IMG/VR virus record: IMGVR_UViG_3300031951_000389
Coordinates: 1 to 42,153 of that record
Source of the DNA: a virus
Direction: 5' to 3' (one strand)
Length of the DNA: 42,153 bases
Shown here: piece by piece, positions 1 to 42,153 of the stretch
Layout of the letters: the number at the start of each line of letters is the position of its first letter
Position numbering within the stretch: position 1 is the stretch's first letter
Made by a program: the position numbers and the translations under genes
Notes under the pieces: model-generated
What the model was told of the DNA's origin: nothing
The model's database searches: none
The model's input: the letters and a program-made list of their open reading frames with translations, nothing else

Positions 1-1062
1 CTTCCGGTTGTAATCGCCGCTGACGAAATTGTTATTCGTCGGTGCCGACCCAACCAGCGGCGTCAATGCACCGGAAAGCGTGCGAGCGCCCATGAGGATG
101 CAGGATGCCTTGATGGCAGACCAGATGCCATCGCTCTTGCAGCCGGTGATGAAGGTGTTGATCGCATCGCGGACGCCGGCTTCAAGGGCCACGCCACCGT
201 CTGCCGTTTCGACGGCAGTGATGTAGGCGTTTACGTCGGCGTCGGCGTATGTCGGGGGCGAGTAGAGCGTCACTCCCCACTTCGCCCCAAGGTAACGCTC
301 AATCGCTGACGCTTCTGCGACCGTCAAAGCCTTTTGGAAGACGGCTAACTCAGCGATAACGCCGTCAAGGTGGTTGCCGCTAGAACTATCAAATGCAATT
401 GCAACGGCCAAACTGTCGTTGTTGGGCGTATTGCCAGCCGTGAGCCAAGGGTTAGTGGTTGCAGTGCTGGTGCCGTCAATGCGAAGGTTTGCTAATGCAG
501 CCCCGTAGTTCCCAGTAGCGGTGAAGACGTGCGGGCTTGTGTTAGGCGTTGATGTTACTTCCTGAAATGAGTCGGCATCGTTTCGCCGCCCAAACAACTG
601 GAACCCAGCGGGAATCCCTCCCGTAAATGCGGTTGCACCAAATGCCAGGCGTGCGGAAGCGGCGCTGTCTCCTCTACTGATAAAGAGCAAATGCCGGCCG
701 CCCTGCCCGGCAGGCGGAGTCGTTACATCAAATGCCCCTACAGCCACAATCGTCATTGCGCTGATGTTGCGTGCGAGATTCAGCGTGGCAGCATTACCAA
801 CGAGCCTACTGGTGCTGCCGTCAAAATCCAGAACCCGCCGCCCGTTCTGCGTGCGAGTTGTCGCGTTTGGCTGATTCGCGGCGGTACTCTGCGAGAAGTG
901 CCTGCCATTTCCAGACAGGTCGCGCCACTCGCTGACCGTGTTGCCGTTGAACGTCAGGCTGCTAGCGTTGCTGGCGTCTAGCCACAGGGCCAGATTACTG
1001 ATCGCTCGCGGATCGAAGCCGGATGCTGCCCTGGGCCGAAGGAGGCGGGGACTCATGGGCAT
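1..1062 (-). CDS. LamG/concanavalin-like tail surface protein, 3' end missing
   Basis: The frame is open from the ATG at 1062 to the window edge (354 codons), so the C-terminus is outside. GGAAG lies 7 nt before the ATG. Residues about 20-230 read as a LamG/concanavalin-like fold: an early ALWLDASN, a WRDLSGNGRHF strand, and a closing segment IAELAVFQKALTVAEASAIE followed by GAKWGV. A second segment (DVNAYITAVETADGG to ARTLSGALTPLVG) resembles a domain common in phage tail and appendage proteins and ends at FVSGDYNRK. Such domains usually bind surface glycans. It lies just downstream of the tail-fibre gene, so a role in host recognition is likely. The family is clear; the exact virion position is inferred. 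Confidence 0.8.
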   Translation of the reverse strand, partial: MPMSPRLLRPRAASGFDPRAISNLALWLDASNASSLTFNGNTVSEWRDLSGNGRHFSQSTAANQPNATTRTQNGRRVLDFDGSTSRLVGNAATLNLARNISAMTIVAVGAFDVTTPPAGQGGRHLLFISRGDSAASARLAFGATAFTGGIPAGFQLFGRRNDADSFQEVTSTPNTSPHVFTATGNYGAALANLRIDGTSTATTNPWLTAGNTPNNDSLAVAIAFDSSSGNHLDGVIAELAVFQKALTVAEASAIERYLGAKWGVTLYSPPTYADADVNAYITAVETADGGVALEAGVRDAINTFITGCKSDGIWSAIKASCILMGARTLSGALTPLVGSAPTNNNFVSGDYNRK

Positions 1063-1105
1063 GGCACTACTTCCAATTGCGCTTCAGTAAGGGATGTAAC
1101 GACGG

Positions 1106-2368
1106 TCAGACCACACGCCACCGGCTATCGGTCGCGTCGTAGACCAGGAGCGCCGCGCCGCCGCTTGCGGACATGACGTAATCCCCTGCCCACGGCACAA
1201 CGAGCCGGTTGGCGGCGGCCGAGCTGGTCGATTGGTGTTTCAGCGTGATCGCGAACGTGCCGACGTTCACCAGGAGCACGGCCTGCCCCGACGTGCCGGC
1301 CACGACCCCGGTGATGTTGCGGGCCGCGCTTGCCGACACTCGGAAAATGTCTCCGGTTCCGATGGCGTAGTCGTTCTGGTCGGCTGTGAGCTGGGCCGGG
1401 CTCGCCACGACGTTCGCAATCGTGTCGGCCCCGCCCGTCTGGTGGCTCGACGCATGGGCGGTCGGCGTCCGTGAGTTGGAGAGCCTCGAGTCTGTGGTGA
1501 GCACCACGCTCCCAGAGAGGCGGGCATCGGCCAGCGTGCCGGAGGTAAGCAGGCTGGCATCGGTCGTTGCCGGGGCCGCAGCCTGGACGGCCGTGGTGAA
1601 ATCCGTGATCGCGGCCGACGTGTGGGTGTGGCTCGACGCGGCCTTGCCGTCGAGGGCGGTTTGCAGGCCCGTCACGTCCGCGATGGCGTGGGTGTGAACC
1701 GTGGCCGCGTAGCTGCCGGCTGCCTGCTTGCCGTCCAGGGCCGTCTGGAGCCCCGTCACGTCGGCAATGACGTGGGTATGGGTTGCGGCCGCCTTGGCGT
1801 CCAGGGCGGTCTGGGTGGCCGTGCTGATGGGCTTACTGGCGTCGGACGTGTTATCCACGTTGCCGAGCCCCACCATTGCCTTCGTGACGCCGGAAACGGT
1901 CCCGGTGAACGTCGGGCTCGCGAGCGGGGCCTTGGCCGAGAGGGCAGTCGTCACGGTCGAGGCGAAGTTGGCGTCGTCGCCCAGGGCCGCGGCCAGCTCG
2001 TTCAGCGTGTCGAGGGCGGCCGGGGCTGCGTCGATGACGCTGGAAACCGCCGCAGTCACGTCCGCCGGAGTGGCCTTCGCGTCGAGGGCCGTCTGGAGCC
2101 CGGTGACGTCGGCAATCGCGTGCGTATGTGTCGCCGGGGTGAACGTCGAGGGCTTGCCGGTGATCGCGGACCACTCGACCGGACCGCCGCCGGAGTAGGG
2201 CAGGGATGACCAGGCCGTCGTTCCGTTGCCCACCTTGATCTTGCCGCTATCGGTCTCCAGGCCGATGACGCCGTACCCGAGCACGGGATTCGCGGTCGTG
2301 AAGCCGGCGGCCGTGTTGCGGACGTGGTCGAACGAGACACGGGTCTGGAACGTGGCTGGCGTGGTCAT
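1106..2368 (-). CDS. Tail fibre with HxH triple-helix repeats
   Basis: 420 residues from the ATG at 2368; it overlaps the stop of the upstream gene by 4 nt. Residues 1-60 resemble the N-terminal domain of phage tropism determinants and hyaluronidase-type fibres (DSGKIKVGNGTTAWSSLPY). Then come repeats of the form HTHxIADVTGLQTALDxK, at about residues 80, 195, 220 and 245. HxH repeats in T4-like fibres coordinate metal along a trimeric needle (family knowledge). The C-terminal 130 residues (from about SSHQTGGADTI) form a beta-rich tip ending in WRVV. Probable receptor-binding fibre. Its start has only a weak AGG as ribosome site, so translation may depend on the overlap. Confidence 0.85.
   Translation of the reverse strand: MTTPATFQTRVSFDHVRNTAAGFTTANPVLGYGVIGLETDSGKIKVGNGTTAWSSLPYSGGGPVEWSAITGKPSTFTPATHTHAIADVTGLQTALDAKATPADVTAAVSSVIDAAPAALDTLNELAAALGDDANFASTVTTALSAKAPLASPTFTGTVSGVTKAMVGLGNVDNTSDASKPISTATQTALDAKAAATHTHVIADVTGLQTALDGKQAAGSYAATVHTHAIADVTGLQTALDGKAASSHTHTSAAITDFTTAVQAAAPATTDASLLTSGTLADARLSGSVVLTTDSRLSNSRTPTAHASSHQTGGADTIANVVASPAQLTADQNDYAIGTGDIFRVSASAARNITGVVAGTSGQAVLLVNVGTFAITLKHQSTSSAAANRLVVPWAGDYVMSASGGAALLVYDATDSRWRVV
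1649..2128 (-). repeat. 48-bp repeats inside the fibre gene
   Basis: Three 48-bp copies at 1649-1696, 1733-1780 and 2081-2128 encode the HTHxIADVTGLQTALD units. They are nearly identical at DNA level (for example GTCGAGGGCCGTCTGGAGCC against GTCCAGGGCCGTCTGGAGCC). Such similarity allows copy-number change by recombination and so change in fibre length. Confidence 0.8.
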
Positions 2369-2688
2369 TCTTGTACCTGCTGGGTGATCGTGAGGATGAG
2401 CGGATCGACCGCACCGCCGGCAAATGCCAGCTCCACCGCACCGCCGCCGGCAGTGAACGGCTCCCACGCGGTCAGGTCGGCGGCCAGCCGCCACGTCGAT
2501 TCATCGGCCGCCACGAACACCAGCATTCCGGCCTCGCGGCGTGGAGCCGGGATGGCGTCCCGATCGGCCAGCGTGGCCACCGTCCGGTAGCCGCCGCGTC
2601 CGTAGCGGGCATCATGGGAGGGATGCACGTCGGCCGTGTCGAACGGCACGACCGGGGCGATGACGTTGACGCCGGGGATCTTCGCCAT
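2365..2688 (-). CDS. Small tail/fibre-associated protein
   Basis: 107 residues from the ATG at 2688, which overlaps the preceding stop (TGATG). The middle part, TVATLADRDAIPAPRREAGM followed by LVFVAADESTWRL, is a short beta module often found just before fibre repeats in phage proteins. It sits between a connector-like gene and the fibre gene and overlaps both by a few bases. It may join the fibre to the tail or act in fibre assembly. Function is inferred from position and the module only. Confidence 0.65.
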   Translation of the reverse strand: MAKIPGVNVIAPVVPFDTADVHPSHDARYGRGGYRTVATLADRDAIPAPRREAGMLVFVAADESTWRLAADLTAWEPFTAGGGAVELAFAGGAVDPLILTITQQVQE

Positions 2689-3383
2689 CACGCCACCTCG
2701 AGCTTGAGGCTGCCGGTGACGGCGTAGGTTGAGCGGAACACGTTGTAGGGCCGGGCGGCCTGGCCGGAGAACGTGATCGACCTGGTCGTGATCTCCCAGG
2801 CAGACGTTGGGAACCCGTTTATCGAAATACTCGGCTCTCCCATGCTCACTGGCAGCACGACGTAGACGTAGGCCGACGCCGGGGCGAGCTGCTTCGACAC
2901 GACGCGGTTGGTTCCGAGATCGAGCAAAAGCTGGGCCACGATCTGGGCGTCTGTGATGCTGGCCGCGCTCGACACACCGACCGCCCGCACCAGGAGCGTT
3001 TCGTTCGGCGTTGCGGTGGAGCCTGCGACGGCCATCGTGTGAATCCTGCGAATCGACTCCGAGCGGTCTGCCCACCGCCATGCGTTTTGCGAGCCGTCCG
3101 GCACGCAAACCTCGTAGCTCTTGCTTGCCCCGTTCTCCGTCACCACCACCCGGTCGCCGCGCTTCGGATCCTGCTGCAGCTCAGAGCGGTGAATGAAAAA
3201 ATCCCGTGTCTCCATCCGAACCATGTTGCCGGCCTTGTCGATGGCCTCCCATCGGCCGGTCACGAGCGTTGCCTTGCAGGACCGCGGCAATCCGACTTTC
3301 GGTTGGTAGTCAACCAGGACGGCGAGATGCTCCCGCCGCTGGCCTTCAAACCACGCCTCGGCCTTTGCCATCAAGTCCTGCAC
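2688..3383 (-). CDS. Structural protein, connector-like
   Basis: 231 residues if translation starts at the GTG at 3383 (GGAG 7 nt upstream). An ATG at 3371 with AGGA 4 nt upstream would give 227. The N-terminal 90 residues (MAKAEAWFEGQRREH, then a beta-rich RDFFIHRSELQQDPKRGD) look like a small phage head-tail domain; the rest is a beta sandwich ending in LEVA. It follows the cement protein in the late operon. I do not recognise a named family; head closure or tail-appendage attachment are both possible. Confidence 0.6.
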   Translation of the reverse strand: MQDLMAKAEAWFEGQRREHLAVLVDYQPKVGLPRSCKATLVTGRWEAIDKAGNMVRMETRDFFIHRSELQQDPKRGDRVVVTENGASKSYEVCVPDGSQNAWRWADRSESIRRIHTMAVAGSTATPNETLLVRAVGVSSAASITDAQIVAQLLLDLGTNRVVSKQLAPASAYVYVVLPVSMGEPSISINGFPTSAWEITTRSITFSGQAARPYNVFRSTYAVTGSLKLEVA

Positions 3384-3404
3384 AGCTCTACTCCTGGCCC
3401 ACCG

Positions 3405-3449
3405 GGGCCGGGGGCGAGCGGCGTAGTGACGCTGCCCGACCCCCGGCCC
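3405..3449 (-). terminator. GC-rich stem-loop between two late genes
   Basis: A perfect 10-bp stem GGGCCGGGGG (3405-3414) / CCCCCGGCCC (3440-3449) with a 25-nt loop fills the 80-nt gap between the cement protein and the next gene. There is no T-run after it, so it is more likely an attenuator or mRNA-stability element than a full terminator. Confidence 0.45.
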
Positions 3450-3465
3450 GTGCGCGCGACCTCGA

Positions 3466-3792
3466 CTAGGCCTTCATCAGCTTGATGGTCGCCGTAGCGT
3501 CACCGGAAGCCTGGGCCTGCACCGCGTAGCCGGCCAACGTGTTGTTGGTCGCGGTCGTGGTGAGCACGTCGTTCGTGGCGTCGTAGTAGACCTTCGCGAA
3601 CGCCGTCACCGCACCCGACGCCTTGGCGTGCTCGATCACGCCATCGACGATAAGCGAGCCCTTCACGTTGGCAGCGATCGCCGTCTGGGCGATGCCGATG
3701 CCAACCGAGCCGAGCACCACGATCTTGCCGGCCACGAGAGCCGAGCTGGGGGTGTAGTCGATCGCCTCCCCCTCCTGCACGAAACGAGCCAT
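3466..3792 (-). CDS. DUF2190 capsid cement protein
   Basis: 108 residues. The ATG at 3792 is preceded by AGGTGA at 5 nt, a better start than the in-frame GTG at 3801. The sequence MARFVQEGEAIDYTPSSALV, then a GxxVVLGSVGIGIAQTAIAA pattern and YYDATNDVLTT, fits the DUF2190 family of small beta-rich phage capsid cement or decoration proteins, including the usual length. It follows the capsid gene, the standard place for this family. It should coat the head after expansion. The hairpins on each side may set a separate, high expression level. Confidence 0.85.
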   Translation of the reverse strand: MARFVQEGEAIDYTPSSALVAGKIVVLGSVGIGIAQTAIAANVKGSLIVDGVIEHAKASGAVTAFAKVYYDATNDVLTTTATNNTLAGYAVQAQASGDATATIKLMKA

Positions 3793-3838
3793 TTGGATCA
3801 CCTAGCTTTCTTGGTTCTGGAAATTGAGAGATCGGAAC

Positions 3839-3870
3839 CCCGGCGGCGGGATTGGGCTCCCGCCGCCGGG
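3839..3870 (-). terminator. 13-bp perfect hairpin behind the capsid gene
   Basis: CCCGGCGGCGGGA (3839-3851) pairs perfectly with TCCCGCCGCCGGG (3858-3870) around a 6-nt loop. It lies in the short gap between the major capsid and cement genes and has no T-tract. It could stabilise the 3' end of capsid mRNA or partly reduce read-through. Confidence 0.55.
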
Positions 3871-3890
3871 CACGTTGAACATCACGCCGT

Positions 3891-5702
3891 TCAGGCCGTC
3901 GCCATCCGGTAGGCACCCTTCGACTCGGCCTTGGCCACGCCGAAGGAGAAGTGACCCCGCACCTGGATGCCCAGCGTGTCGAAGTCGGCTTCGGCCTGCT
4001 GCACGGTCGGCGTCCGCTGACCCTGCAGGAAAGCCACCTCCATCGCCGGCAGCTCGCCGGGGTTGGCCACGAGCCACCACGTCGAAGCGCTGGTGAGGTA
4101 GGAGCTGGCGACCACCTGGTAGCGGCCCGCCAGAACGTTGACGTTCGTGCGGGTCGAGTTCTCGCCGGTGATGAGCAGCGAGCCGCTCATCAGTTCGGAA
4201 GCGGTGATCTCGTTCTCCGGCGACACGAGCAGCATCGCCGGCGAGATGCCGAGCGGGTTGCCGTCGCCGTCCTTGAGCTTCCGGTAGGACGCCGCAGCCG
4301 TCTTGAGCGACCCGATCGCGAGGGCGTTGCCGCTGGCGGCCGTTTCCTTCGCGAAATAGGTGCCGTTGTTCAGCTCGAACTCCGACCAGAACACCTTGTT
4401 GAGCTTGATCGCCGCACCACGGCCGAGCCGCTGCGGGACCACGCTCAACGCACCGAGATCGTCGTTCACGATGTCAACCATCGTGATGCTGGACATGCGG
4501 CCGTAGAGGTTGGCCTTGATCGAACGGGTCTCGTCGCCGGCCTCGGCCTGCTTGAGCTCACCGCCGTTGCCAACCTCGTCGAACTCGAAGCCGCCCGTCA
4601 CGCGGACGCCAGTGACCGACTTGTAATCGGAGACCGAGCGAACCGACGCGATCATGTCCCAGTTGCTCTCGACCGCCGTGAAGCCCTGGAGGAGGAACTT
4701 CCCGTAGGTCGCCGCCAGCACGTTGCTGATGGAGTGGGTTGCGAACCCGCTCGCCAGCACCTCGCGGATATTGCCGGCCGAGATGCGAGCCGAGCCCTGG
4801 TAGCCGTTGGCACGAGCGGCCTCGATGAGCACCTCACCCAGCGACGTGTGACCACGACGCCGATCGGCAGCCTCGAGGGTCTTGCCGTCGTACAGCCGAT
4901 CCACCCCCGGCAGGCCGCCGGCCAGGCAGAGGGCCGCTTCGATCACCTTGGGCTCGCTGGCCGCGGCCACGTCAACGACGTGAACGGCAGGAGCCTTGGG
5001 GCGCTCGGCACGGACCTCGGCCAGCCGCTCGGCCCGAATCTTCTCGAAGACCAGGCTTGCGATGTCCTCGGCGGTCACGGCCGGAGCCTCGACCTTCTTT
5101 TCCGCGGCGACGATCGTCGCGGCTTCCGTCTGCGGCGCGGCGGCCTCGACGGGCTTCTCGTTGAGCTGCTCGCTCATAGAAACACCCTCATTCGCTTCGG
5201 CAGCGATCGCCGCGGACGTATTGGCGTCCGCACCAAAAAGGACCACACTCGTCTCCCGCAGATCGGAGGCACGAACCACCGACACAGGCCCGGCGAACTC
5301 GCGGCCGTTCACGGCCACGACCCCACCGGAATTGACGTTTTCGATGTTGCCGGCGTCGGCACCGATGGACGCCTGCAATGGGATGCCGGCCCGCGCGAGG
5401 CGGGCGATCTTTTCGGGGATCTCGCCCTCGGCCAGCAGCTCGCCGCGAATGACGAGCTGCGACCCGTCGTTCACGATCTCGGTCGAGCGGCCAATCACGG
5501 CATCCAGCGACCGCTCGTGAGCCCACAGAATCGGGATCGACGCCTTGGCCGTGTTCATGCCTTCGAGATCCACAACCAGCGGGTTGCGGCTCCACCCCTG
5601 GCGGATGGCGGCCCCGGTGTAGGCGACCAGCTCAAACGTCGGCACCTTGCCGGGCTCGGACGCCTCGATACGCAGCTCGGTCGAAAGCGAAATGCGATTC
5701 AT
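3891..5702 (-). CDS. Prohead protease-major capsid protein fusion
   Basis: 603 residues. The N-terminal 170 residues form a prohead serine protease of the U35/S78 type: PILWAHERSLDAVIGR (His62), GIPLQASIGADAG (Ser112) and LRETSVVLFGADANT. A charged Ala/Glu-rich linker (about 175-235) is followed by a Mu gpT-like major capsid domain (about 270-603, with EVLIEAARANGYQG, NVNVLAGRYQVV and DFDTLGIQVRG). In many phages these are two genes; here one frame carries both, so the protease and delta-like linker must be removed from the shell by self-cleavage. The ATG overlaps the portal stop (ATGA). High confidence in both domains. Confidence 0.92.
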   Translation of the reverse strand: MNRISLSTELRIEASEPGKVPTFELVAYTGAAIRQGWSRNPLVVDLEGMNTAKASIPILWAHERSLDAVIGRSTEIVNDGSQLVIRGELLAEGEIPEKIARLARAGIPLQASIGADAGNIENVNSGGVVAVNGREFAGPVSVVRASDLRETSVVLFGADANTSAAIAAEANEGVSMSEQLNEKPVEAAAPQTEAATIVAAEKKVEAPAVTAEDIASLVFEKIRAERLAEVRAERPKAPAVHVVDVAAASEPKVIEAALCLAGGLPGVDRLYDGKTLEAADRRRGHTSLGEVLIEAARANGYQGSARISAGNIREVLASGFATHSISNVLAATYGKFLLQGFTAVESNWDMIASVRSVSDYKSVTGVRVTGGFEFDEVGNGGELKQAEAGDETRSIKANLYGRMSSITMVDIVNDDLGALSVVPQRLGRGAAIKLNKVFWSEFELNNGTYFAKETAASGNALAIGSLKTAAASYRKLKDGDGNPLGISPAMLLVSPENEITASELMSGSLLITGENSTRTNVNVLAGRYQVVASSYLTSASTWWLVANPGELPAMEVAFLQGQRTPTVQQAEADFDTLGIQVRGHFSFGVAKAESKGAYRMATA

Positions 5703-7153
5703 GCGTTTTGCTCCTGCGGCTGGGGCCTCGTCGCCGGCGCCGGCGGTGCGGGCTCGATGCCAAGAGAGGATTCAAGCTGCTTCTCGGCGGCACGCTGCCG
5801 AAGCACGACCCGCCAATCGCGGCCGCGCTTCGAACAGACCTCCGCCAGGCTGGCCATGTTGGCCGCCACCATGGCCGCATCGGCGTCGGCTTCCTTGAGC
5901 GGATCGACGTGCTCGAAGCCGTCCCACGTCCACGTCCAATTCCAGGCCGCGAACGGCGGCAGGCCGCGTGGGATCACGCCGCCAACGTCCACGGCCTCGT
6001 CGAGCCATGCGAGGAGCAGGGGGTCGAGAAACACCCGCTCCATGTCGTTCCGCTCAATCGCGATCCGCTTGCGGTACACGAGGTAGTCGCCCCGCATCGA
6101 CGAGTAATTCGCCGTGCTGGAATCCATCGCGGCCACGATGTAGGGCATATCGAGGCAGCGGGCGATCTCGTTGAGGAGCCGCCGGACGAATGCGTCGTGG
6201 CTGGCCGTGGGATGCTCGGCCTTCATCTGGACGGGCTCCCACCCGTCCGGAGCCGCCACGGCCATGCCCCGCACGATCGGCATGGTCTCCAGCGTTTCGA
6301 GCTGGGCCGCGCCGCCACCTTCGGCTGGCATCGTCGTCTTGAGGATGGCCGCAAAGTTGGCCGCAGTCTCGGCGGCCGTCACGACCGCCAGCGTGTATCG
6401 CCGCAGGAGGGCAAACAGCTCGAGGGCCGGGGCAATCTCCGAAACGCCGCGATGCTGGCCCGGCCGGGTGGCGTGGAACCAGTGGCAGACGTACTCCGAA
6501 TCGACCCATCGGCCGTCCAGCACAAATCCCGGCGTCAGCGAACCGGGGTGATGCTTGGCGAACCAGTATTCCGTGACGTTGCCGTCCTGGTCGAACCGCA
6601 CGCCATCAACGTCGGTCTCGGTAGGGAACCCCTCCGGCGACATGACCTGGTCGGCCTCGACGAGCTTCACGTCGAGCTGCACCCCCTGCCGGCGGCCGTT
6701 GTTCGTCTTGAGGCCGAATACCTCGCCGTCAGAAATCTTGCTGGTCTTCGCGATCCGCAGCTTCTTGGCCAGATCGACGTTCACCGACCAATCGTAGACC
6801 GCGGTTTCCACAGCCCGAACGGCATCCGGGTCCACGTCCGGCCCGAGATCGAGCTGGAGCCGTGGGCCGGTTCCCACCAGGTCGTTCGACCACGTCGAGG
6901 CGATGCCGGCCGCATACGAGTTGTTGGCAATCTCGTACCGGGCACGGTTCCGAATCCGGCGGCGGACCTCCGGCGAGAGGGCCGCGTCGGCCGAGTAGTG
7001 GTCGGCACTGGCCCAATGCCGCTTGTTTAGCTCGGTCGTCTGGGCGGCGTCGTACTTCGCCGCAATCATGGTGGAGATTGCGGCTTTCTGTGCGTCGATA
7101 GTCGCCTGCAAGCGACTCCGCGACGGCCCGAGCATTTTGGAGAGGAGCCCCAT
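5699..7153 (-). CDS. Portal protein, lambda gpB type
   Basis: 484 residues, typical for lambda-like portals. Recognisable parts are ARYEIANNSYAAGIASTW, NDLVGTGPRLQ, the GEVFGLKTNN strand, the RPGQHRGVSEIAPALELF helix region, MDSSTANYSSMRGDY and a C-terminal disordered Pro/Gln tail. Twelve copies would form the DNA entry ring and head-tail connector. It lies between the terminase and capsid genes as expected; its stop overlaps the capsid ATG and its start overlaps the 71-residue gene upstream. Confidence 0.92.
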   Translation of the reverse strand: MGLLSKMLGPSRSRLQATIDAQKAAISTMIAAKYDAAQTTELNKRHWASADHYSADAALSPEVRRRIRNRARYEIANNSYAAGIASTWSNDLVGTGPRLQLDLGPDVDPDAVRAVETAVYDWSVNVDLAKKLRIAKTSKISDGEVFGLKTNNGRRQGVQLDVKLVEADQVMSPEGFPTETDVDGVRFDQDGNVTEYWFAKHHPGSLTPGFVLDGRWVDSEYVCHWFHATRPGQHRGVSEIAPALELFALLRRYTLAVVTAAETAANFAAILKTTMPAEGGGAAQLETLETMPIVRGMAVAAPDGWEPVQMKAEHPTASHDAFVRRLLNEIARCLDMPYIVAAMDSSTANYSSMRGDYLVYRKRIAIERNDMERVFLDPLLLAWLDEAVDVGGVIPRGLPPFAAWNWTWTWDGFEHVDPLKEADADAAMVAANMASLAEVCSKRGRDWRVVLRQRAAEKQLESSLGIEPAPPAPATRPQPQEQNA

Positions 7154-7368
7154 TAGCCGCCGGCTCCTGGGGCTTCGATGCGGGCCATGCGGAGCGACCG
7201 GAACGGCGACACGGCGGCAGCACGGGCCTCCATCACGAACCGGGCGGCCTCCACCTGGCGGTCGAGCTCATGCTGCTCGACCTCGCCGGCCTCGGTGCGG
7301 GCGCGACGGGGCTGCGCGAGATTCGCGGCAACTGCGTCTACAACGTCCTCGTTCGCCAAGGCCGGCAC
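7153..7368 (-). CDS. Small head protein, possibly a gpW-like head completion protein
   Basis: 71 residues, starting at a GTG whose ribosome site is not obvious (GGAG overlaps the codon). It has an Ala-rich helix followed by a second helix HELDRQVEAARFVMEARAAA. Its size and place between terminase and portal match lambda gpW, but I see no clear gpW signature. The stop base overlaps the portal start. A tandem-repeat regulatory box lies about 26 bp upstream, so this may be the first gene of a separately controlled head transcript. Confidence 0.6.
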   Translation of the reverse strand: MPALANEDVVDAVAANLAQPRRARTEAGEVEQHELDRQVEAARFVMEARAAAVSPFRSLRMARIEAPGAGG

Positions 7369-7393
7369 TCCAGAGGCAGCGGCATCTACGATG

Positions 7394-7419
7394 CCCTACC
7401 ACCAGTGTACCAGTGTTCA
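7394..7419 (-). promoter_or_regulatory. Late-gene tandem box, copy A
   Basis: On the minus strand this reads TGAACACTGGTACACTGG then TGGTAGGG. It contains two perfect 8-bp tandem units ACACTGGT (7401-7416). Near-identical boxes lie at 29362-29387 and 40728-40753, all intergenic and in the same orientation. TACACT inside it resembles a -10 element. Read as a promoter or activator site for the portal-capsid-fibre genes. Confidence 0.6.
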
Positions 7420-7442
7420 CCGAACGACCCGGATTTCGTGGG

Positions 7443-7514
7443 TCACAGGAACTCCACCAACGCCATGTCGTCCACGTCGTCGTCTTCAAAGGCGTCGAAT
7501 GGCTCGTCGAGCAT
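7443..7514 (-). CDS. Very small acidic protein
   Basis: 23 codons plus stop would be too short for routine gene callers. The ATG at 7514 has GGAGG 9 nt upstream. The product, MLDEPFDAFEDDDVDDMALV and three more residues, has ten acidic residues and no Lys or Arg. It lies between the membrane-protein gene and copy A of the late box. It could be a DNA mimic or simply a leader peptide. Coding status is uncertain. Confidence 0.4.
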   Translation of the reverse strand: MLDEPFDAFEDDDVDDMALVEFL

Positions 7515-7579
7515 GGCGGCAGTCCTCCGTGGGGCTACCGTCCAGCCTAGCGTGGCCGGCCTGGCGGCCGGCCGGCGGC

Positions 7580-7828
7580 TCAACGCTTGAATCTGACTGT
7601 GATATACGTCCCCGCAAACGCCCCGGAGGCGAGCGGTACGAGGTACAGAATGTTCTTGGAGTAGCTCACGACGCCGTAGGCCAAGAGCGAGTAGATAATC
7701 GACGTCAGCAGCGCGGCCGTGAACGCCCGTCGCTTGCCGACCGCGAGGATATACCAGGCGTACATCATGTCGATCGCGACGTAGGTGCAGAAGATCGCCC
7801 ACGCGGTAGCCCAACTGAACTCGCTCAT
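7580..7828 (-). CDS. Small membrane protein next to terminase
   Basis: 82 residues with three likely membrane helices: WAIFCTYVAIDMMYAWYILAV, AFTAALLTSIIYSLLAYGVV, and LVPLASGAFAGTYITV. The ATG overlaps the terminase stop (ATGA). The pattern YxxxDxxYAxYI...SxxY...GAxxGTYI occurs in small membrane proteins of many environmental phages, to my knowledge without a proven role. A holin or superinfection-exclusion function is possible but not shown. Confidence 0.75.
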   Translation of the reverse strand: MSEFSWATAWAIFCTYVAIDMMYAWYILAVGKRRAFTAALLTSIIYSLLAYGVVSYSKNILYLVPLASGAFAGTYITVRFKR

Positions 7829-9933
7829 CTGTTTCCCCCCAGCTTCGACAGGAGCGCGGCCCGCTTCGCCGCCATCTCCTCTCGCGAAATAACCTTGCGT
7901 GCGGCCGCAGGCTTTGCCTGGACGCCAACAGCCGAGATCCCGGTGAACGAAGCGGCGACGGCCGAGCCGATCACACAGTCCCACAGATGGTTGTCGCGGC
8001 CCGGAATGAGTTTCCATTCGTCCACGACCCGCATTTTTGACTCGACGCGGATCGGAACCTCGCTCGACATTTGCTCCGCCAGCATCTCGTGCTGGCCGTC
8101 GTGCAGCGTGAACCCGAGCGGGTCGCCCATCGGTAGCTTTACGCGAGAGGCGACAAACGTCTTCCAGGCGTTCGTGTCGTAGAGCAAATGCCGCTGCCGG
8201 CCGATCGTGCTGGTCCGCCAGTTGGCGCCGACTCGCTCCCCGCGGTCTGGTGGCTTGTCAGAGATCGTCTGGCCGCTGGCACCAACAAATCGCCCGTGCG
8301 TCGGAAGGATGCGCGGCCCCCACTTTGACCGCCTGGCGAAGTCTCGCACGACCCCCTGTGTCTGCGCCCAGTTGGCGTCGATGCACAGTTGGCTCACGCG
8401 GAGAACGGCGTCATCATCCTCGCGGGCGAACTCGCGGTCGAGCAGCATCGCCGCGACTTGCTCGAGGCCGGAATGGATGGCGGCCTCCACGTTGTTGCCG
8501 TGTACCTTCGCCAGCGTCTTCTTGGCATCACGGAGCGTGAAGTAGGCTCGCGGCTGCTCCGGGTACGCTCCGTAGGCGACGACGTGGCCGCGAAACTGGT
8601 GGCCCCAGCCGAGCACTGCCCAATACAAGAGCGTTTGCTGGACGTCCACGAACACCGTTAGCGTGTCGAGGCCGCGAGGCACGATCCACCGCGGAACTGG
8701 GATCACGCGACGGCGAATATCGTCTGGCTGCAGGCCTGTTGACGTCGCCTCGTCCTTGAGCGGAGTCTGCTGAAACTCCGACATAAACACGTCTTCGCCG
8801 TCGTCGATCAAGGCGTTGTATGCGTGCTGGATAGCGGAGTTTTCACGCTCCGGATCGAAGCACGAGGCCCACGACACCATGCAGCCGTCGTCCATCTCGG
8901 CGCGATTGGCCAGATAGAACTCGTTGGCTTCCGTGTGCGCTCTGGCCTGGTCGCCAACCACGTCGGAGGAGAACGTGCATCGCAGTTCGCGATATTTGTC
9001 CATCCACAGCCCGTCGTGGGCTTTGGCGAACTGCCGCACCATCGGAATCCGTTCGCCTTGCCATGCGGGGTGTTTCCCTTGGTCGAGCAGTTGGTCAACC
9101 ATGTCGTCCACCTGGATCACAGTGGCGTTGACGACGCAGGCGATGCTCGTGGTGTGGCCGGCCAGCTTCATCACCGACTTCAAGAGTATTTCGAGCCGAG
9201 CCTGGCACTGCATCGGGCTCTTGGCCGATTCCCGCGTCTGCGGATCGTCTACGATCACGAAATCCGGCCGGAGCTGCTTCCCGTCCGCAGACTTGTGCCG
9301 TAGGCCCAGGATCGAGCCGGTGAGCCCCTTGCTCGTGATGATGGCTCCGCCAGAAACCGACCCCTCAATCGCCGGCAAAACGATCGTGTCTTTCTTCCAC
9401 TGGATATGCGTCCGCTTGCCGCCGGCCGTCTGCGACGAGCACCGCTGGGGCTTGCCCTCCAAGGCCCGCACCGGCAGGCAGACCTCGGGGAAGTCTTCCG
9501 CCAGCAGGTCGTTGTCCGACAGCTCCGTTTTGATCGACGTGATGGCCTTGTCGGCCAGGCCGGCCTCGGCCGCGAAGATCGCCCCGAATCGCCGGTGGCC
9601 GTACAGAATCGCCCACAGCAGGGCATTCTCCGAGATCGTGGACTTGGCAAACCCGCGGTAGACCGCATTGCAGAACCGGCCGCCGCGGATGATGCAGTCT
9701 TGAATCCGCGTGATGACCCGTTTGTGGTCGTCGGAGAAGGGGGAGAGGCCCGTCGAATACGGGAAGTACGTCGTCAGGAACAGCTCGAGGCTTTCGCGGC
9801 AGGCGGCCCGGCGTTCGGGATTCGCGACCTGGGCTATCGCCCCAATGTCGGCACCCAGCCGCGTCGTTTCGCGGCCGCGCTCAAGCGTGCCTTTCCGGCG
9901 ATTCTCAATCGCCTCTTTGCTTTTAGCGACCAT
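7825..9933 (-). CDS. Terminase large subunit
   Basis: 702 residues from the ATG at 9933. The ATPase domain has a P-loop-like YRGFAKST (residues 92-99) and Walker B DFVIVDD (224-230). The RNase-H-like nuclease domain follows, with TVFVDVQQT and LCIDANW carrying candidate metal-binding Asp residues. C-terminal WDCVIGSAVAAS is typical of GpA-type large terminases. It cuts and pumps DNA into the prohead through the portal encoded downstream. The start overlaps the nuclease gene by 11 nt and has no good ribosome site, suggesting coupled translation. A small terminase subunit was not identified with confidence. Confidence 0.9.
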   Translation of the reverse strand: MVAKSKEAIENRRKGTLERGRETTRLGADIGAIAQVANPERRAACRESLELFLTTYFPYSTGLSPFSDDHKRVITRIQDCIIRGGRFCNAVYRGFAKSTISENALLWAILYGHRRFGAIFAAEAGLADKAITSIKTELSDNDLLAEDFPEVCLPVRALEGKPQRCSSQTAGGKRTHIQWKKDTIVLPAIEGSVSGGAIITSKGLTGSILGLRHKSADGKQLRPDFVIVDDPQTRESAKSPMQCQARLEILLKSVMKLAGHTTSIACVVNATVIQVDDMVDQLLDQGKHPAWQGERIPMVRQFAKAHDGLWMDKYRELRCTFSSDVVGDQARAHTEANEFYLANRAEMDDGCMVSWASCFDPERENSAIQHAYNALIDDGEDVFMSEFQQTPLKDEATSTGLQPDDIRRRVIPVPRWIVPRGLDTLTVFVDVQQTLLYWAVLGWGHQFRGHVVAYGAYPEQPRAYFTLRDAKKTLAKVHGNNVEAAIHSGLEQVAAMLLDREFAREDDDAVLRVSQLCIDANWAQTQGVVRDFARRSKWGPRILPTHGRFVGASGQTISDKPPDRGERVGANWRTSTIGRQRHLLYDTNAWKTFVASRVKLPMGDPLGFTLHDGQHEMLAEQMSSEVPIRVESKMRVVDEWKLIPGRDNHLWDCVIGSAVAASFTGISAVGVQAKPAAARKVISREEMAAKRAALLSKLGGNR

Positions 9934-10264
9934 CACGGGCTCGGAGTATTTCGATAGCCATGTCCACGAGCCGCTCGGTCTCCACGATCACGACGCTCTT
10001 GCGGCGGTTGCAGCGGTGCCAGACGCACGGGACCGCACCGGCCGGGGCGTCGGCCTTGGCCTGGTCGATGGCGTCCCACAGTTTGAGGCGCTCGACACGC
10101 TTGCACTCGACGTGCAGGTTGACGCCAGGCAGGACTACGTCGGGGGAGTCGGGGCCGCCCTGGAACTGGACGCCGCGACGGGCCTCGACGCCCAGCAGCT
10201 CGCCCATCTCGGCGGCACATTCCCGCTCGCCCACCTTGCCTTTGCGGCGCGACATGGAGCCCAT
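9923..10264 (-). CDS. PD-(D/E)xK nuclease, Holliday-junction-resolvase-like
   Basis: 113 residues; the ATG at 10264 has GGAGG at 6 nt, while the ATG just before it is too close. The fold signature is GKVGERECAAEMGELLG (helix with conserved Glu), then SPDVVLPGVNLHVECKR, the Asp...Glu-x-Lys catalytic core. Small stand-alone enzymes of this type in phages act as Holliday junction resolvases or debranching endonucleases before packaging. The neighbour is the terminase gene, which fits. A motif repeated elsewhere (GGAGTATTTCGATA, plus strand) lies in its 3' end. Confidence 0.75.
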   Translation of the reverse strand: MGSMSRRKGKVGERECAAEMGELLGVEARRGVQFQGGPDSPDVVLPGVNLHVECKRVERLKLWDAIDQAKADAPAGAVPCVWHRCNRRKSVVIVETERLVDMAIEILRARDGR

Positions 10265-10521
10265 CATTCGCCTCCCACGATGCGGAGCGTGCGGCATTTG
10301 CCGTCTTCCCAATCCACCACGCCGTCGCGGCGGAGGCGGACGAGCTTTTGGAATACGTCGCTCGTGTGAATGTCCATCGACCTAGCAACCTCTCGGAAGG
10401 TTGGCGGGTATCCGTGGCTGGCGATCCACTTCGCGATGGCCTTGAGCACGGCCATCTGCCTTTTCGTTGTACCGTGGCTTTTTGCCGCTTGAATGCCAGC
10501 TTTGGTAATCACTTGCGTCAT
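10264..10521 (-). CDS. LexA-type winged-helix DNA-binding protein
   Basis: 85 residues. TKRQMAVLKAIAKWIASHGY followed by PPTFREVARSMDIHTSDVFQ and a short wing match the LexA N-terminal DNA-binding domain. The LexA autoprotease domain is absent. It could be a transcription factor or a small terminase-like DNA-recognition protein given its place two genes before the large terminase. The start overlaps the previous stop (ATGA). Confidence 0.75.
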   Translation of the reverse strand: MTQVITKAGIQAAKSHGTTKRQMAVLKAIAKWIASHGYPPTFREVARSMDIHTSDVFQKLVRLRRDGVVDWEDGKCRTLRIVGGE

Positions 10522-11465
10522 TCCGTCACTCCTTGGCGTATCTTCGCCCGCACTGCGCGGCGGGCGTCTGCGATCTCCGTATCACCGAGCTCACCGTCCA
10601 GGCGGGCGTGCTCCTCGGCCCGCCGCCGTTCCTCGCGCTCTCTCGTGGCGGCTGCGGCCGCAGCGAAGGCCGGATCGACCTTCGGGGGCGGCTTGTCGTC
10701 GGGGCCGGCCCGTGGGGCGGGCTTGCGAGACTTGTCGCGCCAGTAGCCACCAAGCACCTTGGCCACGAAATCCGGCTTGCAGAACTGGCCCAGCGTCACC
10801 GGGTCGTCGAATCGCTTGCAGGCCGCGAGCATTGGGATCGCCCGTAGTGCCTCGTCCAGCCAGCCGGCGTCACCTAGCCGGTCCAGAGCCTCACCGGGCG
10901 GGCTCGACGACTGCCAGGCCGTCCTGCGGCCCTGCGATGCCCCCTCGTTCCAGGCTTTCCGCAGCTCCGGCCAGCCCTGTTTTTCCCCTCCGTGAGGTGC
11001 TGGTGGTGGTGGTGAAGAAGACATGGACATGGAAGCATCGCTGGAGCATGTGCCATCGCATGTGCCTTCGCATATGCGATCGCATATGCGTTCGCATTGC
11101 TCGCCCACATCGACGGCGGTGGCTGGGGGGTTTGGGGCGTTTTCAGGCTGCGAGTCGGATGCCCACCGCTGGGAGGCCGACTGACGGGCCTTTTCGCTCC
11201 GTTCGTGCGACTTAGACCGCTCGTGCTCCAGCCGTAGGTTGCGGCGCTTGCCGTCCTTCCAGACCGGGAATTTGTCTTGAATAGCCTTCCAGCACGACCG
11301 GATGCCTGGCGAGATCAGTTCAAGCCGCTTCACGTCGTCTGGCAGGCCGCCCTGCTCCCACTGCACGATCAGCAGTGTGACGTAGTGGCCGCGTTCGTCA
11401 GCGGTCCAGCCCGTGGTGGCGGCGAGGAAGTCGCGGCCGAAGAATGGGAACCAGCTACTAGCCAT
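10518..11465 (-). CDS. DUF1376 family replication protein
   Basis: 315 residues; the ATG at 11465 overlaps the HNH gene. The N-terminal 75 residues (SSWFPFFGRDFLAATTGWTA, GHYVTLLIVQWEQGGLPDD) match DUF1376, found in phage genes near replication and thought to act like initiator or helicase-loader proteins. A low-complexity linker follows in which ERICDRICEGTCDGTC is encoded by four 12-bp iterons. The C-terminal region (WPELRKAWNEG, LGQFCKPDFVAKVLGGYWRD) resembles other phage replication proteins. The arrangement, initiator gene containing iterons, recalls lambda O and its internal origin. Confidence 0.75.
   Translation of the reverse strand: MASSWFPFFGRDFLAATTGWTADERGHYVTLLIVQWEQGGLPDDVKRLELISPGIRSCWKAIQDKFPVWKDGKRRNLRLEHERSKSHERSEKARQSASQRWASDSQPENAPNPPATAVDVGEQCERICDRICEGTCDGTCSSDASMSMSSSPPPPAPHGGEKQGWPELRKAWNEGASQGRRTAWQSSSPPGEALDRLGDAGWLDEALRAIPMLAACKRFDDPVTLGQFCKPDFVAKVLGGYWRDKSRKPAPRAGPDDKPPPKVDPAFAAAAAATREREERRRAEEHARLDGELGDTEIADARRAVRAKIRQGVTE
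11046..11100. repeat. 12-bp iterons in the replication gene (candidate origin)
   Basis: Four direct 12-bp units on the plus strand: GCATGTGCCATC (11046), GCATGTGCCTTC (11058), GCATATGCGATC (11070), GCATATGCGTTC (11082), then a partial GCATTGC. Two units contain the palindrome GCATATGC. The units keep period and phase exactly. They encode a repetitive Cys-rich stretch that looks like a by-product of a DNA function. Confidence 0.75.
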
Positions 11466-12090
11466 TGCAACCGCCAATCGTCTTTCCCCTGTATTTAATG
11501 ACAAACGTCGTGCGCGGCTCCGGCGTTTGCTGGTTGTTGTTCATTCGATCACGCCTAGCGTCGGCTGCGCGGCGAATCACAAGCGGCGGTGGCGGCGGCG
11601 GCGCTTCCTCGGGATGAACAGATGATTCATTGCGAGAATCGTCTTTCATTCTCATGCCGCACTTGATCGCATTCAGCAACAGCCTCTCGGCCTCCTTCGG
11701 GTCGCACATTCCTTTGGAAACCGAAATCCCTATCGAACCGCATAGCTCAACGCAGTAATAGCCGCAATCAACGTAGAGCTCGCCGTCGCGGCTTATGACT
11801 TTAAGGACGTGGAACGGCCTGTCCTCGACCGCACAGGGGTCAACGTCTGATTTTCCGTGAATGAACTCGTGGCATCCGTTGCAGATCCCCTGCAAGTCCC
11901 GAAGGTCTTCGCGGTACTTTCGGGCATATGTCAGGTGATGCACGGCCTGTATTGGTCGAGTAAAGCATCTCTCACACTGGCCGCCTGCGCGGTCGTGAAC
12001 AGCGTTTTTGAGAACGCTCCACTCCCTGCTGCACAGGTACGCCTGGTACTTTTCTCGCTCGTCGTCAATGTCTTCCCACCTATTTGCCAT
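11458..12090 (-). CDS. HNH endonuclease
   Basis: 210 residues from the ATG at 12090 (AAGGGG at 6 nt), overlapping the resolvase-like gene by 11 nt. YLCSREWSVLKNAVHDRAGG, then CERC, AVHHLTYARKY (His-His), GICNGCHEFIHG form the HNH fold with two zinc-binding CxxC pairs. The C-terminal 110 residues are Pro-rich and unrecognised. Phage HNH proteins may assist packaging or be homing-type; here the embedded place in the replication operon suggests a house role or a fixed former homing gene. Confidence 0.85.
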   Translation of the reverse strand: MANRWEDIDDEREKYQAYLCSREWSVLKNAVHDRAGGQCERCFTRPIQAVHHLTYARKYREDLRDLQGICNGCHEFIHGKSDVDPCAVEDRPFHVLKVISRDGELYVDCGYYCVELCGSIGISVSKGMCDPKEAERLLLNAIKCGMRMKDDSRNESSVHPEEAPPPPPPLVIRRAADARRDRMNNNQQTPEPRTTFVIKYRGKTIGGCNG

Positions 12091-12454
12091 CCGTGGCCCC
12101 TTTCGTGCTTCGTAGCATTTCACCGACGAGCGACTGCACGGTTTCCGCAAACTCGCCCGCCCAATCTGCACACAGAACAATCCTGCCATATGAGCCTGTA
12201 TCCGAAGGCCCCTTGCGAGACCAGCGATCCATTGCTTCAACGTAGATCGGGCAGCCGTGCTCTTCTGCTGTCCGAATAGCAAGCTCGCGCTGCGGAAGCG
12301 GCCCAGTTCCGCTGCAAACGTCAGTGAAGACGCCGACAACGTAGGCGTTGTCTTTCTTGGCACGATCGACGCACGTTTCGAGCTGACGCACCAGGCCGTG
12401 GCCCCAGGCTTGAGGCCGCGTGCTCACTCGCGTGTAGATGACGCACTGTGCCAC
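12080..12454 (-). CDS. Stand-alone serine recombinase (resolvase) catalytic domain
   Basis: 124 residues, starting at a GTG that shares its first base with the upstream stop (TAGTG), with GGAGG 8 nt away. CVIYTRVSTRPQ holds the catalytic Ser of the resolvase family; R-x-L-E-T-C, FTDVCSGTGPLPQR and EAMDRWSRKG follow the family pattern (DRLSR equivalent). The family normally continues with a DNA-binding domain of 50 to several hundred residues; here the protein ends about 60 residues after DRWSR with no HTH. It may recruit a partner or have been repurposed. Confidence 0.7.
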   Translation of the reverse strand: MAQCVIYTRVSTRPQAWGHGLVRQLETCVDRAKKDNAYVVGVFTDVCSGTGPLPQRELAIRTAEEHGCPIYVEAMDRWSRKGPSDTGSYGRIVLCADWAGEFAETVQSLVGEMLRSTKGATDGK

Positions 12455-12741
12455 TAGGCGACCCTCCATTCCCTCTCGGGTCGCCCGCTCAAGCTGTTCA
12501 CCCGCCGCCCGGTCTGCACTATGACGCCGACCTTCTCCAGCTCGTGAAGCCGCTTGCCGACCTGGTGGGGCTCGAGGCCGCACCGGGCTCCGATCTCGCT
12601 GGCCCCGGCGGCGCCAAGCCGCAGAGCCCGCACGATCTTGTCGTGGTGGTCTGCCCGTAGGCCGGCCGCCATGCTGGCCGCAATCCGCGACGTTTCTGGA
12701 CCCCGCTGGCGAAACAGCGGCAGGTCTTCCAAGCCTGTCAT
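12454..12741 (-). CDS. Winged-helix DNA-binding protein
   Basis: 95 residues; the ATG at 12741 has GGAGG at 5 nt. The region HHDKIVRALRLGAAGASEIG then ARCGLEPHQVGKRLHELEKV and a wing VQTGRRVNSLSGRPEREW is a typical wHTH of the MarR/ArsR-like shape used in phage regulators and replication accessory proteins. Target unknown. It shares one base with the serine recombinase start. Confidence 0.7.
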   Translation of the reverse strand: MTGLEDLPLFRQRGPETSRIAASMAAGLRADHHDKIVRALRLGAAGASEIGARCGLEPHQVGKRLHELEKVGVIVQTGRRVNSLSGRPEREWRVA

Positions 12742-12763
12742 TTGCCCCTCCGTGGCAAGAGAA

Positions 12764-13039
12764 CTAGGTCGCTCCGTTCGCCTCCGCACGCAACTTGGCC
12801 GCCTGCTCCATCAGGCGGGTGCCAAGCTGCTCGATTTGGTCAGCGGCCGCACGCTTGGCCGAGCCGAGATCCGCGTGCCAGCCTTCCGAATCGACGATCG
12901 TGCCGTGGGCGAGCTGCACCATCGGATCGCCGTTGAACAGGACAGGGACGCCCTTGCTGACGTGTGTCATCAGACCATCGCCGCGAATTGCGGCGTCATA
13001 GAAATCCAGCCGAAATACCTCATCAGAACGGGATGTCAT
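12764..13039 (-). CDS. Hypothetical early protein
   Basis: 91 residues from the ATG at 13039 (GGAGG at 8 nt); an in-frame ATG at 13054 has no ribosome site. A beta-rich first half (VFRLDFYDAAIRGDG, VPVLFNGDPMVQLAHG) is followed by a long Ala/Gln helix. It overlaps the 3' end of the SSB gene, so it is translated with it. No family recognised. Confidence 0.6.
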   Translation of the reverse strand: MTSRSDEVFRLDFYDAAIRGDGLMTHVSKGVPVLFNGDPMVQLAHGTIVDSEGWHADLGSAKRAAADQIEQLGTRLMEQAAKLRAEANGAT

Positions 13040-13535
13040 CGGGTCCGCCTCCATTCGCCACGAATTCCTTGTGGGCCTTGGCCGCCTGCGTCCGAGCTGC
13101 AGGTGCCCGTGCCTTCACGGCCTCAGGCAGCGGATCGGCTCCCTTATGCCACTTCTCAATCCGGACGTACTCGCGGCCAGACTTGCCGACCCCGTGGATC
13201 GTGTCGATCGTCACCGTGCGGCCTTCAAGCTGCTTGGCCGACCAATCCTCACCACGCTGCGGCAGCGGGACGCTGGCAGAGCGGCAGACGGCTTCGACCA
13301 GGCCGCGCATCTGGAGCGGAATGATCGCCTCGACCACCTGGCAATTCGGCACGGCAACGTCAACGCACAGTGACGTGCCGTTCGGGTTGTCATCCGAAAC
13401 CTTGAACTTCACGTCACGCACCACGGCCTTGACGATCTCGCAAACGTGCCGGCCGTCCGGAGCCATCGGCTTTTCGGCCGACTCGGAAGCCTGTCCGTTG
13501 TCGTCGTTGAACCATCCCCAATCGTCGAACTTCAT
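13023..13535 (-). CDS. ssb: Single-stranded DNA-binding protein
   Basis: 170 residues. The C-terminus is GGGPDDIPF; the DDIPF tip is the conserved partner-binding tail of bacterial SSB. The body (residues 25-140) is beta-rich, consistent with a single OB fold (HVCEIVKAVVRDVKFKV, EGRTVTIDTIHGVGKSGREY), and resembles DUF669-type phage SSBs. The tail would recruit replication and recombination partners. It shares the operon with a Sak4-like ATPase, the usual pair for phage single-strand annealing. The ATG overlaps the upstream stop. Confidence 0.8.
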   Translation of the reverse strand: MKFDDWGWFNDDNGQASESAEKPMAPDGRHVCEIVKAVVRDVKFKVSDDNPNGTSLCVDVAVPNCQVVEAIIPLQMRGLVEAVCRSASVPLPQRGEDWSAKQLEGRTVTIDTIHGVGKSGREYVRIEKWHKGADPLPEAVKARAPAARTQAAKAHKEFVANGGGPDDIPF

Positions 13536-13750
13536 GTCTCAATCTCCGGCTTGTGAACATTCCCAACTCGCACAATGCGATCCGACTCACCGTTTGCCAC
13601 GTCCTGAATCTGGCTCAATGCCTTCATTGCCGGCAGGTCGCCAGACTCGTAGGCATCAAGTGCCTGCTTGACCTTTGCCAGCCGCTCGACCGCCACGGCT
13701 CCGCGTTGGTTCTTGCGGTTGGCCCACGGCGTTGAATCGTGCCATGCCAT
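13532..13750 (-). CDS. Hypothetical early protein
   Basis: 72 residues from the ATG at 13750, which overlaps the recombinase stop (TGATG) and has GGAGG at 7 nt. Predicted mainly helical (AVERLAKVKQALDAYESGDL). No family recognised. It sits between the recombinase and ssb, so an accessory role in recombination is possible but unsupported. Confidence 0.55.
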   Translation of the reverse strand: MAWHDSTPWANRKNQRGAVAVERLAKVKQALDAYESGDLPAMKALSQIQDVANGESDRIVRVGNVHKPEIET

Positions 13751-14592
13751 CACTGCACCTCCACGAGGCTAGGAGTCTGCGGGGCGTGCTCTCGAATCTG
13801 GCCCCAATCTATGTAGGCCTGGGCTGCTAGGGTTGCGGTCCGATGACCCAGGTGGAGGCTTGCTTTGCCTGGGCTACGAAGCTCTATGTGTGTCGCTCCG
13901 CTCCTTCTCAACCACTTTGACGTGCCTGGAAGACCGGCCGCGACACAGAGCTGCCGCCACCACCGCCACGCTTGGCGAGGCTTGCAGGCCCACCCGACGA
14001 TCCGGCCATCCGGTGATTGCTCGAGCATCCGCAGGCAGGCCGCGACACAGGCCGGCGTGAGCACCTTGTGCAGCGGGTCGCCCGTTTTGCTCTGGGTCCA
14101 CCGCAGCACGTCACCGTCTAGGTTCTCGGCCGAAAACCGCCAAATGTCGCCGTGCCGGCTGCCCGACTCGTAGCCGAGCAAGATCCACGCCACGAGCCAA
14201 TCACCGATGTTGGCACCAGACCGCATCCAGTGGCCGCGATACTCGCCAGCCTTGTCCAGCAGCGTCCGTACCTGCTCAATCGTCCATGCCCGTGTCGGCG
14301 GCTTCTTGGCCTTGATCCGCATGACGCCGCGCGGCCATTCGGCAACCATCCGCTTCTCGTAGGCATAGCGCCATAGCGACAGCAGGATCGTCCGTTCGCT
14401 GCGAACCGTAATGCCAGACACGACGGCCATGCGGGCCTTGATGTAGGCGTTCACGGAATCGGCCGACACGACGCCGCCGGCCTTTGCCAGACGCCGCACG
14501 TTCTGCTGGTAGACCGAGCTGACGACACGATCCGCAAGGTACGCTTCGGCAACGTCCTTGAACCGCACGGCTTTGGTGGATTGCTTACGCAT
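13750..14592 (-). CDS. Tyrosine recombinase 2
   Basis: 280 residues. The ATG at 14592 has GGAGGT at 5 nt and overlaps the upstream gene by 8 nt. A core-binding domain (about 1-95) precedes the catalytic domain with Arg146 (ESGSRHGDI), Lys169 (WTQSKTG), Lys226-x-x-Arg229 in place of the usual HxxR (KWLRRSG), His250 (HLGHR) and Tyr260 (AQAYID). WTQSKTG and KWxRR are shared with the integrase at 17301, so the two are paralogues. It lies inside the early replication operon, away from the attachment site. It may resolve genome dimers or serve as a second integration or inversion enzyme. Confidence 0.85.
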   Translation of the reverse strand: MRKQSTKAVRFKDVAEAYLADRVVSSVYQQNVRRLAKAGGVVSADSVNAYIKARMAVVSGITVRSERTILLSLWRYAYEKRMVAEWPRGVMRIKAKKPPTRAWTIEQVRTLLDKAGEYRGHWMRSGANIGDWLVAWILLGYESGSRHGDIWRFSAENLDGDVLRWTQSKTGDPLHKVLTPACVAACLRMLEQSPDGRIVGWACKPRQAWRWWRQLCVAAGLPGTSKWLRRSGATHIELRSPGKASLHLGHRTATLAAQAYIDWGQIREHAPQTPSLVEVQ

Positions 14593-15496
14593 TGGCCACC
14601 TCCGCATCGGCGGGCTCAATCTCGTTCTTCCGGCCGTCGATCATCTTGCGGAGCTTCTCGGCCTGGCCTTCGGTGAGCTGGCCGAGCGATACGGCATGGG
14701 CCGCGTCGTCCGCAATCGCGTCCAGGTCGCCAGCCGTGGCCGCGGCCTTCACGCGATCCATCCAGCCCGGCTTGGCGTCGGCCGCGCCGAGAATCCCTGC
14801 GAGCTGGTCGATGCTCATTGGCATCGACTCCGGCAGGCCGAAACGATTCTTGGCGTCCCAGGCCGCGGCACGCTGGGCGTACATGACACGCTCCTTCCCC
14901 CCACGAGCCTTCATGCGACCGTCCTGGCCCTCGACGAGCGTCAGCCGGTAGTTGCAGAACAGGAGGAGATCGCACCATTCCTTGAACAGCGGCGCCGAAT
15001 GCTTGGTCAGCTTCAACTCCCAGCGGTCGAACCCTTCGGTTTCGTCCGGCGGGCTCGTCCGCTGCACCTTGGAGTGGGCAACGAAAACCACGTTCATGCC
15101 GCGGTCGATGAGCTGGTCGGCGGCGGACAGCAGCTTGGCGACGTGCTCCGCAAGCATGACGTAGCCCTTGCCAAAGCCGAAATCCTCGATCGACTTTTTC
15201 CCAGACTTCTTGAGCAGGTGGTCGATGATCTGTCGCTCGGCCCAATCGGCCGAATCGACCACGATCGTCTTGAACCCCTGCGAGTCGCGTGCAAGCTCGT
15301 GCATCGCACCTTCCAGCGTCAGCCAATCACGGCAGACGACACGGGCACAGTCGATACGCGACGAACCTTCCTCGGTATCCAGAATCAGCGGGTTCGGCCA
15401 CTGGGCCGCCAGCGTCGTTTTGCCGATGCCCTCTGTTCCGTACTTCACGCAACGGACGGGCGACTGCATCTTGCCGCGAACAATGTTGAGACTCAT
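14585..15496 (-). CDS. Sak4-like RecA-fold ATPase
   Basis: 303 residues. Walker A is YGTEGIGKTTLA (about residues 19-30), Walker B IVVDSADW, and a later VVFVAHSKVQR. These match phage nucleotide-binding proteins of the AAA_24/Sak4 group, a minimal RecA-like core that helps single-strand annealing with an SSB partner. The C-terminal helices (LTEGQAEKLRKMIDGRKNE) are common in this group. The neighbouring ssb and recombinase genes support a recombination role. Confidence 0.85.
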   Translation of the reverse strand: MSLNIVRGKMQSPVRCVKYGTEGIGKTTLAAQWPNPLILDTEEGSSRIDCARVVCRDWLTLEGAMHELARDSQGFKTIVVDSADWAERQIIDHLLKKSGKKSIEDFGFGKGYVMLAEHVAKLLSAADQLIDRGMNVVFVAHSKVQRTSPPDETEGFDRWELKLTKHSAPLFKEWCDLLLFCNYRLTLVEGQDGRMKARGGKERVMYAQRAAAWDAKNRFGLPESMPMSIDQLAGILGAADAKPGWMDRVKAAATAGDLDAIADDAAHAVSLGQLTEGQAEKLRKMIDGRKNEIEPADAEVANA

Positions 15497-15735
15497 TCAT
15501 CGACTCCCTTCACGCAGTCCCAGGCTTCATCGACCGCGGCACACAATGCCACGACGTTGCCTGGGTGAATCCGATAGAGACCCTTGGCTTCCATCCGCAT
15601 CGACACCATCGCGGCCCTCGCCGCCTTGAGCACCGCCAGCAGCCTTGCCTGGCGATACGTCTGCCGTGCTACCCGCACGTTCGCGTCGTAGTGGTCTTTC
15701 CTCTGTCCTTGGCCGCGCCTAATCACGCTTTCCAT
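15493..15735 (-). CDS. Hypothetical early protein
   Basis: 80 residues. The ATG at 15735 lies inside the 3' end of csrA with GGAGG at 6 nt. It is basic and helical (KDHYDANVRVARQTYRQARL) with a conserved-looking MRMEAKGLYRIHPGNVVALC. No family recognised. Its start is nested in the csrA frame, so its translation would be coupled to csrA. Confidence 0.6.
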   Translation of the reverse strand: MESVIRRGQGQRKDHYDANVRVARQTYRQARLLAVLKAARAAMVSMRMEAKGLYRIHPGNVVALCAAVDEAWDCVKGVDE

Positions 15736-15925
15736 GCTCAACCTCCGTGCTGACTTTCACCTGGTCGAACGGCTCCAGTTCCTCGCGAATCACGTTGACG
15801 TCGGTCGGCGCCGTGATCCCGAGCTTCACGCGACCCCTCCCGTAGTCGATCGTGTTCACCTTGACGGTGATCCCCAACGCGGGGAACACGATCGACTCGC
15901 CAGCTTTCCGCGACAAAACAAGCAC
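15719..15925 (-). CDS. csrA: Phage-borne CsrA/RsmA RNA-binding regulator
   Basis: 68 residues. The start is the GTG at 15925, with AAGGAG 6 nt upstream; longer in-frame starts lack this. The protein begins MLVLSRKAGESIVF, followed by VKVNTIDYGRGRVKLGITAP and TDVNVIREEL, matching CsrA along its length: the conserved N-terminal LVLSRKxGE, the GxxRxGIxAPxxVxVxREE block and five predicted beta strands. CsrA dimers bind GGA motifs in mRNA leaders and block or stabilise translation. As a phage gene it could reprogramme host mRNAs or time phage genes. Overlaps the next gene by 17 nt. Confidence 0.92.
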   Translation of the reverse strand: MLVLSRKAGESIVFPALGITVKVNTIDYGRGRVKLGITAPTDVNVIREELEPFDQVKVSTEVEHGKRD

Positions 15926-15962
15926 TGCACACTCCTTGAAAAGCCCGATCATCAGCCGTGAA

Positions 15963-16343
15963 TCACGGGCTCGACGGTTTCCCTGCGGTCCTCTTCCGCT
16001 TTTTTCCGCTGCAATCCGTTGCCGCGGCATCCTTTTGTCCCCAGCGGCTTGAGCAGATGGCCGCGGTGCAGGCTGCGGTGCGTTTGCACGCCCGCAACTC
16101 TGCCAGCCGCGCCATCGTGTCAGGCTCCTCGACGAGCACGGTGCCAAGTTCGTCGCGGCAGTGCTGCAGATCGGTGATCGCAGCCACAACCGCGTCGTAA
16201 ATGGCCAGCCGGTCGCCAGAGGCGATACGCAGGTCGATGTTGTCGTCGTCGATCTCGCCGGGAGCGAAGGTCTTTGTTGCCCCTTTGCTGCGATTCGCTC
16301 TGTTGAGCAGGGCAATCGCGGCGGACTCAACGGCAAGAATCAG
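15963..16343 (-). CDS. Hypothetical early protein, unusual start
   Basis: The frame is coding-like: a helical first half (LILAVESAAIALLNRANRSK), an acidic EIDDDNIDLRIASGD, and a second helix with HCRDELGTVLVEEPDTMARL, then a Cys-containing basic tail. There is no ATG, GTG or TTG near the end of the upstream gene. A CTG at 16343 overlaps the upstream stop as CTGATT, so either CTG is used by coupling or a frameshift joins the two genes. Function unknown; start uncertain. Confidence 0.45.
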   Translation of the reverse strand: MILAVESAAIALLNRANRSKGATKTFAPGEIDDDNIDLRIASGDRLAIYDAVVAAITDLQHCRDELGTVLVEEPDTMARLAELRACKRTAACTAAICSSRWGQKDAAATDCSGKKRKRTAGKPSSP

Positions 16344-16579
16344 CCGGTCTCGCTCACCATGCGAGACAGGTGCGGCTCCAGTGGCTCCAGACGACGCACC
16401 CGATACTCGCCCATCGCGTGACGATTGCGACGTCCCAGTTGCGTCCACGTTTGCCGTATGGCAGACAGCTCGAGCTGAATCAGTAGCTCGTTGGGATCGG
16501 GCGTCGATACCTTTGGCCCGCCCCGCCGTCCCCTGTTCGTCGCCGGCCCGTCCTGGTCGATCCGGATTCCGTTCCGCAT
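16340..16579 (-). CDS. First gene of the leftward early operon, unknown function
   Basis: 79 residues from the ATG at 16579, with GGAGG 5 nt upstream. Basic N-terminus (RNGIRIDQDGPATNRGRRGG) then a helix NELLIQLELSAIRQTWTQLG and a short basic tail. It lies about 105 bp downstream of a strong leftward promoter, the position where lambdoid phages keep antirepressor or antiterminator genes. No family was recognised. Confidence 0.55.
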   Translation of the reverse strand: MRNGIRIDQDGPATNRGRRGGPKVSTPDPNELLIQLELSAIRQTWTQLGRRNRHAMGEYRVRRLEPLEPHLSRMVSETG

Positions 16580-16688
16580 GAGCACCTCCGTGAGAGTGGA
16601 GGGCCGCCGTGGGCTTCCGTTCCGTAGATGCCATTGGCGTATCCCTCGCCGTGACCGTGATGCCGACTCTCGGCATCGCATGGCGGGG

Positions 16689-16731
16689 ATCATAGGCACA
16701 CCTAATAACTGCGTCAACAGCAGTTTTTAGG
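16689..16731 (-). promoter_or_regulatory. Leftward early promoter with inverted-repeat operator
   Basis: On the minus strand: TTGACG (-35, 16717-16712), 17-nt spacer, TATGAT (-10, 16694-16689). An inverted repeat flanks the -35: plus-strand CCTAATAACTG (16701-16711) and CAGTTTTTAGG (16721-16731), 11-bp arms with one mismatch. A repressor bound here would block the promoter. The adjacent HTH gene is the obvious candidate. Confidence 0.85.
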
Positions 16732-16757
16732 CGCACACAATTTCGCTGAAAAAGCCG

Positions 16758-16991
16758 CTATCGCAGCTTTGTGACCGGAACGCCTAGAGCGTCCGCAATC
16801 TTGCAGATGGTTTCAAATTTGGGCTTCGACTTGCCAACACAGAGAGCCCACATCGAAACGGGAGTGATGCCAGCGCGACCGGCGAGATCCTTGCGGTTCC
16901 ATCCGCGAGCGGCAGCCATGCGTTCAATTCGCTTGCCAAGCTCGCACACCTGCATTTGCCGCGGCCTGCCGCCGGGATGCCTGCTGACCAT
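16758..16991 (-). CDS. Cro/CI (XRE)-family repressor-like protein
   Basis: 77 residues; the ATG at 16991 has GGAGG at 6 nt. ELGKRIERMAAARGWNRKDL then AGRAGITPVSMWALCVGKSK and FETICKIADALGVPVTKL is a complete HTH_3 domain with nothing after it. It lies just upstream of the early promoter on the same strand, whose operator is a good candidate target. It resembles Cro in size more than CI; an immunity repressor with a sensor domain is not seen elsewhere in the window. Confidence 0.85.
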   Translation of the reverse strand: MVSRHPGGRPRQMQVCELGKRIERMAAARGWNRKDLAGRAGITPVSMWALCVGKSKPKFETICKIADALGVPVTKLR

Positions 16992-17028
16992 TATCGCCCT
17001 CCGTGGAGTGTATGGCGTTTGCCTGCCA

Positions 17029-17065
17029 CGGTTCCCGATCCATATGGTGAATCGGGTACCGTCAA
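17029..17065 (-). promoter_or_regulatory. Inverted repeat and weak promoter upstream of the repressor
   Basis: Plus-strand CGGTTCCCGAT (17029-17039) and ATCGGGTACCG (17051-17061) are 11-bp inverted arms with one mismatch around an 11-nt centre. On the minus strand TTGACG (17065-17060) overlaps the distal arm and TATGGA lies 15 nt further. This looks like an operator over the repressor promoter. The -10 is poor and the spacer short, so the promoter is weak or needs an activator. Confidence 0.55.
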
Positions 17066-17131
17066 TACACCCCGCTGGGCTCGAACCAGCAACCTTCGGT
17101 TCCGTAGACCGATGCTCTACTGGAACCGAAG
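17066..17131 (-). other. attP: Probable attP: 3' tRNA fragment with inverted repeats
   Basis: The minus strand holds the 3' part of a tRNA gene: D-arm end TAGAGC, anticodon arm TCGGT-CTACGGA-ACCGA (loop would give ACG, Arg), T-arm GCTGGTTCGAGCCCAGC (17090-17074), then acceptor strand GGGGTGT and base A (17066). The 5' half is missing. Perfect 10-bp arms CTTCGGTTCC (17094-17103) and GGAACCGAAG (17122-17131) flank 18 nt. Phages integrating in tRNA genes carry just such a 3' fragment. The integrase starts 170 bp away. The 309-bp gap 16992-17300 holds only this site, the operator and the hairpins. Confidence 0.8.
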
Positions 17132-17243
17132 AAACGGTTGGTCAGCCGAAATCCAATAAGTTGACAAACCGTGCCGAGAGCATGAATTTGCCGGCTTTGC
17201 GGGGTGTTTGACGGGCTCACGTCGGAATGGAGACTGACGGACG

Positions 17244-17276
17244 CCTCGCCACTGGCGAGGGGGCAGGAGCCCCCTC
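17244..17276 (+). promoter_or_regulatory. Two mutually exclusive hairpins in the integrase leader
   Basis: CCTCGCC-ACT-GGCGAGG (17244-17260) and GAGGGGGC-AGGA-GCCCCCTC (17257-17276) are both perfect stems sharing bases 17257-17260, so only one can form. They end 25 nt before the integrase ATG. No T-run follows. A candidate attenuator or translation switch. Confidence 0.45.
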
Positions 17277-17300
17277 TGGTGGTACGCCTCGAGGTCAACC

Positions 17301-18194
17301 ATGTTCCGCAGAGCCGGCCCATCGACACTTGGGCAATATGCGAGGGAGGGGTATAGCCTGCTCCGCGACGTGAAACCGGACACAGTCCGGCAGTACGTCA
17401 TCGTGGCGGACCTATTTGAGCGGTGGGCCGGCGGGCCGGTCCCACTGGATTCTCTGGACGAAAAGAGCGTTTCGGCCTGGCTGCGCGACTATTCCGCGAC
17501 TCGCCGGCCGGCCACCGTGAGGGGCAAGAAAAACATGATGCTGGCCTTGTGGCGTGCGGCTGCGGACGACGGGGCCTGCGAGGAGCCCGTGGGCCGAAGG
17601 GTGCGGAAAACGCGGGTTCCGCAGTCTCCCGTGACCGCCTGGACGAAAGAGGAGGTCGAGCGGCTCCTGGTCGCCTGCCAAACGCTTCCCCGCTGGCACA
17701 AATGCGGACTCCGCCGAAGTGTCTGGTGGGATCTCGCCGTCAGAGTGGCCTGGGACTCCGGAATCCGGTGGGGAGACCAAGTCGAGCTGCCGGTCTCGGC
17801 AGTCCGGCCAGATGGCACGGTCTGCTGGACGCAAAGCAAGACGGGCAAGGTCGTCACGTTTCGGCTTTCGCCGTCCACGATGGCGGCGTTGGCCGCGAGC
17901 CTCGCGTCGTGCCCCAGAGCCCTTGTGATGCCGTGGCCGTCCAGCCGCGAGACATTCCTAGACCAGGTGGAGCGGATCGTGAAGCGGGCCGGAATCCGAG
18001 ATGGGACGTGGAAGTGGATTCGTCGCGGAAGCGGTACAGACGTCGAATTGCAGCAGCCGTATGCCGGCCATCGCCACTTGGGCAACACGCGATCGGTCTT
18101 CGAGCAGAGCTATGGCGACCAATCCATCCTTGGCCGCACCGTGCCAACGCCGCGGGAGCTGCTCGTGGATGCCCTCAATCGCACAGGCGGGTAG
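17301..18194 (+). CDS. int: Tyrosine integrase 1
   Basis: 297 residues; the ATG at 17301 has GAGG at 6 nt. The N-terminal core-binding domain spans about 1-100. Catalytic residues: Arg156 (SGIRWGD), Lys180 (WTQSKTGK), Lys238-x-x-Arg241 replacing HxxR (KWIRRG), and Tyr271 (FEQSYGD). The usual LGH is LGN (HLGNTR, 259-264) with His257/His259 nearby, an unusual substitution. It lies next to the tRNA-fragment attachment site, so it is the likely integrase. It is the only phage-lifestyle gene on the plus strand left of the accessory operon and is a paralogue of the recombinase at 13750. Confidence 0.9.
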   Translation: MFRRAGPSTLGQYAREGYSLLRDVKPDTVRQYVIVADLFERWAGGPVPLDSLDEKSVSAWLRDYSATRRPATVRGKKNMMLALWRAAADDGACEEPVGRRVRKTRVPQSPVTAWTKEEVERLLVACQTLPRWHKCGLRRSVWWDLAVRVAWDSGIRWGDQVELPVSAVRPDGTVCWTQSKTGKVVTFRLSPSTMAALAASLASCPRALVMPWPSSRETFLDQVERIVKRAGIRDGTWKWIRRGSGTDVELQQPYAGHRHLGNTRSVFEQSYGDQSILGRTVPTPRELLVDALNRTGG

Positions 18195-18222
18195 TATTCC
18201 ACCACCAACCAGGAGAGTAGCC

Positions 18223-18570
18223 ATGCGTCTGCTAGTGTTCCTTTGTTCACTTGTCGCCTGCGGTCAAGCCTTGGCCGAGCCCCACATCGGTTTCGAGGCG
18301 CGGATCGACGAGGAGTGGAACTGCATCAGGATCGAGAAGTTCTATTCGGCATCGCAGGCACGAGGGACGGGCCTGGTGCCTGGAGCACCTTTGGTGGCGA
18401 TCAACAAGGTGCCCGTGAAGCACCCAAACACGATTCATCGGTACTGCAAACGCAAGAAGGTAGGCGACGTCGTGACGTTGACCATCTCCAGAAGCTCACA
18501 ACTGGTGGACATCAAGGTTGTGCTTGTGGATGGCGACCGAGCCAGAAAATCTGGGTTTTTGGTCTGGTGA
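18223..18570 (+). CDS. Secreted PDZ-domain protein
   Basis: 115 residues; AGGAG lies 7 nt before the ATG. Residues 1-18 (MRLLVFLCSLVACGQALA) form a signal peptide with an ALA cleavage site. The rest is one PDZ-like domain: GTGLVPGAPLVAINKVPVKH, then a helix and VGDVVTLTISRS, with a final SQLVDIKVVLV strand. PDZ domains bind protein C-termini, often in envelope proteases. A lone exported PDZ protein beside the integrase fits a lysogenic-conversion gene that changes the host envelope or proteolysis. Function inferred. Confidence 0.7.
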   Translation: MRLLVFLCSLVACGQALAEPHIGFEARIDEEWNCIRIEKFYSASQARGTGLVPGAPLVAINKVPVKHPNTIHRYCKRKKVGDVVTLTISRSSQLVDIKVVLVDGDRARKSGFLVW

Positions 18571-18651
18571 GCGCACGGAGTCGATCATCAAGCGGAGTTC
18601 GAAGGGGGGGCCGGCCGCCGCGGCCGGCCGGAAGGACCCGGCCTCCGGCCG

Positions 18652-18667
18652 GTGTACGGCCGTACAC
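18652..18667. repeat. 16-bp perfect palindrome
   Basis: GTGTACGGCCGTACAC is its own reverse complement. It lies 14 bp before the first iteron. A dimeric regulator could bind it. Confidence 0.7.
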
Positions 18668-18680
18668 TTGACCCCCTATC

Positions 18681-18750
18681 GGGGGTATTTCGATGGCCGG
18701 CCGGAGTATTTCGATAGACCGCGGCCGGCGGCCGCCGGAGTATTTCGATA
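18681..18750 (+). repeat. Three GTATTTCGAT iterons
   Basis: GGGGGTATTTCGATG (18681-18695), GGAGTATTTCGATA (18703-18716) and GGAGTATTTCGATA (18737-18750), same orientation, separated by GGCCGG-rich spacers of 7 and 20 bp. The same core also occurs at six further places in the window, five of them inside genes. Confidence 0.75.
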
Positions 18751-18774
18751 GCGGGCTCGTGGCCACGAGCCCGC
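18751..18774. repeat. 24-bp perfect palindrome
   Basis: The central 20 bases are GGGCTCGTGGCCACGAGCCC (18753-18772); two more base pairs on each side also match. It abuts the third iteron directly. It could be a dyad operator or, in RNA, a very stable hairpin. Confidence 0.75.
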
Positions 18775-19066
18775 CCCACCTGGACGACGTCGCTCGGGTC
18801 TCGTGTTTATGGTGAACACGACAAGCGACCACGAGCGACCACGAGCCCTGCCGACGTGGCCACGTCATGCCAGCTCCACCACGAGCCCGGCCAGCTCCAC
18901 CACGAGACCGGCCGACGTGGCCGGCCAGCTCACGACCGGGCGAGCTGGCCGACGTCGCGGGCTCGTGGGCATGACGTCCACCACGAGCCCGGCGGCCTGC
19001 CACGAGCCGCCAAAATTCTCACGATACTAAATGTCCGATGGCCGACGTCGGCCGAACGTGATGGCG

Positions 19067-19119
19067 AAAAAAATTTTTCCAGTTCATGCCCTTGACCCTA
19101 TTCTGCCGATCGGTAGAAT
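19067..19119 (+). promoter_or_regulatory. Promoter P1 with UP element and CCGATCGG operator
   Basis: A7T5 tract (19067-19078), TTGACC (19092-19097), 16-nt spacer, TAGAAT (19114-19119). The spacer and -10 form the near-perfect 20-bp palindrome ATTCTGCCGATCGGTAGAAT (19100-19119). With +1 seven bases after the -10, transcription would start at 19126, the A of the ATG. The A/T tract then lies at -59 to -48, where an UP element belongs. Confidence 0.85.
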
Positions 19120-19125
19120 ACCGAT

Positions 19126-19695
19126 ATGAACACGAACGAACACAAGACGCGAGCCGCCGAACTGGGCCTTGAATGGCCGGCCGTGTTGACGCTCTATCGT
19201 GAGGCCCGCCAGCTCGAATCGCAGGAAGTAGAGCGCCTCACAGAATTACGGGCTCGTGGGTTTGCAGCTTGCTCGAAGCTGACCGGCGGCCGGTTCAAGC
19301 TGGCCAATCGGGAAGCGTTCACGACGGGGGATGCCACGATGGTCCGCGGTATCGACGTGGCCGCGGCCGATATGGGGCTCACGGCCGACGAACTATATGA
19401 CGTCCTCAAGGCCGACGCCCCCGCGCTCCGCCCGGCCGATGACGTGATGGCCGAGGTTATCGACCGGGCGGCCGAGCTGGCCTCGCCGGCCGACGATACC
19501 GACGAAATGCTGGGGCTCGTGGCCGCGGCCGCGGCCGCCGACATTACCGAACAATGGCTCCGCCAGCTCGTGAAGTCTGGCAAGATCCGCGGCCGAAAAG
19601 CCGGCCGGAATTGGATCGTCAGCCGCGCCGACGTGGCATTTTTCGCCCGCCACCCCACGGCCGGCCGCCCACGCCGCGAAGCTGCACCATTCTAA
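19126..19695 (+). CDS. HTH regulator opening the accessory operon
   Basis: 189 residues. The C-terminal part, ADITEQWLRQLVKSGKIRGR followed by KAGRNWIVSRADVAFFARH, is an excisionase/HTH_17-type helix-turn-helix. The N-terminal 130 residues are helical and acidic with no clear family. The predicted message is leaderless (P1). Its position behind a self-overlapping palindromic operator suggests it may regulate itself and the copies of the operator downstream. It ends in a proline/arginine tail. DNA-binding is well supported, target is inferred. Confidence 0.75.
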   Translation: MNTNEHKTRAAELGLEWPAVLTLYREARQLESQEVERLTELRARGFAACSKLTGGRFKLANREAFTTGDATMVRGIDVAAADMGLTADELYDVLKADAPALRPADDVMAEVIDRAAELASPADDTDEMLGLVAAAAAADITEQWLRQLVKSGKIRGRKAGRNWIVSRADVAFFARHPTAGRPRREAAPF

Positions 19696-19713
19696 TCTAC
19701 CGATCGACAGAAT
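19694..19713 (+). promoter_or_regulatory. Diverged operator copy without -35
   Basis: AATCTACCGATCGACAGAAT matches the P1 palindrome at most positions (outer AGAAT and core CGATCG kept). No TTGAC lies upstream, so it is an operator rather than a promoter. It starts at the stop codon of the HTH gene. Confidence 0.6.
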
Positions 19714-19741
19714 CCCCCACGCCAACCCCGGAGCCCACGCC

Positions 19742-19999
19742 ATGACGATAAATCAGTTTTCCCGACTCGCCGCCGAACTGGCCGACAAGCCGGCCGCCGT
19801 CCGCCGGGCCTTCGAGCTTATGGCCGCGGGGGACCTCGCCGCGGCCGCCGACGCGGCCGGCGGCCGCGGCTCCGACGCTTGGTGGGCGGCCGAATTTTTC
19901 GTGCTCCGGCTCACCGAGCACGGCGCCACCGAGCCGCCCCGGTTCACGGCCGCGGAGCCCGTCCGCCGGCCGGCCACGCTTTCGCTGTTCGCTGACTGA
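19742..19999 (+). CDS. Small accessory protein
   Basis: 85 residues, ATG preceded by GGAG at 8 nt. Helical N-terminus (FSRLAAELADKPAAVRRAFE), then SDAWWAAEFFVLRLTEHG and a tail PATLSLFAD. The closing LSLFxD is a peptide of the type that binds the DNA polymerase sliding clamp (QLxLF), which may be chance. No family recognised. Codons are extremely GC-rich as throughout this operon. Confidence 0.6.
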   Translation: MTINQFSRLAAELADKPAAVRRAFELMAAGDLAAAADAAGGRGSDAWWAAEFFVLRLTEHGATEPPRFTAAEPVRRPATLSLFAD

Positions 20000-20025
20000 A
20001 CCCACGCCAACCCGGAGCCGCCCAA

Positions 20026-20127
20026 ATGCTTGCTTTCGCTCTCGACCTGCTAACCGCCGTCGTGCTCGTGGCCACCGTGGCCGCGGCCATCGAGCACCAC
20101 GCCCGCCGCCGCGGCGCCGCCCGCTAA
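20026..20127 (+). CDS. 33-residue single-pass membrane peptide
   Basis: MLAFALDLLTAVVLVATVAA then AIEHHARRRGAAR: one membrane helix and a basic cytoplasmic tail. GGAG lies 9 nt upstream of the ATG. Short membrane peptides of this shape act as toxins, superinfection-exclusion factors or anti-defence triggers in other phages, but nothing here identifies which. Confidence 0.6.
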   Translation: MLAFALDLLTAVVLVATVAAAIEHHARRRGAAR

Positions 20128-20194
20128 CGAAACAACCCGACACGGCCGCGGGCAATCGGCCGCCAGTTCCCACGCCCCCCGGAGATCCTCGACC

Positions 20195-20596
20195 ATGACC
20201 ACGCCCACCCACACCTATCGGATTCTGAAAATCAGCGACCCGCGGAGCCGCGGCACCTGCTACTGGTTCGAGATCGAAGGCATGAACGCCGCCGGCGACC
20301 GCTGGCACGTTGGCACCGTTGACACGCGGACCGAGGCCCGACAGCTCGTGGCCACGATCGAGGCCGCCGACCGCGGCTACCAGCTGGCCGACGACGACGC
20401 CGACGACCAGGCCGCCAACCTGGACCGCCGCCGCCGCACCGCGGCCGTCCGGCTTGCCACGGCTCGTGCCGTGGCCGACACGCTCCGCCACCGCCGCGAC
20501 GACCACGCCGCCCGGCTCGCCGCCGCTCGCGAGCTGGCCGCCGCCGTGGCGGAATACGACGCCGCTTGGAATGACGACTCCGACTTTATTTCTTGA
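20195..20596 (+). CDS. Accessory protein of unknown function
   Basis: 133 residues. The N-terminal half is a compact alpha/beta fold (YRILKISDPRSRGTCYWFEI, WHVGTVDTRTEARQLVATIE); the C-terminal half is a charged Ala/Arg coiled coil (LDRRRRTAAVRLATARAVAD) ending in an acidic SDFIS tail. GGAG precedes the ATG at 10 nt. No family recognised; the coil suggests self-association. Confidence 0.6.
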   Translation: MTTPTHTYRILKISDPRSRGTCYWFEIEGMNAAGDRWHVGTVDTRTEARQLVATIEAADRGYQLADDDADDQAANLDRRRRTAAVRLATARAVADTLRHRRDDHAARLAAARELAAAVAEYDAAWNDDSDFIS

Positions 20597-20600
20597 CCCC

Positions 20601-20628
20601 TTGACTCTATTTTGCCGATCGGTAATAT
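20601..20628 (+). promoter_or_regulatory. Promoter P2 with CCGATCGG operator
   Basis: TTGACT (20601-20606), 16-nt spacer, TAATAT (20623-20628); the dyad ATTTTGCCGATCGGTAATAT covers spacer and -10. It drives the ArdC gene 54 bp downstream. Confidence 0.85.
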
Positions 20629-20681
20629 ACACCAACCAGGCCACGACGGCCGCCAACCCCTAGCCCCTTGAAGGAGCACAC

Positions 20682-21638
20682 ATGACCGCGACAAAGACCG
20701 AGACCCGAGCCGACATTTACGAGACCATCACGAGCGCCATCGTCGCCCGCATCGAGGCCGGCGACGTCCTCCCGTGGCATCAGCCCTGGCAGGCCGGCCA
20801 CGCCGCCGGCCCGGTCTCGCGACCGCTCCGCCACAACGGCCAGCCGTACCAGGGAATCAACGTGCTTTGGCTTTGGATGACCGCCCACGGCCGCGGCTAC
20901 ACCTGCCCGCTCTGGCTCACCTACCGCCAGGCCCAAGAGTTGGGCGGCCATGTCCGGAAAGGCGAGAAGGCTACGCCCGTGGTCTACGCTTCCACGTTCG
21001 CGAAGGATGAACAGAACAGCGCCGGCGAGACCGTCCGCCGAAATATCCCGTTTCTCAAAACCTACTCCGTTTTCAACGCGGAACAGTGTGACGGGCTGCC
21101 CGGCCATTTCACGGCCCAGCTTCCACCGCCGGCCGGCCACGTTGACCCGCTGCCCGCCGTGCTCGACTTCGCCCGCCACACTGGCGCCGATGTTCGCGAG
21201 GGCGGCGCACGAGCGTACTACAGCCCGGCCGGCGATTATGTGCAGATGCCGCACGCGGCCACGTTCGAGAGCCCCGAGGCCCACGCCGGCACGCTCGTGC
21301 ATGAGCTGGCCCACTGGACCGGCCACACGTCGCGGCTCGCGCGTGACTTCACGGCCGCGAAGCGTTTCGGGGACGAAGCCTACGCGGCCGAGGAACTGGT
21401 AGCCGAGCTGGCCGCCGCATTTCTCGCAGCCGACATCGGCTTCGAGGCCCAGCCCCGCGACGACCACGCGGCCTACTTGGGCTCATGGCTGAAAGTGATG
21501 AAGGCCGACAAGCGAGCGATTTTCACCGCCGCCAGCGCGGCCAGCCGGGCGGCCGCCTACCTGCACTCTCTCCAGCCGGGCGGCGCCGCCGACCAGGCCG
21601 ACGACGCCGCGGCCGACGCCGAGACCGTCACGGCTTGA
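20682..21638 (+). CDS. ardC: ArdC-type antirestriction protein
   Basis: 318 residues; AAGGAG lies 6 nt before the ATG. The N-terminal ssDNA-binding domain (about 10-140) has YETITSAIVARIEAGDVLPW, PYQGINVLWLWMTA, LTYRQAQELGGHVRKGEKAT and a VFNAEQCDGLP strand. The C-terminal M78-like zinc peptidase domain has HELAHW (207-212) and YAAEELVAELAAAFL. ArdC proteins protect incoming single- or double-stranded DNA from restriction. Fully typical length. It has its own promoter and is the best-identified gene of the operon, marking it as a probable anti-defence island. Confidence 0.92.
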   Translation: MTATKTETRADIYETITSAIVARIEAGDVLPWHQPWQAGHAAGPVSRPLRHNGQPYQGINVLWLWMTAHGRGYTCPLWLTYRQAQELGGHVRKGEKATPVVYASTFAKDEQNSAGETVRRNIPFLKTYSVFNAEQCDGLPGHFTAQLPPPAGHVDPLPAVLDFARHTGADVREGGARAYYSPAGDYVQMPHAATFESPEAHAGTLVHELAHWTGHTSRLARDFTAAKRFGDEAYAAEELVAELAAAFLAADIGFEAQPRDDHAAYLGSWLKVMKADKRAIFTAASAASRAAAYLHSLQPGGAADQADDAAADAETVTA

Positions 21639-21705
21639 CCCATGCCCACGCCCGCCGGCAACAGGGCCGGCGGGCAACACGACCACGAGACCAGGAGCCC
21701 GACCC

Positions 21706-22302
21706 ATGCACCGCTTCAAGATTCTAGGAATGACCGACAGCGCCGGACACTGTGAACTGTGCGGCACTTTCTGCCCCCGCCGCCGCGTAGCCGTCCAGCT
21801 CGTGGACGTTGACGGCGCCGCCAATGGCGAGCCTCAATACTGGGGCGTGGTGTGCGCCGCCGAGGCCCGCCACGGCCGCCGCGACTCAACGCTGGCCCGC
21901 CAGCTCCGAGCCGAGGCCGAGGAGGCCGGCGAATATGTCGGCACCGCCGCCGGCCACCGCCGCGGCCCGCGGCCCACCGTCCGCCGGCAGAGCCGACGCG
22001 AAGCCGCCCGCACGGCCGAGCTGGCCGCGGCCGACGCCCGCATTGTGTGGACCCGCACCGCTTGCGAGATCCCGCCGCACTACGCCACCCGTACCGGCGT
22101 CGACGCCGCAGGCTACCGCTACCGGCTCACCGGCCGCCCGACCGCGGCCGGTGTTTTCATGGCCGACGACGCCGACCGGCTCGCCGTGGTCGACAGCTCC
22201 GACGCCGCAGACGTCGCCCGCTTCGAGCGCCACGGCTTCAAGCCGAGCCCGTGGGGCCGGCTCGTGGAGTGGATGCCGAACGCCACGCCCGCCACCGCAT
22301 GA
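21706..22302 (+). CDS. Accessory protein with zinc-binding N-terminus
   Basis: 198 residues. CELCGTFCPRRRVAVQLVDV followed by WGVVCAAEA suggests a Cys3-4 zinc site at residues 16-50. A basic Arg-rich helix (about 80-105) links to a C-terminal beta domain (YRLTGRPTAAGVFMADDADR, HGFKPSPWGRLVEW). The leader ACCAGGAGCCCGACCCATGC is identical over 20 nt to the one at 23229. Function unknown; nucleic-acid binding is possible from the charge. Confidence 0.65.
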   Translation: MHRFKILGMTDSAGHCELCGTFCPRRRVAVQLVDVDGAANGEPQYWGVVCAAEARHGRRDSTLARQLRAEAEEAGEYVGTAAGHRRGPRPTVRRQSRREAARTAELAAADARIVWTRTACEIPPHYATRTGVDAAGYRYRLTGRPTAAGVFMADDADRLAVVDSSDAADVARFERHGFKPSPWGRLVEWMPNATPATA

Positions 22303-22354
22303 CCGATTGACCGTTGACCGATTGAACCCAACCCCAACACGAGGAGCCGAGACC

Positions 22355-22696
22355 ATGAACTACCGCGAAGCCGTTCAGTATGTAGCCGATTCAGTTTGCG
22401 CCCAGATCGAAGACGGACACGCCCCGCACCGTCAATACAACGCCCAGTGTGCAGACGGAGCCCACCGGCCCAGCGTCCGAGTCTATTTCGCAGACATCCC
22501 CTACCGGGTCTGCGACACGATCCCAGGCGGCGCCGTCCGCGTTGCGATCGACCTTGACGCGACCCGCGCCCGCTGGCCGGTCCACGAGGCCCGAGTCTTT
22601 TTCGAGCGACACGACTACGACGCCGGCGAGGCCGCCGACGACATCGCCGCCGCCGTGCTCGACCAGATCGGCAGCACCGCGGAGATCCTTCGCTAA
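22355..22696 (+). CDS. Accessory protein of unknown function
   Basis: 113 residues; GGAG at 8 nt. YREAVQYVADSVCAQIEDGH opens a helical segment, followed by beta strands (RVYFADIPYRVCDTIPGGAV, RVAIDLDATRARW) and a final helix VLDQIGSTAEILR. It seems a small globular alpha/beta protein. No family recognised. Confidence 0.6.
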   Translation: MNYREAVQYVADSVCAQIEDGHAPHRQYNAQCADGAHRPSVRVYFADIPYRVCDTIPGGAVRVAIDLDATRARWPVHEARVFFERHDYDAGEAADDIAAAVLDQIGSTAEILR

Positions 22697-22767
22697 CCGC
22701 GGCCGCCCCCGCCCGGCGGCAACTTCGCCGCCGGGCTCCCGACCCCGAGACCAAGAGACCCCGACAA

Positions 22768-23130
22768 ATGAACGCCGCCACCTACGACCACCTTCGCCTA
22801 TTCGCCAACGCCGCCCGCGTGCTCCGCCACCTGGTCCCCGAGTTGCCGCCCGTGCCCACGATCGAGCACGACGCCGGCCCCTGGCAAGAGATCGACGCCG
22901 CCGCCCGATGGATGGACGGCCCCGGCGTCACGGCCGGCCGATACGAGCCCGGCCCAGACGCGCCGCCGGCGTGGTGCCACTGGCACCGTATCGCGTGGCG
23001 TTCAATCGTGCTCGCCGCGGCCGAGGCCGCAGGGCAGGGGCTCGCCGCCGATGAGCGTTCCCACCTCGACCGCATGACAACGCCAGAACTGGCCGACCAA
23101 CTCACCTACCTATCCGACTACCAAGGCTGA
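22768..23130 (+). CDS. Accessory protein of unknown function
   Basis: 120 residues, only a weak ribosome site (AAGAG). Predicted helical; Trp-rich centre (WQEIDAAARWMDGPGVTAGR, WCHWHRIAWRSIVLAAAEAA) and a final SHLDRMTTPELADQLTYLSD. No family recognised. It lies between two genes with the stereotyped GGAG leader. Confidence 0.55.
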   Translation: MNAATYDHLRLFANAARVLRHLVPELPPVPTIEHDAGPWQEIDAAARWMDGPGVTAGRYEPGPDAPPAWCHWHRIAWRSIVLAAAEAAGQGLAADERSHLDRMTTPELADQLTYLSDYQG

Positions 23131-23228
23131 CCGGCCGCCCCCACGCCGGCCCCGGCTCCGCCGCGGCCGGCCAGGGGGATGCCGACCACGCCGGCCGACG
23201 CCCGCCACCCCAACCAGGAGCCCGACCC

Positions 23229-23531
23229 ATGCCAGCCTATGCCGTCATCAGCAGCTACGCCGGAAAGACGATCGACCACCGAGACTACCCCGCCCGGTGC
23301 CGCCGGCTCTCCGAGGCCGAACTGCTCTACACCATCGCAGACGCCCGCGAGAGTCTCGCCGCGTTCCCCGACTCCGCCAACGCCGGGTACTACCAGGATG
23401 AAATTCACTACGCCGCCGCCGAGATCGAGCGGCGCCGCCGCGGCGGCCGCCGCGACCGCACGCCCGCCGCAGTGTCAGCCGCCATCCGCGAGGCCGCCGC
23501 GGCCGAGCTCGTGGCCATGCTCGAGGATTGA
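23229..23531 (+). CDS. Accessory protein of unknown function
   Basis: 100 residues with the same 20-nt leader as the gene at 21706. AYAVISSYAGKTIDHRDYPA, then a helical SEAELLYTIADARESLAAFP, AGYYQDEIHYAAAEIERR and an Arg-rich, Ala-rich C-terminus. Small helical bundle, no family recognised. Confidence 0.6.
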   Translation: MPAYAVISSYAGKTIDHRDYPARCRRLSEAELLYTIADARESLAAFPDSANAGYYQDEIHYAAAEIERRRRGGRRDRTPAAVSAAIREAAAAELVAMLED

Positions 23532-23579
23532 CCCACGCCCACCCACGCCCGCCACCACCACCACAGGACAACCACGCCC

Positions 23580-23822
23580 ATGCCCACGCCCGCCACTACG
23601 CCGAACGGATTGACGGCCACGCTCACCACCACCGGGATGGAGTTGCACCGCGGCCCCACGCTCGTGGGCCGCTACCACTTCCGGAAAGACTTCGCCGGCC
23701 ACTGGACGGCCGATTGCTACACCCACGACGCGACCGGCTACCGGCTCGACCGGGTTTTCCACTGCCCGGCCGGGCTCCGAGCCGCCCGCGCCGCCGCCCG
23801 CTCGTGGAGCGAGAGCCTATAG
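23580..23822 (+). CDS. Small beta-rich accessory protein
   Basis: 80 residues. LTATLTTTGMELHRGPTLVG then YHFRKDFAGHWTADCYTHDA look like antiparallel strands, followed by a helix LRAARAAARSWSESL. No GGAG in the leader; it is preceded by CCACGCCC repeats directly before the ATG. No family recognised. Confidence 0.5.
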   Translation: MPTPATTPNGLTATLTTTGMELHRGPTLVGRYHFRKDFAGHWTADCYTHDATGYRLDRVFHCPAGLRAARAAARSWSESL

Positions 23823-23945
23823 CCACGCCCACGCCCGCCCGGCCACGCCCGCCGGGCGGGCGAAGCCACGCCGCCCCAGCCACGCCTATCAAGCCACGCC
23901 GCCCCTATGAAGCCACGCCCGCCCAGCCACGCCGGCCGCAGCATT
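23823..23945 (+). repeat. CCACGCC-type low-complexity repeats
   Basis: Five GCCACGCC(C/G) units separated by short variable stretches fill the gap before promoter P4, with a GCCCGCCGGGCGGGC hairpin among them. Single CCACGCC copies occur in most other leaders of this operon. Confidence 0.55.
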
Positions 23946-23971
23946 GACCGCGGCTTTCGATCGGCAATAAT
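23944..23971 (+). promoter_or_regulatory. Promoter P4 with partial CCGATCGG operator
   Basis: TTGACC (23944-23949), 16-nt spacer containing TTCGATCGG, AATAAT (23966-23971). As at P1, +1 would fall on the A of the ATG at 23978, giving a leaderless message. Confidence 0.75.
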
Positions 23972-23977
23972 GCACCC

Positions 23978-24199
23978 ATGCCAAACATCGACCCAAAGAA
24001 ATACGTCAGCATCCAGACCGGCGCCCGCCTGGCCGGCGTTGCCCGCATCACGCTCCGCGAGGCTATCAAGTCCGGACGCCTGCAGGGCATCGAAATCGAC
24101 GGCTACTATTTCGCACTCCGCTCCGCTTGCGAGAGCTTCGAGCGCGACCCGGTGGGCCGAGGCCGGCCCCGCGTTCGCCCAGCTGACGGCAGGCACTAA
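23978..24199 (+). CDS. Small excisionase-like HTH protein
   Basis: 73 residues. YVSIQTGARLAGVARITLRE then AIKSGRLQGIEIDGYYFALR is an HTH_17/MerR-like fold of the excisionase type: helix-turn-helix, a short wing, and a basic tail RGRPRVRPADGRH. No ribosome site precedes the ATG, in agreement with the leaderless promoter P4. It may be the recombination directionality factor for the integrase or the second regulator of the CCGATCGG sites. Confidence 0.75.
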   Translation: MPNIDPKKYVSIQTGARLAGVARITLREAIKSGRLQGIEIDGYYFALRSACESFERDPVGRGRPRVRPADGRH

Positions 24200-24237
24200 G
24201 CCACGCCCGCCCACGTTCGCAGAAAACTTCTCACCCC

Positions 24238-24265
24238 TTGACTCTATTTTGCCGATCGGTATTAT
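24238..24265 (+). promoter_or_regulatory. Promoter P3 with CCGATCGG operator
   Basis: TTGACT (24238-24243), 16-nt spacer, TATTAT (24260-24265); dyad ATTTTGCCGATCGGTATTAT. The first 22 bases up to the -10 are identical to P2. Confidence 0.85.
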
Positions 24266-24302
24266 GTCAGTGTTCACCAACAACCCCAGGAGACCCGAGA
24301 CC

Positions 24303-24647
24303 ATGACCCACGACCCCCGCACCACCGCCGAAATCCTCGCCGCCGATCCCGACACGATCGTGCTCGAGGCTTGCCCGCCAGAGTTGGCAACCATCAGCCT
24401 CGCCGGCTACGTCAACTGCGATCCGCTCACGCGGCCCGTGGTGGACGCCCTCGTGGCCGGCGACCCGCTGCCCGACGAGTTCACGATCCTCGACACCTAC
24501 GCCGACTGCGGCGATCCGCCGTCGTGGTGGCGCTGCCGCGACGTATGCGTTGCCGTGGCCGACGCGATGCGGCTGCTCGGCCTGCCGATCCGCACGACCT
24601 ACACCATGCTCGACAACATTCCCGACCCTGACACCGACCACGAGTGA
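24303..24647 (+). CDS. Accessory protein of unknown function
   Basis: 114 residues, acidic throughout. The ATG at 24303 has AGGAG at 10 nt; an in-frame ATG at 24264 overlaps the -10 box of P3 and cannot be used from that promoter. Segments: EILAADPDTIVLEACPPELA, then GYVNCDPLTRPVVDALVAGD, then WWRCRDVCVAVADAMRLLGL. Four Cys but no clear metal site. First gene of a promoter P3 transcript that continues into the primase-polymerase gene. Confidence 0.6.
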   Translation: MTHDPRTTAEILAADPDTIVLEACPPELATISLAGYVNCDPLTRPVVDALVAGDPLPDEFTILDTYADCGDPPSWWRCRDVCVAVADAMRLLGLPIRTTYTMLDNIPDPDTDHE

Positions 24648-24664
24648 AAAGGAGACCCACGCCC

Positions 24665-25150
24665 ATGCACGCGCTCGCCCCCCTCGCCGCCGCCGGCTGC
24701 TTGTTCGTCCGCCTCGCCCGTGGCGAGAAACGGCCGCTCGGCGCCGGCTGGCAGCACAAAGGCACCGACGACCTGGAGACCGTCGCCGCCTGGCTCGCCG
24801 CCCGGTCAAACGTCGGCATCCTCCTCGGCCCCGACTCCGGAGTGATCGACGTGGAATACGACGACCCCGCCGGCCGCAACCAGCTCGCAGCCTATGGCGT
24901 GCTCGACATACCCACGCCGACGTGGCGCTCCGCCCGCGGGGAGCACCGCCTATTCCGTTGGGAACCGTGGATGCCGGCCGCGGCCGCAGTCAAAGCCGGC
25001 GACCTGGAGATCCGCATTGGCGGCCGCGCCGCTCAATCAGTGCTCCCGCCCAGCCGCCACCCCAGCGGCGCCGCCTACGAGTGGATCATCGACCCGGCCA
25101 CGCCGATTGCCGGGTTCCCCTGCCAGCTGCTCGCGGAGGCCGCCGCATGA
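24665..25150 (+). CDS. Stand-alone primase-polymerase (Prim-Pol) domain
   Basis: 161 residues. GEKRPLGAGWQHKGTDD and SNVGILLGPDSGVIDVEYDD (metal-binding Asp-x-Glu), then SARGEHRLFRWE (the GxH motif) and EIRIGGRAAQSVLPPSRH (RxGG...PPS) give the three motifs of the N-terminal domain of phage and plasmid Prim-Pol proteins. The helicase part is absent. The AAGGAG is 10 nt before the ATG at 24665; a GTG at 24644 would add 7 residues. It could prime phage DNA synthesis or act on foreign DNA entry together with ArdC. Confidence 0.8.
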   Translation: MHALAPLAAAGCLFVRLARGEKRPLGAGWQHKGTDDLETVAAWLAARSNVGILLGPDSGVIDVEYDDPAGRNQLAAYGVLDIPTPTWRSARGEHRLFRWEPWMPAAAAVKAGDLEIRIGGRAAQSVLPPSRHPSGAAYEWIIDPATPIAGFPCQLLAEAAA

Positions 25151-25410
25151 TCCGCGACATTCTCCGCGCCGCCCTGGTGCTCGCCGTGCTCGCCGTGGGC
25201 ACGTCGCTCGTGGTCGAGGCCCGTTGGCAGCTCGCCATGATCGACGCCGCCCACCGTGGGCTCGTGGCCAGCCACGCCGCTCCGCCCCAATGGCAGCCTA
25301 TGCCCACGCCCGCCCACGCCGCCCCAGCCACGCCGGCCGAGGCCCCGCTACGCCGGCTCGGCCGGGCGGCGCTCGACATGGCCGACGCCGCGCTCGGCGT
25401 GGTCCGTTAG
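25147..25410 (+). CDS. Small membrane-anchored protein
   Basis: 87 residues; the ATG overlaps the Prim-Pol stop (ATGA). IRDILRAALVLAVLAVGTSLVV is a membrane anchor; the rest is Ala/Pro-rich (PMPTPAHAAPATPAEAPLRR) with a terminal helix. Last gene of the rightward operon; its stop overlaps the stop of the convergent gene by 4 bp and no terminator hairpin is seen between them. Confidence 0.6.
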   Translation: MIRDILRAALVLAVLAVGTSLVVEARWQLAMIDAAHRGLVASHAAPPQWQPMPTPAHAAPATPAEAPLRRLGRAALDMADAALGVVR

Positions 25411-26102
25411 TCGAGCACGCCCGCAACAATCACCTGCAGAGAGGCCGCGGGCCGATCGACCGTCAGAGCCACGCCCGTCGCGGTGGCCGTGGCGTTGGCC
25501 GTGAGCGTGATCGCGGTGCCGCTCGTGACGCTGGCAATCTTCGCCGCGGCCGGTATGCCGGTGCCGGCCACGCTCATGCCGGCCTCGAGCCCCGTCGTGC
25601 TCGACAGGCCCGTGACGGCCGCCTGCCCCGTGGTTGTGTTGCCGGTCAGGCTATAGACCTGGTCCGTGTTCACGACGTCCAGAGCCTTCGACGTCCCACT
25701 CGTGGCCAGCCCGGCCCGCGGTGCCGTCACTAGGACGAGGCCCTCCGGGGCGACCACCAGCGTGCCCGAACTGGAAAAGCCGCTCCAGCGGTCAGAAGGC
25801 GTGCCGCCAACCGTGAATCCGGTAGCCGTCGAGAGGTTGCGGAACAGCAGTGCCTTGACCTTCCAGATGTTGATTGAGCCGCTCGCCCCGAATACAGATC
25901 GGGCGAGCGCCGTCAGGTCGATCGACTGCGATTGGCCGGCCGCGATGGAGTAGGTGTTGCTCCAGAATGAATCCGCCTGCCCGGCGCCGGTGCCGTTGTC
26001 GAGGCTCAACGCCACATTCGCGGCGACGGCATCAGTTGCCGTGCCGTCATCCCATGAAGGATTCAACTGCACCACGCCCGACAGTGAAAACGACTGCGCC
26101 AT
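25407..26102 (-). CDS. Beta-rich virion-associated protein
   Basis: 231 residues; GAGGGG lies 7 nt before the ATG. NVALSLDNGTGAGQADSFWS and LTALARSVFGASGSINIWKV form the first half; the C-terminal half has TGLSSTTGLEAGMSVAGTGI and TAITLTANATATATGVALTV, an Ig-like or beta module common in phage structural proteins. Probably a decoration, tail or fibre-tip protein. It is the last gene of the leftward late block and converges on the accessory operon. Confidence 0.65.
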   Translation of the reverse strand: MAQSFSLSGVVQLNPSWDDGTATDAVAANVALSLDNGTGAGQADSFWSNTYSIAAGQSQSIDLTALARSVFGASGSINIWKVKALLFRNLSTATGFTVGGTPSDRWSGFSSSGTLVVAPEGLVLVTAPRAGLATSGTSKALDVVNTDQVYSLTGNTTTGQAAVTGLSSTTGLEAGMSVAGTGIPAAAKIASVTSGTAITLTANATATATGVALTVDRPAASLQVIVAGVLD

Positions 26103-26103
26103 G

Positions 26104-26478
26104 CTACTTCCCCTCGCGAATGGTTTGGCCGATCTCTGCGAGCCGCTCACGCCAGCGGGCATCGCTCCACCACAGTTCGAGAATCACATGCGAAATGCCG
26201 GCCACGGCCCCGGCTAGCAGCAGTTGCCACATCGGCCCGACGCCGTGGCGGGCTTCCCACTGCTCACGCACTTGAGCCCGCAGCAGCACCATGGCGTGAT
26301 CGACGCTCTTATGAAGGCGGCCGCCGGACCGCTCCGCCGCCTCGAGGTGGTTGTGCGGCCAATGCCGCAGCACGAGCCGCGTCAGCTCGTCCACCCGCCA
26401 GCTCTTGCAGTAATGCACGCGGCCACCCAGCCGGTACCGGACATGGGCGGAAAGCTGCTCTAGGGCATCCACGCTCAT
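26104..26478 (-). CDS. Membrane-associated protein
   Basis: 124 residues; ATGA overlap with the preceding gene. A basic, soluble N-terminal part (VRYRLGGRVHYCKSWRVDEL) and one membrane helix near the C-terminus (MWQLLLAGAVAGISHVILEL, then WW). Single late membrane helices fit a spanin- or pinholin-like role in the lysis block; this is inference from position. Confidence 0.6.
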   Translation of the reverse strand: MSVDALEQLSAHVRYRLGGRVHYCKSWRVDELTRLVLRHWPHNHLEAAERSGGRLHKSVDHAMVLLRAQVREQWEARHGVGPMWQLLLAGAVAGISHVILELWWSDARWRERLAEIGQTIREGK

Positions 26479-26771
26479 CGCACCTGGGGGCATTTGCCGT
26501 CCGGACATTTGCCGGCCTTACACTTACACGATGCAGGGCAGGGGCACGGCTGGACGATATGGCCGTCCGGCTTCCACTTGCCGCCGACGCACGTCCCGCC
26601 GCACGCACATTCATTGACCGGCGTCGGCGGTGCCGGCGGTGCCTGCTCCGGCGCGAAGGAGGCGTAGGCCACGGCCACGGCCGCCGCAGCCCGCGGCCGC
26701 TCGACGTCCACCGCGGCCGGGTCAGCGGCCAGCCAGGCGAGGCACGAGAGGAACCATTGCCACAGGCTCAT
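26475..26771 (-). CDS. Cys-rich exported or membrane-bound small protein
   Basis: 98 residues. N-terminal helix SLWQWFLSCLAWLAA resembles a signal anchor. The C-terminal 45 residues contain CACGGTCVGGKWKPDGHIVQ then PCPCPASCKCKAGKCPDGKC, ten Cys in a CxC/CxxxC pattern suited to disulfides or metal. TGATG overlap with the upstream gene. Placed right after the papain-like peptidase in the same block, it may act at the host envelope. Confidence 0.7.
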   Translation of the reverse strand: MSLWQWFLSCLAWLAADPAAVDVERPRAAAAVAVAYASFAPEQAPPAPPTPVNECACGGTCVGGKWKPDGHIVQPCPCPASCKCKAGKCPDGKCPQVR

Positions 26772-27031
26772 CACCACCCCCGCGCGTGATTGAGTGTCGG
26801 AGCCCCGTCCGGCCCGATCGGAGCGTGGATTGCATACGCTTCGCCGCCCGCCGTCGGCGGCTGCTCGGCCACCAGGGCAATCCAGAGGAACGACTTCGCC
26901 GCCCGCGCGATGAAGCGCAGCACCGGGCGATCCTTGGCCGGCGGCCCCAGCGGCGAGCTCGAGGACGACGCCAACCAGTAGCCAGCCGCCAGGGCGAGCA
27001 CGATGAACACGGTGTTGCGGTCTACCCTCAT
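26771..27031 (-). CDS. Small membrane protein
   Basis: 86 residues from the ATG at 27031, whose ribosome site is GGAG with spacer TATTTCG. The string GGAGTATTTCGATG is nearly the same as the dispersed iteron motif. Residues 6-25 (NTVFIVLALAAGYWLASSSS) are a membrane anchor; the rest is soluble with a second hydrophobic patch (FLWIALVAE). Candidate lysis-block membrane protein. Confidence 0.6.
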   Translation of the reverse strand: MRVDRNTVFIVLALAAGYWLASSSSSPLGPPAKDRPVLRFIARAAKSFLWIALVAEQPPTAGGEAYAIHAPIGPDGAPTLNHARGW

Positions 27032-27044
27032 CGAAATACTCCAA

Positions 27045-28193
27045 TCAGAGAGCCAGGGCACGAATGATCGGCGGGTCGGCAGGCTTGGCGGGCTCGGCCG
27101 GCGGCTGCTGCAGCCACCCTCCGTGGTGCAGGTCTCGCCACTCGAATCCGCTCACCCCACCTATGACAAATGAATCTGACTGCCGCAGAATCGCTTCGGC
27201 GTCCGCCCGCGTCATCCAGAACGAGCCGTCCGGCTGGTCCGGCGGGTGCTTTGGGCCTGCCACCCAGCCCTTGCCCCACGAGTTCAAACACAAGACGCCG
27301 TCGCGCGGGTTGACCATCCGCGGCTCATTGCCCTTGCCGCTGTTGGCCGCGTACTTGATCGAGCACAGGAGCATACAGTGGTTCCAGTTGCCGCCACGCG
27401 GCAGGAACCCATCGGCATCACGCTGGTTTGTCTTGGCGAATCCGACATTGCTACAGACGGGCACCACATACCCAGCCTCGAGCGCGGCCGTCAGCGACTC
27501 CCAATCCTCGCAGAGAGCGACGGCCCTAGCCGTATGTTTCATGCCGGCCTTGCCGATCGCTGGCGGGGCGCCGTAGGCACCCCACTCCTTCGACCGCGGA
27601 ATCGAATACGTCGTCAGATCGACGTCGCCGTATTTCTCACGATAGACGATCCCACCCTGGCCGCTCTTGAGGCCGGCCACCCAACGAGCCGCCGCCGCCC
27701 CGTAGCTGCCGTCGCCCCACCCCGCAAACGTCACCGGCGGGAGCCTCGCGGCCGTCCGACTGCCCCCATAGATAGGCTCGGTCGCGACGAGCTTGGGCGG
27801 GTGCGGCATCTTGCCGGTGGCCCAATCCACACTTTGAGCGAAAAAACTTCCGAGCCCCCACCCAAACGAAACGCAGGAGCCGTGCGGGCCTTGGTTCCAT
27901 GGCTCGAACGGCTTGCCGTACACCTCCCGGTGGGCCGCATCGACATACCTATACAGGTAGGTATCGCGGCCTTGGGCCTTGGCCAGACATTCCGCTCCGG
28001 CTTGGCGAAACATCGGCTCGTCCAGCTCTGATAGGAACTCGCGGACCCCTGCCGGGTTTGGGACGTAGCCCATGCCATGCACGTCGCCGGCCACAGGCAC
28101 GCGCCGCCCGGCCTGGCCGGCGACGACGAACGCCGCGACGACCAACGCCACGGACGCCACGAGTGTCAGAGCGTTGCGCCTATCGCGTGACAT
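27045..28193 (-). CDS. Exported papain-like (C1A) cysteine peptidase
   Basis: 382 residues. Residues 9-30 are a signal peptide or anchor (LTLVASVALVVAAFVVAGQA). The papain fold has NQGPHGSCVSFGWG with Gln101 (oxyanion) and Cys107, His272 in GGNWNHCMLLC, and Asn304 in LNSWGKGW. A Pro-rich tail follows. All catalytic residues are present. An exported protease amid small membrane proteins in the late region fits cell-wall or envelope degradation at lysis, or virion entry. It overlaps the previous gene by 14 nt. Confidence 0.85.
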   Translation of the reverse strand: MSRDRRNALTLVASVALVVAAFVVAGQAGRRVPVAGDVHGMGYVPNPAGVREFLSELDEPMFRQAGAECLAKAQGRDTYLYRYVDAAHREVYGKPFEPWNQGPHGSCVSFGWGLGSFFAQSVDWATGKMPHPPKLVATEPIYGGSRTAARLPPVTFAGWGDGSYGAAAARWVAGLKSGQGGIVYREKYGDVDLTTYSIPRSKEWGAYGAPPAIGKAGMKHTARAVALCEDWESLTAALEAGYVVPVCSNVGFAKTNQRDADGFLPRGGNWNHCMLLCSIKYAANSGKGNEPRMVNPRDGVLCLNSWGKGWVAGPKHPPDQPDGSFWMTRADAEAILRQSDSFVIGGVSGFEWRDLHHGGWLQQPPAEPAKPADPPIIRALAL

Positions 28194-28734
28194 CAGCGGC
28201 GGCCCTCGCGATGGTGCGGTATGCGGAGACCCACTTCGACCGCTGATCCGGCGTCACCGGCCCGCCGGCGACCCCTACCACCTGGTCGAGGTACTGGTGG
28301 ATCGCGTCCCGCACATGCGGCTGCCGGCTGCCGAGACTCTCGCCCCGCATCCGCCCCTCGCGGGCCGCGACACGCAGATCGTCGAACGCTACGCCTGTCG
28401 TGAGCCGCGGCTGCTCTTTCATGCCGTCCTGCTCGATGCACGCCGCGATCTCATCGCAGAGGGCCTCGAGCATTTGGGCATCGGCCGGGGCAGTGGGGCC
28501 GACGAACTTGCCGGCGAGCACAATGCCCGCGTCCGGGGCCGGAGGGGCAGGGGTGGGCACCGGCGGTGCGGCCGGCATACGCCACGAGTACGCCACGACC
28601 GCGGCCGCAATCAGACCGGCCGCGGCCAGGTGCCGGCGGTCCAGCTCGGGCACGTCAACGTGGTCGAGCATCTTCACAACCTGCGGCCACCACAAAGCTG
28701 CGGCCGCAGACAGGAGGAGAATCGCAGTCAGCAT
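28180..28734 (-). CDS. Membrane protein, possible lysis accessory
   Basis: 184 residues; TGATG start. Two N-terminal membrane helices (LTAILLLSAAAALWW and HLAAAGLIAAAVVAYSW), a Pro/Ala linker, then a soluble helical domain (MLEALCDEIAACIEQDGMKE, RDAIHQYLDQVVG). Its place directly before the papain-like peptidase suggests a holin- or spanin-like partner, unproven. Confidence 0.65.
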   Translation of the reverse strand: MLTAILLLSAAAALWWPQVVKMLDHVDVPELDRRHLAAAGLIAAAVVAYSWRMPAAPPVPTPAPPAPDAGIVLAGKFVGPTAPADAQMLEALCDEIAACIEQDGMKEQPRLTTGVAFDDLRVAAREGRMRGESLGSRQPHVRDAIHQYLDQVVGVAGGPVTPDQRSKWVSAYRTIARAAADVTR

Positions 28735-29111
28735 CAGCGGCTCCGGATCATCGGCAGAAGGGTTTCGGTTGCCCCGCCGGCGAGCGCCAGCACGAGCGAG
28801 CGGACGGCAGGCCGGGCGACCATCCACAGCGGCGCCATCGTCCAGGGCACGCACTTGTCGGCCACCAGGTCGAACAGGCTGGCAACGGCGTGCAGGGCGA
28901 TCTCTTTCTTCTCCGCCCCGGTGAGGTTCTGCATCACGTCGAGGGCCTGGATCGAAATACGAAGCAGGGCCACGAGGAGCGTGCCGAACTCCGCCCACGT
29001 TAGGCCGTCAGCGGCGGCGGCCCGCGCGGCCTGGAGGAACGCCGAGACCTTGCCGGCCACGTCGTCATAGCTGCCGGCCGCAATCACCGGACCCGTGGCG
29101 ACATTCGTCAT
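28734..29111 (-). CDS. Helical late protein, holin-like context
   Basis: 125 residues; ATGA start overlap. TWAEFGTLLVALLRISIQAL and GAEKKEIALHAVASLFDLVA, then WMVARPAVRSLVLALAGGAT. The EKKEIxLxAVAxLFDxVAD...PAVRSLVLALAxGAxExLLP pattern recurs in environmental tailed phages without a proven role, to my knowledge. Amphipathic helices suggest membrane association. Confidence 0.6.
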   Translation of the reverse strand: MTNVATGPVIAAGSYDDVAGKVSAFLQAARAAAADGLTWAEFGTLLVALLRISIQALDVMQNLTGAEKKEIALHAVASLFDLVADKCVPWTMAPLWMVARPAVRSLVLALAGGATETLLPMIRSR

Positions 29112-29350
29112 TTGATGAGCCCCTTTTCCCACAGTTCTTTGGCAGTCTGGACGTTCACGCCCAGCTCGTAGGCCAGCAGCTCCCAAAACGTGACCGACTG
29201 CTTATTGCTGCTCGTAATGCAGCCGACGCCCACGCTGCGGCGATGCTGGTAGTGGACGTGCTCGCCGCCCTCGCCGGGCGGAGCAAGGGCCTCGCGGCCT
29301 TTGGCCGATCGCCGGAACAGCGTTTCGTTCACCCGTGCCCGGCTAATCAC
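29108..29350 (-). CDS. Small late protein
   Basis: 80 residues from the GTG at 29350 (AGGAG 10 nt upstream, inside the tail of late box B). ISRARVNETLFRRSAKGREA, then HVHYQHRRSVGVGCITSSNK and FWELLAYELGVNVQTAKELW. A longer start at 29398 would lie upstream of the box and is less likely. No family recognised; the C-terminal helix-turn-helix-like end may bind nucleic acid. Confidence 0.5.
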   Translation of the reverse strand: MISRARVNETLFRRSAKGREALAPPGEGGEHVHYQHRRSVGVGCITSSNKQSVTFWELLAYELGVNVQTAKELWEKGLIK

Positions 29351-29361
29351 GTCGCTCTGTC

Positions 29362-29387
29362 TCCTACCACCATTGTACGATTGTTCA
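29362..29387 (-). promoter_or_regulatory. Late-gene tandem box, copy B
   Basis: Minus strand: TGAACAATCGTACAATGG then TGGTAGGA. Tandem 8-mers ACAATCGT-ACAATGGT. It matches copy A at 22 of 26 positions. TACAAT resembles a -10 element. It heads the lysis-type block. Confidence 0.6.
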
Positions 29388-29430
29388 GGTGCGGGCATGG
29401 CCGTAGTGATCCCTGTGTTCCAGCGGGCGG

Positions 29431-30393
29431 CTAGGCCGCTTCGTAGCCCCCGTGCATCGCGGCAAACACCCTGCGCCGCAACTGCTCGATCGTGCCGTCA
29501 TTGGCGATGATGCGATCCCCGTCGAGCGCCTGGATTCCGGCCTCGCTCGTGTGCTCCACGCCGGCCTCGTCGGCCTCCGGCCGCCGGACGTGCCACACTT
29601 GGCCGCCGCTTGAGCGGATCATCGCAGCCTCGTTGTCGAACCGGACGTCGGCTATCACGATCGGCCCGGCCCCGTGGCTCCGTAGCGTTTCGATACGGCG
29701 CTGGCACAGTTGCAGCCAAACGTCCTTCCGCACGGAATCCCGCCCCCACTCGGTTCCGAGCGTCTGGAGCATTTGCCGCGGCGACTTGCCGAGCCACTCA
29801 ATCGTGCGTTCCTTGAACTGCCGATCTCGAAGCAGCACCTCCGGCAAGCCGAGCATGACGGACAGGGCCGCATAGAGCGGGTCCGCCAGCTGTATGACCA
29901 TGCCTCCAACCATGCTAGCCACTAGGCTCTTGCCGCTGCCGGCCCGGCCCGTCACCCCAATCAGCTTTGGCCGCACTGCCGCATAGACGATTGCATCCGC
30001 CGCCGGCGTTGGGTCCTCCTTGATTCTGGCGAGCATCGCATCGCGGCGGGCCTTGATGCCGGCCCATGCCGCCTCAATCTGCTCCGGTGGCATCGACGTG
30101 GCAACCGGGATCGGCTCGTCAAAGACCGGCTGCTCGGCAACCTCGGCCGGCACCAGGCGGACATTCGCATATTCCGGCGGCAGTTCCGGGGCATCATGCA
30201 ATGCCCGCAGCTCGGCCAACTCCCGCTCCAACTCCGCAATCCGCGCCATTTGCATTTCCCTCTCCTTGATAAGCCTGAAAGTGTGAGCCGCCAAAACGCC
30301 AGACGTGCCGCAGTCCCAATTTGCTTGGAACTGCCTGGCGTCCTGCATGGCCTTGGCGATGTAGTCCTCGGTGAGCGGCGGGCGGTCGATCAT
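29431..30393 (-). CDS. Deoxynucleoside monophosphate kinase
   Basis: 320 residues. P-loop GVTGRAGSGKS (146-156), then FKERTIEWLGKSPRQMLQTL, GTEWGRDSVRKDVWL, IVIADVRFDNEAAMIRSSGG and HTSEAGI match phage dNMP kinases (T4 gp1 group), which phosphorylate dNMPs to supply dNTP synthesis and accept modified bases in some phages. The kinase proper starts near residue 140; the first 130 residues are an extra coiled-coil region (MARIAELERELAELRALHD) not usual for the family. ATGA start overlap. Confidence 0.88.
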   Translation of the reverse strand: MIDRPPLTEDYIAKAMQDARQFQANWDCGTSGVLAAHTFRLIKEREMQMARIAELERELAELRALHDAPELPPEYANVRLVPAEVAEQPVFDEPIPVATSMPPEQIEAAWAGIKARRDAMLARIKEDPTPAADAIVYAAVRPKLIGVTGRAGSGKSLVASMVGGMVIQLADPLYAALSVMLGLPEVLLRDRQFKERTIEWLGKSPRQMLQTLGTEWGRDSVRKDVWLQLCQRRIETLRSHGAGPIVIADVRFDNEAAMIRSSGGQVWHVRRPEADEAGVEHTSEAGIQALDGDRIIANDGTIEQLRRRVFAAMHGGYEAA

Positions 30394-31583
30394 GTGCCAC
30401 CCATGTACGGGCCTGCGACGTGCATCGACTGCAGACCGCCACGCTCGGCGTAGAGGAATGTTTCCATTGCCTGCCGGCTGGCAATCCAGCCATTCACCGC
30501 GTGATAATCGTCCGGCGGGTTCAAGGCCGGAGCCGTCCGCACGATCACCCCCTGGAGCGTTTCAATCGGCCGCTGCCACTCGGCTGCCTGGGAGTGGAAA
30601 TGCCCGGTATGCCATTCGCGGTACGGGCAACTGCTCCATTCCTGCGGCGATTCCAACGCCATGAGCTGCGGCAGTTTCGCTTTGGCCTTGTGGCCGTGAG
30701 CGAACCCCAGCAGCGTGCCGCCGTGGTGGGCATACTGCCTGCCCGTGAAGCCTGCCCGCACGTTCACCCGCTTGTCGTTGCGGAATCGCTCAAGCATGAT
30801 CCGCTGGAACGTCCACGTCAGAACTTCGTCGTGATTCCCGTTGACGATCACAACGTCGGTCGGAGCGGTAGCCGCCGACTTCTCCACGAGCGACAGCAGT
30901 GTGTCGCAGCCGACCTCGATCATTTTCTGGAGCCGGCCGTCCCGCTCGAGCGGCGTGCCCCCCGTCGTGGTGCCGGCCGGCGTGTCGTAATGGAAGAGAT
31001 CGCCCAAGAAGGCAATCGTCCGCCTGGCCGGCTTGTGCGAATCGCCAATAGCCAGCAGGCTATCGCTGGCCTCGGTCACGAGCCGCGAGGCAATGTCGAG
31101 ATCGTAGTCGCCACCGCCCGCGGTTTTGTTCCAGCAGTATTTTCCGAAATGCGTATCCGCGACGACGAGCACTTGCCAGAGGCCGCCTGGCGGGGCCTTG
31201 ACGGATTTGGTTGAGGGCCGGCGAATCTCCTTCTTCGCCGCCTCGATCATCGCCTCGACGCATTCCCGCACACCCGGCCCGGCCTTCGGCTTGAGCCTCA
31301 CGAACACCCGGAACAGCTCGGTCACTTCCGGCCCGTTGTCGCCGCCGGTGGCACACTCCCACTTGGTTGCCTCACTGGCCGCGACTTCATATCGCTCTAA
31401 GTCGGCCTCGATATGCCGCAGCAGATCCTCGACGGTGCGGATCGTCCGCGACGTGCTCTTGGCCTCGAGCACCTCGCCGTCGCGGCGCTGCGTCACCTGC
31501 TCCGCATCGCGGGCAGGCTCGGGCGGCGGGAGCTTGGCGGCAACCTTCCCGGTCAGCCTTGTGCCTGGCGTCTTTTCAGCCAC
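30390..31583 (-). CDS. Calcineurin-like metallophosphoesterase
   Basis: 397 residues from the GTG at 31583. Motifs in order: VVADTHFG (Asp143, His145), FLGDLFHYD (Asp195), VNGNHD (Asn250, His251, Asp252), FAHGH (296, 298) and WHTGHFHS (325, 328, 330). All metal ligands are present. Phage members act as DNA nucleases or 2',3'-cyclic phosphodiesterases. The N-terminal 130 residues are helical and unrecognised (VEDLLRHIEADLERYEVAAS). It overlaps the upstream gene by 31 nt and the kinase by 4. Confidence 0.88.
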   Translation of the reverse strand: MAEKTPGTRLTGKVAAKLPPPEPARDAEQVTQRRDGEVLEAKSTSRTIRTVEDLLRHIEADLERYEVAASEATKWECATGGDNGPEVTELFRVFVRLKPKAGPGVRECVEAMIEAAKKEIRRPSTKSVKAPPGGLWQVLVVADTHFGKYCWNKTAGGGDYDLDIASRLVTEASDSLLAIGDSHKPARRTIAFLGDLFHYDTPAGTTTGGTPLERDGRLQKMIEVGCDTLLSLVEKSAATAPTDVVIVNGNHDEVLTWTFQRIMLERFRNDKRVNVRAGFTGRQYAHHGGTLLGFAHGHKAKAKLPQLMALESPQEWSSCPYREWHTGHFHSQAAEWQRPIETLQGVIVRTAPALNPPDDYHAVNGWIASRQAMETFLYAERGGLQSMHVAGPYMGGT

Positions 31584-31807
31584 CCTTCGACTCCCGCGTG
31601 CCCGATTGCGTGACCGCACTCCGCCAGTGCCGCCGACAACGCCCTGCAGAACCCCGTCTTGGTGCCTCGCTTGCCGGCCTTGTAGTCCAGGTAGGCCTCC
31701 TCAAGCTCGGCCCGCAGGTCCATCGAAATACTTTCCTCCCACGGAGCCATTCCCTTTCGTGGGACTCGGTCGGCGGTGAGCTGCGTCAGCGTCTTACGCT
31801 TGGCCAT
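31553..31807 (-). CDS. Small basic protein, possible HTH
   Basis: 84 residues; GGAGG at 5 nt from the ATG at 31807. After a basic N-terminus, LRAELEEAYLDYKAGKRGTK, GFCRALSAALAECGHAIGHA and GVEGWLKRRQ could form a helix-turn-helix. Possible DNA-binding or small-terminase-like role. Overlaps the metallophosphoesterase start. Confidence 0.55.
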   Translation of the reverse strand: MAKRKTLTQLTADRVPRKGMAPWEESISMDLRAELEEAYLDYKAGKRGTKTGFCRALSAALAECGHAIGHAGVEGWLKRRQAQG

Positions 31808-31896
31808 CTGGTCCTCCGTATAGGCCGATAGCACGAGACTGCCACAGCCATGCCAGGCGTCAATGCCGGTTTGCCTGCTAGCACTGCACAAAGACG

Positions 31897-32217
31897 CTAG
31901 GGTCCGAAGTAGATGACGTGAACCTTGAGCAGCCAGCCGCGGGCCGCGATCTGCACGCGGTTCCCCGCCTCGTTCAGCCATCTTTTCCTAGCCTCGCACC
32001 CACACCCCCCCGGTATGCCTTCCGTGCGAGTCCACCGCTCGACGCGCTCCCGCGTGATACCCAGCCGCGTCAGCCACCGCTCGACGAGGTCGCCGACGGG
32101 TACGGGCTTCCACGATTTCACCGGCACGGGGCGGCACTCGCGGTAGGTGGGCAGACGTTTGGCCCGGTAGCCGCAGGTCGGGCAGGTCATCGCCGGGTTG
32201 TCGAAGTCGCAGTTCAC
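31897..32217 (-). CDS. Cys-rich zinc-binding protein in the tail cluster
   Basis: 106 residues, starting at a GTG that overlaps the upstream stop (GTGA). CDFDNPAMTCPTCGYRAKRL gives a CxxC zinc knuckle, and GGCGCEARKRWLNEAGNRVQ a second Cys pair. The middle (VGDLVERWLTRLGITRERVE) looks helical. The GCGCxxRKxWLN motif is seen in tail-region genes of several environmental phages. Function unknown. Confidence 0.65.
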   Translation of the reverse strand: MNCDFDNPAMTCPTCGYRAKRLPTYRECRPVPVKSWKPVPVGDLVERWLTRLGITRERVERWTRTEGIPGGCGCEARKRWLNEAGNRVQIAARGWLLKVHVIYFGP

Positions 32218-34775
32218 GCTGGCCCAACCTCAGCGGTGAACTCGCAGTTTTTCGTGAGCACGCCCTGATTGTTGTGGTAGTAGGAGCAGAGCGTGTATGT
32301 GCCATACGGATTGCATATCGGCACAGACACGCACCGTTCGGCCGGTGCGTCTGGGCTGTTCGTGTAATTGTTTACCGCTGCAATTGCCGTGGGATGCTGA
32401 AAATGCACAAGCACTCGGCAGTGTGAGTCGCAGTCAGTACACGCTTCCGATGGCTCAAGAGAAACCAGTACCATCAGTTCATTTGCACTTGCATAATTCC
32501 CCCAATGCACGCCATCTTGGGAATTTATTGAAACCACGCTTCTGACGTAGACGCCATCAAACGCGGAAATAGTGCTGCCTGTGATCTCAATAGCAATTTC
32601 TTGTGGCACCTCGCCGCTGCCCTTGCAGCACGACGCGCATGCCAACCCGCCGGGATTTAGGTAGTCTTCGACGTATTCGCCCCCCGGCGTCACGCTCGCT
32701 GTTGCGACTCCACCTGCCCTAGCAAAAGCGGTAAATGCCAAGTTAGAGCAGTCATACGGCACGCCGCCCGGAAGTGCAGGCGCATGGAAGTCGGCGTCGC
32801 ACACATTGGCGGTCGCTTCTGAGGAATTTGAAAGCTCTGTCTCAACCCTCACAAATGGTGATTTCAGCGGGCCGTTGTATTCCAAGCGAACGTGACCAGC
32901 GGCTTTGAGATTGCTGAAGCCGCCACACATTTTGTGGCTGTACCGGCAGTTCGCCGCGCCGCCGGAGAGCGGGAGTGCGGTTTCCTTCCGCAGCACGACG
33001 CTGCGCCCGTTCCAGTGCTGTCCGCAGCATGACGTTCCGCCGGTCACAGCCGCCAAATATCCGTCGCCGCCATCGTCAATACTCAACCCGACAGCGCGAC
33101 CAAAGTTTGGACTCGACGTGTTGCTGTCGATGACCGCCGTGATGACGGCTCCTGCTCCGTCGCTCGGAGAAAATTGCCCAATGTTGCCAGTGACTGTCGC
33201 CACATACGGCGGCAGGCTGGCGTCCTCGCGGTAGTATTCGCCGCCATTGGTGATCGTCACGCCAGTCGGGACGCCCGTGTAGTAGTAGTACTGACCAGGG
33301 TTCGTCACTACCACGCGCGAGATTTCGCCGGTCGCCTTGTAGTAGTCGCCGCCGTTCGTGATTGTCACTGATTGGATGACGCCGTTGCCGGTTGCCTTGT
33401 AGAACTTTCCAATGCCGCCGAACTCATCAAGCCCGACGCCCGTGATCGCGCCGTTCTCATCGACACTCGTAATGAGCCACCCGTCCGTCTCAACCAAGTA
33501 GTACGGATGAATACTGGCAAAACCAGTGCCAAACTCCGAATACCAAAAATACTCTCCAACCTCGTATCCGCTGCCTCCTTCAATTACGTTGATTGGAAAC
33601 ACGCCCCACGTTTCTGGATCATCTTCGTTGCTTACCATCGTTGCAGACAGCACTGCACCAGACCCGCCAGTAGTGCCGTCAACGCCCCAGACATACGGTG
33701 TGAGGTTCGGATTCTCTCTTCCAGCTTCGGTCGTCGCAATCGTCCCGCTCGCTGCCGTCACCTGCGTCCCGTCCGTCAGGGTGAACGTCACCGGATCGCC
33801 GTCCGTGTAGCCCGTGCCGCCGTTCGCCACTGCCACGGAGTCAACGTGCCAGAGGGCCGTATCGCTCGGCGTGGTTGGCGACTGCGAAAGCGTGACCGTC
33901 AGGGACGCGCCGCTGCCGCCTGACGCGCTCGCAGTGATCGTCGGCGTGGTGCGGGCGGTTTTGATAACCGCCGTGGCCTTGGTCTGCTCGGTGACGTTGG
34001 CCCCGTAGCTGAATGTCACCGAAGCCCCATCGGTGTAGCCCGAAGTCGTGCCGCTGACAGATACGCTCGCCACGCCCCAGGTCTGCGGCGTGGTGCCGTT
34101 GCTCGCGAGCGTCGGCGTCAGCGTGGCCCCCGTGCCACCCGACACGCTCGCCGTCAGTGTCGGCTGGGAGCGGGGGTCGGTCTGCACAGTCAGCACCGCA
34201 GCCGCCACGGTCGTGTCGCCAGCCTTGGTCGATACCGTAAGCGTCTCGCCGTTGGCGTACCCCGTGCCGCCAGAGAACGTGACCGAGGCGATCTTCCAGG
34301 TGGGGATGCCACAGGCGTCATTCGTCGCCGTCACGGTCGGAGTGACGGTCAGGCCAGTGCCACTGCCGCCGCTCACCGTCAGCGTGGGAGCCACGCGGGC
34401 GAGCTTGGCGTAGCCACTGCCGGGGTTGGTGAGTAGCACGCCAGTGATCGGCCCCTTGTCTGTTTCCGGGTCGCCAACCGGGGCGGTCACGATGCCCTCT
34501 GCGCCACCACCAAAGCAGCTAGAAAACTGACTTAGCGGCCCAAAGAACACCCTAGAGACGCCGACGACCGACTTTTCGTGAAAGTTGTCGAATGTGACCG
34601 TCACAGTGTCTGGCAGCGAGCCTGTCTCGCAGAGGCTGCACGGGTTGCAGCAAGCCGAGCAGCTTGACCCCAGCATGAACCCAAGCGGGTACATCCCGGC
34701 AGCGAACGCGAATAGCGACCACAGCACCAGCGACGGCGGATCGGCAGATTGGATGGCGGCGAGAATGTCGAACAT
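32214..34775 (-). CDS. Large repeat-containing Cys-rich tail spike or anchor protein
   Basis: 853 residues; GGAG lies 5 nt before the ATG at 34775, which overlaps the upstream stop. An N-terminal membrane-like helix (PSLVLWSLFAFAAGMYPLGF) is followed by SSCSACCNPCSLCETG. Residues about 115-430 hold four 70-75-residue repeats of type PTLTxSxSGGxGxxLTxT...GGTGYTDGDxVTFT, beta-solenoid-like. The C-terminal part has further Cys clusters (CASCC, CTDCDSHC). Lower GC than its neighbours. Probably an exposed tail spike stabilised by disulfides. Confidence 0.7.
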   Translation of the reverse strand: MFDILAAIQSADPPSLVLWSLFAFAAGMYPLGFMLGSSCSACCNPCSLCETGSLPDTVTVTFDNFHEKSVVGVSRVFFGPLSQFSSCFGGGAEGIVTAPVGDPETDKGPITGVLLTNPGSGYAKLARVAPTLTVSGGSGTGLTVTPTVTATNDACGIPTWKIASVTFSGGTGYANGETLTVSTKAGDTTVAAAVLTVQTDPRSQPTLTASVSGGTGATLTPTLASNGTTPQTWGVASVSVSGTTSGYTDGASVTFSYGANVTEQTKATAVIKTARTTPTITASASGGSGASLTVTLSQSPTTPSDTALWHVDSVAVANGGTGYTDGDPVTFTLTDGTQVTAASGTIATTEAGRENPNLTPYVWGVDGTTGGSGAVLSATMVSNEDDPETWGVFPINVIEGGSGYEVGEYFWYSEFGTGFASIHPYYLVETDGWLITSVDENGAITGVGLDEFGGIGKFYKATGNGVIQSVTITNGGDYYKATGEISRVVVTNPGQYYYYTGVPTGVTITNGGEYYREDASLPPYVATVTGNIGQFSPSDGAGAVITAVIDSNTSSPNFGRAVGLSIDDGGDGYLAAVTGGTSCCGQHWNGRSVVLRKETALPLSGGAANCRYSHKMCGGFSNLKAAGHVRLEYNGPLKSPFVRVETELSNSSEATANVCDADFHAPALPGGVPYDCSNLAFTAFARAGGVATASVTPGGEYVEDYLNPGGLACASCCKGSGEVPQEIAIEITGSTISAFDGVYVRSVVSINSQDGVHWGNYASANELMVLVSLEPSEACTDCDSHCRVLVHFQHPTAIAAVNNYTNSPDAPAERCVSVPICNPYGTYTLCSYYHNNQGVLTKNCEFTAEVGPA

Positions 34776-35524
34776 CAGCACTCCGCAGCGACGAGAAGCC
34801 ATCGGTCACCGACGAACACGCAGAGAACCTTCTTTGTGCCGCTTGCGACGGTGACGGCGGCGAAATGATTTGTGGCGGTGAACGCAACCGTTGGCGAAAG
34901 CGCTGACCCATCTGCCTTGATCTGTGTCACGGTGGCAGTAGCACCCTTTGCCCACGTCGCGGAGACCGTGCCGAGACGCGGGCCGCCCCCAGATTCTCCG
35001 CCTCCAATGGCGACAAGCGCCCACTTTCCGCCGCCAGTGCCGCCTTGCTTCCAGATGATCCTAGCTGGTCCGCTTCCTGTCTTCAGCTCTGTTAGTGAGC
35101 CAGATTTTGCTCCTGCCGTCACGTCTCCAGCAGCAGCCACGTCCAGCTTGCACTGCACGACGCCTGCGACGGAAACACGGCCAATGGCTCCGCTCGCTAT
35201 GGGCTCGACAGCAATTACAAACGGCTTGGATGAGTCCGTTGGCGTCACTCCAGTGACACATGGCGTGCTCTGAAACGTCGCCTCGGCACTTGCTCCGTCG
35301 CCGGGATCAAACACTACGCCGGAGATTTCAAGCACGCCCCAGCGATCAACGTCTGCGCCGGAACTATTTCGGCACAAAATGACGTTTTTGGCCGCCTGCG
35401 GAATGTCAACTGGCCCAGAATTGAACCCGGTGTTGACCCGCATCAGCGAGTTGAGGCTGTTCACCTGCTCGGCCGCCAGGCGGAGCGGCTGGCCGCGCAA
35501 AACGTGGTTGCGTGGGTCTTTCAT
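34775..35524 (-). CDS. Tail-tip/baseplate-associated protein
   Basis: 249 residues; ATGA start. An N-terminal helical part (PRNHVLRGQPLRLAAEQVNS) followed by a beta-rich region (WGVLEISGVVFDPGDGASAE, GRVSVAGVVQCKLDVAAAGD) ending in FVGDRWLLVAAEC, like phage proteins that decorate the tail tip. Between a likely distal tail gene and the spike gene. Confidence 0.6.
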   Translation of the reverse strand: MKDPRNHVLRGQPLRLAAEQVNSLNSLMRVNTGFNSGPVDIPQAAKNVILCRNSSGADVDRWGVLEISGVVFDPGDGASAEATFQSTPCVTGVTPTDSSKPFVIAVEPIASGAIGRVSVAGVVQCKLDVAAAGDVTAGAKSGSLTELKTGSGPARIIWKQGGTGGGKWALVAIGGGESGGGPRLGTVSATWAKGATATVTQIKADGSALSPTVAFTATNHFAAVTVASGTKKVLCVFVGDRWLLVAAEC

Positions 35525-36480
35525 GGCCCGATCTGGTCGAGATTGAGCGGGCCGGCCGGGGCGACAGGCTTTGGCGGTTTTGGACTCCGGGCTCGCTTTG
35601 GCTTGGCGGGCTGCAGGCCTGGGATCATCAGCGGAGTCCAATCCTTCTCTTGGTACACGTCCTGCACATAGGCATAGATTGGCATTTGCACGAGTCTGTC
35701 CGATTCGTTCTTTGGCTCGTACATGACCCACATATACTGCCAGCCCTTGATCGGGAACTGGGCGATTCCCTTGACGTATTCCGCCGTCCGGTTTGGGCGG
35801 CACTCAAAATCGAATGTCACAGCAACGAACGGGTCGCCACCTTGCCACTGGGCTCGTGCTCCCATGAATAGCACTTCGCCGGCATCGAAGAACCGAAACG
35901 GGGCGTTGTTCACCGTGCCGGTCAGCGAATACACCGAGCTGATGAACTGGCCCCCAACGGCCATAGCGGCCGGCACGATCCAGGTCTCGGAATAACGCAG
36001 CGACGGCCGGACGACGTCCAATCCGTTGACCGAATCGCCGGACATATTTATCGCGTCATAAATGTCAGGCCCGCCGGCCGGATAGGCAGTCGTGCCAAAA
36101 GCCTGCGTGATATGGGTCGTGTGTCCGGTCGTGTCCCAGGCGATTCCGCCAGCAAGCGGCTCCTCGCCGCCACCACCACCGCCGCCGTCGTCGCTGGCCT
36201 CGAATCGCGGCAGCAGCGTTGACCATGTCGCGCTGACGTCATAGTACCGATTGCCGACAGGCTTTATGTCGAGCTTGCGGCGCGTCCAGAAAGGCCCGTA
36301 GCCGGCCAATATGTATTGAGGCGCGTAAGGCTCAATCAGCTCGACGGCCTGGTTGAAGCCGTCGCATTGGCCGATCAAAAAACGCCGCGTGCATTCGCGG
36401 TTTTCTCCGGCTTCAAAATCGTAGGAGACACTGCCGGTGCCAGAGTCGGCCAGTTCGTAAACCGCGATGTTCGTGCTCAT
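35521..36480 (-). CDS. Distal tail or baseplate protein
   Basis: 319 residues, directly downstream of the tape measure with an ATGA overlap, the usual place of the distal tail protein. Beta-rich (VSYDFEAGENRECTRRFLIG, KLDIKPVGNRYYDVSATWST, AGEVLFMGARAQWQGGDPFV) with a Gly7 linker near residue 100 and a Pro/Lys-rich tail. No sequence family recognised; the role follows from position. Confidence 0.65.
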   Translation of the reverse strand: MSTNIAVYELADSGTGSVSYDFEAGENRECTRRFLIGQCDGFNQAVELIEPYAPQYILAGYGPFWTRRKLDIKPVGNRYYDVSATWSTLLPRFEASDDGGGGGGGEEPLAGGIAWDTTGHTTHITQAFGTTAYPAGGPDIYDAINMSGDSVNGLDVVRPSLRYSETWIVPAAMAVGGQFISSVYSLTGTVNNAPFRFFDAGEVLFMGARAQWQGGDPFVAVTFDFECRPNRTAEYVKGIAQFPIKGWQYMWVMYEPKNESDRLVQMPIYAYVQDVYQEKDWTPLMIPGLQPAKPKRARSPKPPKPVAPAGPLNLDQIGP

Positions 36481-38825
36481 AAAAACGCGGCCCCCGATTT
36501 CTCCATCTTGTAGGCGATCCTCTCCAGAAAGGCGTTGCTGGTGGCGGTCAGCTGGTTATTCGTTGTCATCGCCACCGCCATCGTGTTTCGCAGCCTTGTC
36601 ATGTGCTCGCCCAGCTTGAGAAAGCCGGCAGTGATTTGCGTGCCAGCCTCGGCAGAGGCGGCGGCGGCTGGCACGGCTGCGGCCATCGGCGCCGCAGCGC
36701 CCCCCGCAAACGCCCCTCCGGCGATAGGAGCCCCAACGGCGGCCGGCCCCGCCATCGGCCCACCCATCGCGCCCTGACCGGCCACAATCTGCTGGAGGGC
36801 ATTGGCGGCTACTGCCGTGTTCGCGGCCGTCTGCTTCGTGGCATCCGCGATCGGGTTCAACTCCGGCCCGATGCCAATGCCGCCGGCCCCGCCGCCAACG
36901 CCAAACCCGCCAAGGCTCGGCCCCAGGCCGGTGCCGCGATTTCGCTCCGACTCACGCATCGCCTCGAGCTGGCCGGCAAACTGGTCTCCAAGAGCCTCGG
37001 CCGCTTGGCCGTAGCTCGTGGTATTCAGAACTCCCCCAAGGAGTTGCTCCTGTAGCTTGGCGAGCCCAGCGAAATACTCGTCGGCAGCGGCCTTGCCGGC
37101 ATCGCCAAACTCCTCGGCTTTCTTGATCGCCTTGAAGTATGCGTCGGTCTGCTGGGAGATCGCCCGAGTCATGTCCTGCTCGGCTTCAGCGTCTTCCTTG
37201 GCCAGCTCTGCTTCCATTTCGCGGCGAGCGAACGGGTCAACGCCCATTGGGGCCTTGTTCTTGTCCGGCTTCATTGCGTTGCCGGCCGCCCCAGGAGCAT
37301 TGCCCTTTTTGTCTTTTCTGCCGGCCTCCCACTTCGCGAAGTCGTCGTCAACCTTTTTTAGTGCCGCCTCCATGCCCATCGCGAAAAAATTCTGGTCGAA
37401 TGCCGCGGCAATGTAGATGCCGAGCTTTGCCCATACGCTTTTGAGCCGCATGGCCCAGCCTTCGAGATCATCGAAGGCTCCGGTCATGTAGGCAGCTAGG
37501 CCCGCAATGGCCGCCACCACCAGGGCAATGCCACCGGCAGGGCTGGCCAGAGCCGCAAGGATTGCGCTGGCGGCTGCCACGCCCTTGATTGCAAGCGCGG
37601 CGGCAATGGCCGCGGTGCCAAGGGCGACCATGCCGGCCGCAACGGCCGAAACCGCTACGGCCAGCCCTGGAAATTGCCCGATGAGCTTGGCGACAAACTG
37701 CAGCATTCCGGAAAGGACGTCCGTCGTGGACTTCAGCGGCCCCGATACGGCTTCACCAAATGCGATCGACACAAGCTCAACGCCGGTTTGGAGCCTGCGA
37801 AACTGCCCCGAAAGACCCTGCATCGTGACGGCAAACTTTTCGCTTACGGAAAGCGAGTCCGACATTTTCTTGCCCATGCGATCAAAGCCATCTATTCCGG
37901 CGTTGGCAAACGCCATGATGACCTTGATGCCTCGCTGCTCAAAAACGTCCGTTATGGCCTTTTGATTAGCCATTTTGCCGAACCCATCTTCCCCCATTCG
38001 CTTCTGCACGTTCGCGAATACACCTGCAATTTGCTGCGGCGGGAGCATCTCACCGTTTTGGTCGCGAAAGTCCGCAACCGTCAGGCCAAGCTCTTTGAGC
38101 GCCTCGTTCGCGTCATTGGTTGGCGCGATGAGCTTGGTCACCATCGTTTTGAGCGCAGTGCCGGCCTCCTCGCCAACAATTCCCTTGTCGGCCAGCACGC
38201 CCAGCGCTTGGGACAGGCCGAACAATGACATACCAACCTCGGCGCCGACCGAACCAACCTGGGAGAATGATTCAACAAGGCTGTCGATCGTTGCCGAGCT
38301 GGAGTCGGATGCGGCAGAAAGGGTATCTACTGCTTCTTGGGCCGAGACTCCGTAGTTGCTCATTGCCGCATTCATAAAGAATGCGGCACGCTCTGCCTCG
38401 ACTCCGGAAATGCTTGAGAACTCTGCGACCGCCCTCCCGGCACCTCCAAGGATGTTTTCAACCGACATACCCTGCCTTGCAAGTTCCGCAAAGCCTTTTG
38501 CAATGGCCGTCGGAGACATTCCCGTTTCAAGGCTCAAAGATTTTGCGGCAGACGCGAGCTTGGCAATCTCGTTATCTGCGAGCTTCGCCGCCCCCTTCAT
38601 CGCGAGCAACGCATCCTCAAACCCTGCAGCCTGGCGGGCCGCCAGGACGAGCGGAGCGCCGAGCGCGGCCCCGCCGAGCGACATACCAGTGCCGAAACGC
38701 TGCAGCGATTGGGCCACCGTGGCCATCTTCGACTGCACGCGGCTCATGGCCTGCTGAAATGCACCGTCCTTCGCGAAGATTTCGACGTAGGCGGCACCAG
38801 CGCGAATACCTCCAGCACTAGCCAA
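36477..38825 (-). CDS. Tail tape measure protein
   Basis: 782 residues from a TTG at 38825, chosen because GGGGG lies 6 nt upstream and the codon overlaps the chaperone stop. GIRAGAAYVEIFAKDGAFQQ begins the TP901-type tape measure domain; LSLETGMSPTAIAKGFAELA, ALGVLADKGIVGEEAGTALK and ELGLTVADF are typical. Hydrophobic stretches near residues 390-460 may insert into the host membrane. At about 1.5 A per residue the tail would be near 115-120 nm, so a siphovirus with a medium tail. Confidence 0.92.
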   Translation of the reverse strand: MASAGGIRAGAAYVEIFAKDGAFQQAMSRVQSKMATVAQSLQRFGTGMSLGGAALGAPLVLAARQAAGFEDALLAMKGAAKLADNEIAKLASAAKSLSLETGMSPTAIAKGFAELARQGMSVENILGGAGRAVAEFSSISGVEAERAAFFMNAAMSNYGVSAQEAVDTLSAASDSSSATIDSLVESFSQVGSVGAEVGMSLFGLSQALGVLADKGIVGEEAGTALKTMVTKLIAPTNDANEALKELGLTVADFRDQNGEMLPPQQIAGVFANVQKRMGEDGFGKMANQKAITDVFEQRGIKVIMAFANAGIDGFDRMGKKMSDSLSVSEKFAVTMQGLSGQFRRLQTGVELVSIAFGEAVSGPLKSTTDVLSGMLQFVAKLIGQFPGLAVAVSAVAAGMVALGTAAIAAALAIKGVAAASAILAALASPAGGIALVVAAIAGLAAYMTGAFDDLEGWAMRLKSVWAKLGIYIAAAFDQNFFAMGMEAALKKVDDDFAKWEAGRKDKKGNAPGAAGNAMKPDKNKAPMGVDPFARREMEAELAKEDAEAEQDMTRAISQQTDAYFKAIKKAEEFGDAGKAAADEYFAGLAKLQEQLLGGVLNTTSYGQAAEALGDQFAGQLEAMRESERNRGTGLGPSLGGFGVGGGAGGIGIGPELNPIADATKQTAANTAVAANALQQIVAGQGAMGGPMAGPAAVGAPIAGGAFAGGAAAPMAAAVPAAAASAEAGTQITAGFLKLGEHMTRLRNTMAVAMTTNNQLTATSNAFLERIAYKMEKSGAAFL

Positions 38826-39072
38826 GTTTCACCCCCTCCGGCGGCTTCTTGCCTGGGAACAGCGACCGGAGCAGCTCCGGCGTGGCCTTTGGCATCGGCG
38901 GCGGCTCAAGGAATGGGTGATAGTCCGCCGGCGACGGAGTCTTGCCGCTATTCGGATCGCTGTGGATTGCGGCCAGTAGTGCCATGATTGACGCCGTGTG
39001 ATTCCAGTGGTCGTTTGATCTGCCCCACGCCATCCAATCCAATTCACGCAACGTGAGGCCCCAAGGCTCCAC
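38818..39072 (-). CDS. Tail assembly chaperone, GT part
   Basis: 84 residues if read from the GTG at 39072. The frame is clearly coding further upstream (PDPYELCFELAGICGVEPWG, from about 39117), inside the end of the G gene. So the product is probably made as a G-GT fusion by a -1 ribosomal frameshift, as in lambda. LRELDWMAWGRSNDHWNHTA and the Pro-rich LEPPPMPKATPELLRSLFPG fit a T domain that binds the tape measure. No canonical slippery heptamer was found; CGAGAAAG near 39157 is the only candidate. Confidence 0.75.
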   Translation of the reverse strand: MEPWGLTLRELDWMAWGRSNDHWNHTASIMALLAAIHSDPNSGKTPSPADYHPFLEPPPMPKATPELLRSLFPGKKPPEGVKLG

Positions 39073-39086
39073 GCCACAGATCCCGG

Positions 39087-39542
39087 CTAGCTCGAAGCAG
39101 AGTTCGTAAGGGTCTGGCGCAGGCTCGCCTCGAAGTCCAGGCTCTCCATCGCTTTCTCGGCGGCGGCGGCGCCTTCGGCTCGCACCTTGCGGTACGCCGT
39201 CTGGTACTTCTCCATCGCCGTCCGGAGGAGCGTCCTCCTCGGCTCTTGGAAAAAATTTACAACCTCCGCGAGTAGCGCCTCCGCAGCGGTCTCAATAACG
39301 TCGCCGTTGATCGCCGCGAAAAAGTCGTCGTCGCTCTTGCCGGCAGCCTCGAGCTGCGGTCGCACGACGGCACAGAGCACCTCGCAGAACTTCACGTCGT
39401 CCTCGAACAGCTGGCCCACGGCCTTCTGGTCTCCCACCAGGCCGAGCAGGTTGATGCCTGTCAGATCGCGAACCCGCTTTACCGTGCCGACGTTGACGGC
39501 GATTTCGTACTGCCGACCGTCACTGGTCTGAAAAGGCTTCAT
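39087..39542 (-). CDS. Tail assembly chaperone, G part
   Basis: 151 residues; TAATG start overlap. KPFQTSDGRQYEIAVNVGTV, VRDLTGINLLGLVGD, FCEVLCAVVRPQLEAAGKSD and FFAAINGDVIETAAEALLAE match gpG-like tail chaperones. It coats the tape measure before the tube is built. Its last third overlaps the -1 frame of the GT part. Placement directly before the GT part and tape measure is standard. Confidence 0.8.
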   Translation of the reverse strand: MKPFQTSDGRQYEIAVNVGTVKRVRDLTGINLLGLVGDQKAVGQLFEDDVKFCEVLCAVVRPQLEAAGKSDDDFFAAINGDVIETAAEALLAEVVNFFQEPRRTLLRTAMEKYQTAYRKVRAEGAAAAEKAMESLDFEASLRQTLTNSASS

Positions 39543-39904
39543 TAGTAGTTCCAGAGCTTGAACGTCACGTCGTAGGCCAGCACGCCGTTGAGCGGGTTGG
39601 CAATCTGCATTTCCACGGGCACGAACGGCCCGCTAATCACGCCGTCGATTGAAAGATTCACCTTCTGCGGCGGATGCTTGTTGAACTTCGACCAAATACG
39701 GCCAATTTCCCTCTGCCAATACAGCGTTGTCCGGATGGTCACGTCCGTTTGCAGTGGCAGCGTCGAAGTCCACGAATGGTCCCAGGCCGTGACGTCGTGC
39801 TGCTTCGTGTCAATCGACACCTCGACGTCGCGAGTGCCTTCCATCACAAAGCCGTCAAGCCTGAACTTCTGGTTGTGCCCCAGCTTGACGTTGGTCGTCG
39901 GCAT
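39542..39904 (-). CDS. Tail tube-like protein 3
   Basis: 120 residues from the ATG at 39904. VKLGHNQKFRLDGFVMEGTR then DVEVSIDTKQHDVTAWDHSW, ending AYDVTFKLWNY. It has the same plan as the two genes upstream (xxLGxD...DVTxxxxxxxxDVTxxD). A beta-sandwich tube protein just before the G chaperone, so this is the best candidate for the true major tail tube subunit. Confidence 0.7.
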   Translation of the reverse strand: MPTTNVKLGHNQKFRLDGFVMEGTRDVEVSIDTKQHDVTAWDHSWTSTLPLQTDVTIRTTLYWQREIGRIWSKFNKHPPQKVNLSIDGVISGPFVPVEMQIANPLNGVLAYDVTFKLWNY

Positions 39905-39923
39905 GGCGAGCCCCGCGCTAGCG

Positions 39924-40280
39924 TCAGGCTCCGCCAGTAGACGGCGACAGTCCGTAGCTGATGGTGTATTCGACGGTGCCCCGCGGCGTGACCCGCTCCG
40001 AAATGTTGAGCACGGTCGCATCAAGGTCGCTCGGCAGACCTGCAACGTCCTGGGCCTCGCTATCGCCAACAGCAGCCGTGTGGTTCATGCACACCACGTC
40101 GATCGTGCATTCGGTGAGGCCAGGCATATAGGCCGCCTCGGTGATCGCCGTTGCGAGGAACGTGGTCACGTCCAACTCCTCGGCAGTGACGTTGATCGTC
40201 ACGTCGCGAATGTCGTCGTTGCTCACGCCGGGGAGCGATGCGACAGCGTCACGGCCCAGTTTGTATTGAACGGCAGGCAT
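39924..40280 (-). CDS. Tail tube-like protein 2
   Basis: 118 residues; GGAGAG lies before the ATG. VQYKLGRDAVASLPGVSNDD then IRDVTINVTAEELDVTTFLA, followed by VTPRGTVEYTISYGLS. Paralogous in plan to the genes on each side. May be a second tube-type subunit or a terminator/adaptor disc. Confidence 0.7.
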   Translation of the reverse strand: MPAVQYKLGRDAVASLPGVSNDDIRDVTINVTAEELDVTTFLATAITEAAYMPGLTECTIDVVCMNHTAAVGDSEAQDVAGLPSDLDATVLNISERVTPRGTVEYTISYGLSPSTGGA

Positions 40281-40302
40281 GGACTCTCCAGATAGCTAGG
40301 GG

Positions 40303-40680
40303 TCAGGTGCGGTAGCCGCCGGGGCCGACCTGCACGCGGTTGGCGGTCTCGTGCGGCGTGCCGGGGCGGAACTTGAGCCGGTAGGTGATGATGCCTGCCT
40401 GCGGCTCCTCGCGAGTCGCGGCCATGCAGACAACGTCAGTGAAGGCTTCGCCGTTCAGCGTGATCGTGTATGGCGAGCCAACCGTGAACGAGGTCGATGA
40501 CGTGGCAAACACGCTGCACTCGATCGTGGTGGCTGCAAACCCTGCGACTGTCAGCTTGAACGGCTTGGCGTGCTCGCGGGTCGTGACGTCGATCCGCTCG
40601 CCCTCCCGCGTCACCGTCAGCTCGGAGGCACCGGCCAGGCCCGACACGGTGTAGTCTTTGCCGAGCGTGTACGTCGCCAT
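40303..40680 (-). CDS. Tail tube-like protein 1
   Basis: 125 residues. TYTLGKDYTVSGLAGASELT then VTREGERIDVTTREHAKPFK, and TYRLKFRPGTPHETANRVQV. Starts the block after late box C; first of three paralogous tube-type genes. The 5' leader holds a TTCG hairpin. Confidence 0.7.
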   Translation of the reverse strand: MATYTLGKDYTVSGLAGASELTVTREGERIDVTTREHAKPFKLTVAGFAATTIECSVFATSSTSFTVGSPYTITLNGEAFTDVVCMAATREEPQAGIITYRLKFRPGTPHETANRVQVGPGGYRT

Positions 40681-40709
40681 GCTGCCCTCTAGCTACTGGT
40701 TGGGTCTTA

Positions 40710-40727
40710 GGCGGCACGAATGCCGCC
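40710..40727 (-). other. TTCG-tetraloop hairpin in the tail-operon leader
   Basis: GGCGGCA-TTCG-TGCCGCC on the minus strand: a perfect 7-bp stem with a UUCG-type loop, one base past late box C and 30 nt before the tube gene. A UUCG loop is unusually stable and would protect the 5' end of the message. Confidence 0.6.
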
Positions 40728-40753
40728 CCTGAACACCAGTATACCAGTGGTCT
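40728..40753 (-). promoter_or_regulatory. Late-gene tandem box, copy C
   Basis: Minus strand: AGACCACTGGTATACTGG then TGTTCAGG; tandem 8-mers CCACTGGT-ATACTGGT. TATACT resembles a -10. Precedes the tail tube genes. Confidence 0.55.
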
Positions 40754-41495
40754 ACGGACTGCCGACGCGGCCGGCGGAGAAGGCGCCCTCGAACATCTTG
40801 GCGAGCTTGGGGCGGCAGGCGGTGAGGGCCGGAAGCATATACGGGCGTGCCGGATAGTTGAACGTCTGCTTTTGTCCCGTTGGCAGCCACCGGCCTCCAC
40901 CAGGGCTCGTCCGTATGCTCGTCCACTTGACGATTGGCGTCTTGTATCGCGGGTGTTCCGGCACCCACATCCACTGCTGCAGCGTTTTGGTTCCGCCAAA
41001 CTCGTGCAGGTGAACGATGCTCCAATCGTCGCCCTTCTTGCTTGGGCCGGCGACTGCAGACTTAGTCGATAGATCGACTGCGTTGTAAAGATTCCTTCGG
41101 AACCCAAGCATGTGCGAGTGCGGGACGTGCGTGAACGGCGGCGTGCCTGGCGGAGAGGCGGGCGGGAACTTGATTTCCGCGATTCGCTGCTCAAGCCCGC
41201 GACGTGCCGACGCCCGCAGGCCAGGTGCTTTTAGCAGGATGGCCATTGGGATATTTCGGTTATCCCGCATGATCTTGAGTTTCGGGCGAGCTGCCCCAAC
41301 CTTCTTGATCGACTTTGCGGCCGTTCGACGCACCAGCAGCCCGCTTCGCGACAGGGAATAGTGCTCCATCCGCGTCAGGGCCGCTTTTACCTCCGCCCGG
41401 TCAAAGAAATACCGCGTGCTGATGGTAGTCGGGATCGACGGCACCCGCAGCTGCAAGCCGGGGAACAGGGCCGGGGCTCGGCGGACGAACAGCAT
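40752..41495 (-). CDS. Tail completion / HK97 gp10-like protein
   Basis: 247 residues; GAGG at 5 nt. LTRMEHYSLSRSGLLVRRTA, KSIKKVGAARPKLKI, and C-terminal YPARPYMLPALTACRPKLAK MFEG fit the gp10/gpG-like tail completion family (the ARPxxxPAL end is characteristic). It joins head and tail. The N-terminus is longer than usual and the true start may be the internal ATG at MEHYSL. Confidence 0.7.
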   Translation of the reverse strand: MLFVRRAPALFPGLQLRVPSIPTTISTRYFFDRAEVKAALTRMEHYSLSRSGLLVRRTAAKSIKKVGAARPKLKIMRDNRNIPMAILLKAPGLRASARRGLEQRIAEIKFPPASPPGTPPFTHVPHSHMLGFRRNLYNAVDLSTKSAVAGPSKKGDDWSIVHLHEFGGTKTLQQWMWVPEHPRYKTPIVKWTSIRTSPGGGRWLPTGQKQTFNYPARPYMLPALTACRPKLAKMFEGAFSAGRVGSP

Positions 41496-41505
41496 GGCGG
41501 CCTCG

Positions 41506-42000
41506 CTACGGGGCCGGGGGCTCTGGGGCCGCCAGCTTGTCCTGCGGCACCATCCACATCACTTCGATCTGCGACAGGAACACGTTCCGCTCGGTGAGGG
41601 CCTCGCGGTCATATGGGGTCGGTATCGAAATATCCGTCCAATCGGCGTATGGCAGTTCGGCCAGCGTGACGTGGTAGCTGCGGATCGCGTCCACGATGGC
41701 CATGTTCAAGTCTTCCAGGTCGGCAATTTCCTGGTCGCTGCCGACGTGCCTGGCCAGAACGATGCCGACGCCAACCTCGAAGAAGTCGGATCCCCGCGGC
41801 TGCCCCTGGTCGTTGCCGTTGACCCCGATCGGGCCTGGCACCACCGAGACCTTGAGGCTGCCCAGGTCCTCGAGCTGGTAGTCGGGCACCCGGCGGAAGG
41901 CCGCGGCGACCGCGGGGATCGCCGTGGTCCAGGTGTGAGCAGACAGGGCGGCGGCCAGTTCGGACGCCACAAGCCGCTGGATATGGGCAGGGGTTGGCAT
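41506..42000 (-). CDS. Tail terminator or neck protein
   Basis: 164 residues. AHIQRLVASELAAALSAHTW then LKVSVVPGPIGVNGNDQGQP, FFEVGVGIVLARHVGSDQEI and NVFLSQIEVMWMVPQDKLA show the alpha/beta pattern of small tail-terminator proteins (position directly before the gp10-like gene agrees). Family not certain. Confidence 0.65.
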   Translation of the reverse strand: MPTPAHIQRLVASELAAALSAHTWTTAIPAVAAAFRRVPDYQLEDLGSLKVSVVPGPIGVNGNDQGQPRGSDFFEVGVGIVLARHVGSDQEIADLEDLNMAIVDAIRSYHVTLAELPYADWTDISIPTPYDREALTERNVFLSQIEVMWMVPQDKLAAPEPPAP

Positions 42001-42027
42001 ACCCCTATTAGACCATGGTCCGGATGC

Positions 42028-42153
42028 TCAATGTGTAGCGCACTTCGTCCGATCCAGCAGGCCGCGAAGCGTGGCTACACTCCAGCCGCTGCCCTCAAGG
42101 TGTGCCGCCGCCCGCTCCACCGCGTCACGTTCATCTCCGGTCAGCCGTAGGCG
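42028..42153 (-). CDS. C-terminal end of an unidentified phage protein
   Basis: 41 codons and stop in frame with the window end; the 5' part lies outside. LTGDERDAVERAAAHLEGSG then WSVATLRGLLDR is a helical segment of a type frequent in small proteins of planctomycete-like phages. Nothing more can be said. Confidence 0.5.
   Translation of the reverse strand, partial: RLRLTGDERDAVERAAAHLEGSGWSVATLRGLLDRTKCATH

Follow-up and report, generated by a model that had tools for sequence, protein, structure and literature searches.

The stretch of DNA analysed here, hereafter called the window, is a virus record of 42,153 bases that carries phage genes for portal, head-protease, tape-measure, terminase, Sak4-type annealing and integrase proteins. 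The gene of interest, on the minus strand, codes for a DUF1376 protein that we propose to be a replication initiator (Table 1). It is directly preceded by an HNH-endonuclease-like ORF, the true start of which is probably internal, and it is followed by genes for a LexA-type DNA-binding protein, a PDDEXK-type phage endonuclease and the terminase large subunit. A resolvase domain is found at 12080-12583, and integrase-like genes are found at 13750-14619 (minus strand, by sequence reading only) and 17301-18194 (plus strand, Pfam E=1.3e-5). The end of another ORF (15719-16336, minus strand) codes for a CsrA-like global regulator (PF02599, E=2.4e-12), and an ORF of the relative L092 (3810-4223) is also CsrA-like by eye. 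Tandem repeats of 10 and 21 bp occur between larger ORFs at 18824-18913. Among the tail genes, an ORF of 862 codons (32214-34802, minus strand) has no PHROGs match at E 0.001.

Table 1. Features of the window around the DUF1376 gene.
Feature	Position	Strand	Remarks
DUF1376 gene, proposed initiator	10518..11465	-	ATG at 11465, stop at 10518; 315 aa
LexA-type winged-helix DNA-binding protein, gene following that of DUF1376	10264..10521	-	PF01726, E=1.8e-16
HNH-endonuclease-like ORF, directly upstream of the DUF1376 gene	11458..12363	-	phrog_119 HNH endonuclease, E=2.8e-7
PDDEXK-type phage endonuclease	9936..10267	-	PF24608, E=9.8e-7
Terminase large subunit	7825..9936	-	PF20454, E=5.3e-22; phrog_38, E=1.5e-32
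Putative iteron array, five 12-bp-spaced units	11046..11100	-	Codons about 122-140 of the DUF1376 gene
GCATRTGC cores	11046-11053, 11058-11065, 11070-11077, 11082-11089		Plus-strand lettering
Half-unit GCATTGC	11094-11100		Plus-strand lettering; fifth unit, exact 12-bp period kept
Tract poor in G and relatively AT-rich, adjoining the array on its 3' side (coding strand)	10998..11035	-	Encodes SMSMSSSPPPPAP

The protein matches DUF1376 (PF07120) with an E value of 1.2e-4 and 22.8 bits, against a gathering cut-off of 30.1, while two of its relatives, L087 and L102, lie above that cut-off with 40 and 33.4 bits. Its PHROGs match is a 'primosomal protein' (E=1.3e-10). It comprises an N-domain that resembles winged helices in a weak match, a disordered linker that contains the array, and a C-domain. 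In the AlphaFold2 model, the N-domain is ordered and the C-domain largely so, and residues 112-147, which correspond to the linker, have pLDDT values below 50. Structural comparison with VIA-align returned ORC2- and MarR-type winged helices with Z scores of 5.8 or lower, a weak result that fits a winged helix; the lambda O fold is absent among the VIA-align matches listed, an absence that carries no weight. A sequence search of the PDB with the family profile gave no match, and Foldseek returned nothing at E at or below 0.001.

The array is made up, in order, of GCATGTGC, GCATGTGC, GCATATGC, GCATATGC and the half-unit GCATTGC. TRF called it at 11046-11097, with a period of 12 and 4.3 copies. 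Its self-match over 40 bp at a lag of 12 is 35/40, whereas shuffling the whole window 200 times with dinucleotides preserved gave a maximum of 27, and 60 shuffles gave 28 when lags of 8 to 40 were considered. The number of GCATRTGC motifs in the window is a weaker signal, with 8 strand hits for 3.68 expected and 5 of 100 shuffles reaching 8. The first-pass annotation had described four GCATRTGC iterons with an exact 12-bp period between positions 11046 and 11100. The TRF call, the positions of the cores and the shuffles bear this out, and the end point is correct as well because GCATTGC at 11094-11100 continues the 12-bp period. Their placement in the linker of the DUF1376 gene also holds: the array encodes ERICDRICEGTCDGTC there, in the segment of low pLDDT.

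Read along the coding strand, TCCATGTCCATGTCTTCTTCACCACC comes after the array, in a tract whose longest G-free run spans 11001-11021 and whose AT content is moderate, at only about 42-47%. The GC skew of the window gives no clear origin signal, and it is confounded by gene orientation.

Among cultured phages, neither DNA nor protein searches gave a close match to the window DUF1376 gene with an E value of 1e-5 or lower. Its relatives were therefore drawn from IMG/VR and MAGs. Viral contigs provided 20 loci at first and then 80, kept out of 93, and genome contigs provided three more, two of them from Phycisphaerales and Planctomycetia MAGs. After removal of near-duplicates and of proteins under 200 aa, 54 genes remained of these 83 loci. 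Motif counts divide them into groups of GCAYATGC (the window type, with 12-bp spacing; 28 genes), GCAAWCG (22 genes) and GCAATGC (4 genes) cores.

The genes found next to DUF1376 are linked to replication in a number of these relatives. A DNA polymerase sliding clamp is encoded downstream of DUF1376 in L087, L102 and L077. Altogether, 12 of 23 records have the clamp. Its central domain is encoded on the strand of the DUF1376 gene, less than 1.7 kb downstream, in 11 of the 12. In several cultured phages, the DUF1376 gene adjoins a gene for a DnaC-like loader, DnaB or a DnaA-like protein. DnaB is its neighbour in phages phiLM21 and Lbo-JY16, and in phiLM21 the DnaB gene comes before that of DUF1376. 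Across the 23 records, window included, there is no DnaC-like (PF01695) match above the cut-off and no DnaB_C (PF03796) match. The one sub-threshold IstB match, in G011, lies within a gene resembling PhoH. For L087 and L092, no informative family was obtained for the gene that comes right after DUF1376, and no helicase, helicase loader or sliding clamp was recognised in the window.

The position of the array, the skewed tract adjacent to it and the replication neighbours in relatives support an origin function. We consider, with a probability of about 0.77, that the array represents iterons and that, together with the tract, it forms the replication origin of the phage inside the gene of its own initiator.

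Another reading is that the array is an operator, through which DUF1376 or the adjacent LexA-type protein would control transcription of the operon, the origin then being elsewhere. The cores of the array are palindromic, and 13 of 21 records encode a LexA-type domain, directly downstream in the window; that protein is possibly a partner or a rival binder of the array. However, arrays are also present in the other eight of these records, which have no PF01726 match (L051, L081, L092 and five cultured phages, that is, all of those tested), bearing in mind that records may be fragments. In addition, a site located 370 bp inside a gene and followed by a skewed tract would be unusual for an operator, and we regard this reading as unlikely. 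We give still less credit to the array being a DNA-packaging site recognised by the terminase. Although the gene for the terminase large subunit is only about 600 bp downstream in the window, no terminase was seen among the ORFs listed around DUF1376 in L087, L102 and L077, where a clamp is found instead, and the array remains in the DUF1376 gene.

We then asked of the relatives whether the linker is repetitive beyond what its peptide imposes. For this synonymous null, codons were resampled for residues 95-165 with the protein kept fixed, and the self-repetition of the DNA was scored. In a first run, the linker exceeded the null (at most 5 of 100 resamplings reaching the real value) in 44 of the 54 genes. 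In a rerun with controls, it did so in 46 of 54, as opposed to 6 of 54 for the N-domain and 4 of 53 for a C-terminal stretch, these relatives not being phylogenetically independent. Among the 46, the best lag is 11 or 12 in 35 genes, 23, 33, 36 or 66 in ten, and 34 in one.

The arrays of more distant relatives contain GCAAACG at 11-bp spacing, and an 11-bp period is found in most GCAAWCG arrays. Because 11 bp do not make up a whole number of codons, the reading frame moves on by one from each copy to the next. GCAAACG is read 34, 13 and 21 times in frames 0, 1 and 2, respectively. In 20 of the 54 genes, a single core occupies at least two frames, and in 12 of those genes it occupies all three. 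L085 has ten GCAAACG copies with exact 11-bp spacing. Similarly, GCAATGC is read as CAA-TGC in the window and as GCA-ATG in L092. With the core in different frames across relatives, the peptide changes completely, and the DNA word and its spacing are constant. Codon usage is also biased in the arrays of the 51 genes (of 54) with at least two cores: Ile is encoded by ATA in 64 of 85 array codons vs 15 of 326 elsewhere, and Gln by CAA in 52 of 66 vs 97 of 449 elsewhere (Fisher tests were run on both counts).

These data bear on the idea that the array is selected as a peptide, in the form of a metal-binding, Cys-rich CX3CX3CX3C element. Cys is indeed kept at every fourth residue in the window group. 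However, it is lost while the DNA unit is retained in L040, L045 and others, where the unit reads AGC-ATT-GCT, and also in L036. Other groups use other frames, ATA codons are favoured, and the linker is predicted to be disordered, making a selected peptide highly improbable. The first-pass annotation had ascribed the odd Cys-rich linker to selection on the DNA and suggested looking in relatives for iterons conserved despite divergence of the protein. The relatives agree with it, since 46 of the 54 linkers exceed the null and the 11- or 12-bp periods are kept as peptide and frame change. It had also named a pattern that would speak against it, a peptide kept with the DNA period lost; the relatives display the opposite. 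Selection on the DNA of the array rather than on the peptide is thus well supported by sequence comparison, because relatives keep the 11- or 12-bp period while the peptide and the reading frame of the iterons change. Neutral tandem duplication in an unconstrained linker would fit the copy number of the unit, which varies from one to ten among relatives, but it is just as improbable, as the cores and the 11- or 12-bp spacing recur between genes that are only 30-36% identical (best segment) and come with a codon bias absent elsewhere in the gene. Units are few in two to three of the close relatives, among them L047 and L112 with only two half-units.

The tract next to the array is also found in relatives, in which the array is followed by runs of CCTCCTCCT, ACGTCAACGTCA, CCTTCACCTTCA, CCAACACCAACA or ACAACAACA. 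Over 40 bp starting 10 bp past the array, G averages 12% in the 54 genes vs about 35%, and the mean AT content in those 40 bp is 54% and then 45%, vs about 35%. Pro codons with A or T in third position make up 147 of 177 in the tract vs 282 of 864 elsewhere, and therefore the skew is not merely an effect of a linker rich in Pro, Ser and Thr. In 36 of the 54 genes, the longest G-free run goes beyond what codon shuffling gives (at most 10/200), the remaining 18 having no significant run. We propose that the tract might be an opening or single-strand loading element.

We determined how the iterons vary with each domain of the protein. Iteron similarity correlates with N-domain similarity with r=0.75, and the partial correlation is 0.49 when C-domain similarity is removed (52 of the 54 genes). 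For the C-domain, r is 0.67 and the partial correlation, with N-domain similarity removed, is 0.20 (52 genes). Both partial correlations passed permutation, and they were computed without a model of shared ancestry. Furthermore, the GCAAWCG core accompanies groups of C-domains that are barely alike. These observations point to the N-domain, with its weak match to winged helices, as the reader of the iterons. In the origin that we propose, the winged-helix-like N-domains would line up side by side on the iterons, at intervals of about one helical turn, and their binding would open the tract next to the array. The role of the C-domain would be to recruit a helicase or a helicase loader, which in this phage probably comes from the host.

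The first-pass annotation had called the origin lambda-like. In phage lambda (NC_001416), four annotated iterons occupy codons 117-145 of O, nearly the codons of the window array (about 122-140). Like that array in its putative initiator gene, they sit midway along the gene, with the parts coding for the N- and C-terminal portions on either side. They start in frames 0, 2, 2 and 1, hence in several frames, as do those of the DUF1376 arrays, and the synonymous test picks them up (0/200). In both cases, a skewed tract follows the iterons on the coding strand. A published account of lambda describes its iterons with an AT-rich tract beside them (PMC7466680). The tract is strongly AT-rich in lambda, whereas it is G-poor in DUF1376 genes. 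The repeats differ as well: the lambda iterons are 18 bp long and spaced by 20-24 bp, in contrast with an 8-bp core every 12 bp in the window and a spacing of 11 bp in distant relatives. Comparison of the window family with lambda O using hhalign yielded no alignment of note, and in Pfam the window protein matches DUF1376 only, while lambda O matches PF04492. No loader gene was recognised in the window, unlike in the lambda layout. The likeness to lambda stands for the layout only, and it extends neither to detectable homology with lambda O nor to a recognised helicase or loader in the window. As judged from these comparisons, the predicted initiator is not detectably related to lambda O, and the layout is the same.

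Another counterpart is found in the Rac prophage of Escherichia coli, whose YdaU is a DUF1376 protein (E=2.7e-26) followed by the ATP-binding YdaV. The N-domain of YdaU matches the window family (hhalign E=3.9e-5), and no C-domain alignment was reported in that comparison. The ydaU linker exceeds the synonymous null (7/200), with repeats that are weaker than those of the window and different from them. Rac has an active origin, oriJ, according to a published report (PMC3945230).

We also analysed 14 phage records, hand-chosen for diversity out of 104 matching YdaU and 4 matching L087. Arrays of 11-bp units are present in the DUF1376 linkers of Sinorhizobium phage phiLM21 and Moraxella phage Mcat30, with cores that differ from that of the window, and a 12-bp array of the GCAATGC type is present in that of Leptolyngbya phage Lbo-JY16. 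Unlike the window, these three records have no LexA-type match. Cultured phages and Rac together provided 15 DUF1376 genes, of which 11 exceeded the synonymous null (at most 10/200), although in three of the 11 (PfDIW6, AH02 and PfAn1) the repeats are simple short-period tracts. The null was not exceeded in the other four, those of phiKX1, Azospirillum Cd, KEN_02 and RHph_TM3_3_3. In a survey of titles and abstract openings, with few subscription journals covered, we found no description of iterons in DUF1376 genes.

More tentatively, at slightly below even odds, we propose that DUF1376 proteins at large might be a family of iteron-binding initiators whose genes generally carry their own origin. 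Their winged-helix N-domain would co-evolve with 11- or 12-bp iterons, the G-poor hexamer tract would be a single-strand loading element, and interchangeable C-domains would recruit different helicase-loading partners. The members with 11-bp iterons would spell one DNA word in three frames in turn, so that the stretch would be an origin first and a protein second. An origin embedded in the DUF1376 gene, as proposed for the window, would give a role open to testing to a domain that occurs in many phages and whose function is unknown, and it would make the exact site of the origin predictable from sequence alone in uncultured phages. It would also provide a clear natural case of selection on DNA overriding protein coding, a claim that the frame-rotating 11-bp arrays make checkable from sequences alone. 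Finally, GCATATGCGATC repeats are found in L026, a contig retrieved by DNA pattern alone, at 1280-1300 and 1445-1477, 165 bp apart.

Follow-up and report, generated by a model that had tools for sequence, protein, structure and literature searches.

Peptidoglycan hydrolases are the expected lysis enzymes of bacterial tailed phages. The viral record IMGVR_UViG_3300031951_000389 (42,153 nucleotides, GC 65%; its full length is referred to here as the window) raises the question of which enzyme opens the host cell, as a sequence-only reading had recognised no such hydrolase and had proposed lysis by proteolysis, with an exported papain-like peptidase among small membrane proteins as the acting enzyme. 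The minus strand of the window encodes terminase, portal, a head protein-maturation protease fusion, tape measure and tail genes, followed past the tail genes by genes for a metallophosphoesterase and a dNMP kinase, after which comes the block in question, running from 29350 to 25407. The plus strand carries early genes, and integrase-type genes are also present. The virus is best explained as a temperate-looking phage of the siphovirus type that infects planctomycetes. Two integrase-like genes (PHROG 1) lie on opposite strands, at 13750-14592 (-) and 17301-18194 (+), and an ArdC-type anti-restriction protein is encoded at 20682-21638 (+; PHROG 7245, E 1.5e-98), in line with the ArdcN and MPTase-PolyVal domains detected across the window proteins, which further include Resolvase, LexA-type and CsrA domains.

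The peptidase and its neighbours

The genes of the block and the head protein gene are listed below. Type A denotes cassettes with the papain-like peptidase, type B those with a trypsin-like protease.

29108..29350, minus strand: g80, 80 aa, no hydrophobic segment, 5' end of the block (29 loci)
28734..29111, minus strand: g125, holin-like small membrane protein with one or two hydrophobic segments, common to type A and type B cassettes
28180..28734, minus strand: g184, N-terminal hydrophobic segment(s), Pro-rich linker and conserved domain of ~110 aa (alignment; adjoins the peptidase in ~80 loci)
27045..28193, minus strand: papain-like (C1A) peptidase, 382 aa, predicted to be membrane-anchored (ORF, conservation, AF2, Foldseek/VIA)
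26771..27031, minus strand: g86, small membrane protein with two weak hydrophobic segments (1.46-1.52; locus comparison, hydrophobicity)
26475..26771, minus strand: Cys-rich protein, 98 aa, 10 Cys, C-terminal CPDGKC tail (ORF, composition)
26104..26478, minus strand: g124, membrane protein whose single hydrophobic segment is C-terminal (29 loci, hydrophobicity)
25407..26102, minus strand: g231, 231 aa, weak hydrophobic stretches (PHROG 22694, E 9e-11, function unknown)
3891-5702, minus strand: major head protein with a fused domain of a head maturation protease (PHROG 4523 and 133)

The peptidase contains a single strong hydrophobic segment at its N-terminus (residues 8-26, KD 2.54), and the predicted topology is that of a type-II membrane protein. 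Gln101, Cys107, His272, Asn304 and Trp306 were invariant, first among 8 and later among 54 aligned relatives. The AF2 model calculated from the 54-relative alignment reached a pLDDT of 87.6 and was placed among the C1A peptidases by Foldseek and VIA, the nearest solved folds being xylellain, cathepsins and papain (xylellain Z 21.8, pro-cathepsins 18-20, Cwp84 17.5). Xylellain (3ois) and Cwp84 (4ci7) share the C1A fold and the catalytic residues with the phage enzyme, but are non-phage proteins with 16-19% identity; Cwp84 is a bacterial C1A protease whose association with the surface layer of C. difficile is taken from the PDB title. The protein has the papain fold, the Gln-Cys-His-Asn catalytic set and the NSWG motif of a C1A peptidase, and the description as a C1A peptidase with all catalytic residues was borne out. 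Since neither the peptidase nor any other window protein matched PF00112 above the cut-off, the label 'C1A-like' refers to fold and residues and assigns no PF00112 membership. Searches with the peptidase against Pfam, PHROG, PDB sequences and INPHARED gave no match, a profile search of the PDB sequences with the peptidase alignment returned nothing, and neither a peptidoglycan-binding domain nor a recognised peptidoglycan hydrolase domain was found in the protein. Based on fold and catalytic residues it is classified as a protease with predicted proteolytic activity. A pro-like segment extends over approximately residues 36-73; since the region N-terminal to the catalytic domain aligns with the propeptides of several pro-forms, an inhibitory pro-segment is possible. 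In one relative (L005) a TGA lies within the genome-search match, yet reading from 5842 gives an open frame.

The Cys-rich protein was found as described before, and four of the five small membrane proteins that had been counted in the block could be confirmed (g125, g184, g86 and g124), whereas the fifth, the 80-aa protein g80, has no hydrophobic segment, and its membership of the module is uncertain. The protein g231, which other loci place upstream of g125, is a probable virion or tail protein and likely not part of a lysis module. Apart from the peptidase, no recognised fold was found among the block proteins, and neither Pfam nor PHROGs matched any of them to a known holin or spanin family; g125 belongs to no Pfam or PHROG family. 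At a distant locus (L158), one weak Rz-like PHROG match was obtained (E 0.019). The block does show the adjacent, same-strand, small holin-like membrane proteins by which lysis cassettes are recognised, and overlaps and common strand suggest that its genes are co-transcribed.

Conservation of the module and search for an endolysin

A scan of viral sequences with the peptidase yielded at least 552 relatives, while the corresponding scan of genome contigs gave a single match, in a Planctomycetaceae MAG; the g184 alignment (A6) was too diverse to serve in a contig scan. The order and strand of g125, g184, peptidase and g86 recur in about 80 loci, as part of an ordered block that continues with the Cys-rich protein. 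About 10 loci lack g125, and some of these carry a YeaQ/Transgly_assoc-like 3-TM protein after g86. In several lineages a small 3-TM protein of this kind is encoded close to the peptidase (L048, 2898-3146, and similar loci; L155, 12103-12354). Based on transmembrane calls by a simple hydropathy cut-off, small transmembrane proteins made up 51 of 99 proteins within three genes of the peptidase, compared to 53 of 874 elsewhere on 17 viral contigs; near diverged peptidase relatives from Planctomycetota the corresponding numbers were 23/68 and 9/155. Several neighbours in these diverged loci are not homologous to those in the window, and in several of them a lipobox protein, judged by eye, adjoins the peptidase. 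Both the recurrence of the block and the enrichment of membrane proteins exceed chance.

The late operon closes with the block, past the tail genes, both in the window and in close relatives; in other genomes it is flanked by prohead protease and capsid gene, or lies beside or before TerL. Because it is found at differing genome positions, the block moves as a unit.

The reported lack of a recognised peptidoglycan hydrolase in the window was reproduced with every search applied. Among the 60 window proteins, Pfam showed none in the best 25 of 29 families, the other four being weaker than E 7e-4, and PHROGs showed none for the main window genes. Searches for five endolysin families, each with working controls (PF00959, PF01510, PF01464, PF13539 and PF05257), were negative in the window, and Amidase_2, Phage_lysozyme, SLT, M15_4 and CHAP were likewise absent from 24 type A contigs, most of which may be fragments. 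An endolysin in the missing part of the genome had been named as one of the findings that would overturn the proposal. Two relatives (G003 and G010) possess exact end repeats of 127 bp and are therefore probably circularly complete genomes, and Pfam detected no peptidoglycan hydrolase among 61 proteins of G003 or 53 proteins of G010, where the result covers the best 25 of 33 families and the other eight were all weaker than E 1.2e-4. A peptidoglycan hydrolase of a novel type could be hidden among the unannotated genes.

Exchange of the protease and the walls of the hosts

Among 80 loci with g125, the peptidase was found within about 1 kb in 65, 14 end too early and one (L228) lacks it, so that 65 of the 66 testable loci carry the peptidase. 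In L228 the layout of prohead protease, g125 and capsid gene is kept, and the peptidase is replaced by a different protein of 289 aa, along with a secreted protease of the trypsin-like type and further membrane proteins. This exception led to the type B family, for which scans with the 289-aa and the trypsin-like protein gave 99 loci; as these come from overlapping, partly redundant contigs, the number of independent loci is lower. Within the 99 loci, g125 occupies the same slot in 85 and a match to the trypsin-like protease was found in 93, while a type A peptidase or g184 was found in none. The type B protease has a signal peptide and belongs to Trypsin_2 (Pfam, E 7.8e-17), with conserved His, Asp and Ser and the GDSGGP motif kept. 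It is fused to a module of four Cys and a C-x-DGRC tail, a resemblance to the Cys-rich protein of the window that is suggestive only.

For the 289-aa protein, the AF2 model remained at a pLDDT of 31.7 and hhalign detected no relationship with the peptidase. Relatives from two Planctomycetota loci, L355 and L356 (HMM E 1e-10 and 6e-10), designated type C, show a Cys-His-NSWG pattern and a sub-threshold match to PF00112 (E 0.015), and because of these the 289-aa family is probably papain-like. None of four peptidases and two type B proteins matched any of 50,697 phage records.

The host survey covered 392 Planctomycetota genomes, sampled evenly. Relatives of the peptidase were present in 12 of these, two further genomes contained type C relatives of the 289-aa protein, and MurG was missing from 30 at a threshold of E 1e-10. 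All five genomes with close relatives of the peptidase lack MurG (p 2e-6), compared to none of the seven with distant relatives. If MurG matches weaker than E 1e-20 are scored as absent, 7/7 are without MurG, type C included (p 7e-8). YTV (PF07639) was found in all 14 genomes that encode a peptidase of type A or type C, compared to 1 of 22 MurG-positive controls, picked by handle number, and 5 of 24 MurG-negative ones; once likely near-duplicate genomes, judged from matching hits, are collapsed, the count is 9/9. Since the YTV and MurG patterns track host clades, so that the comparison is confounded by phylogeny, and the phages are likely specific for host clades, the link between peptidase and YTV or MurG is an association and no proof. 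Planctomycetales have been described to possess cysteine-rich YTV wall proteins, most of them lacking peptidoglycan genes (PMC8567305). On the other hand, lysozyme-sensitive peptidoglycan sacculi have been reported for planctomycetes (PMC4432640), which is in tension with the former, and a wall of protein instead of peptidoglycan is contested.

Explanations for the block

Taken together, we consider it probable, with considerable room for doubt, that the block serves for lysis, with a protease that cuts the protein envelope as its enzyme. Proteolytic lysis is the best-supported reading because complete relatives showed no Pfam peptidoglycan hydrolase, a cassette with a trypsin-like protease replaces the papain-like one, and the hosts are associated with YTV and, for close relatives, with lack of MurG. 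To this extent the original proposal stands; lysis by the block would still be a deduction from these patterns, and protein in place of peptidoglycan is the contested point. The peptidase would be held in the inner membrane by its uncleaved N-terminal segment, facing the periplasm, with g125, g86 and g124 as putative holins or antiholins, and g184, with its transmembrane part and presumed periplasmic domain, and the Cys-rich protein as candidate partners, regulators or spanin-like parts. As infection comes to its end, the membrane proteins might permeabilise or depolarise the inner membrane, whereupon the protease would be freed or activated and would cut the proteinaceous layer of the envelope, with cysteine-rich YTV wall proteins probably among its targets, until the cell bursts.

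Papain-fold enzymes that cut peptidoglycan peptides are familiar from NlpC/P60, CHAP and LysA N5 domains. The peptidase might accordingly be an ordinary endolysin in disguise, acting on the peptide part of peptidoglycan, as suggested by papain-fold phage proteins named 'Peptidoglycan binding-like' in BFVD, weak LysA matches, the papain-family N5 domains of mycobacteriophage LysA (PMC3314691) and the sacculi mentioned above. We regard this as unlikely, given that the closest solved folds are xylellain, cathepsins and papain, that no peptidoglycan-binding domain was found, that type B cassettes hold a trypsin-like protease and that MurG is missing from each of the five hosts with close relatives. 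The membrane anchor and the tight coupling to g184 would also fit a tethered protease with another task in the envelope, such as superinfection exclusion, receptor removal, or remodelling or quality control in the infected cell; some genomes have the block among head genes, and its role in lysis is deduced. The late-operon position in the window, the enriched holin-like neighbours, the strong conservation of the module and the lack of another lysis candidate in the Pfam scans of the complete relatives make this explanation improbable as well. A virion or capsid maturation protease, as the position between prohead protease and capsid gene or adjoining the capsid gene in L023, L092 and L095 might suggest, is very improbable, since the window already encodes a maturation protease in its head protein fusion, far from the block, and the peptidase has a membrane anchor.

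The proposed proteolytic cassette resembles the holin-endolysin-spanin cassettes of diderm phages in being a late cluster, in grouping small membrane proteins with a single exported or membrane-anchored hydrolase and in its mobility as a unit. It differs in having a papain-like or trypsin-like protease as its hydrolase; no holin or spanin family is recognised and no peptidoglycan hydrolase was found. Peptidases of the papain family or resembling cysteine proteases also occur within the lysis cassettes of mycobacteriophages (Lysin A N5 domains, PMC3314691) and of Gordonia phage BetterKatz (gp29, PMC4982276), but those are peptidoglycan endolysin domains or adjoin a glycoside hydrolase, whereas the window peptidase is the sole enzyme candidate and appears membrane-anchored. 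A literature search found no paper on planctomycete phage lysis, and a survey of viral lytic proteins (PMC12596118) mentions neither papain, C1A, trypsin nor planctomycetes. A widespread phage group, comprising at least 552 type A viral loci and type B, with proteases as the sole candidates for the lysis enzyme would represent a new mode of lysis. Such a cassette bears on the dispute whether Planctomycetales are held together by peptidoglycan or by a protein wall, which would become testable if protease lysis is true. More tentatively, and with slightly more doubt than confidence, phages of YTV-walled planctomycetes may have dropped peptidoglycan hydrolases and may digest the Cys-rich wall with interchangeable papain-like and trypsin-like proteases, in which case lysis genes would report the load-bearing layer of the host.

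In Planctomycetota prophages, thioredoxin-like proteins adjoin the peptidase (L148, 10660-11184; L149, 8714-9121; L355, 9309-9689; L356, 10505-10885), those of L149 and L355 being confirmed by Pfam. They could keep a thiol protease reduced or open the disulfides of wall proteins.
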